Source: Steroidobacter sp.
GTDB lineage: Bacteria; Pseudomonadota; Gammaproteobacteria; Steroidobacterales; Steroidobacteraceae
Direction of reading: 5' to 3'
NCBI RefSeq assembly: GCF_016790065.1
Contig: NZ_JAEUPY010000850.1
Span: 1 to 34,122, forward strand
Length of the DNA stretch: 34,122 nucleotides
Shown: in pieces, positions 1 through 34,122 of the stretch
Numbering within the stretch: the first letter of the stretch is position 1
Layout of the letters: each line of letters begins with the position of its first letter
Notes under the pieces: model-generated
Seen by the model: the letters and a program-made list of their open reading frames with translations, nothing else
Databases searched by the model: none
Told to the model about the DNA's origin: nothing
Position numbers and translations under genes: made by a program

Positions 1-189
1 GCCGACCATCATCCTGCGTCGGCTATTCGTCATGCCATCGAGATGTACCAGCCGGATCTGCTGGTGATGGGCACCAGTGGCGGCGGTCGCGTGCGCAGAG
101 CGCTGATCGGTAGCGTGGCCAATCGGATCATGGAGGTTGCCGCCTGCGATGTCTTGGTGGTACCGCGAGGTTCGGTACCTGCCCCCTGA
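1..189 (+). CDS. Universal stress protein (UspA family), C-terminal part
   Basis: This is the last 62 codons of a gene that begins before the window. The visible end reads as the second half of a Usp fold: the segment PDLLVMGTSGGG, then RRALIGSVANRIM, then a final strand DVLVVPRG. The G-x2-G-x9-G-S pattern is the nucleotide-binding loop of ATP-binding Usp proteins, so this one probably binds ATP or another adenine nucleotide in the cytoplasm. It lies about 95 bases upstream of the kdp transcription unit on the same strand. Stand-alone Usp genes beside kdp are plausible partners because KdpD itself carries a Usp domain, but a functional link here is inference. The N-terminus cannot be assessed. 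Confidence 0.88.
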   Translation, partial: ADHHPASAIRHAIEMYQPDLLVMGTSGGGRVRRALIGSVANRIMEVAACDVLVVPRGSVPAP

Positions 190-206
190 CGAAATAGCCC
201 GCTGAT

Positions 207-242
207 TTCTTAACGCCTTCCTCACACCGCCGTTCCTAGACT
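207..242 (+). promoter_or_regulatory. Candidate KdpE-type operator and promoter for kdp
   Basis: Two similar octamers, TTCTTAAC (207-214) and TTCCTCAC (218-225), are offset by 11 bp, about one helical turn, as expected for tandem OmpR-family (KdpE) half-sites. A -10-like TAGACT lies at 237-242. The matching -35 position (about 214-219) is poor and falls inside the repeat, which fits an activator-dependent promoter. The start site would be near 249, ahead of the ribosome binding site at 274-278. Assignment to KdpE is inferred from position and arrangement; no kdpDE is in view. Confidence 0.5.
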
Positions 243-284
243 GTCTCCATCGGTCACTGCCTTCCGGCAGGGTAGGAGAGGTCC

Positions 285-392
285 ATGGACAGAGCGATTG
301 CCATCGCCGTGCTGCTGCTCATCGGCGGCACCTGGCTGCTCTACAAATTGATTCTATGGCTCGAGCCCGGTCACGAGAGGCCGCGCCAATGA
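285..392 (+). CDS. 35-aa single-pass membrane micro-protein upstream of kdpF
   Basis: This small gene encodes 35 residues. It has an AGGAG ribosome binding site at 274-278, six bases before the ATG. The peptide starts MDRAIAIAV, continues with a hydrophobic stretch of about 20 residues (roughly 4-26, rich in Leu, Ile and Ala with Trp at both interfaces) and ends in a charged tail, EPGHERPRQ. Its stop codon overlaps the kdpF start in an ATGA arrangement, so it is probably translationally coupled to the pump. KdpF is itself a roughly 30-residue single-pass subunit, so this could be a second KdpF-like accessory peptide or a leader whose translation controls kdpF. I do not recognise a named family. 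Coding is supported by the ribosome binding site, the overlap and the membrane segment, not by homology. Confidence 0.6.
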   Translation: MDRAIAIAVLLLIGGTWLLYKLILWLEPGHERPRQ

Positions 393-481
393 GCTCATTG
401 AACTGGATTGGTCTGGCTTTGGCCGCCGCGCTGGGCGTGTATCTGGTCGTAGCACTGCTGTTCCCGGAGAAATTCCAATGA
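389..481 (+). CDS. kdpF: KdpF, small subunit of potassium-transporting ATPase
   Basis: KdpF is a 30-residue inner-membrane peptide that stabilises the KdpFABC potassium pump. The sequence MSSLNWIGLALAAALGVYLV continues to a short cytoplasmic end, FPEKFQ, giving one transmembrane helix and the usual KdpF length. Its start overlaps the stop of the upstream micro-ORF (ATGA at 389-392), and its own stop overlaps the kdpA start (ATGA at 478-481), so three reading frames are chained by translational coupling. The short end resembling PEKF/PERF is typical of KdpF. The position immediately before kdpA makes the identification firm despite the size. Confidence 0.88.
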   Translation: MSSLNWIGLALAAALGVYLVVALLFPEKFQ

Positions 482-2205
482 ACATGCTCGGTGCGATTCA
501 AATCGTGTTGTTCCTGATCGTGCTGACGGTGCTGGTCAAGCCTGTCGGCAATTACATGGCCAAGGTTTATCGAGGCGAGCGCACGCTGCTCTCGTCAGTG
601 CTAGGGCCAGTAGAGCGTGGCATCTATCGGCTTTGTGGCATTGACGGGCAGGCGGAGTCCTCGTGGCAGCGCTACACCGTCGCAGTGTTGCTGTTCAACT
701 TCATCGGCTTCGCAGTCGTCTACGTGATGCAGTTGTGGCAAGACGTTCTGCCGCTGAATCCGCAAGGCTTTGCCGGCGTGGAGTCGAAGTCCGCGTTCAA
801 TACCGCAGTCAGCTTCGCCAGCAACACCAACTGGCAAGGCTATGGCGGCGAGTCGACGATGAGTTACTTCACGCAGATGCTGGGCCTGACCGTGCAGAAC
901 TTCGTGTCGGCCGCGTCGGGCATGGCGGTGCTGATTGCTTTGATTCGTGGCTTCGCGCGGCGGCAGGCCACAGAGATTGGTAACTTCTATGTGGACATGA
1001 CACGGAGCACTTTGTATGTGCTGTTGCCGTTGTCGTTGCTGCTGGCGGTCGTGCTGGTATCGCAAGGCGTGGTGCAGAACTTCTCGGCCTACAAGGCTGT
1101 CGATTTGGTCCAGCCCGTTGTCGTTCAGACCGAGCAAGTGACGCAGCAAACCATTCCGCTCGGGCCGGCCGCGAGTCAGATTGCCATCAAACAGCTTGGC
1201 ACCAATGGCGGTGGCTTTTTCAATGTGAACTCGGCGCATCCGTTCGAGAATCCCACGCCGCTGTCCAACTTCCTGCAAGTGCTGTCCATCCTGCTGATTC
1301 CCGCAGCGCTGTGCTACACGTTCGGGCGCATGGTCAACGACACACGCCAGGGCTGGGCGGTGTTCGCGGCGATGATGGTCATCTTTTTTCCGCTCACCTT
1401 CGGCGTGTTCGGCGCTGAGCAGTCGGGCAACCCTCGGCTGGAGATGTCGCTGGTCGATCAAGCCGGCGGCAACATGGAAGGTAAAGAAGTCCGCTTCGGC
1501 ATTGCCAACTCAGCGCTTTGGGCTGCGGCAACCACGGCTGCGTCGAACGGCTCAGTCAATTCGATGCACGACTCGTATACGCCGCTCGGCGGGCTGGTGC
1601 CGTTGTGGTTGATGCAGCTCGGCGAGGTTGTGTTCGGCGGCGCCGGCAGCGGGCTGTACGGCATGTTGATGTTTGCCATCGTCGCAGTATTCATCGCGGG
1701 TCTGATGGTCGGTCGTACGCCGGAGTATCTGGGCAAGAAGATCGAAGCGTACGAAGTGAAAATGGCGTCGCTGGTATTGTTGTTGCCCTGTGTGGTCGTG
1801 CTGGTCGGCACCGCCATCGCCAGCGCCATTCCCGTGGGCACTTCGAGCATCGCCAATCCCGGCGCGCACGGCTTCTCCGAGATTCTTTACGCCTTTGCAT
1901 CAGCCGGTAACAACAACGGCAGTGCGTTCGGCGGGCTGTCGGCCAACACCCCGTTCTACAACATCGCGCTCGGCGTCGCGATGTGGGTATCGCGCTACTG
2001 GCTGATGATTCCAGTGCTCGCGATCGCCGGCAGTCTCGCGGCCAAGCGCAGCGTCGCAGTGACTGCGGGCACGTTGCCGACTCACACACCGCTGTTCATC
2101 GCCATGCTCGTCGGTGTGGTGTTGATGGTCGGCGCGCTGACATTCCTGCCGTCGCTGGCGCTAGGGCCCATCGTCGAACACCTTCAGATGATGGGCAAGG
2201 GTTGA
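478..2205 (+). CDS. kdpA: KdpA, potassium-binding channel-like subunit of the Kdp ATPase
   Basis: KdpA is the polytopic inner-membrane subunit that selects and conducts potassium in the KdpFABC pump. The 575-residue length is close to the family norm (about 557-600). Family landmarks are visible: the N-terminal helix, selectivity-loop regions such as [14 protein letters not shown] (about residues 106-119) and [20 protein letters not shown] (about 238-257), and later [12 protein letters not shown]. About ten hydrophobic segments are spread through the sequence, as in the four-fold pseudo-repeat of the SKT channel superfamily. The start is fixed by the four-base overlap with kdpF. kdpB follows after a four-base gap, so the genes form one operon. 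High-affinity potassium uptake under potassium limitation is the established role. Confidence 0.97.
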
Positions 2206-2209
2206 TGTC

Positions 2210-4255
2210 ATGAATACTCAAATACTGCATTCGGCTGTCATCGAGTCGTTTCGCAAGCTGAATCCGCGGACGCAGGTTCGCAACCCCGTGATGTTCGTCG
2301 TGTTCGTCGGCAGCGTGTTCACGACTGTGATCGGCGTCGGTGCGGCGACGGGGGGCATCGAAGGCGCAGGCCGGCCGGGATTCGTGCTCGCCATCGCCGC
2401 GTGGCTGTGGCTCACCGTGTTGTTTGCAAATTTCGCCGAAGCGCTTGCTGAAGGACGAGGCAAAGCGCAGGCCGCGACGTTGCGATCCATGCGGCGTAAC
2501 ACCTATGCGAAGAAAGTCACCGCCAACAACCGCACCGACTACAAGACGGTAGAGGCGAGCGCTCTGAGTCGTGGCGATCTAGTGCTGGTCGAAACCGACG
2601 ACATCATCCCCGCTGACGGCGAGATCGTCGAAGGCGTGGCATCTGTGAACGAGAGCGCGGTTACCGGCGAATCGGCACCGGTGCTACGCGAGGCTGGCGG
2701 TGACTTTTCATCCGTGACCGGCGGCACTCGCGTGCTGTCGGATTGGATAGTGGTCCGTGTGACTGCCAGAGAGGGCGAAGGTTTTCTCGACCGCATGATC
2801 GCCATGGTGGAAGGCGCGAAGCGAGGCAAGACGCCGAACGAGATTGCGCTGTCGATCTTGCTGGCCATGTTGACGTTGGTGTTCTTGCTGGCAACAGCGA
2901 CGCTCGCGCCTTTCTCACAGTTCGCGGTGAACGCGGCAGGGCAGGGCTCGGTGGTGACGCTGACAGTGCTGGTGGCGCTATTGGTTTGTTTGATCCCAAC
3001 GACCATCGGCGCGTTGCTGTCCGCCATCGGCATCGCTGGCATGGACCGCATGGTGCGCGCGAACGTGATTGCGACTTCAGGCCGCGCCGTCGAAGCTGCC
3101 GGCGACGTCGATGTTTTACTGCTCGACAAGACCGGCACGATCACGCTCGGCGATCGTCAGGCCTCGGCATTCGTACCGGCGCCGGGTGTCACCGAGCAAG
3201 AGCTGGCGGACGTGTCGCAGTTGGCGTCGTTGGCTGACGAAACGCCCGAGGGCCGATCCATCGTGGTGCTGGCCAAGCAGAAGTTTCAGTTGCGCGGCCG
3301 AGATCTCGCGACCACGGCGCACACCTTCCACAAGTTCTCGGCTCAATCGCGCATGAGTGGCGTGGATTTGGAAGGGCGCAGCCTGCGCAAAGGTGCGGCC
3401 GACGCGATTCGCAAGTTCGTCGAAGAGCAAGGCGGCGGGTGGCCGGCGAAGCTCAGTGAGTCCATCGACACCATCGCGCGTCGCGGCGCTACGCCCATCG
3501 TGGTCGCAGAAGGTCGGCGCGTGTTAGGTGTCGTGGAGCTGCGCGATGTCGTCAAAGGTGGCATTCGCGAGCGCTTCGCCGAGCTGCGGCAGATGGGGAT
3601 CAAGACCATCATGGTGACCGGCGACAATCGGCTCACAGCAGCGGCCATCGCCGCCGAAGCGGGGGTGGACGACTTTCTGGCTGAAGCTACGCCCGAGAAA
3701 AAACTGGCGTTGATTCGTAGCAATCAAGCCGAAGGCAGGTTGGTGGCAATGTGCGGCGACGGCACCAACGATGCGCCGGCATTGGCGCAGGCCGATGTCG
3801 CCGTGGCCATGAACACCGGCACCCAAGCGGCCAAAGAAGCCGGCAACATGGTCGACCTGGATTCCAATCCGACCAAGCTGATCGAGATTGTCGATGTCGG
3901 CAAACAAATGCTGGTGACGCGCGGCGCATTGACGACGTTTTCCATCGCCAACGACGTGGCCAAGTACTTCGCCATCATTCCGGCGGCTTTCGCAGCGACT
4001 TACCCGGCCTTGAATGCACTCAACATCATGCAATTGCAGAGCCCGGAGAGCGCCATCCTGTCGGCGGTGATTTTCAACGCCATCATCATCGTGTTTCTGG
4101 TGCCGCTGGCACTGCGTGGCGTGAAAACACGCGCCACCTCGGCGGCATTGCTGTTGCGAAGAAACTTGTTGATCTATGGCGTCGGCGGTCTGGTGGTGCC
4201 ATTCATCGGCATCAAGCTCATCGATGTGTTGTTGGTAACCGTCGGCTTGGCCTGA
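2210..4255 (+). CDS. kdpB: KdpB, P-type ATPase catalytic subunit of the Kdp pump
   Basis: KdpB hydrolyses ATP to drive potassium through KdpA. The 681-residue protein carries the P-type ATPase signatures: TGES in the actuator domain (residues 152-155), the phosphorylation motif DKTGT with Asp306, KGA in the nucleotide-binding domain, TGDN, and the hinge [15 protein letters not shown]. Hydrophobic segments occur near residues 35-75, 215-275 and 585-680. No catalytic residue appears to be missing. The gene sits between kdpA (four-base gap) and kdpC (19-base gap) and is probably co-transcribed with both. The order and lengths match canonical kdpFABC operons. Confidence 0.97.
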
Positions 4256-4274
4256 GTCCATCGCGAGAATCATC

Positions 4275-4856
4275 ATGAGCGAACTGCGTCCTGCCTTGGT
4301 GTCCTTCCTGTTGCTGACCTTGATCACCGGTGTTGCCTATCCGTTGGCAGTCACTGGCATTGCGCAGACACTGTTTGCCGACCAGGCCAACGGCAGCCTG
4401 ATCACGTCGGGTGACAAGCTGCGCGGCTCGCGGCTGATCGGGCAGCCGTTCTCAGATCCCAAATACTTCTTCGGCCGCCCGTCTGCGACGTCGCCGCAGC
4501 CTTACAATGGCGCGGCATCGAGCGGCTCGAATCTGGGCCCGACCCATCCTGCGCTAGCAAAGGCGGTGGCAGAGCGAGTGGCCATGTTGCGCGAGTTGGA
4601 TCCAGATAATCAGGCGCCGGTACCTGTCGACTTGGTCACCGCTTCGGCCAGCGGTCTCGATCCTCATATCTCGCCCGCGGCAGCTGAGTATCAAGTGAAA
4701 CGAGTCGCGCGCGCTCGCGACTTGCCGGAAGCAGACGTTCGCAAACTGGTCGAAGATGCGACGGAAGGACGCACCTTCGGCTTGCTCGGCGAGCCGCGAG
4801 TCAATGTGCTCGAGTTGAACCTCGCCCTGGATGCCAGAAAGCTGGCGCCGACCTAA
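4275..4856 (+). CDS. kdpC: KdpC, accessory subunit of the Kdp ATPase
   Basis: KdpC is the periplasm-facing subunit with a single N-terminal membrane anchor that is required for pump assembly. The 193-residue protein begins with a helix around [19 protein letters not shown], followed by family motifs [46 protein letters not shown] and a C-terminal [11 protein letters not shown]. The length is typical. It closes the kdpFABC operon. The usual downstream sensor and regulator genes kdpD and kdpE are absent here: the next gene is convergent, and its stop shares the bases CTAA (4853-4856) with the kdpC stop, leaving no room for a terminator between them. Confidence 0.96.
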
Positions 4857-5269
4857 CCGCCGTCGACCGGTCGCGTCGCTGGCTTGCCAATGTCCTTCAC
4901 CATGAACACTACGAATCGGGCAGGCTCGGTCTTGCTCGCATTGGCAGATTGGCGATGAATGTCGTGGGGGCTTTCGCGAAACGTTTGACCCTTGCGCACA
5001 GTGACCGGCTCTTTGCCGTCGACCTGCATGGTCACGGCCCCTTCGAGCACATACACGAACACATCCGCGTCATGCCGATGAGGTAGCGACGCGCCGCCGG
5101 GCAGGTACTCGACCGTCAACACGGTAACTTCTTTGCCGGGAACGCCACTGAGCGGTTCCGTCAGCAGCGGCTGCACGACGGTGGTGTTCTTCGAATCCGC
5201 AGCCTGGCCGGTAGCGCCCAGCAGGCTGAAGGAGGCAATCAGCAACGACACAGTGCGGGGGTATTTCAT
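4853..5269 (-). CDS. Exported cupin-domain protein
   Basis: This 138-residue protein has a probable Sec signal peptide ([18 protein letters not shown], cleavage near TGQAA) and one small beta-barrel cupin domain. The first metal-binding motif is visible as G-x3-PHRH-x7-VLEG and the second as PHDIH. Small secreted cupins of this type bind a divalent metal. Their substrates are mostly unknown, so no reaction is assigned. The chosen ATG gives a clean signal peptide; an in-frame extension to 5341 would run into the divergent gene and bury that signal. The gene is divergent from a MocR-type regulator with 86 bases between the chosen starts, so that regulator is its likely controller. Its stop overlaps that of kdpC. 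Confidence 0.88.
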
Positions 5270-5355
5270 GGCGCGTGGCCTTGTTGAAGGCAATGGATAA
5301 ACGCCAGAATGCGCTGGGCAGCGGCTCCGTAAAAGGGCCAAAAAGGCAAAATTCG

Positions 5356-6816
5356 ATGGAACCAGTGTTGGAACTGCCGATTCGTATTCCGCCGCGCAAG
5401 TCCGGCGAACGCCTGCGAGCTTTGCACGGTCAGCTCAAGGCCGCCATTCTGGAAGGCCGACTGCGGCCAGGATTGCGATTGCCGGCCACGCGCGTGTTGG
5501 CGACCAACTACGGCGTGTCTAGAAACACGGCGATTGCCACCTACGATTTGTTGCTGAGTGAAGGTTACATCACGACTCGTCACGGCGCGGGCACGTACGT
5601 GTCCGATGTGCTGCCAAGAATGACGAGTCTGGCTGGCCAACCTAGAGCCAGTGCCAAGCGCGTGCGTCAGTTGCACGAGTTCTGGCAGCGACCAACGATG
5701 TTCGATGAATCCCCGGGCGATGCCTCGGTGCGCTATCGATTTAGTCTCGGTAAACCCGACATCTCGCAGTTCCCGATGAGCGTATGGCGTCGGCTTTCTG
5801 CACGCGCGCTGCGATCCTTTGCTCGTGCGCCGTTGAGCGACGAGGCGCCAGCGGGACGGCCGGCGTTGCGTGAGGCGATTGCAAAGCATGTGTCGTTTGC
5901 GAGAGCAGTGGCCTGTAACGCATCTGACATCGTGGTTACCAGCGGGGCACAGCAGGCGTTCGATTTGCTCGCACGAATGCTGGTGACAGCGAAGCGTGCC
6001 GTCGTTGCCATGGAGGATCCGGGATATCCGCGCGCTCGCATGGCGTTCTCGGCAGCGGGGGCGAAGATCGTACCGGTGGCGGTGGATGAGGAAGGACTGA
6101 TCGTCGAGCAGCTACCGGCGAACGCCAAGATCATCTATGTCACGCCGTCCCATCAGTTTCCCACCGGCGCCGTCATGTCGCCGCGACGCCGTGCGGAGTT
6201 ACTGGCGTTTGCCGATGCTCACGATGCCTTGATCGTCGAGGATGACTATGACGCCGAGTTTCGTTTCGGGGCTCGGCCGCTCGACGCCTTGCAAACCTTG
6301 GATCGTACCGGCTCGGTATTTTATGTGGGTACGTTCTCCAAGAGCTTGTTTCCCGATCTGCGGCTGGGATTCGTGGTGGCGCCGGCTTGGGCACAGCCGT
6401 CATTGATCGCCGCGAAGCAGTGCTCAGATGGACAATGCTCGCCTTTGCTCCAGGAGACGCTCGCGAGTTTCATCGCGGAAGGTCACTTGGCTCGGCACGT
6501 GCGTCGCATGCGGCAGGTGTACAGCGGTCGACGAGAGGCGCTGCTGGATGGATTGAAGAAACATCTGAGCAAGCATCTGACGCCGGTTCCATCCGCCGCG
6601 GGCTTGCATCTCGCCGCGTTCACTCAAGCATCGGTCAATGTCGAGAAGATCGTCGAGCAAGCGCGTCGTCACGGTGCCGGTGTCTATCCTCTGCGTCGTT
6701 TTCAGTCGGGCCGTTCAGCCAGGGCCGGCCTGGTCTTTGGCTTTAGCAGCCTGACCGAGCGAGAAATTACTGAGGGGCTGGTGCGACTGGCGAAGGCCTT
6801 CAATAGCAAAGGCTGA
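5356..6816 (+). CDS. MocR/PdxR-type regulator (GntR wHTH fused to aminotransferase-like domain)
   Basis: This protein (486 residues from the chosen start) joins an N-terminal GntR winged helix-turn-helix (about residues 20-85, with RLRPGLRLPATRVLA and YGVSRNTAIATYDLL) to a fold-type I aminotransferase domain. The PLP-binding lysine is Lys329 in GTFSKSLFPDLRLGF, and the cofactor-contacting DDYDAEFRF segment is also present. MocR proteins sense PLP, or PLP with an amino compound, and commonly regulate a divergent gene, here the exported cupin. Earlier in-frame starts exist (GTG at 5275, ATG at 5293). The ATG at 5356 gives the usual family length and leaves a divergent promoter region. Two AAAAGG hexamers ten bases apart (5331 and 5341) in that region are possible half-sites, at low confidence. 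Confidence 0.9.
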   Translation: MEPVLELPIRIPPRKSGERLRALHGQLKAAILEGRLRPGLRLPATRVLATNYGVSRNTAIATYDLLLSEGYITTRHGAGTYVSDVLPRMTSLAGQPRASAKRVRQLHEFWQRPTMFDESPGDASVRYRFSLGKPDISQFPMSVWRRLSARALRSFARAPLSDEAPAGRPALREAIAKHVSFARAVACNASDIVVTSGAQQAFDLLARMLVTAKRAVVAMEDPGYPRARMAFSAAGAKIVPVAVDEEGLIVEQLPANAKIIYVTPSHQFPTGAVMSPRRRAELLAFADAHDALIVEDDYDAEFRFGARPLDALQTLDRTGSVFYVGTFSKSLFPDLRLGFVVAPAWAQPSLIAAKQCSDGQCSPLLQETLASFIAEGHLARHVRRMRQVYSGRREALLDGLKKHLSKHLTPVPSAAGLHLAAFTQASVNVEKIVEQARRHGAGVYPLRRFQSGRSARAGLVFGFSSLTEREITEGLVRLAKAFNSKG

Positions 6817-6884
6817 GTGGACCCGTGCGATTGCTTCCAGGTGGCTCTTCAGAGCTGCCATGGCCTCGACCATAGTGCGAGGTC

Positions 6885-7985
6885 ATGAGTTCATTGAAAT
6901 GCAATCGGCTCGGACTCGCAGCCATGAGCCTGTACGCGCTGGTCCCGCTGCTGGCTCAGGCGTCTGCTTTGCCGGCGACGGCGCGCAAAGTCGTCGTCGA
7001 GAAAGCCGGCGAGCGCTATGAATGGAAACTGGTTCAAGCGCCGCTGCCGCAGATTGCTGACGATCAGGTGCTGGTGCGCGTGCTTGCCATCAGTCTCAAC
7101 CGCAGCGAATTGTCACGACTGAACTCACAGTCTTTCGATACGGCAGCGACGACGCCCGTGTCGGACGCGGCTGGGGAAGTCGTGGCCGTCGGGCGGTCCG
7201 TCAAAAATGTTCGCAAGGGAGCGCGAGTCACCAACACTTTCTTCAGGAACTGGATCGAGGGTCCGTACCGCGAACAGTATCTAGACGCGGTATATGGATG
7301 GAGCATCGACGGCGTGGCGGCGGAATACATTGCGCTCGATGCTCGTGCTGTCGTCCCGATTACGAATGGCTTCAGCTATGAAGAAGCATCGACGCTGCCG
7401 ACTGCGGCAGTGACGGCGTGGAATGGAGTGATGGGTCGCGTGATTACCCGCAAGGGTGACGTTGTACTCATCCAGGGAACGGGCGGCGTAGCCACCTTCG
7501 CTTTGCAGTTCGCGGTGGCCGCTGGCGCGCACCCCATCGTCACCAGCAGTTCGGATGAAAAGCTGGCGCATGCCGCGAAGCTCGGTGCTCGCGACGGCAT
7601 CAACTATCGAACTGAGCCGGAATGGCCGAAGGCGGTGCTGCGGCTGACTCAGGGACGCGGCGCTGATTTGGTGATCGACGTAGTGGGCAAGAGCACGCTC
7701 CAGCAATCGGTGGCCAGCCTGGCCGATGCGGGCACACTCGCCATCATCGGCGGCATCACTGGTTACGACGGATCGCTGTCGTCGTGGGGGCTGCTGAAAA
7801 AATCCGCCACGGCTCGCGGCATCTTCGTCGGCTCGCGTGCCGATTACCTTCGTATGAACGAATTCATGGGGCGGCATCGGCTGCGGCCGTTGGTCGACCG
7901 CGTCTACCCCATCGAGCAATACGCCGAGGCGTTGCAGGCGATGGAGTCCGGGGAGTTCATGGGGAAGATCGTGCTGACGTTCTAA
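6885..7985 (+). CDS. Zinc-independent MDR-family NAD(P)H-dependent reductase with predicted signal peptide
   Basis: This 366-residue protein belongs to the medium-chain dehydrogenase/reductase superfamily, quinone-oxidoreductase or enoyl-reductase branch. It has a GroES-like N-terminal part (ILVR-like VLVRVLAISLNRSE, then DAAGEVVAVG) and a Rossmann part with the nucleotide loop IQGTGGVATFALQFA. The structural-zinc cysteines of classical alcohol dehydrogenases are absent. Unusually, residues 1-28 look like a Sec signal: a basic start, then LGLAAMSLYALVPLLAQASA. MDR enzymes are normally cytoplasmic because they need NAD(P)H. A TTG at 6969 (Leu29, with AGG nine bases upstream) could give a cytosolic form, so the start is uncertain. 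It lies 68 bases after the MocR gene and 29 bases before the UvrA-like gene, all co-oriented. The substrate is unknown. Confidence 0.85.
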   Translation: MSSLKCNRLGLAAMSLYALVPLLAQASALPATARKVVVEKAGERYEWKLVQAPLPQIADDQVLVRVLAISLNRSELSRLNSQSFDTAATTPVSDAAGEVVAVGRSVKNVRKGARVTNTFFRNWIEGPYREQYLDAVYGWSIDGVAAEYIALDARAVVPITNGFSYEEASTLPTAAVTAWNGVMGRVITRKGDVVLIQGTGGVATFALQFAVAAGAHPIVTSSSDEKLAHAAKLGARDGINYRTEPEWPKAVLRLTQGRGADLVIDVVGKSTLQQSVASLADAGTLAIIGGITGYDGSLSSWGLLKKSATARGIFVGSRADYLRMNEFMGRHRLRPLVDRVYPIEQYAEALQAMESGEFMGKIVLTF

Positions 7986-8014
7986 ATGTGGTCTAGGCCC
8001 GTTATGCTTCGCGG

Positions 8015-10546
8015 ATGAAAAAGACTGAAGCGCGCGCGGACGGCATGGTCCATGTCCGTGGCGCACGCGAACACAATCTCAAGAACGTCGATGTAGATAT
8101 TCCGCGCGACGCGCTGGTGGTATTCACCGGTGTGTCGGGGTCGGGAAAATCCTCGCTGGCTTTCGGCACCTTGTACGCGGAAGCGCAACGGCGCTATCTG
8201 GAATCGGTGTCGCCGTATGCGCGTCGTCTGTTTCATCAGATGGGCGTGCCCCAGGTCGATGAGATCGACGGCTTGCCGCCAGCCGTTGCCCTTCAGCAGC
8301 AGCGCGGTTCGCCGACGACGAGGTCGTCGGTAGGCAGCGTGACGATGCTGTCGAATCTGCTTCGCATGCTGTACTCGCGCGCTGGCGATTATCCGCGCGG
8401 GCAGCCGTTGCTTTATGCGGAGGCCTTTTCTCCGAACACGCCGCAGGGTGCGTGCCCGACCTGTCACGGCTTGGGCCGAATCTACGATGCCACCGAAGCG
8501 TCGATGGTGCCGAATCCGTCGTTGAGCATTCGTGAACGCGCCATCGCAGCGTGGCCGCCGGCATGGCACGGACAAAATCTGCGGGACATCTCGGTGACGC
8601 TGGGTTTCGACATCGACAAGCCTTGGCGCGAGCTGTCCAAGAAGGATCGCGATTGGCTGCTGTTCACCGACGAACAACCCAGCGTCCCGGTGTACGCCGG
8701 TTACGAGCCGCCCGAAGTGCGTCGCGCGTTGAAGCGCAAAGAAGCGCCGAGCTACATGGGCACATTCACCGGTGCCAAGCGCTACGTGCTGCACACGTTC
8801 GCGAATACTGAAAGTGCGCTGATGAAAAAGCGCGTGTCGCAATATCTGGTCAGCACCGACTGTCCGGTTTGCGACGGCAAGCGCTTGAAGGTCGAAGCGT
8901 TGTCGGTGAAGTTCGCCGATCTGGACATCGCGCAGATGTCGGGCTTGCCGCTCAAGGAGCTGGCGAAGTTACTGCAGCCCTATGCCTCAGGCACTGCGCC
9001 TCGGTGGCGCAAGATCGAAGCGGAGCATCCGGAGAAGGCGCTGGTCACTCGACGCATCGTCGAGGATTTGGAAGCGCGGGTGGCCGTGATGCTGGAGCTC
9101 GGCTTGGGCTATCTCTCGTTGGAGCGCAGTACGCCGACGTTGTCGCCTGGTGAGTTGCAGCGACTGCGGCTTGCGACTCAGGTGCGATCGAACTTGTTCG
9201 GCGTGGTGTACGTGCTCGATGAGCCGTCGGCGGGCTTACATCCAGCCGATACCAAGGCGTTGCTGACTGCGCTCGATCAATTGAAGCGCGCCGGCAATTC
9301 GTTGTTCGTGGTCGAGCACGAGCTCGATGTGATTCGTCACGCCGATTGGATCGTGGATGTTGGTCCTGCGGCCGGCGAGCACGGCGGTCAAGTGTTGTAT
9401 AGCGGCCCGCCCAAAGGGCTGGCGTCCGTGAAGGCATCGCACACGCGGCGCTTCTTGTTCTCCGAATTCAAATTGCCCAAGCGTGAGCCGCGACCGCCGA
9501 AAGAGTGGTTGAAGTTGAGTGGCGTCACTCGTAACAACCTCGAACGCTTGGATGCACAGTTTCCGCTCGGCCTGCTGACCAGTGTCACGGGCGTGTCGGG
9601 CTCGGGCAAGTCATCGCTGGTGAGCCAAGTGCTGGTCGAGTTGGTCTCGGCGCATCTCGGGCAGCAAGTCGAGGCCGACGAAGACGAAGGTAGCGAGTTG
9701 GAGCGCACCGTCGTGCATACAGTCGGCGGCAAAATCACGACCGGCATGGAACGGATCAAACGTCTGGTGCGCGTGGATCAAAAGCCCATCGGTCGCACGC
9801 CGCGCTCCAATCTGGCCACGTACACGGGATTGTTCGATTACGTGCGCAAGCTGTTTGCTGCCACGAAGACCGCGCGCTCGCGTCGTTACGATGCGGGTCG
9901 CTTTTCGTTCAATGTCGCTAAAGGTCGCTGCGAGACCTGCGAAGGTGAAGGCTTCGTGATGGTCGAGCTGTTGTTCCTGCCGAGTGTGTATGCGCCATGC
10001 CCGACATGCCACGGCGCTCGCTACAACGCACAGACGCTGGAGGTTCGCTATCGAGACAAAAACATCGCCGAAGTGCTGGCGATGACGGTGGACACCGCTT
10101 GGGAGTTCTTCGCCGACGAGTCGCACATTCATCGCTCGTTGAGCGTGCTGCGTGATGTTGGCTTGGGTTATTTGCGGCTGGGGCAGGCGGCGACGGAACT
10201 GTCGGGCGGCGAAGCTCAACGCATCAAGCTGGCCACTGAGTTGCAGCGCTTGTCACGCGGCGACACCTTGTATGTATTGGACGAGCCGACCACAGGGCTG
10301 CATCCCACCGATGTGGAGCGCTTGGTCGTTCAGCTCGAACGCTTGGTCGACGCCGGCAACACCGTTGTGGTGGTCGAGCACGACATGCGAGTGGTCGCAG
10401 GCAGCGATTGGGTCATCGACATGGGGCCGGGGGCGGGCGATGAGGGCGGTGCCGTCGTGGCCACCGGATTGCCCACTGAAGTTGCCAGATCAAAGCGCAG
10501 TCGGACGGCGCCGTATCTGGCCGAGTTTCTGCGAGAAGCCAGCTGA
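8015..10546 (+). CDS. uvrA2: UvrA2-type excinuclease ABC subunit A homologue lacking the UvrB-binding domain
   Basis: This 843-residue protein has tandem ABC ATPase heads of the UvrA type. Walker A loops GVSGSGKSS occur near residues 40-48 and 526-534. Signature motifs are LSPGE (about 376-380, where canonical UvrA has LSGGE) and LSGGE (about 729-733). Walker B segments [10 protein letters not shown] and [10 protein letters not shown] are present. The C-terminal zinc finger is intact (CETC about 639-642, CPTC about 662-665). Canonical UvrA has about 940 residues. Here the stretch between the first Walker A and CPTC (147-150) is shortened, removing the UvrB-interaction domain and the first CxxC of the N-terminal zinc finger. 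This fits class II UvrA (UvrA2/DrrC-like), implicated in DNA damage or DNA-binding-drug tolerance rather than core excision. It may share an operon with the preceding MDR gene. Confidence 0.93.
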
Positions 10547-10553
10547 GACAGCA

Positions 10554-10587
10554 GGAAGCCGGCGAGCTGCAGCAGCTGCCGGCTTCC
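10554..10587. terminator. Hairpin between convergent genes, probable bidirectional terminator
   Basis: GGAAGCCGGC (10554-10563) and GCCGGCTTCC (10578-10587) form a perfect 10-bp stem with a 14-base interior that can add a short AGCT/AGCT pairing. It lies between the stop of the UvrA-like gene (10546) and the stop of the convergent PLP enzyme (10599). No clear T-run follows on either strand, so it is a strong hairpin rather than a textbook intrinsic terminator. Confidence 0.65.
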
Positions 10588-10598
10588 GAAACGAGCGC

Positions 10599-11750
10599 TT
10601 ACCAGCCTGGCTGAATGCGCGGCCACTTAGCAACGACCTGGCCATCCAGAATCACGTTGTAGTGGCTGTGTTGCGCGGACGTGGCGCAAGCATGGTTGGG
10701 CAGAATGCGTACCAGAGAGCCCACCGGCAGATCCGGCAACTTGGCCGTGCTACCCGGGCGGAGTTCCAGCACGCCGTGTTCCTGGTTGGCGTAGCGCATG
10801 ATCAGGTCGGGATACGGGCGGCCGGCAGCGTCGCACACCAGGCCGTAGAACTGATCGACCGGCTGATTGGCAGTACCGCGGTCGCGCGACATGGCCATCC
10901 AGCCGGCATCGACCAGAATCTGATTCTTGCTCGGCTGATGACCGATCACGCTGGACAGCACGCTGATGGCGATGTCGTCGATGGAGCAAACGCCGATACC
11001 CGCCATCACCAAATCAAAAAATACAAACACGCCGGCACGCACTTCGGTGACGCCGGTAAGGTCGCGTGCGAAGTGTGCGGTCGGGGTCGAGCCGACGCTG
11101 ACCACCGGCGACGCGAAGCCCGCGGCTCGCAATTGTTCGGCACACTTCACCGCTTCGGCTCGCTCTTGTTCAGCGGCTGCGATCAATTGCGCTTCGCTGC
11201 GAGCGTCATAGGAACCGCCGGCGTGAGTCATGATACCGCGCGGGTCGGCGCCGCCTTCCTGTAGGACACGTGCGATCTCAACCAACAACGGGTCGCCCGG
11301 TTGTATACCGGCACGGTGGCCGTCGGAGTCGATCTCGATCAAGGTCGGCAACGAAATTTTCAGCTCGCGGCATTTGGCCGCGACCGCTCTAGCCTGGTCG
11401 ATGTTGTCGACCACGATGGACAGGTCCACACCGCTCCGGCGCAGTGCAATGGCGCGGTCGAGCTTGGCCGGCGCGATGCCCACTGCATACAGGATGTCTC
11501 GCACACCGGCGGCCGCGAACTCTTCCGCTTCCTTCAACGTCGACACCGTGGCCGGGCCGCTCGGGCTGACCATCACGCGACGGGCTATGTCGACGGATTT
11601 GGTGGTCTTTAGATGAGGGCGCAGTGTCGTGCCCAGACGACCGAGATGGTCGGTCAGCCGAGCGATGTTCCGATCCATGCGCTGTTGTTCGAGCAGCAGC
11701 GACGGCGTGGGGAGGCGGGCTAGCGGGGACTCGGCGGCATTCACGGGCAT
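10599..11750 (-). CDS. DSD1-family PLP enzyme (D-threonine aldolase / D-serine dehydratase-like)
   Basis: This is a fold-type III (alanine-racemase-like) PLP enzyme of about 383 residues from the chosen ATG. The cofactor lysine is in RPHLKTTK (Lys48). The C-terminal metal site typical of eukaryote-type D-serine dehydratase and D-threonine aldolase is visible as His353 and Cys355 in PNHACAT. Family phrases include ATVSTLKEAEEFAAAGVRDI and GIMTHAGGSYD. The likely reactions are aldol cleavage of D-3-hydroxyamino acids or dehydration of D-serine; the sequence alone does not decide. An upstream in-frame ATG at 11807 adds 19 Arg/Cys-rich residues and has no ribosome binding site, so 11750 is preferred, although its own ribosome binding site is also weak. 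It is divergent from the TonB receptor gene. Confidence 0.88.
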   Translation of the reverse strand: MPVNAAESPLARLPTPSLLLEQQRMDRNIARLTDHLGRLGTTLRPHLKTTKSVDIARRVMVSPSGPATVSTLKEAEEFAAAGVRDILYAVGIAPAKLDRAIALRRSGVDLSIVVDNIDQARAVAAKCRELKISLPTLIEIDSDGHRAGIQPGDPLLVEIARVLQEGGADPRGIMTHAGGSYDARSEAQLIAAAEQERAEAVKCAEQLRAAGFASPVVSVGSTPTAHFARDLTGVTEVRAGVFVFFDLVMAGIGVCSIDDIAISVLSSVIGHQPSKNQILVDAGWMAMSRDRGTANQPVDQFYGLVCDAAGRPYPDLIMRYANQEHGVLELRPGSTAKLPDLPVGSLVRILPNHACATSAQHSHYNVILDGQVVAKWPRIQPGW

Positions 11751-11822
11751 CGAACACTGACTCTTGTTGCGGCCTGCCAACGTGTCATGGCGGCGGCAGC
11801 GGAGCATCGGTAGAAGTGCTGA

Positions 11823-11850
11823 AAGTACCAGGTGGGGTGTTATAAGTACC
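11823..11850. repeat. Direct repeat AAGTACC in the divergent intergenic region, with a -10-like TTATAA
   Basis: AAGTACC occurs at 11823-11829 and again at 11844-11850, offset by 21 bases (two helical turns). The second copy overlaps TTATAA (11840-11845), a possible -10 element reading toward the TonB receptor gene that starts at 11922. The arrangement suggests a regulator contacting one face of the helix, but no matching family is recognised. The rest of 11751-11921 shows no gene. Confidence 0.35.
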
Positions 11851-11921
11851 GGTTGTACGACCTGCGTTCCCCGCCGACCATCGGTCGCAAATAACCAGCA
11901 TCGACTCGGGCGGGGGTTGGC

Positions 11922-14888
11922 GTGACTGCGTTATGTCGCTGGCGGGAGGCCGGTGTACAGCTGCTGTTCTTGCTCGGCGCGGCCGCGTCGTTATGGTCGA
12001 TTCTTGCCTATCCCGCCAGCGCCGAAAACCGGACTCGTTCCCAGCAATTCGAGTTCGACATCCCGCGTTCCACCCGAGTGATGGCTCTGCATGAGTTGAG
12101 TCGCCAGGCCGGCGGGTTACTGCTCGGTTATCTGTCCACCAGCACCGCTGAAGAGGAAGCTCTGGTCGGGCCAGTCAAAGGACGGCTGTCGGTCGAACAA
12201 GTGTTGTCGGTGGTGCTGCGTTCATCGCAACTCACTTTTCGTTGGGTCGAGGACAGCATGGTTTCGGTGGAGCCCATGCCGCCCTCCGATGCGGCCGCCG
12301 AATTGAACAGCGTGGGTGTGTTGCGCACGCTGCCGCACTCCAGCGATTTCGATCCGGCCAAGGTGGGCATGCCGGAGGAAGTGATGGTGGTCGGTTGGCC
12401 GATGAAGGATCTGGCGTTGTCCGGCTCGCCGGTGGTGGTCATGGAACGCAGCGATCTGGAAGCCATCGCCGCGCCGACCTTGCCTGATCTGCTTCGTTAC
12501 ATTTCTCAGAGCGCGTATTCGCGACCGGAAAGTTATCGAGGCAGCGGTGCGCAGTACGCTGAGATGCGAGGGCTCGGTCCCGACACGGCGTTGGTGCTGA
12601 TCAACGGCCGTCGTGCATTGCCCAGCGCCAACAGTATTGCGTCCAGTGCCTTCGATCTGAACACCATTCCAATCACGGCGGTGGAGCGCATCGAGTTCCT
12701 GCTGGATTCGGCGTCGGCGCCGTACGGCACCGACGCTATCGGTGGCGTAATAAACATCATCCTGCGAGATCGAATCGCGCGCCCGACAGTGGAGTTGCGC
12801 TATGGCGGCGCTCAAGGTGGCGCCAAGCAAGAGCGCGTCACCTTGTCCGGCGGTTGGGAACGGGACCGAGTGCGCACCGCCATGATGTTCGACTATTACA
12901 AGATGGGTGGGCTGCTCGGCGAAGAGCGCGATCTGTGGCGGGATCAGGATTTCAATCGCTTCGGTCGACGCGATTTGCGCACGCCCATCAGCAGCCCGGG
13001 CAATGTGTTTGCGCTCGCCGGCAATCTGCCCGGCCTGTCGCAGCCGTTCGCGGCCGTGCCGACCAGCGATGCGACGCCGGGCATCAGCATCGCTGATTTT
13101 CAAGCCACCGCCGGACAGTTGAATCTGGAAAGCTTGCTACGTTATTCCAGCGTCGTTCCCGAAGCCACGCGAGCGACAGTCACTGCGACCGGCTGGGCGC
13201 GACTCAACGACTCGATGACGCTCTCGAGCGACGTGCTGTATGCGAAGCGCGAGTCCACCTATCACTACGGGCCGCCGATTCTGGCCGGCCTGGTGTGGCC
13301 GGCGGTGGCATTCGTGCCGACGCTGCCGACCAATCCCTACAATCCGTTCGGCGTGCCGGTGATGGTGTATCGCTTGCTGACGGAATTGCCGCCACAGTAT
13401 CAGCACGTCGACTCCGAGCTGAAGCGCGCCGTGTTGGCGCTGCGCGGTAATTCGGGCCTGTGGGATTGGGAAGTCTCGGCGCTGTATTCCGATGAACGAG
13501 CCAACACCTGGCTCGGCAATACGCTCGACATGACGGCGACGCTGGCGGCATTGACCAACTCCGATCCGGCGCGGGTGCTGAATCCTTTTTCTGCCGAGTC
13601 ACTCGGTAGCGATGCGTTGCTCGACAGTTTGCGGGCGGCACGCGATGAAGATCATTTCACGTCCGGCGGCCGGCAACTCGCTGCTTTCGTGCAAGGGCCG
13701 GTGTTGGCGGTGCCGGCGGGTTCGGTGTCGGCCATTGCCGGCGGCGAGTGGCGCAACGAAAACATGCAGTCGTTGAGCGGCTTGAATAGTTCTTTCGACA
13801 CGGATCGCAATGTGAGCTCGGCGTTCACGCAACTACGAGTGCCGTTACTCGGGGAGCGAATGAAGATCCCAGGCGTGCACGAGCTGGCGTTGACCGCAGG
13901 TGTGCGCTGGGATCGCTACAGCGATTTCGGCTCCAGCTTGCGCTATCAGGGAGCGCTGTTGTGGCGGCCAACGAGCGCTGTCCATCTGCGCGTCTCGGGC
14001 AGCGAAAGTTTTCGCCCACCATCGCTTTACGATTTACATCTGCCGCGGATCACGTCTAAAGCCAGTGTGAGCGATCCGGCGCGTGGTGAACTCGCTACCA
14101 TCGATTACATCACCGGGGGCAATCCCGAGCTGGCTCCGGCCACTGCGAAATCGATGAGCGCCGGCGTGTTGTATAGCCCAGCAACTGCGTGGAACTGGCA
14201 ATTCTCCGCCGATTGGTGGCGCATCGACATGCAGGATCGCCAAGTGTCGGTGCCGTTACAGACCATGCTCGGTAACGAAGGGTTCTTTGCCGATCGTATC
14301 GTGCGAGATCCAGCAGTGACGCCGGATCGTCCCGGCACGCTGCGCCGAGTGGACACGTCCCGCATGAACGTCGGCGGCGTCAGTGCATCGGGTGTGGACT
14401 TGGTCATCAAGGCTGATAAACAAACCGACTGGGGACGGATTACGCCGGGCCTGCAGTTGACCTGGTTCGATAAGTATCGCGCCACCGATGTGCCGGGTCA
14501 GCCGATGGTGGAGCGCGTCAACGTTGCCAGCGAGCTCGGTTCGGTGCTCGCCTGGCGTGCGGTGGGTTCGTTGAAATGGCGACGCGGCCCCTTCGGTGCG
14601 GTGATGTTTGCTCGCTATACGCCAAGCTACGAAGATGCCATCGCTGGGGTGCCTACCAACCGCAAGATCGCGGCACAGACGCTGTGGGATGTACAGGCTT
14701 CGTTAGATCTGGGCATGTTGGATCGAGACAAGTCGGCGCTCGATGGCTTGAAGCTGTGGGTGGGTGCCGTCAACGTGTTCGATGGCGAGCCGAGCTTTGC
14801 CGACGTGGGCGATGCCGGCGGCTTCGATACCTCGCAAGCCGAATTGAGACAGCGCCAGTTTTATATCCGCTTGGAGCAAAAGTTCTAA
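11922..14888 (+). CDS. TonB-dependent outer-membrane receptor with N-terminal STN domain
   Basis: This is a 988-residue outer-membrane active transporter. An N-terminal signal peptide (hydrophobic QLLFLLGAAASLWSILA, cleavage near PASA) is followed by a secretin/TonB short N-terminal (STN) domain (about residues 42-112), a plug (about 165-295, with AEMRGLGPDTALVLINGRR and ending GGVINIILRD) and a large 22-strand-type beta barrel ending in LEQKF with a terminal Phe. STN domains usually signal to a FecR-type anti-sigma factor, but no fecI/fecR pair is next to it. The GTG start fits the signal peptide and follows a G-rich ribosome binding site. It converges on the lasso-cyclase-like gene, sharing CTAA stop bases (14885-14888), which suggests that it imports or senses the peptide product. 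The true substrate is unknown. Confidence 0.95.
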   Translation: MTALCRWREAGVQLLFLLGAAASLWSILAYPASAENRTRSQQFEFDIPRSTRVMALHELSRQAGGLLLGYLSTSTAEEEALVGPVKGRLSVEQVLSVVLRSSQLTFRWVEDSMVSVEPMPPSDAAAELNSVGVLRTLPHSSDFDPAKVGMPEEVMVVGWPMKDLALSGSPVVVMERSDLEAIAAPTLPDLLRYISQSAYSRPESYRGSGAQYAEMRGLGPDTALVLINGRRALPSANSIASSAFDLNTIPITAVERIEFLLDSASAPYGTDAIGGVINIILRDRIARPTVELRYGGAQGGAKQERVTLSGGWERDRVRTAMMFDYYKMGGLLGEERDLWRDQDFNRFGRRDLRTPISSPGNVFALAGNLPGLSQPFAAVPTSDATPGISIADFQATAGQLNLESLLRYSSVVPEATRATVTATGWARLNDSMTLSSDVLYAKRESTYHYGPPILAGLVWPAVAFVPTLPTNPYNPFGVPVMVYRLLTELPPQYQHVDSELKRAVLALRGNSGLWDWEVSALYSDERANTWLGNTLDMTATLAALTNSDPARVLNPFSAESLGSDALLDSLRAARDEDHFTSGGRQLAAFVQGPVLAVPAGSVSAIAGGEWRNENMQSLSGLNSSFDTDRNVSSAFTQLRVPLLGERMKIPGVHELALTAGVRWDRYSDFGSSLRYQGALLWRPTSAVHLRVSGSESFRPPSLYDLHLPRITSKASVSDPARGELATIDYITGGNPELAPATAKSMSAGVLYSPATAWNWQFSADWWRIDMQDRQVSVPLQTMLGNEGFFADRIVRDPAVTPDRPGTLRRVDTSRMNVGGVSASGVDLVIKADKQTDWGRITPGLQLTWFDKYRATDVPGQPMVERVNVASELGSVLAWRAVGSLKWRRGPFGAVMFARYTPSYEDAIAGVPTNRKIAAQTLWDVQASLDLGMLDRDKSALDGLKLWVGAVNVFDGEPSFADVGDAGGFDTSQAELRQRQFYIRLEQKF

Positions 14889-16741
14889 GCACTGACCCGA
14901 TGGCGCTGGCCGGCGTCGGCTTGCCACGCTCTGGCCCAGATCTCCACATCCAGATGACGCAGCAGTTCGCCGGAATAGGCGGCGCTCTTGGAGATTCGGT
15001 CGCTCAAGATTTCTTCCACGGCCGCGCGGTTCAACAAGCGAGCCTGCACCAGTACGCCATCGAGCAATAGCTCGCGCAGCAGGTCGCGATTCTTTTCAAC
15101 CAACGCATCGTCGAAACCGGGCGCGCGATCCTTCCAGTTGCGGCGAGCGATTTCGAACGGCAGATCCTGGGCGAAGGCCAGGCGCGCCAAACCTCGTTCC
15201 CGGCCATCCTGAAAATGCACGTCCACGGGAATGCGCAGAAGCAATTCAATCGTCGGCTGTGAATAGAGTGGCGCGAGCACTTCCGGTGCATCGATGGCGG
15301 GCGCGACGTTGTAGAACTCCGGCGCTGCCAGCAGTGAGCCGAGGCGCCTGATCAGCGGCCAAGGCACCGGTTGTAGAGCGCTGAACCAGGGATGCGGGAA
15401 GGTGGCTGAATCGGAGTAGCTGTGGCGCAGCTCCTCGGTGAGTAATGTCGACATCGAGAGCAGCGACTTGCGTTGATGCTCCATGCCCGGGCCACGCCGC
15501 CAACGACGCAGCGACTTACTCATCACTGTCCAGGTCGATTCTTCAGTGATCGCAGCGACGCCGGCGGCGAGGCGCAGCGCCTGTAGGTGCAAGCCGTGAC
15601 GTCGCATGTATTCCGATACCGCGTATGCGAACGTTTCGCCGCAGAAGCCGGAGTCGCCGCCGTCGCCGCAGAACACGGCGGTCGCTCGATACTCGCCGGC
15701 GATTTGTTGTTCCAACGTGCTGCGTAACAAATAACCCATCAGGGCGGTCGGTTCGACCTGCGCCGCCAGGTCCAGAATTTTTCCCAGCGGGATGTGTTCG
15801 GCGAGCACGGCATGCTCTTCGTGATTGAGAGCGTGCCGACCGGCCGCGAGACGAGCCCAAGGGCGTTCATCTGAGCGAGCACCCGGCGTGTAGTAGGTGT
15901 AACAGCTCACGCAGGGGCGTGCCGGCACGTCGGCGAGGCAGGCTGCGATGATGGAAGAGTCCAGGCCGCCAGATAGTCGAAGCAGCACGCTCTCGTGATC
16001 GATGCACAGCGTGCGCGTGCATGAACGCACCGTCGAACGCATGGCGCGAGTCGCGAAGGAAACGTCTTCGATGGCGTTGCCGGGTTCGGTGAAGCTCAGC
16101 GGGTGCCAGTGAAACAGTCTCTGCGTGCTGCGCAGGTCGGCGTCGAGCTGAACACACTCGCCGCGCTGAATGGTTTGCACCTCGTTCAAGGCGTCTTGAT
16201 CGAGCACGCCGCCGAGCAATACACGATTGCGCAGATAGCGCTCGTTGAGGGTAAAGCGGAACAAGCCGGTGGCGACCAGATCGTCGACATTGCCAAAAAT
16301 CAGTTGCACGCCGCGGAACGAGGTTCGAAGGCAAGGCAAGTTGCCGCTCGGGTCTTTCAAAACCCACGCGCTGTGATCGGAGAACTCCTTCAAGACGGCG
16401 ACGTAATTGCCCCAAGTGTGTTCGATGAGCCAGCTGCCACGGCTCGCAACGATCAACTCGCTTTGAGGTAGGTCGGGACGGAAACGCTCGGCAGGCGAGT
16501 CGTCCGTGCAATCGGACTGGCGCTCGAAGATCGCGCCGATCAACACACCGTGCTCGTTCGGTAGCGCCTGAATGTCCAGCGATCCTTGCCGGAAGTTTTT
16601 ATGCAGCACGCATAGACCGATTTTTTGTTCGACTCGCCCCCACGATTTGTTTCGTGCCGGCCAGCGCTCACTCAAAAATCGCGCCGTCGAACACTGTTCC
16701 GAGTCCTCGACATTCCAGGTCAGCGCGACATAGCGAAACAT
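14885..16741 (-). CDS. Asparagine synthetase-like protein resembling a lasso peptide cyclase (C protein)
   Basis: This 618-residue AsnB homologue resembles lasso-peptide macrolactam synthetases. The N-terminal domain, starting MFRYVALTWN, is a degenerate glutaminase domain: residue 2 is not the catalytic Cys of true asparagine synthetases. The ATP-pyrophosphatase loop LSGGLDSS lies near residues 254-261. FCGDGGDSGFCGETF matches the lasso-type GDGGD segment, and RNWKDRAPGFDD is followed by ELLLDGVLVQARLLNRAAVE, as in lasso cyclases. The expected activity is adenylation of an Asp/Glu side chain and amide formation with an amine. The ATG at 16741 has GGAG about eight bases upstream; a longer in-frame start at 16789 would extend into the hairpin. 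It lies 74 bases downstream of the precursor-like gene on the same strand. No B1/B2 genes accompany it. Confidence 0.85.
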   Translation of the reverse strand: MFRYVALTWNVEDSEQCSTARFLSERWPARNKSWGRVEQKIGLCVLHKNFRQGSLDIQALPNEHGVLIGAIFERQSDCTDDSPAERFRPDLPQSELIVASRGSWLIEHTWGNYVAVLKEFSDHSAWVLKDPSGNLPCLRTSFRGVQLIFGNVDDLVATGLFRFTLNERYLRNRVLLGGVLDQDALNEVQTIQRGECVQLDADLRSTQRLFHWHPLSFTEPGNAIEDVSFATRAMRSTVRSCTRTLCIDHESVLLRLSGGLDSSIIAACLADVPARPCVSCYTYYTPGARSDERPWARLAAGRHALNHEEHAVLAEHIPLGKILDLAAQVEPTALMGYLLRSTLEQQIAGEYRATAVFCGDGGDSGFCGETFAYAVSEYMRRHGLHLQALRLAAGVAAITEESTWTVMSKSLRRWRRGPGMEHQRKSLLSMSTLLTEELRHSYSDSATFPHPWFSALQPVPWPLIRRLGSLLAAPEFYNVAPAIDAPEVLAPLYSQPTIELLLRIPVDVHFQDGRERGLARLAFAQDLPFEIARRNWKDRAPGFDDALVEKNRDLLRELLLDGVLVQARLLNRAAVEEILSDRISKSAAYSGELLRHLDVEIWARAWQADAGQRHRVSA

Positions 16742-16768
16742 ATATGTCTCCCGACAGCGCTCGTTACA

Positions 16769-16798
16769 TCCGGGTGCATTCGGCCGCATGCACCCGGA
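16769..16798 (-). terminator. Perfect 11-bp hairpin between precursor and cyclase genes (probable attenuator)
   Basis: TCCGGGTGCAT (16769-16779) and ATGCACCCGGA (16788-16798) pair perfectly around an 8-base loop. The hairpin sits in the 74-base gap between the precursor-like gene (stop 16816-16818) and the cyclase start (16741). On the minus strand it is not followed by a T-run, so it more likely causes partial termination, pausing or 3'-end protection of a short precursor mRNA. This placement is common in RiPP operons, where precursor is needed in excess of enzyme. Confidence 0.7.
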
Positions 16799-16815
16799 CG
16801 ATCAGGCATCAACCG

Positions 16816-16941
16816 TCAGCCGATATCCGGCACCAGGCCCCGAAAATATTGGCTGTCCGGAAACACCGGAATGGGGACGTACTGTTTTGTTTCTTCCGCG
16901 GCATCGCCCAGGTCGAGCAAATCGATGGGATCCGTAGTCAT
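16816..16941 (-). CDS. 41-aa RiPP precursor-like peptide with lasso-type leader
   Basis: This small gene has an AAGGAG ribosome binding site about six bases before its ATG. Residues 1-19 (MTTDPIDLLDLGDAAEETK) resemble proteobacterial lasso leaders, which carry an acidic/hydrophobic IDLG-type stretch and a Thr two residues before the cleavage point (Thr18 here). The remaining 22 residues would be the core: Gln20 first, three Pro early, Asp29, aromatics Tyr32 and Phe33, and an end GLVPDIG. If Gln20 is residue +1, Asp29 is +10, outside the usual 7-9 ring position. If Tyr21 is +1, Asp29 becomes +9 but Thr18 shifts to -3. The peptide lies directly upstream of the cyclase-like gene. The precursor role is inferred from the leader, size, ribosome binding site and neighbour; ring chemistry is unknown. 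Confidence 0.72.
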   Translation of the reverse strand: MTTDPIDLLDLGDAAEETKQYVPIPVFPDSQYFRGLVPDIG

Positions 16942-17312
16942 CGCCGTCTCCTTGGTTTGCACGCCGAACAACACGAGATGTATTGACCGGTGCGTACGGG
17001 ACCGTGCCACGCCCCAACTTGCTTTCAATTGCGTGCTCGGGCGAGCCCCGCGGGGTCGCAATGCGATGGGCCGGCACGATCCGCGTCAACTCTCACATCG
17101 GTGCCGGCGCCGAGTTGGTGCAGCGGGCAGTGACAGGCATTGGATTATTGGTATATCGCCGCGCGCCGGAGTTGTGACTTACGTCACTCGAGCTCTGGGC
17201 GAGGCCCATGCGAGGGATACGGCAAAGCCTGAAAGCGCAGCCGGATCGGGTTATGGCCTCAGGCCCGGCAGGCGGATGCCGATTGGGTAGCCAGACCGAC
17301 AATGAGGCTCGC
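16942..17312. promoter_or_regulatory. Divergent intergenic region between the RiPP-like operon and the porin gene
   Basis: This stretch of about 370 bases separates the precursor-like gene (leftward) from the porin gene (rightward). It contains in-frame upstream extensions of both genes, but these lack ribosome binding sites and spoil the leader or signal peptide, so I read it as non-coding. An inverted repeat GTGAC (17174-17178) / GTCAC (17183-17187) with a 4-base spacer is a possible operator. A TTGAAA element on the minus strand near 17022-17027 has no well-spaced -10 partner. I could not define either promoter with confidence. Confidence 0.4.
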
Positions 17313-18515
17313 ATGGCCCTGGCAATACCGACGACCCAATTGAGTGCGATTGCTGCCGCCGTCTGCATGGCGTGCGCGGCCGGTGCCGTCGACGCCGACG
17401 ATCTGGCGTCGAGCATGCATTTCGAAGCGGGCTACACCGGCGACTTCTTTGCCAATCGCCGTGGCGGACTGGAACGCGGAGAACGTCACCTCGGCAATCT
17501 CGACGTTGCCGCCACTCTAGATGCAGAGCGCCTGTGGGGCTTGTCGGGACTGACCCTGTTCGTGTCCGGGCAGAGCAACAACGGCGGCGGTCTGTCGGAT
17601 CGTTTCATCGGCGACTCGTTCGCTGTTTCCAACATCGATGCCCCCAAGGCGTCGCGGCTGCTTGAAGCGGGTGCGGACTGGAGCTTCGGCGAAAGTTCTG
17701 AACATTCACTACGCGTCGGTTTGCTCGATCTGAATGCAGATTTCGATAGCAGCGAACCGCGTGCGCTGTACATCAATTCCATCTTCGGCGTGGGCCAGGA
17801 CTTGGGCCAGTCGGGCGAGAACGGTCCCTCGATATTCCCGACCACTTCGCTGGGCGTGCGACTCAACTTGGCCATCGGGGCGCAATGGCATTGGCTGAAC
17901 GCGGCCTTCGATGGCGTGCCGGGCAATCCCGACGATCCCACGGCGACCACGGTGCGGTTGAATCATGACGATGGTTTGTTATTGATCTCCGAGTTGCAGC
18001 ACTTGACCGATGGTCCGGTCCAGAAGCTAGCGCTGGGCCTTTGGGGTTACACGCGCAAGGCCGATTACTTGGCTGCCGCGGAGAGCCCGCCGGCTGGCTC
18101 GACCCACAATCATGGTTGGTATGTTTCGGCCGACTCACGTTTGGGGGCGCCGGACGATCCGCAACCGTGGAGCACTTCGTTTCGCGTCGGTCATGCGCAG
18201 CAGATCGTGAATTGTCACGATTGGTCGTTCGTCGCTGCGCTCAATTACGATTTGCCGCGCCCGGAAGGTCGTGAACAAACATTGGGTATTGGCGCGGCTT
18301 GGGTGAGAACGTCGTCGGCGTTGCGATCTAGCGCCGAAGACATCGATGACTACGAGACCGCTGTCGAGCTCACGTGGCGAGCGACGCTCACCGATTGGCT
18401 GACAGTGCAGCCCGATGTTCAGTACATCGTGAATCCAGGCTCGCAGCGCTCGCTGCGCAATGCCCTGGTGGTAGGTCTGCGTTTCGAAGTGGCGGCACCG
18501 ACCTTTTCTTGGTGA
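17313..18515 (+). CDS. OprB-family carbohydrate-selective porin
   Basis: This 400-residue outer-membrane beta barrel is of the OprB type. The start MALAIP gives a signal peptide (hydrophobic LSAIAAAVCMACAAGAV, cleavage near VDA) and has GAGG about six bases upstream. Family phrases include FVSGQSNNGGGLSDRFIGD, RVGLLDLNADFDSSE, NSIFGVGQDLGQSGENGPSI, FPTTSLGVRLNLAIG, AAFDGVPGNPDDP and RLNHDDGLLLISELQ, in the usual order. OprB porins pass sugars across the outer membrane, although no sugar transporter is next to it. An in-frame extension begins at 17208 but would hide the signal peptide. The gene is divergent from the RiPP-like operon and ends opposite the TonB-like gene with a hairpin between them. 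Confidence 0.88.
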   Translation: MALAIPTTQLSAIAAAVCMACAAGAVDADDLASSMHFEAGYTGDFFANRRGGLERGERHLGNLDVAATLDAERLWGLSGLTLFVSGQSNNGGGLSDRFIGDSFAVSNIDAPKASRLLEAGADWSFGESSEHSLRVGLLDLNADFDSSEPRALYINSIFGVGQDLGQSGENGPSIFPTTSLGVRLNLAIGAQWHWLNAAFDGVPGNPDDPTATTVRLNHDDGLLLISELQHLTDGPVQKLALGLWGYTRKADYLAAAESPPAGSTHNHGWYVSADSRLGAPDDPQPWSTSFRVGHAQQIVNCHDWSFVAALNYDLPRPEGREQTLGIGAAWVRTSSALRSSAEDIDDYETAVELTWRATLTDWLTVQPDVQYIVNPGSQRSLRNALVVGLRFEVAAPTFSW

Positions 18516-18522
18516 TTGAGCA

Positions 18523-18546
18523 GTGCCGGCGCTCGCGCACCGGCAC
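18523..18546. terminator. Hairpin between convergent porin and TonB-like genes
   Basis: GTGCCGG (18523-18529) and CCGGCAC (18540-18546) form a 7-bp GC-rich stem with a 10-base loop. It lies in the 42-base gap between the porin stop (18515) and the stop of the convergent TonB-like gene (18558), where a shared terminator is expected. No T-run is present. Confidence 0.55.
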
Positions 18547-18557
18547 CGCCCGCTAAG

Positions 18558-19220
18558 TTACATTCGAGTATTCAACCGGAACGTCACCGGTAGCTGCTTC
18601 CACATTGCCATCGGTTTGCCGTCGCTAGTGCCCGGCACGAAGCGCCATTTCTTGGCTTCGCGCAGTGCTGACTCATCCAGCTTGGCGTGACCGCTGGAAC
18701 GGTCCAGCCTCACCTCACCGACGCGGCCATCCGCCAAAATATAGATCGATAGCAGCACCGTGCCTTCGCCGCCTTCACGAATCACCTGCGGCGGGTAGTA
18801 AGGCTCGCTCAGGCCGCGACGCGCGTCGATGCGCGGCTCGACGACCGTCGGCGTTGGTGGCGCCACCACGTCGCCAGTATCGGTGAAGTTGCCGGGCTGC
18901 GTTGGCTCCGGCACATACACTGATTTGGCGTCGGGCTCAGGGGCGAACTCGAGTACCGGCTTGACGTAGGTGGGCTCGAGTTGTTTCGGCTGGATGGTCG
19001 GCTCCTGTATCAGCACTTTTTTCGGCGGCATGGGAGCTACCGGCGGCGGTAAATATCTCGGCGCTTCCGGAATCAAGTAGGTGATGAATTTCGGCGTCAA
19101 GCCGCTACTCAGTGCCCAGAAAAAGCCCAAGTGCAACAGCGCAATGATTGCCAACGCCCAGCCGCGTGGCGAATTCCAGCTGTGTAACGAGGGAAAACTA
19201 TTGATCGTCGTCGCAGTCAT
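18558..19220 (-). CDS. TonB-family energy transducer
   Basis: This 220-residue protein has the three-part TonB layout: a short cytoplasmic N-terminus and membrane anchor (WALAIIALLHLGFFWAL, about residues 22-38), a Pro-rich periplasmic spacer (about 50-145, with many EP/PP/KP units) and a C-terminal TonB domain (YYPPQVIREGGEGTVLLSIY, later RVGEVRLDRSSGHAKLDESA and KKWRFVPG). It would couple the proton-motive force (via ExbBD, not in this window) to TonB-dependent receptors such as the one at 11922. The ATG at 19220 has GGGAG eight bases upstream; a GTG three codons earlier overlaps that ribosome binding site and is rejected. It lies 216 bases downstream of the PF10118-like gene on the same strand but has its own leader. 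Confidence 0.9.
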   Translation of the reverse strand: MTATTINSFPSLHSWNSPRGWALAIIALLHLGFFWALSSGLTPKFITYLIPEAPRYLPPPVAPMPPKKVLIQEPTIQPKQLEPTYVKPVLEFAPEPDAKSVYVPEPTQPGNFTDTGDVVAPPTPTVVEPRIDARRGLSEPYYPPQVIREGGEGTVLLSIYILADGRVGEVRLDRSSGHAKLDESALREAKKWRFVPGTSDGKPMAMWKQLPVTFRLNTRM

Positions 19221-19251
19221 TCGTTTCACTCCCAGCGTGTTATTTGAAACC

Positions 19252-19269
19252 CGCTCGTGCGCACGAGCG
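19252..19269. promoter_or_regulatory. Perfect 18-bp palindrome in the leader of the TonB-like gene
   Basis: The 18 bases CGCTCGTGCGCACGAGCG read the same on both strands with no spacer. They lie 32 bases upstream of the TonB-like start codon. A dimeric regulator site or an mRNA hairpin are both possible; no known consensus is recognised. The remainder of 19221-19436 shows no gene. Confidence 0.45.
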
Positions 19270-19436
19270 AGCGTTACGCGGAGTTGCGGCGACGGGGGGA
19301 GATCGGCGCTGCACCCGCGCTACGAATCTGCTCCTGCGCGCGACAGTCTCGGAAGTAGGCACATTCCGGCTGCGGTCGCGGGGAATTTTTTATGAGTTGA
19401 CGTTGTCGAACTGGGCTGAATGTGACGAGTCGATAG

Positions 19437-20291
19437 TTACTGTGCCGCCGGCTCGACCAGCCGCAGTCGTTGCTCGAATTCGCGCACTAACGCGCCGTCG
19501 TCATGGTCCCAGGGATGAAAGCCGGGCCGGAAGAAACTCAGATACGGCAAAAAGATGGTGCGCATCATGCCGGGCTTGAACCACAAATATGTAAACACGC
19601 GCCACCAGGTGCGCGGCGTGTTGATGCCGTCCTGGCGAAAGAAGTCGGCCATGCGCTCAAAGTTGGAATACCAGAACTGAAAGCTGAGCATCAGCATCAC
19701 ATGGCTGCGTAACAGCCAACGTTTCAGCGGCGACAACTCTCGCGTGACTGCGAGGTAGGTGTCGTACGCGACCGCCTTGTGCTCCACCTCTTCGATCGCA
19801 TGCCATTGCCACAGCCGCAGGATTTCGGGCGGCGCGCCGGGCAGGGGATTCTTATCGGTCAACAAACAATTGGCCATGATCGCGGTGAAGTGCTCGAGCG
19901 CCACGGTGATCGCCAACTGCACCACCGGATTGCGTGAACGTGCGATGTCCAAGCGACGGCGCGTTTCGGCGTCCATGGCGGCCGTGTCATAACCTGCGTT
20001 CTTGATGAGCTTGTTGAACACGACGTGCTCGCGCGTGTGCGCGGCTTCTTGTTCGATGAACGCCTTGATCTGTTGCTGCAGGCGGCCGTCGGTGCGACCC
20101 CGAAAACGCCGCACCGACTCGATGAAAAACGTCTCGCCTTGCGGGAAGGATGCCGACAGGGCATTGAAGAACGCCGTCGCCACCGGGTCGCCGCCGTGCC
20201 ACCATCGCGGATTCGCAGCGTTGCGATCCAGCCGCAAGTCGCGGGGCGTGATCGTCAGGTGGGCCGGGGTGCCGGTGGGGAGGGTGTCCAT
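19437..20291 (-). CDS. Predicted metal-dependent hydrolase (PF10118 family, ferritin-like di-metal motifs)
   Basis: This protein of about 284 residues matches the predicted metal-dependent hydrolase family (PF10118, COG3687-like) by its motif order: GETFFIESVRRFRG, FIEQEAAHTREHVVFN, an EHFTAI helix and WHAIEEVEHKAVAYD. The repeated E-x2-H arrangement suggests a di-iron or other di-metal centre in a four-helix bundle. The true reaction in this family is not established. I chose the ATG at 20291 because GGAAG lies seven bases upstream and because a good promoter (-10 at 20328-20333) lies upstream of it; longer in-frame starts fall within or beyond the promoter. The gene is divergent from a TetR-family regulator, its likely repressor. 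Confidence 0.82.
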   Translation of the reverse strand: MDTLPTGTPAHLTITPRDLRLDRNAANPRWWHGGDPVATAFFNALSASFPQGETFFIESVRRFRGRTDGRLQQQIKAFIEQEAAHTREHVVFNKLIKNAGYDTAAMDAETRRRLDIARSRNPVVQLAITVALEHFTAIMANCLLTDKNPLPGAPPEILRLWQWHAIEEVEHKAVAYDTYLAVTRELSPLKRWLLRSHVMLMLSFQFWYSNFERMADFFRQDGINTPRTWWRVFTYLWFKPGMMRTIFLPYLSFFRPGFHPWDHDDGALVREFEQRLRLVEPAAQ

Positions 20292-20303
20292 GACCATCTT
20301 CCA

Positions 20304-20359
20304 TTGCGAAGCTTGCGGGGTTGGCGTATTAAAAGTTCTTATTGAGAGTGTTGTCAATA
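20304..20359. promoter_or_regulatory. Back-to-back promoters with a TetR-type operator
   Basis: On the minus strand TTGACA (20352-20357) and TTTAAT (20328-20333) are 18 bases apart and drive the hydrolase gene. On the plus strand TTGCGA (20304-20309) and TATTAA (20327-20332) are 17 bases apart and drive tetR. The inverted repeat TATTGA (20340-20345) / TCAATA (20354-20359), with an 8-base spacer, covers the leftward -35 and the rightward start site. A dimeric TetR protein bound there would block both promoters. Confidence 0.7.
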
Positions 20360-21049
20360 GTGACTCAGCCGAAGAAAGCAGCCCGTTCCGCCGGTCGGAC
20401 GCCGGCCAAAGCCGCCAGCCCGGTGCCCAGGGTGCCGCGGGTACGGCGGACGCCAGAGGAGGCCCGCACCCTGGCTCTGGCTTCGGCGCGCCGGCTGCTC
20501 CTGGCTGAGGGACCGGATGCCATCACCCTACAGTCCGTGGCCGGCGACCTGGGCATGAGCCACACCAACCTGATTCATCACTTCGGCTCCGCGGCCGGGC
20601 TGCAATCCCAGTTGATGCGCCAGATGGTCAGCGAGCTCACCACCACCATCGAATCGGCGGTCATGCGACTGCGCGCCGGCAAAGCGGAAATGAAGGATTT
20701 CGTCGATATCGTGTTCGACGCGTTCGACCGGGGCGGCGCGGCCCGCTTGGCGGCGTGGATGGCGCTCACCGGCGAATCCAAGCACCTGACCCCCATCGGG
20801 GATGTGGTGCGCGACTACATCGATAGCGTCGAACGCGGCGCGGACGGTGAAGGCGACGCGGCCACTGTGCACGCGAAAGTCACATCGGCCACCTTGTTTG
20901 TGACCGTCGCGGCACTGGGCGACGCCATCATCGGCAATGAATTGCGCAAGATGGTGGGGCGCGAGCGGGATGCCGTCCGTCGGCTGATCGGTTCGCTGTT
21001 GCCGGCGGTGTTGGGCTACACATCGGCCGGCGGCGGCCCGCTGAAATAG
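20360..21049 (+). CDS. TetR-family transcriptional regulator
   Basis: This 229-residue regulator has a basic, Pro/Ala-rich N-terminal tail (about 30 residues, PKKAARSAGRTPAKAAS) followed by a TetR helix-turn-helix: ITLQSVAGDLGMSHTNLIHHFGSAAGLQSQL at about residues 54-84. The recognition helix is MSHTNLIHHFG. The C-terminal half is a helical ligand-binding domain of unknown ligand. I chose the GTG at 20360, just after the operator-like palindrome; TTG and GTG codons a few residues earlier lie within that palindrome. The protein probably represses its own gene and the divergent hydrolase gene. The basic tail is longer than in most TetR proteins and might add DNA contacts. Confidence 0.87.
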   Translation: MTQPKKAARSAGRTPAKAASPVPRVPRVRRTPEEARTLALASARRLLLAEGPDAITLQSVAGDLGMSHTNLIHHFGSAAGLQSQLMRQMVSELTTTIESAVMRLRAGKAEMKDFVDIVFDAFDRGGAARLAAWMALTGESKHLTPIGDVVRDYIDSVERGADGEGDAATVHAKVTSATLFVTVAALGDAIIGNELRKMVGRERDAVRRLIGSLLPAVLGYTSAGGGPLK

Positions 21050-21063
21050 CGGCGATGGCGAAG

Positions 21064-21098
21064 GGGAGCGCACTTTCATGACCAAAGTCAGTGCTCCC
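21064..21098. terminator. Imperfect hairpin after tetR
   Basis: GGGAGC-GC-ACT (from 21064) can pair with AGTGCTCCC (21090-21098) apart from a 2-base bulge. It lies 15 bases after the TetR-gene stop and before the kinase gene. No T-run follows. Its position suggests separation of the two transcription units, but the evidence is modest. Confidence 0.4.
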
Positions 21099-21166
21099 GA
21101 AGGCCACTTGAACGCAGCTTGCGCGAAGCAAATACTTCGCTCATCAACCGCGCGCGGAACCCTGCC

Positions 21167-22879
21167 GTGAGCTCCGGAATCCTGCGAATCGAAGGCCGCG
21201 ACACGCCCGCGATGAGCGAGCCCTTCAATACCATTCTGGAAGAAATCGCCAGCGAGCTGGAGCTGCGCCCATTGTTGACCAGCATCATCACTCGCGCCTG
21301 CGGCCTGCTCGGGGCCGAGGCCGGCGCCATCGGTTTGTATGTGCCACGCCGGCATACGGTGCAAGTCGAAGCCATTCATCAGTTGCCGCTCACCGAGTTG
21401 GGGCTCGAGTTCGAGCCCGGCGAAGGCTTGATCGGCAAAGTGCTGGCCAGCGGCCGGCCGGTGATCTTCGAGCGCTACGGCGAGCTGGAGCGCATTTCCT
21501 TGCCCGAGCGACGCGACTACGCCGTCATTGGCGTGCCCATTCCTGGCCCCGGCGGCGGTTTGCTCGGTGTGTTCGGTATCGGTACGCCGGCGCCGCGGAC
21601 ATTCGATGCGTCCGATTTGGAAACATTGCAGTTGTTTGCGCGGCACGCTGCCATCGCGATTCAAAACGCCATGCGCTACGAACGCGAGAAGCGGCGCACC
21701 GAGCGAATGACGCTGATCGCGCACATCGCACGGGTCATCACTGCTGGTTTGGAAGCGAATGAACTGGTGGCTACGGCCGCGCAGGTGATTCACGAACATC
21801 TCGGCTATCCCAACGTGGTCATTCCATTGTTGTATCGGGATGATGACGAGGAGTTCTTGTTGTTCGACGGCCATGCGGGCAACTACGGCGATGTGCTCGA
21901 CCTGGCGCACAGCATGCCTGTGACCAAAGGCGTTACCGGCACGGCGGTGCTGACTCGGACTGCGCAAGTCGTCAACGATGTTCGCAAGGATCCGCGCTAT
22001 GTGCCGCCGCCGATTCCGATCAATGTGCGCACCGAGTTGGCCATGCCCATCGTGCTCGGCGACGAAGTGTTCGGCTGTATCAACATCGAAGGCTTGAATC
22101 CGTTCGATGAAGACGATGTCGCGAGCATTCAGATCATCGCCGATCACCTGGCGGTTGCGATCAAGAATACGAGCTTGTCTCGCGAGGCGCGGCAGGCAGC
22201 GGTGATGCGTGAACGCCAACGATTGGCGCGCGATCTGCACGATGCGGTGAGTCAGGCGCTTTCTTCGATCAGCCTGATGTCGCAGTCCATCGTGCCTGCT
22301 TGGCGTCGCGATCCGGCGGAAGGCGAGCGGCGCGCTCGGCGTATCGAAGAATTGGCGCGATTGGCGTTTGCTGAGATGCGAGCGCTGCTGCGGGAGTTGC
22401 GGCCGGATCCGTCGGTGGATGCGGGCTCGCAGGTCGAGAATGCCGGTGTTGCCGACGTCAAGAAAATGGGCTTGGCCGCGGCGTTACAACGGTTCGCTTT
22501 TATTCTCGCGCCGCAGACGCCGAGCATTCGGTTGGACTTTGCTGCGTATCAGTCGCAGCCGCCGTCGTTGGAAGAACGCTTGTATTTGATTTGTCGCGAG
22601 GCCCTGTCGAATGCCATTCGACACTCGGGTGCCGATCGGCTCGATGTCAGCGCCGGTGTGAAGGACGATGTTTTGATGTTGAACATTCAAGATAACGGCC
22701 GCGGCTTCGATGTTGCCGCTCGCGCCGAAGTCACCGGAGATTCTCCTGAACAAGGGATTGGTCTGCAGACCATGAGCGAGCGTGCCGCCACGCTCGGCGG
22801 CGTCTGCGAAGTTCAATCGCAGCCTGGACGAGGGACCACTGTATGTATTCGTATTCCGTTGCTGGCGATCACCCCATGA
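21167..22879 (+). CDS. Soluble GAF-GAF sensor histidine kinase (HisKA_3, NarL-partner type)
   Basis: This kinase of about 570 residues has no transmembrane segment and no signal peptide, so it should sense a cytoplasmic cue. Two GAF domains (about residues 20-170 and 185-335) precede a HisKA_3 dimerisation domain with the phospho-acceptor in RDLHDAVSQ (about His358). A HATPase_c domain follows, with N-box REALSNAIRH, G1 box DNGRGFD and G2 box GIGLQTMSERA, and a typical end GRGTTVCIRIPL. The GTG at 21167 has GGAA eight bases upstream. A TTG at 21119 and an ATG at 21212 are alternatives, and the GAF region is complete with any of them. Its stop overlaps the response regulator start (ATGA), so the two form a pair. 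What the GAF domains bind is unknown. Confidence 0.92.
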   Translation: MSSGILRIEGRDTPAMSEPFNTILEEIASELELRPLLTSIITRACGLLGAEAGAIGLYVPRRHTVQVEAIHQLPLTELGLEFEPGEGLIGKVLASGRPVIFERYGELERISLPERRDYAVIGVPIPGPGGGLLGVFGIGTPAPRTFDASDLETLQLFARHAAIAIQNAMRYEREKRRTERMTLIAHIARVITAGLEANELVATAAQVIHEHLGYPNVVIPLLYRDDDEEFLLFDGHAGNYGDVLDLAHSMPVTKGVTGTAVLTRTAQVVNDVRKDPRYVPPPIPINVRTELAMPIVLGDEVFGCINIEGLNPFDEDDVASIQIIADHLAVAIKNTSLSREARQAAVMRERQRLARDLHDAVSQALSSISLMSQSIVPAWRRDPAEGERRARRIEELARLAFAEMRALLRELRPDPSVDAGSQVENAGVADVKKMGLAAALQRFAFILAPQTPSIRLDFAAYQSQPPSLEERLYLICREALSNAIRHSGADRLDVSAGVKDDVLMLNIQDNGRGFDVAARAEVTGDSPEQGIGLQTMSERAATLGGVCEVQSQPGRGTTVCIRIPLLAITP

Positions 22880-23526
22880 CCGCCGCCGCTCAGACCATCA
22901 AACTCATGCTGGTCGACGATCACGGCATCGTGCGTGAAGGGCTGCGTGCGCTACTCGATGACGGCGAAGAGTTCGTCATCGTCGGCGAGGCCGGCAATGG
23001 CGACGAAGCCTGCGAAGCCGTGCGTCGCTTGCAACCGGATATCGTACTGATGGATTTGAAAATGCCCGGCATGGCGGCCAGTGACGCCATTCGCGTGATC
23101 CGTGCTACTTCGCCTGCTGTGAAAGTCATCGCGCTGACTTCGTATGCCGAAGACGGTCAGGTTCGCGAAATCATGGCCGCAGGCGCGGCCGGCTACATCC
23201 TGAAAGACGTCACCAAGTCCGATTTCGTCACCGCCCTTCGCACCGTCGCCGGCGGCCAGACCTGGCTCCATCCCCTCGCCCAACGCTCTCTCGTCGAACA
23301 GCTGCGCAATCGCCAAGCCGATTCGTTGGCTCTACTCACTCAACGAGAACGCAGCGTGCTGGAATTGATCGCTCGCGGCATGAGCAATCGCCAAATCGGC
23401 GACGAACTGCACCTCACCGAAGGCACCGTCAAAGGCTACGTCAGCACCATCCTCGCCAAACTCAAACTGGAAGACCGCACCCAAGCCGCCCTGTTCGCCG
23501 TCCAGCGGGGGCTCGGGCGTCGCTGA
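22876..23526 (+). CDS. NarL/FixJ-family response regulator
   Basis: This 216-residue DNA-binding response regulator has a receiver domain (acidic pocket LVDDHGIVREG, phospho-acceptor Asp60 in VLMDLKMPG, conserved Lys in YILKDVTKSD) and a C-terminal LuxR/GerE helix-turn-helix (LTQRERSVLELIARGMSNRQ through EGTVKGYVSTILAKL). The ATG overlaps the kinase stop by four bases. An earlier in-frame ATG at 22843 lies inside the kinase gene, has no ribosome binding site and is rejected. The target genes are unknown. It converges on the molybdenum hydroxylase gene with nine bases between stops and no visible terminator. It is not KdpE, which belongs to the OmpR family. Confidence 0.95.
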   Translation: MTAAAQTIKLMLVDDHGIVREGLRALLDDGEEFVIVGEAGNGDEACEAVRRLQPDIVLMDLKMPGMAASDAIRVIRATSPAVKVIALTSYAEDGQVREIMAAGAAGYILKDVTKSDFVTALRTVAGGQTWLHPLAQRSLVEQLRNRQADSLALLTQRERSVLELIARGMSNRQIGDELHLTEGTVKGYVSTILAKLKLEDRTQAALFAVQRGLGRR

Positions 23527-23535
23527 GGCTCGTGC

Positions 23536-25812
23536 CTAAACCGAATACCCTTCCTTGGTAAATGGCATCGACCGCACCCGCTGTCCGGTCGCGGCGAAGA
23601 TCGCATTGGCGATAGTCGGAGCGACTGGCGGGAGGGCGGGTTCGCCGATGCCGGTGGGGGTGAAGTCGCTTTCGATGAAGTACGACTCGATCTTCGGCGT
23701 GCTGGCGATGCGCAGAATCGGGTAGCTGTCGAAATTGTTTTGCACGATGCGGCCATTCTCGAAGTCGATCTGTTGGCCCATCGCTGCGCTGAAGCCGTCG
23801 ATGACCGCGCCTTCGGTTTGATTCTCGGCGCCGCTCAGATTCACGATCGGGCCGACGTCGCCGGCGACGACGATGCGGTGGACGGTGAGTTTGCGGTTGG
23901 CGTCGACGCTGACTTCGGCGACTTCGGCGAAGTGGCCGGCGTGGCTGAAGTGGAAGGCCAGGCCCATGCCGCGGCCCTTGGGTAATGAACGGCCCCAGCC
24001 GGCTTTCTCCGCCGCGAGTTTGATAACGGCAGCAGCGCGGCCGGTGTTCAGAGCGAACTCATTGCCTGGTTGCAACCAACGAGGCTCACCCATTACCTCG
24101 AGCAAGAATTCCAAGTGATCGCGTTTGGCGCTCACGGCACATTCGTGCAGGAACGACTGAGTAGCGAATGCAACGGAGCAAGAGCGAGGCGCGCGCCAAG
24201 GGCCGGTGGGAATTTTCAGAGGCAGCTTGGTCTGAGTGAGACGAGCATTGGGCAGTAGCTGAGCAGGAAACTCATCCGCGGGCAGATCGCCACCGCTGGT
24301 GGGCCGCTGGCCGTCTTGAGTGAACGTGATGAAATGATTCTGCCACGCGACCAGCTTGCCAGCCTGGTCCAACCCGCCTTTGAACGAATGGAAGCCGCCA
24401 ACGCGATAGAAGTCGTGGTGCATGTCATCTTCGCGAGTCCACTGCAGCTTCACCGGTACACCGGCTTGTTTAGCAATGGCCGCAGCTTCGCACATGTAAT
24501 CGTTCATCAAGCGACGGCCGAAGCCACCGCCGACGCGGGTCTGATGCAATGTGACTTTGTCGGGCGCGATGCCGAGCACGTCGGCAACCAGCTTCATGCC
24601 CGACTCGGGTGTCTGAGTCGGCGACCAGATTTCGATGGCGCCGTCCTTGAACCAAGCTGTGGTGTTCTGCGGTTCCAACGGCGCATGAGCGATGAACGGA
24701 TAAGAATAAAAAGCTTCGACCGGCTTCGACTCCGCGAACACCTTGTCGACGTCGCCCGTGTTACGAATCGAATCCGGCCCCGAGGTCGACGCGAGTTTCT
24801 TCGCCTGTTCGACATACGCTGACCAGCTGTCCTTGGACGCCTCGGTCTCATCCCACTTCACTTGCAGCTTCTGACGTGCGCTGAACGCTGCCCAAGTGGA
24901 CTTGGCGAGAATCGCCACGCCCGGCATCACTTCAGTGGGCTTGCCAGTGCCAGCGACGACGAACGCCTGCGTCACGCCAGGCAGCTGCCGAATCTCATCC
25001 AGATTCGCTTCGATCACTTTGCCGCCCACCGCCGGCGATTTCACGAACACGGCGTAGTGCATGCCCGGCAACACTTGATCGATACCGAACAGCGGCTGGC
25101 CTGTGACGATGGCGTGATTGTCGACACCGCCGATGCGCTTGCCGAGCAGCTTGTACTCGCTGCGAGTCTTTAGCTTGATCGTCTTGTCATCCGGCACCGG
25201 CAAAGCAGCGGCCGCAGTAGCCAACGACGCGTAGGTCGCCTTGCGCTTGCTCGCCTTATGAAACACGGTGCTGTTCTCAGTGGTGAGTTCGGCCTCACTC
25301 ACTTTCCACTGCTTGGCCGCGGCACTAACCAGCATCGCGCGACCGACAGCGCCGGCACGTCGCAACTGATCCCACGACATCGGAATCGATCGCGAGCCAC
25401 CCGCGCTCTGTCGACCGAACGCCGCTGGATTGATCGCAGCCTGTTCGACTTTCACGTGCGCCCAATCGGCATCGAGCTCTTCAGCGATGATCATCGGGAA
25501 CGCAGTCTTGATGCCCTGGCCGATCTCCGGCGCCTTGGAAAACAACGTGATGGTGCCGTCGGAAGAAACGCGCAGGAACGCATTGGGCGCAAATTCCCCA
25601 GACGTTTTGCCGGACGCCTTGCCATTCGCCCGCGCCTCGCCTTGCTCACCGACATAGAACGCCAGCACCAAGCCACCGCCGACCAGGCCGGAGACTTTAA
25701 AAAACGTGCGACGACTAAACTTGTTAACAACAGCAGACTGCGCCTCGGCGGCCTGAAGCAACGCCTGCACATACGCATCGGAGGACAGAATCGAAGTTTC
25801 GGCTGCGCTCAT
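23536..25812 (-). CDS. Molybdopterin-binding subunit of an IorB-like aldehyde/isoquinoline oxidoreductase
   Basis: This 758-residue protein is the large catalytic subunit of a xanthine-oxidase-superfamily molybdenum hydroxylase. It is of the two-subunit isoquinoline 1-oxidoreductase or aldehyde dehydrogenase type, without a separate FAD subunit. A twin-arginine signal is present but displaced: SRRTFFKVSGLVGGGLVLAF starts near residue 33 after an acidic/Ala-rich extension. Family phrases include KAPEIGQGIKTAFPMIIAEE, SRSIPMSWDQLRRAGA, HAPLEPQNTTAWF, TRVGGGFGRRL, PTGPWRAPRSC and a C-terminal GIGEPALPPVAPTIANAIF. The glutamate in GIGEPALPP is probably the active-site base. It lies 16 bases downstream of the 2Fe-2S subunit gene, and the complex is probably exported by Tat. 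The substrate, and the electron acceptor (often a cytochrome c, not seen here), are unknown. Confidence 0.93.
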   Translation of the reverse strand: MSAAETSILSSDAYVQALLQAAEAQSAVVNKFSRRTFFKVSGLVGGGLVLAFYVGEQGEARANGKASGKTSGEFAPNAFLRVSSDGTITLFSKAPEIGQGIKTAFPMIIAEELDADWAHVKVEQAAINPAAFGRQSAGGSRSIPMSWDQLRRAGAVGRAMLVSAAAKQWKVSEAELTTENSTVFHKASKRKATYASLATAAAALPVPDDKTIKLKTRSEYKLLGKRIGGVDNHAIVTGQPLFGIDQVLPGMHYAVFVKSPAVGGKVIEANLDEIRQLPGVTQAFVVAGTGKPTEVMPGVAILAKSTWAAFSARQKLQVKWDETEASKDSWSAYVEQAKKLASTSGPDSIRNTGDVDKVFAESKPVEAFYSYPFIAHAPLEPQNTTAWFKDGAIEIWSPTQTPESGMKLVADVLGIAPDKVTLHQTRVGGGFGRRLMNDYMCEAAAIAKQAGVPVKLQWTREDDMHHDFYRVGGFHSFKGGLDQAGKLVAWQNHFITFTQDGQRPTSGGDLPADEFPAQLLPNARLTQTKLPLKIPTGPWRAPRSCSVAFATQSFLHECAVSAKRDHLEFLLEVMGEPRWLQPGNEFALNTGRAAAVIKLAAEKAGWGRSLPKGRGMGLAFHFSHAGHFAEVAEVSVDANRKLTVHRIVVAGDVGPIVNLSGAENQTEGAVIDGFSAAMGQQIDFENGRIVQNNFDSYPILRIASTPKIESYFIESDFTPTGIGEPALPPVAPTIANAIFAATGQRVRSMPFTKEGYSV

Positions 25813-25828
25813 GTGAAATCCCTCGCGC

Positions 25829-26308
25829 TTAGTTCTTGCTCACGATCTCGCCGGCTTTCGACGCGGCGGCGTGAATGGCTTTGCGAATACGCGTGTAGGT
25901 GCCACAGCGGCACAGGTTGCCGGCCATCGCCGCATCGATGTCGGCATCGGTGGGTTTGGGATTGGTCTGGAGCAGCGCCGTCGCCGCCATGATCTGACCA
26001 GCTTGGCAGTAACCGCATTGAGCAACGTCGTGCTCGATCCACGCGGCCTGCACGGCGTTCAACTTGCCGTCCTTGCTGGCCAGGCCTTCGATGGTGGTGA
26101 TCTTCTGGCCGACTGTCGCGCTTGCCGGGATCACGCAGGAGCGCACTGGCGTGCCGTTCAGATGCACGGTGCAGGCTCCGCACTGAGCCACGCCGCAGCC
26201 GTATTTGGTGCCTACCAGGCCGAGCTGATCGCGCAGCACCCAGAGTAGCGGGGTGGTGTCGTCGACATCGTCGACCGCGAGTTCTTTGCCGTTGATGTTC
26301 AAGCGCAT
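25829..26308 (-). CDS. 2Fe-2S subunit of the IorAB-like molybdenum hydroxylase
   Basis: This 159-residue small subunit has two iron-sulfur clusters. The N-terminal plant-ferredoxin-type cluster uses the Cys residues of [17 protein letters not shown] and the later SC of VRSC. The C-terminal helical cluster domain uses [12 protein letters not shown] and [11 protein letters not shown]. It passes electrons from the molybdenum centre of the partner subunit. The ATG at 26308 starts directly at [10 protein letters not shown], the usual family start, with AGGA eight bases upstream; an upstream extension in the same frame is Arg-rich and unlikely. No signal peptide is present, consistent with co-export bound to the Tat-signal-bearing partner (inference). 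The genes form a two-gene operon, divergent from the flavoprotein gene at 26499. Confidence 0.95.
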
Positions 26309-26442
26309 GGCAGTCGTCCTGGCTCGGGGCTGGGAGCGGCCGATTCTTCCATGGCTCGGCAGCCCGGACAATGCAGTTGGGCGCGTCTCGGTGGCGACTT
26401 ATCGCAGCCGGTGGGTAGTCCAGCTCACCACGCGCAAAGGCA

Positions 26443-26473
26443 CGGCAGGGGCGCTTGTGTAGAATCCCTGCCG
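26443..26473. promoter_or_regulatory. 8-bp inverted repeat flanking a -10 element upstream of the flavoprotein gene
   Basis: CGGCAGGG (26443-26450) and CCCTGCCG (26466-26473) are perfect inverted copies around 15 bases that contain TGTGTAGAAT, an extended -10-like element (TAGAAT at 26460-26465). No good -35 is visible, fitting an extended -10 promoter. A dimer bound to the repeat would sit over the promoter. The start site would be near 26472, before the GAGGGGGG ribosome binding site at 26483-26490. The rest of 26309-26442 shows no gene. Confidence 0.5.
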
Positions 26474-26498
26474 AACACTCTCGAGGGGGGAAGTAGAT

Positions 26499-27572
26499 TT
26501 GAGTACCGATGTGAGTGACAGCGTGGCTGCCGATGTCGATGGCGCCATTCAAGCCGACGTGGTCATCGTCGGCGCCGGCCCGTGCGGCCTGTTCCAGATT
26601 TTCGAGCTCGGGCTATTGGGCATTCGTGCCCACATCATCGACTCGCTTCAGCATCCCGGCGGCCAGTGCAGCGAGCTGTACCCGGAAAAACCCATCTATG
26701 ACATTCCGGCCTTGCCGGTCTGCGGCGCGCAGGAGCTGGTCGATCGGCTGTTACAACAGGCCAAGCCGTTCAACGCGCAGTTTCATATGGGGCAGGAAGT
26801 CACCGAGCTGAAGGTGCTGCCGGACCACACTTTCCTGGTCAAAACCTCGTTGGACACGCGCTTTCACGCCAAGACCGTGATCATTGCCGGCGGCCTCGGC
26901 TCGTTCCAGCCGCGGCGGCTGGGCTGCGAAGGCGTCGATGTCTTCGAAGCCAAGAGCGTGCACTACAAAGTTAAAAACTCCGCCGAGTTCACCGGCAAGC
27001 ATTTGTTGATTTTCGGCGGCGGCGACTCGGCCCTGGACTGGACCTTGGAGTTCGCCGGCAAGGCGCGCAGCGTCACGTTGGTGCATCGTCGTCCGGAATT
27101 TCGCGCGGCGCCGGCGTCGGTCGCCAAGATGCACGACCTGGTCAACTCCGGCAGCATGCGCTACGTCGAAGGCATCGCGCAGTCGTTGGTGGTCGAGGGC
27201 GGCGAGTTCAAAGGCGTGCGTGTGAAGAAGCCCGATGGTGCCTTCGAAGATCTGCACGCCGATCGTGCGTTGGTGTTCTTCGGTCTGCATCCCAAACTCG
27301 GCCCGATTGCCGAATGGGGCCTGGCGCTGGACAAGCGCGCCATCCAGGTCGACACCGAAAAATTCCAGACCAGCGTGCCTGGCATTTTCGCGGTCGGCGA
27401 CATCAACACCTATCCTGGCAAAAAGAAGCTGATCCTGTCCGGTTTCCACGAAGCAGCACTGGCCGCATTCGCGGTGGCCGCGCATCTGAATCCGGCCAAG
27501 AAAATTCCGCTGCAATACACGACCACCAGCCCCATCATGCAAAAGCGCTTGGGCGTGGCGGGAGAGCAGTGA
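26499..27572 (+). CDS. Thioredoxin-reductase-like ferredoxin/flavodoxin-NADP+ reductase
   Basis: This 357-residue flavoprotein has two nucleotide-binding loops: VVIVGAGPCGLFQIFE for FAD (about residue 22 onward) and LLIFGGGDSALDW for NADPH (about residues 168-180). HRRPEFRA contacts the NADPH phosphate side, and GDINTYPGKKKLILSGFHEA is the second FAD motif. The redox-active CxxC of thioredoxin reductase is absent, which points to the TrxR-like ferredoxin-NADP+ reductase class (YumC-like). The TTG start is supported by a strong GAGGGGGG ribosome binding site eight bases upstream. The thioesterase gene starts one base after its stop. It could supply reduced ferredoxin to the CysI-like reductase downstream, but that link is inference. 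Confidence 0.92.
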   Translation: MSTDVSDSVAADVDGAIQADVVIVGAGPCGLFQIFELGLLGIRAHIIDSLQHPGGQCSELYPEKPIYDIPALPVCGAQELVDRLLQQAKPFNAQFHMGQEVTELKVLPDHTFLVKTSLDTRFHAKTVIIAGGLGSFQPRRLGCEGVDVFEAKSVHYKVKNSAEFTGKHLLIFGGGDSALDWTLEFAGKARSVTLVHRRPEFRAAPASVAKMHDLVNSGSMRYVEGIAQSLVVEGGEFKGVRVKKPDGAFEDLHADRALVFFGLHPKLGPIAEWGLALDKRAIQVDTEKFQTSVPGIFAVGDINTYPGKKKLILSGFHEAALAAFAVAAHLNPAKKIPLQYTTTSPIMQKRLGVAGEQ

Positions 27573-27573
27573 G

Positions 27574-28452
27574 TTGAACGAGCTGTTGGCCGATCTGCTC
27601 CAGGTTCTGAAGCTGGAGCGATTGGAAGTTGACCTGTTTCGCGGCGAAAGTCGCGATCCGGGTGGGCATCGAGTGTTTGGCGGGCAGGTGCTCGGCCAGG
27701 CTTTGGCGGCTGCGTATGCGACCGTCGAGGGCCGGCAAGCACATTCGCTGCATGCCTACTTTTTGCGCGCCGGCGATCCCGACCATCCCATCGTTTACGA
27801 AGTCGACCGCAGCCGCGACGGCAAAAGCTTTTCCTCGCGCCGGGTGGTTGCCATTCAGCATGGCGAACAGATTTTCCACATGTCGGCGTCGTTCCAGGTG
27901 GACGAGGACGCCATCGATCGGCAGGCCGACATGCCGGTCGTGCCCGAGCCTGAATCGTTGCCGGACTTGATGACCGCGGTCGAGGAGTTGAAACGCAAGG
28001 CGCCGGACCGGCCGCGGCCGTTTCGGATTCACGAGCATCCGTTCGATTTCCGGCCGGCCGAGTTGCCTGATCCACTCGCCGAGGTGCCGCGTGAACCGCG
28101 CATCAAGGTCTGGATCCGGCTCAAGGATCGCGTGCCCGACGACCCGATCCTGCATCACTGCCTGCTGGCCTATACCTCGGACTACTTCCTGCTGGGCGCG
28201 GCGAGCATGGATGCCCGCATGGCCAACGACCGGGAGCAGCTGCAGATGGCCAGCATCGACCACGCCATGTGGTTCCATCGCCCGGCTCGGCCCGATGAGT
28301 GGCTGTTGTACGTGCTCGATAGCCCGACGGCTTCGGGAGCGCGCGGCTTCGCTCGGGGCAGCCTGTTCAGCCGGGATGGCCGGCTGGTGGCGTCCACCGC
28401 CCAGGAAGGGCTGGTCCGGCGGGTCAGCGGCGGGTTACCGAAATCAACCTAA
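27574..28452 (+). CDS. tesB: Acyl-CoA thioesterase II
   Basis: This 292-residue double-hotdog thioesterase hydrolyses acyl-CoA to free fatty acid and CoA in the cytoplasm. TesB landmarks are clear: FRGESRDPGGHRVFGGQVLG at the start of hotdog 1, HSLHAYFLRAGDPDHPI, and SFSSRRVVAIQ. The second hotdog contains LLAYTSDYFLLGA (the conserved Asp), ASIDHAMWFHRP, SGARGFARGSLF and STAQEGLVRR (catalytic Gln). The TTG start follows one base after the flavoprotein stop, with GGAG upstream inside that gene, so the pair is translationally linked. No function connects the two obviously. Confidence 0.95.
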   Translation: MNELLADLLQVLKLERLEVDLFRGESRDPGGHRVFGGQVLGQALAAAYATVEGRQAHSLHAYFLRAGDPDHPIVYEVDRSRDGKSFSSRRVVAIQHGEQIFHMSASFQVDEDAIDRQADMPVVPEPESLPDLMTAVEELKRKAPDRPRPFRIHEHPFDFRPAELPDPLAEVPREPRIKVWIRLKDRVPDDPILHHCLLAYTSDYFLLGAASMDARMANDREQLQMASIDHAMWFHRPARPDEWLLYVLDSPTASGARGFARGSLFSRDGRLVASTAQEGLVRRVSGGLPKST

Positions 28453-28544
28453 GTCGTTGATCCGTGTAACCCCTTTCTAACCGACATCTAGTCATATCCA
28501 ACTCGAATTTCTGCTTTTGCGGAGCAGGCTTACAGTCGCGCACC

Positions 28545-30203
28545 ATGTATCAGTACGACCAGATCGATCAGCAGCTCGTTGACCAGCGGGTGGCCCAGTT
28601 TCGGGACCAGACGCGGCGTTATCTCGAAGGCACGCTGTCAGAAGACGATTTCCGGGCCCTGCGCCTGCGTAACGGCCTCTATGTCCAGAAGCATGCCCCC
28701 ATGCTTCGCGTGTCGATTCCCTATGGCCTGTTGAGCGGCGCCCAGGTGCGCGTGCTCGGCCGCATCGCGCGTGAATACGACAAGGACTACGGTCACTTCT
28801 CGACCCGCCAGAACATCCAATACAACTGGCCGAAGCTGGAGACGGTGCCCGACATCCTGGCGCTGCTGGCGACGGTGCAGATGCATGCCATCCAGACCAG
28901 CGGTAATTGCATTCGCAACGTGACCGCGGACCATCTGGCCGGTGTCGCGGCCGATGAGTTGGAAGATCCGCGTCCCTGGTGCGAATACATTCGGCAGTGG
29001 GCGACGCTGCATCCCGAGTTCTCGTATCTGCCGCGTAAGTTCAAGATTGCGGTCACCGGTTCTCCGGCGGATCGCGCCGCTTCACGCGTGCATGACGTTG
29101 GCTTGCACTTGGTGAAGAACGAGCAGGGCGAAGTGGGTTTCGAAGTACTGGTCGGCGGCGGTCTCGGCCGCGCGCCCATGATCGGTCACGTGATTCGCGA
29201 GTTCCTGCCGAAGCGCGATTTGCTGGCGTATCTCGAAGCCATCCTCCGCGTGTACAACCTCGAAGGTCGTCGCGACAACATTCACAAGGCGCGTATCAAA
29301 ATCCTGGTGAAGGCGATTACGCCGGCCAAGATGCGCGAGCTGGTCGAAGAGGAATTCGCGGCTGCCAAAGACACCGCGCCGGTGTTCGATGCCGCTGACT
29401 TCGAGCGCATCAAGGCGCTGTTCACGCCGCCTGCGTACGAGAATTTGCCGGATCAGGACGTCGTGACCGGCAAGCCGGAAGAGTTTCGTCGCTGGTACCA
29501 GTACAACACTCGCAAGCACAAAGTCTCGGGCTATCGGGTCGCGTACCTGTCGCTGAAGTCGCCGAAGCGGCCGCCAGGTGACATCACCTCGGATGAATTG
29601 GATCGCGTCGCCGATCTGGGCGAGAAGTATTCGCTCGACGAGGTCCGTTCGACCCACGACCAGAATCTGCTGTTCGCCCACGTGAAACAGAGCGATCTGT
29701 TCGCACTGTGGCAGGAGTTGAAGCTCAACGATCTGGCCACGGCCAACATCGGTACGCTCACCGACATGATCTGCTGCCCCGGCGGCGATTTCTGCGCGTT
29801 GGCGAATGCCCGCTCGATTCCGTTGGCGGAGCAGATCAATGAGCGCTTCGACAACATCGATTATCTCTACGACCTCGGCGAGATCCAGCTGAAGATGTCC
29901 GGCTGCATGAATGGCTGCGGCCATCATTCCGTCGGCCACATCGGCGTGCTGGGTGTCGATAAGGACGGCGAGGAGTGGTATCAAATCACTCTCGGCGGTT
30001 CCACCGGCGGTCACGATGCGTCGCTGGGCAAGGTGATCGGTCCGTCCGTCGCTCACAACGACGTGGCCGAGACCATCGAACGCATCCTCAATGTTTATGT
30101 CGAGCAGCGGCAGGAAGAGGAACGGTTCCTCGATACCTTCCGTCGTATCGGCGTCGCTCCGTTCAAGGCCAGGGTTTATGCGCCGTCTCATCAAGCAGCG
30201 TGA
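28545..30203 (+). CDS. cysI: Siroheme [4Fe-4S] sulfite/nitrite reductase (CysI-like hemoprotein)
   Basis: This 552-residue hemoprotein of the sulfite/nitrite reductase family has the two pseudo-repeats of the fold (HFSTRQNIQYNW; TSGNCIRNVTADHLAGV; later the second half from about residue 300). The siroheme/iron-sulfur ligands are C411-x5-C417 in CCPGGDFC and C454-x3-C458 in SGCMNGCGHH. The likely role is six-electron reduction of sulfite to sulfide in assimilatory sulfur metabolism; nitrite reduction cannot be excluded. The ATG has no strong Shine-Dalgarno sequence. Its 3' end overlaps the DUF934 gene by 26 bases, a pairing common in proteobacteria. No cysJ flavoprotein is next to it, so electrons probably come from ferredoxin. 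Confidence 0.93.
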   Translation: MYQYDQIDQQLVDQRVAQFRDQTRRYLEGTLSEDDFRALRLRNGLYVQKHAPMLRVSIPYGLLSGAQVRVLGRIAREYDKDYGHFSTRQNIQYNWPKLETVPDILALLATVQMHAIQTSGNCIRNVTADHLAGVAADELEDPRPWCEYIRQWATLHPEFSYLPRKFKIAVTGSPADRAASRVHDVGLHLVKNEQGEVGFEVLVGGGLGRAPMIGHVIREFLPKRDLLAYLEAILRVYNLEGRRDNIHKARIKILVKAITPAKMRELVEEEFAAAKDTAPVFDAADFERIKALFTPPAYENLPDQDVVTGKPEEFRRWYQYNTRKHKVSGYRVAYLSLKSPKRPPGDITSDELDRVADLGEKYSLDEVRSTHDQNLLFAHVKQSDLFALWQELKLNDLATANIGTLTDMICCPGGDFCALANARSIPLAEQINERFDNIDYLYDLGEIQLKMSGCMNGCGHHSVGHIGVLGVDKDGEEWYQITLGGSTGGHDASLGKVIGPSVAHNDVAETIERILNVYVEQRQEEERFLDTFRRIGVAPFKARVYAPSHQAA

Positions 30204-30666
30204 AGTTATCGTCGATGAGTGGCGTTACGCCGACGAGGATCCGATCGGTCGCGAACGCGCGCTGATCCTGCCTTTCGAGCGTTGGAAAGCCGAGCGTGAA
30301 CAGTGGTGGCTGTGGGACGGCCGCCTCGGCGTGCGTCTCGGGGTCACCGACAAAGTGGAAGAGCTGAAGAACGACTTCACTCGCATCGGCTTGGTTGCGC
30401 TCGAATTCGGCGGCATCGGCGAAGGCCGCGGTTACAGCCAGGCTGCCTTACTGCGCTCTCGCTACAAGTTCACCGGCGAGTTGCGCGCGGTCGGCAAGAT
30501 CCAGCGCGATCAGCTGTTCTACATGGCCCGCTGCGGTTTCGACGCCTTCGAACTCCCCGAAGGTGCCGACCTCGACGTCGCGCTCACCGCGTTCGACGAT
30601 TTCTCGGTCGCCTACCAAGGTGCGACGGACGCCGCCGGCGTTCACATCCAGCGTCGGGCGGTTTGA
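30178..30666 (+). CDS. DUF934-family protein associated with sulfite reductase
   Basis: This 162-residue cytoplasmic protein belongs to the DUF934 family (COG3749-like, often annotated as an oxidoreductase and found beside cysI and cysH). Recognisable parts are a DEWRYADED-like start, LPFERWKAER, RLGVRLGVTDKVEEL, the conserved VALEFGGIGEGRGYSQAALL (about residues 68-87), and RDQLFYMARCGFDAFELPEG. The exact activity is not established. The start MRRLIK at 30178 is the usual family start, lies inside the cysI coding end and has AGG close by; an upstream in-frame ATG at 30091 is deeper in cysI and rejected. The overlap implies coupled expression with the reductase. Confidence 0.9.
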   Translation: MRRLIKQREVIVDEWRYADEDPIGRERALILPFERWKAEREQWWLWDGRLGVRLGVTDKVEELKNDFTRIGLVALEFGGIGEGRGYSQAALLRSRYKFTGELRAVGKIQRDQLFYMARCGFDAFELPEGADLDVALTAFDDFSVAYQGATDAAGVHIQRRAV

Positions 30667-30706
30667 TTCTTGAGTTCGCGTGCCTGCGCTCGCGGGCACG
30701 TCGCGC

Positions 30707-31294
30707 CTATGGTGTCCGATGGACGCGAGCGAGCAGCTTGTCGAAATCTTCGATCAGCTCGGACATGCCTGTCACCGAGGCGAACTCTCGAACCCACTGC
30801 CGAACGCCACTCAGGTCCAGATTGGGATGGACTTGAAGCAGTCCCTCGATGTCTTGTAGATCTCGGGGGCGGTGCGCCACCGCTTTCATGATTACAAGAT
30901 CCTCAACTTTGGGCAATCTCACAGTCACGCCGCCGATGATGTGGCGCTTGCCGTTCGTAACTGCATCTTCCTCGAAGGGTAAGCCGCCGAGGATGATGTC
31001 GATATCGATCTGGGTTTCTTGATGTCGTAACAACAGAACTCGCGAACGACGCGCGAATTCGACGGCGTCGTCAATTCTGGGAACGATGCCGTAGTTGCTA
31101 GCCGCGCCCACGGCTGCACTCCATTCAGACTCTGAAATGATGGCGAGTGCATCAATGTCTTGGGTGAACCGAGGCCGGCCTAAGAACGAGGCCGCTACTC
31201 CACCCACAATGACCGACTGCGCTTGAATTGCATCCAACCACCTGCCGAGATCGAGCAGTGGCTTTAGCAAATTCGCAGGCAGGCCATCAGCCAC
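30707..31294 (-). CDS. Nucleotidyltransferase-fold protein (AbiEii/MNT-like, possible toxin)
   Basis: This 195-residue protein has the minimal nucleotidyltransferase signature: GG-x8-GRPRFTQDIDAL (about residues 31-53, two Asp of the metal site) and a later IDIDIILGGLP (third Asp), then PKVEDLVIMKAVAHRPRDLQDIEGL, a helix typical of the AbiEii/DUF6036-type nucleotidyltransferases. Such proteins transfer nucleotides to RNA or protein targets and several act as toxins; the activity here is unproven. It starts at GTG 31294, overlapping by eight bases the end of a small upstream gene. That small-gene-first, overlapping layout resembles toxin-antitoxin pairs. No phage or transposon gene surrounds it. 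Confidence 0.82.
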   Translation of the reverse strand: MADGLPANLLKPLLDLGRWLDAIQAQSVIVGGVAASFLGRPRFTQDIDALAIISESEWSAAVGAASNYGIVPRIDDAVEFARRSRVLLLRHQETQIDIDIILGGLPFEEDAVTNGKRHIIGGVTVRLPKVEDLVIMKAVAHRPRDLQDIEGLLQVHPNLDLSGVRQWVREFASVTGMSELIEDFDKLLARVHRTP

Positions 31295-31514
31295 TCATCG
31301 CTCTCCGGATCCTGGTCCAGCGGTCTCTTACGTCGACGATCTCCTGGTCACGCGACTCATCGCGTCGGAAGAGATCTCGTGATGCCATCAGCACCGCAAG
31401 TTGGCGCGCTTTCGTATCCATGGATGCGGCGCGCAGCTCGGTCGCTTCTGCCTCACGGACCAGATCCCAGCGGTTCAGATAGGTGCGAGCGTCTTTGGGA
31501 GTAATCGAGGCCAT
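31287..31514 (-). CDS. 75-aa small partner protein upstream of the nucleotidyltransferase
   Basis: This gene encodes a small, charged, probably all-helical protein (MASITPKDARTYLNRWDLV, then TKARQLAVLMASRDLF and DVRDRWTRIRRAMSG). It is not membrane-bound and has no recognisable DNA-binding fold. Its last eight bases overlap the start of the nucleotidyltransferase gene, so the two are coupled. Position and size fit an antitoxin or regulatory partner; similar short proteins often precede nucleotidyltransferases of this type. The coding call rests on the overlap and composition; the role is inference. Confidence 0.72.
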   Translation of the reverse strand: MASITPKDARTYLNRWDLVREAEATELRAASMDTKARQLAVLMASRDLFRRDESRDQEIVDVRDRWTRIRRAMSG

Positions 31515-31553
31515 GGCGCAGATGATACGCCTGTCTGGATCAAAAGCGTGGCG

Positions 31554-32288
31554 CTATGCAGCTGCTCTGCTGAGCCGTTGGTAACACACTGACAGCAGCG
31601 CGATTTCCAGTGGCAGGAACAACCAAAACAGTAGATTCGCTGCCACGATGTAGTCGGCGTCGATGGAGAACGAGCTCGCCAGCCAGCGTTGCACCAAATG
31701 GAATAGCCACGGAGCGATGCCGACCAACAGCAGCAAGCGCAGACCATGGCCCTGGGTGAGCTGCCAGGCTTGGCTGGCAAGGAGCCGGCGGTCCACCGCA
31801 GCGGCAGGTAAGCAAACGGCATAGCGACACGTGACGTACAGCGCGGGAAGGAACGTCAGCCAAGTGAGTGTCACTGCTAGATCGCTGTTCGCTGGGGCCG
31901 TGTTAGGCGCGAGGGCTGACAGCGGGATGAAGATCGCCATGTTGCCCAATAGCTGCAGCAGACTGATCGTGACGAACAGTGCGACTGCTGTGCACAGAAA
32001 GCGCCAGTCGCGAGCAGCGGTGCCGGAGCTGCCCAATGGTGGAACGGATTCAGGACCCAACAGGATGACTCGATGGCATGAATGCGCGGCCAGCGTCATC
32101 AAGAAGCCTTGCGCTACCCAAAGTAGCAAGAACAGCGGCTTTTGGTTCGCCGTGAGCCGGAACCAAACATACAGAATCACCGCATGCGCCAGCGCAGGTA
32201 GCGCAATTACGCGCATCAAGTCCGGGAATAGCTGTCTATAACGTTGTACGGCGGCAGCGACGATGGCAAGGATGGGGAGTCGTTCCAT
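31554..32288 (-). CDS. Polytopic membrane protein of unknown function
   Basis: This 244-residue protein has about six hydrophobic segments (near residues 25-48, 50-72, 98-122, 138-160, 180-200 and 210-235) and no signal peptide, so it is an inner-membrane protein. I do not recognise a family. The segment PALYVTCRYAVCLPAAAVDR followed by a Trp/Gln stretch resembles the membrane-protein type seen in some DUF4013/YciC-like proteins, but that is weak. It starts 12 bases after the ABC exporter stop on the same strand, so the two are probably co-transcribed and may work together. The ATG start follows directly. Confidence 0.75.
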   Translation of the reverse strand: MERLPILAIVAAAVQRYRQLFPDLMRVIALPALAHAVILYVWFRLTANQKPLFLLLWVAQGFLMTLAAHSCHRVILLGPESVPPLGSSGTAARDWRFLCTAVALFVTISLLQLLGNMAIFIPLSALAPNTAPANSDLAVTLTWLTFLPALYVTCRYAVCLPAAAVDRRLLASQAWQLTQGHGLRLLLLVGIAPWLFHLVQRWLASSFSIDADYIVAANLLFWLFLPLEIALLSVCYQRLSRAAA

Positions 32289-32300
32289 GACCCTACGTGA

Positions 32301-34097
32301 TTACGCTGCGGTAGCTGGCGAGCTACCGCTTAGATCGGCGAACTGCAGCGCTGCGAGGCGAGCGTAGAGCTCGTTGCTTGCGAGCAGTTGCGAGTGAGTG
32401 CCGATGTCGACGATGCGGCCGTGGTCCAGCACGACGATGCGGTCGGCTTTCAGGATGGTCGCCAGGCGATGCGCGATTACCAGCGTGGTGCGATGTTGCA
32501 TCAGCCGTTCCAGCGCTTCCTGCACGTAACGTTCGCTCTCGGCGTCCAGCGAACTGGTGGCTTCGTCCAACAATAAAATCGGCGGATCTTTCAGCAAAGC
32601 GCGAGCGATGGCGATGCGTTGGCGTTGGCCGCCGGACAGGCGAGTGCCTTTTTCGCCGAGGAACGTGTCGTAGCCTTGCGGTAGTTCACTGAGGAAGTCG
32701 TGAGCACCGGCGGCGCGAGCGGCGGCTTCGATGTCGGCATCGGAGGCACTAGGGCGGCCGTAGCGAATGTTTTCTCGAGCACTCGCGCCGAACAGCACGG
32801 TTTCCTGCGGCACCAATCCAATGCGTGCGCGCACGTCTTCGGGCCGGGCTTTAGAAATGTCCACGCCGTCGATGACGACGCGACCGCTGGCCGGGTCGTA
32901 GAACCGCAGCAGCAGTTGAAACGTGGTGCTCTTGCCGGCGCCGGAAGGGCCGACGAACGCCACCGTCTCGCCGGGCTCGATGGTCAACGATAAATGATCG
33001 AGCGCGAGCGTTTCGGGCCGCGAGGGATATCGGAACGACACACCTTCGAACCCAATGCGTCCCACTGGCGGCGAAGGAAACTCCTGCGGCTGAGGCGGAG
33101 CGACGATGTTCGGCGTGGCAACCTTCAGCTCCATCAAGCGCTCCATGGCGCCGGCCGCACGCTGCACTTCGCCCCACATCTCGCTCAACGTCGCGGCGCT
33201 GACGGCGACCAACACGGCGTAGATCAAGAACTGGCTGAGTTCGCCGCCCGTCATCTCTTTGTCGAGCACGCGATGCGCGCCCTGCCACAACACAAAGGTG
33301 ATGGCGCCGAAAATCATCATCGTGCCGATGGCGGTCATCACCGCTCGCACTTTGGAGCGGCGGATCGCCACGACGAACGACTCTTCAACCGCTTTGCTGT
33401 AACGCTGCGTATGCAGGCCTTCCAGCGTGAACGCCTGCACCGTCTGAATCGCGTTCAACGTCTCACCGGCCAACCCGCTGGTGTCCGCCACTTTGTCCTG
33501 CGACTCGCGCGACAAGGTGCGCAGCTTGCGGCCCACGATGATGATGGGCGCGATGACCAGAGGAATCAGCACCACGATCATGCCGGCCAGCGACGGGCTG
33601 GTCGCGATCATCAATATCAACGCACCGGTCATCTGCACGGCCGAGCGCAACGTCATGGACAGATTGACGCCGGCGATGCCTTGCACGACCGTCGTGTCGG
33701 TGGTCAGTCGCGATAAAACTTCGCCGGTGCGCGTGACTTCGAAGAACGTCGGGTCCATGCGCACCACGCGCGAATAGACATCCGCTCGCAAGTCAGCGAC
33801 CACTCGCTCACCCAGCCAGGTCACGAAATAGAAGCGCGCCGCTGCGAACACGCCGAACACAGCCGCGGCGGCGAGAAATGCGACGAAGTAAGTATTGATG
33901 GTGGCAGCGTCCTGCGCCGCCATGCCGTGATCGATGAGATCGCGAAACGCCATCGGCACCGCCAGCGCCGCGCCGGCCGCGACCAGCAGTGCGAGCATCG
34001 CCAGCGTCAGGATGCCGGAATACTTGCGCAGGTACGGCCACAGCTCTCGCAGCGGCCGCAACGAGGAGGCCTTCGGTCTTTCCGGGTTGGCTGACAT
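32301..34097 (-). CDS. MsbA-like ABC exporter (fused membrane and ATPase domains)
   Basis: This 598-residue half-transporter has an N-terminal six-helix ABC transmembrane domain (about residues 20-325, including RTGEVLSRLTTDTTVVQGI) and a C-terminal ATPase. The ATPase has Walker A GPSGAGKST, Q-loop GLVPQETVLF, signature LSGGQRQRIAIARAL, Walker B ILLLDEATSSLD and the switch His in VIAHRLATI. It is expected to work as a homodimer exporting lipid-like, peptide or drug substrates from the cytoplasm. The ATG at 34097 gives a normal length. The 25 bases beyond are too few to define the promoter. It sits about 16 kb from the precursor-like peptide on the same strand, and nothing in the sequence ties it to that cluster. 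Confidence 0.93.
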   Translation of the reverse strand: MSANPERPKASSLRPLRELWPYLRKYSGILTLAMLALLVAAGAALAVPMAFRDLIDHGMAAQDAATINTYFVAFLAAAAVFGVFAAARFYFVTWLGERVVADLRADVYSRVVRMDPTFFEVTRTGEVLSRLTTDTTVVQGIAGVNLSMTLRSAVQMTGALILMIATSPSLAGMIVVLIPLVIAPIIIVGRKLRTLSRESQDKVADTSGLAGETLNAIQTVQAFTLEGLHTQRYSKAVEESFVVAIRRSKVRAVMTAIGTMMIFGAITFVLWQGAHRVLDKEMTGGELSQFLIYAVLVAVSAATLSEMWGEVQRAAGAMERLMELKVATPNIVAPPQPQEFPSPPVGRIGFEGVSFRYPSRPETLALDHLSLTIEPGETVAFVGPSGAGKSTTFQLLLRFYDPASGRVVIDGVDISKARPEDVRARIGLVPQETVLFGASARENIRYGRPSASDADIEAAARAAGAHDFLSELPQGYDTFLGEKGTRLSGGQRQRIAIARALLKDPPILLLDEATSSLDAESERYVQEALERLMQHRTTLVIAHRLATILKADRIVVLDHGRIVDIGTHSQLLASNELYARLAALQFADLSGSSPATAA

Positions 34098-34122
34098 GCG
34101 CGGGCAAACGTCCCTATCGAAT

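Follow-up and report, generated by a model that had tools for sequence, protein, structure and literature searches.

Lasso peptides are normally sought as compact gene clusters, and the rings of characterised members comprise seven to nine residues. Proteobacterial clusters of the benenodin, astexin and sphingocin type carry isopeptidase, TonB-dependent receptor (TBDR) and sigma/anti-sigma genes, as far as the accessible parts of their descriptions go (PMC9266682, PMC11006600). The system reported here shares with those descriptions a DLG-type leader on the precursor (A), a fused B protein (RRE and transglutaminase-like peptidase), an AsnB-like macrolactam synthetase (C) and an adjoining TBDR; unlike them, the locus under study has neither B nor any gene between C and the TBDR. 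The metanodin cluster from a Steroidobacterales soil metagenome is, in the available portion of its report, likewise a lasso operon with the order A-B-C, Thr at position −2 and Asn1 as an uncommon first ring residue, a place taken by Gln in a related cluster (PMC12670498). It differs from our locus in being a single, complete cluster that includes an isopeptidase gene, and its nine linearised ring forms in mass spectrometry were read as a nine-residue ring, whereas the acid of the precursor described here lies at position 10.

The window, the whole stretch of 34,122 nucleotides of Steroidobacter sp. DNA that was analysed, contains on its minus strand the 41-codon A (16816–16941, stop included) and the 618-residue C (14885–16741) that an earlier note, made from the sequence alone, had described as a lasso-like RiPP cassette lacking B. 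A encodes MTTDPIDLLDLGDAAEETKQYVPIPVFPDSQYFRGLVPDIG and is preceded by the strong ribosome binding site claimed for it (AAGGAG, 16948–16953, minus strand, with a six-base spacer to the ATG). If cleavage follows the rule that places Thr at −2, as stated in the accessible part of the metanodin report (PMC12670498), the product would divide into the leader MTTDPIDLLDLGDAAEETK (16885–16941, minus strand) and a predicted core QYVPIPVFPDSQYFRGLVPDIG (16819–16884, minus strand) with Asp10, residue D29 of the precursor, as the putative ring acid. Both T18 and D29 are invariant in 25 aligned precursors. The window A scored 14.6 bits against the benenodin family precursor model NF033522, under the curated cut-off of 33 bits, and all seven precursors scanned with NCBIfam fell below the cut-offs.

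The start of C was placed at the ATG at 16741; an alternative in-frame start upstream would give 634 residues. The lasso-cyclase features attributed to C are all present: the N-terminus reads MFRY, without the catalytic Cys2, and the protein has LSGGLDSS (ATP-pyrophosphatase loop SGGLDSS, residues 257–263, 15953–15973, minus strand), GDGGD and RNWK (within RRNWKDR), as expected of an AsnB-like macrolactam synthetase. C matches the Pfam family Asn_synthase (E 2.4e-27), and its six NCBIfam matches, the lasso cyclase model among them (E 7.6e-8), are all under the curated cut-offs. A structure search with the AlphaFold model of C (mean pLDDT 83.9) returned TsnB9, beta-lactam synthetase and asparagine synthetases, and so added only confirmation of the AsnB/beta-lactam synthetase fold.

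Downstream of C lies a convergent TBDR gene (11922–14888, plus strand); the stop codons of the two overlap, so that no gene stands between them. On the other side, an OprB-type porin (17208–18515, plus strand) is divergent from A, followed by genes for a TonB-like protein (18558–19229, minus strand) and a predicted metal-dependent hydrolase (19437–20357, minus strand). The porin marks the syntenic site in three related loci, L041, L189 and L190, to which the TonB-like gene also belongs and all of which hold an A of the same length; the hydrolase is found at L041 and L190 and carries no such label at L189. The claimed absence of B from the window held up, as a profile search returned no match and tblastn with 15 B proteins gave chance-level hits only, the best (E 0.016, 47 residues) within the TBDR gene. 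Nor did either search reveal the remains of a B gene, whether in the interval from A to C or in the rest of the window. The isopeptidase reported missing was also not found: of the 26 larger window ORFs, 22 were scanned and none matches Peptidase_S9, and no such gene adjoins the TBDR. The relatives L046, L047 and L050 have an ORF of 778–796 residues between C and the TBDR, which in L046, the one scanned of the three, matches Peptidase_S9, and L053 has a 2.5-kb space there. In five operons of the type described next the TBDR directly adjoins C, and satellites consist of A and TBDR only.

Elsewhere in this genome, contig C570 carries a complete A-B-C operon with a convergent TBDR. Its precursor, MSDMHQGMEIELLDLGDATLETKQWLLWPIWFDSVFLLGEKEP, has the leader type LLDLGDA..ETKQ in common with the window A. 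Where separate B1 and B2 proteins had been expected, its B is a single fused protein of RRE and transglutaminase-like peptidase, scoring 62.6 bits against NCBIfam lasso_biosyn_B2 (cut-off 33) and E 5e-5, below the cut-off, against the PqqD-type lasso chaperone model; among six hits of the B profile, the strongest is to TfuB1 (PDB 6jx3; E 0.0011). The genome has a single PqqD-family match (C300), which was rejected as a source of the RRE, as it sits in an apparently ordinary operon, a gene run that we take, by reading and without a domain scan, to be pqqBCDE. The earlier note had left two alternatives, missing functions acting in trans or a new pathway type, and had named as the refutation of the latter a B gene located elsewhere together with a different precursor carrying the same leader. 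The C570 operon is such a case: action in trans is the alternative supported, and a new pathway type is not needed.

We consider it probable, from gene content, synteny, conservation, shared leader type and co-occurrence, that the window holds a lasso satellite. The fused RRE-peptidase of the C570 operon would bind the leader of the window precursor in trans and cleave it off, and the freed core would be closed by the cassette's own C, possibly also by that of the C570 operon, joining the N-terminal amine to Asp10 in a threaded macrolactam; the convergent TBDR would then recognise the mature peptide. B and C form a complex according to a 2026 review (PMC13352647), and the window C shares only 44% identity with the C570 C, so its putative pairing with the C570 B counts as a weak point. 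The source assembly, fragmented (937 contigs) and partly contaminated (5.6%), counts against linking the window with the operon, though the G+C contents of the window contig and C570 agree (61.3% and 61.0%), as does tree placement: each of the two TBDR site clades has the G000 copy in the same position with respect to G003, G001 and G011.

It is unlikely that another protease, either the B of a second, different lasso operon on contig C214 or a general one, removes the leader. The C214 operon does encode a B of its own that matches PF13471, and lanthipeptides provide examples of leader proteases encoded outside the cluster, from what is accessible of one report (PMC8960859). However, the C214 precursor differs in leader (VVLGKASEETR) and core start (GIGLLVTDPD), its B shares 29% identity with that of C570, and the window leader fits the C570 type.

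The pairing of precursor and cyclase without B, whose conservation had been proposed as a check, recurs in another Steroidobacter genome. In G003, assembled in about 20 contigs and 100% complete, contig C7 carries a syntenic A-C pair with the same neighbours (cyclase 71% and precursor 73% identical to those of the window), and both PF13471 matches (61 of 80 candidates scored) lie on contig C2. In two more species (G001 and G011) the site retains A and the TBDR, and no C was seen there, the reverse of the loss of the 41-residue frame with retention of the cyclase that the earlier note had set as a refuting case. With only A and the receptor left, enzymes encoded elsewhere would have to do all processing in these two species. 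The TBDR tree, (window,(L041,(L189,L190))) with starred support, makes A-C most simply the older state; the site would formerly have held at least this pair, with C lost in the two species. At the G011 site the TBDR frame is only 509 residues, and this receptor may be damaged.

The window protein by itself recovered no relatives in a contig search, and an alignment was then used as the query. Among 68 cyclase ORFs of at least 100 bits, the fetched stretch lacked B only for the window, L041 and L095; AsnB-like ORFs under that chosen cut-off, comprising most loci from L130 on (no B found) and also L136 (B present), were left out of this count as not lasso-type. At L095 (Sphingomonas sp. TDK1) a lone cyclase is accompanied by an isopeptidase-like gene and a TBDR. 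No precursor was found there and the genes upstream, labelled by reading, are presumably T4SS-like, for which reasons we treat it as eroded and not as an independent B-less case. L095, showing that such loci can erode, and the absence of C in G001 and G011 would fit a window cassette that is itself decaying, with C being lost and the pair no longer yielding a product. We regard this as improbable. C keeps its motifs, and dN/dS between the window and L041 is 0.204/1.119 for C and 0.178/0.552 for A; conservation of both in another species at these values argues that the cassette is more than chance. A is also 41 codons long and free of indels in four species, and each of the six pairwise comparisons gives a dN lower than dS.

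Searching 14 genomes of the genus gave 26 precursors in ten of them: 11 in A-B-C-type operons, two in A-C pairs and 13 standing alone. Every lone precursor (13/13) is convergent with a TBDR, from a 57-bp overlap to a 132-bp gap, including two (L200, L201) on contigs of about 8 kb, which show only part of their surroundings. By rough estimate, chance would produce this with a probability of about 10^-31 or less if the cases are independent, or 10^-12 or less when counted as five ortholog groups. Every one of the ten precursor-bearing genomes has a B match; the four without such precursors, one of which (G007) is only 75% complete, show neither a B match nor a lasso-type cyclase at E <= 1e-30. 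This co-occurrence is partly trivial because the operon precursors are counted too. Several of the genomes carry extra lasso operons of other types, which could be an alternative source of enzymes. The sequence ATTGAC occurs upstream of 13 of 20 precursors and looks like a candidate −35 element.

It is very improbable that C acts on the uncleaved precursor to give a leader-bearing macrocycle, which would be a new pathway type. The locus lacks B in two species, and pseudomycoidin reportedly forms in vivo without leader and leader peptidase, so that B is not always needed for cyclisation. But the genome itself encodes a B that fits, Thr(−2) and the Asp are invariant in the 25 aligned precursors, and lone precursors of this kind occur, among the 14 genus genomes, only where B does too. 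That the B gene is merely missing from a fragmented assembly is extremely improbable, since the 34-kb contig continues into further genes on either side of A and C, and G003, which is well assembled, has the identical B-less order.

The predicted ring size is a further peculiarity. Asp stands at position 10 after Thr(−2)-Lys/Arg in 20 of 22 precursors from the six genomes with A-C pairs or lone precursors, and the window precursor would have its acid at position 7–9 only if cleavage occurred after Gln. The calculated [M+2H]2+ values for the window product are 1245.147 for a macrolactam beginning with Gln1 (ten-residue ring, Gln1-Asp10) and 1181.118 for one beginning with Tyr1 (nine-residue ring, Tyr1-Asp9), against 1254.152 and 1190.123 for the respective linear peptides. 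An engineered ten-residue lasso ring has been described in the accessible part of one report (PMC8498205). A natural one would, if real, exceed the limit of seven to nine seen in characterised members.

Between the operons of G000, G001, G003, G010 and G011, B is more similar than C by 14.7 identity points (10 pairs). The corresponding difference is −5.3 (range −15.8 to +4.7) for 10 control pairs, taken from other lasso operons with C identities of 50–95%, and +0.7 (spread 4.0, maximum +9.6) over 126 mostly more distant pairs; such pairs are not independent. The peptidase domain of B averages 92% identity in the five operons. Five of the six genomes that have A-C pairs or lone precursors thus show an unusually high conservation of B. 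The sixth, G006, which has a lone precursor, is outside this group: its B is 55–58% identical to the five, and its C is interrupted and 41–53% identical in pieces.

Our best reading of these sequences is a hub-and-satellite lasso system with B acting in trans and, for lone precursors, C too; the complete operon in related bacteria seems also to serve scattered lone precursors beside their own receptors. More tentatively, in large-genome Steroidobacter one A-B-C operon might mature its own and up to four scattered satellite precursors, each tail-to-tail with its own TBDR and mostly giving Gln-starting ten-residue rings, with stepwise shrinkage from A-B-C through A-C to A and co-diversification of precursor and receptor. 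In the accessible part of the lanthipeptide work (PMC8960859), the leader-removing enzyme is likewise encoded away from the precursor; the peptide class is another one, and here a dedicated RRE-peptidase is apparently common to several precursors and the lone satellites additionally lack a cyclase. The citrulassin deiminase, encoded outside its cluster according to the available part of its report (PMC8498205), is likewise a trans-acting enzyme in lasso biosynthesis, but for a tailoring step as opposed to the class-defining leader peptidase or cyclase. We found no description of scattered lasso precursors matured in trans in the literature searched, to which most subscription papers did not belong.

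If lone precursors do mature in trans, most of the lasso peptides that such a genome encodes would escape cluster-based mining, and the pairs of precursor and receptor could be read directly from it. One-to-one pairing would make the role of non-antimicrobial proteobacterial lasso peptides, in uptake or signalling, testable, as each satellite predicts its own receptor.

The earlier note had described a two-gene, lasso-like cassette lacking a leader peptidase and RRE, and this description stands. A 41-codon precursor gene (A; 16816–16941, minus strand) is followed 74 bp downstream by a gene encoding a 618-residue cyclase (C; 14885–16741, minus strand), and no B protein, the fused RRE and transglutaminase-like leader peptidase, is detectable anywhere in the 34-kb window. 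C matches Asn_synthase (Pfam), lacks Cys2 and adopts an AsnB/beta-lactam synthetase fold in its structure model; its ATP loop and other motifs are invariant across 11 aligned cyclases. A TonB-dependent receptor (TBDR) gene converges on C, and an OprB-type porin gene diverges from A. A and OprB share the intergenic region 16942–17207 and are adjacent in all four genomes where the site was found. Of the 26 larger window ORFs, 22 were scanned and gave no match of the isopeptidase type. The cassette appears ordinary in its enzymes and unusual in how its genes are organised.

Two PF13471 matches are present in the same genome. One, on contig C570, belongs to a complete operon comprising a precursor carrying LLDLGDATLETKQ, B, a C that shares 44% identity with window C, and a convergent TBDR gene. 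This B is a fusion, related to TfuB1 (E 0.0011), whose lasso B2 domain scores above the NCBIfam cut-off and whose N-terminal PqqD-type domain matches below it. The other match, on contig C214, is part of a lasso operon of a different kind, whose precursor has another type of leader. The sole PqqD-family match of the genome was rejected as a source of the RRE, as it appears to be an ordinary PQQ gene. Of the two alternatives offered by the earlier note, functions acting in trans, with B probably supplied by the complete C570 operon, is better supported than a new pathway type. Downstream of the C214 operon, a 308-aa ORF with no Pfam match (locus L005, 555–1481, minus strand) has a homologue (33% identity) adjoining another lasso operon (L059, 11265–12224), and is possibly a new lasso-associated protein.

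The window holds a real, conserved, B-less lasso cassette. In G003, a near-complete genome of the same genus, the genes run in the same order (TBDR-C-A-OprB-TonB-hydrolase), again without B at the site. C and A are 71% and 73% identical between the two, with dN 0.204 and dS 1.119 for C, and dN 0.178 and dS 0.552 for A. Of the 68 cyclase ORFs with scores of 100 bits or above on fetched loci (a count that drops three duplicate loci and all ORFs below 100 bits, and in which an interrupted gene is counted several times), B is missing from the fetched stretch only for the window, L041 (the G003 site) and L095. L095, from Sphingomonas sp. TDK1, carries a lone lasso cyclase, an isopeptidase-like gene and a TBDR gene (7482–14299), with T4SS-like genes upstream (neighbour labels are putative); neither precursor nor B was found there.

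At the same site in two further genomes of the genus, G001 (L189) and G011 (L190), TBDR, A, OprB and TonB are present and C is absent; A stays at 41 aa, 68 and 63% identical to window A. In the TBDR tree, the window lies outside L041, which in turn lies outside L189 and L190 (starred support). Given this order, the simplest history would have at least the A–C pair in the ancestor, with C lost afterwards. The cyclase tree pairs the window with L041 (100/100) and puts both in a 13-row clade of the genus, without resolving the branching within it. At the G011 site, the TBDR frame spans only 509 aa, and that receptor copy may therefore be damaged.

A precursor profile, which covers this leader type and would miss others, was run on 14 genomes of the genus and then, with more members, on 200 sampled family genomes from 25 genera. 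It yielded 26 precursors of the window leader type in 10 genomes, all of the window's genus. By our classification, 11 belong to operons of the A-B-C type (a contig end truncates one, and C is interrupted in another), two form A–C pairs (window and G003) and 13 are lone, their fetched stretches giving no profile match to B or C (two of the 13 lie on ~8-kb contigs). In G006, an A-B-C operon with an interrupted cyclase (L048, contig C93, 11740–16264) stands tail to tail with a further cyclase frame, which lies where the contig ends.

All 13 lone precursors are convergent with a TBDR gene, at spacings, taken from coordinates, of a 57-bp overlap to a 132-bp gap; in L193 and L201 the two frames overlap by 4 and 45 bp. 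Because each of five genomes examined (G000, the window's own, and G001, G003, G010 and G011) has at least 91 TBDR-type matches, a rough chance estimate for this arrangement is ≤10^-31, or ≤10^-12 when treated as five ortholog groups. These genomes are rich in TBDRs (91 scored of 142–330 first-look candidates per genome, all 91 matching), and further receptors with small convergent genes may exist. TBDR groups parallel precursor groups; from this and from adjacency, the neighbouring receptor of each precursor is the putative receptor of its product. In G003, G001, G011 and G010, 16–21 kb separate the main operon from one group of lone precursors (L191, L194, L196 and L197). A Pfam scan of two members of this group, L191 and L197, identified, upstream of the TBDR gene, an ECF sigma gene in both and a FecR gene in L191. 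The ECF sigma–TBDR arrangement, beside a lone precursor or main operon, occupies 3707–8295 in L191, 3085–7650 in L197 and 4143–9165 in L042; the FecR genes of L191 and L042 were confirmed, and the arrangement suggests signalling at the cell surface.

In the six genomes with A–C pairs or lone precursors, 20 of the 22 precursors carry Asp at core position 10, counted from Thr(-2)-Lys/Arg, and the other two (L194, L196) carry it at position 9; the remaining four precursors, from other genomes, have the aligned Asp at 8 or 9. At position 1, 21 of the 26 precursors have Gln and three have Glu, with a single case each of Gly and Cys. Metanodin, a product of the same order, combines Thr(-2) with Asn1, and the metanodin authors note Gln in this place in a related cluster (PMC12670498). 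Set against the 7–9-residue rings that reviews give for characterised lasso peptides (PMC9266682, PMC13352647), Asp10 after Thr(-2) would imply for the window precursor either a ten-residue ring or cleavage one residue later. Four of the 20 (L197, L198, L201 and L202) have a second acid at 7, through which a 7-residue ring could form instead. The position-10 spacing, mostly common to lone and operon precursors, would fit one shared cyclase type.

Aligned precursors have similar leaders and different cores. A B match is present in each of the ten genus genomes that carry precursors, and the four without precursors have neither a B match nor a lasso-type cyclase at E ≤ 1e-30, a co-occurrence that is partly trivial, as operon precursors are counted and one of the four negative genomes is only 75% complete. 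A B that had several precursors to process, and perhaps a second cyclase to work with at two sites, would be expected to change slowly. Across 10 non-independent operon pairs from G000, G001, G003, G010 and G011, the identity of B exceeds that of C by 14.7 points; in 10 control pairs from other lasso operons (C identity 50–95%), likewise non-independent, it is 5.3 points less identical. Among the operon pairs, L043/L044, the closest (about +3), is the only one to lie within the control range. A second set of all 126 other pairs, mostly far more diverged, gave a B–C difference of +0.7 (spread 4.0). The conserved-B group does not include G006, another genome with a lone precursor, whose B is 55–58% identical to the five. 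On this sequence evidence, the window cassette looks like a satellite served in trans by the complete sister operon. A literature search found no description of such an organisation, and these genomes appear to carry a hub-and-satellite lasso system, with a complete A-B-C operon as hub and A–C pairs or lone precursors elsewhere in the genome as satellites.
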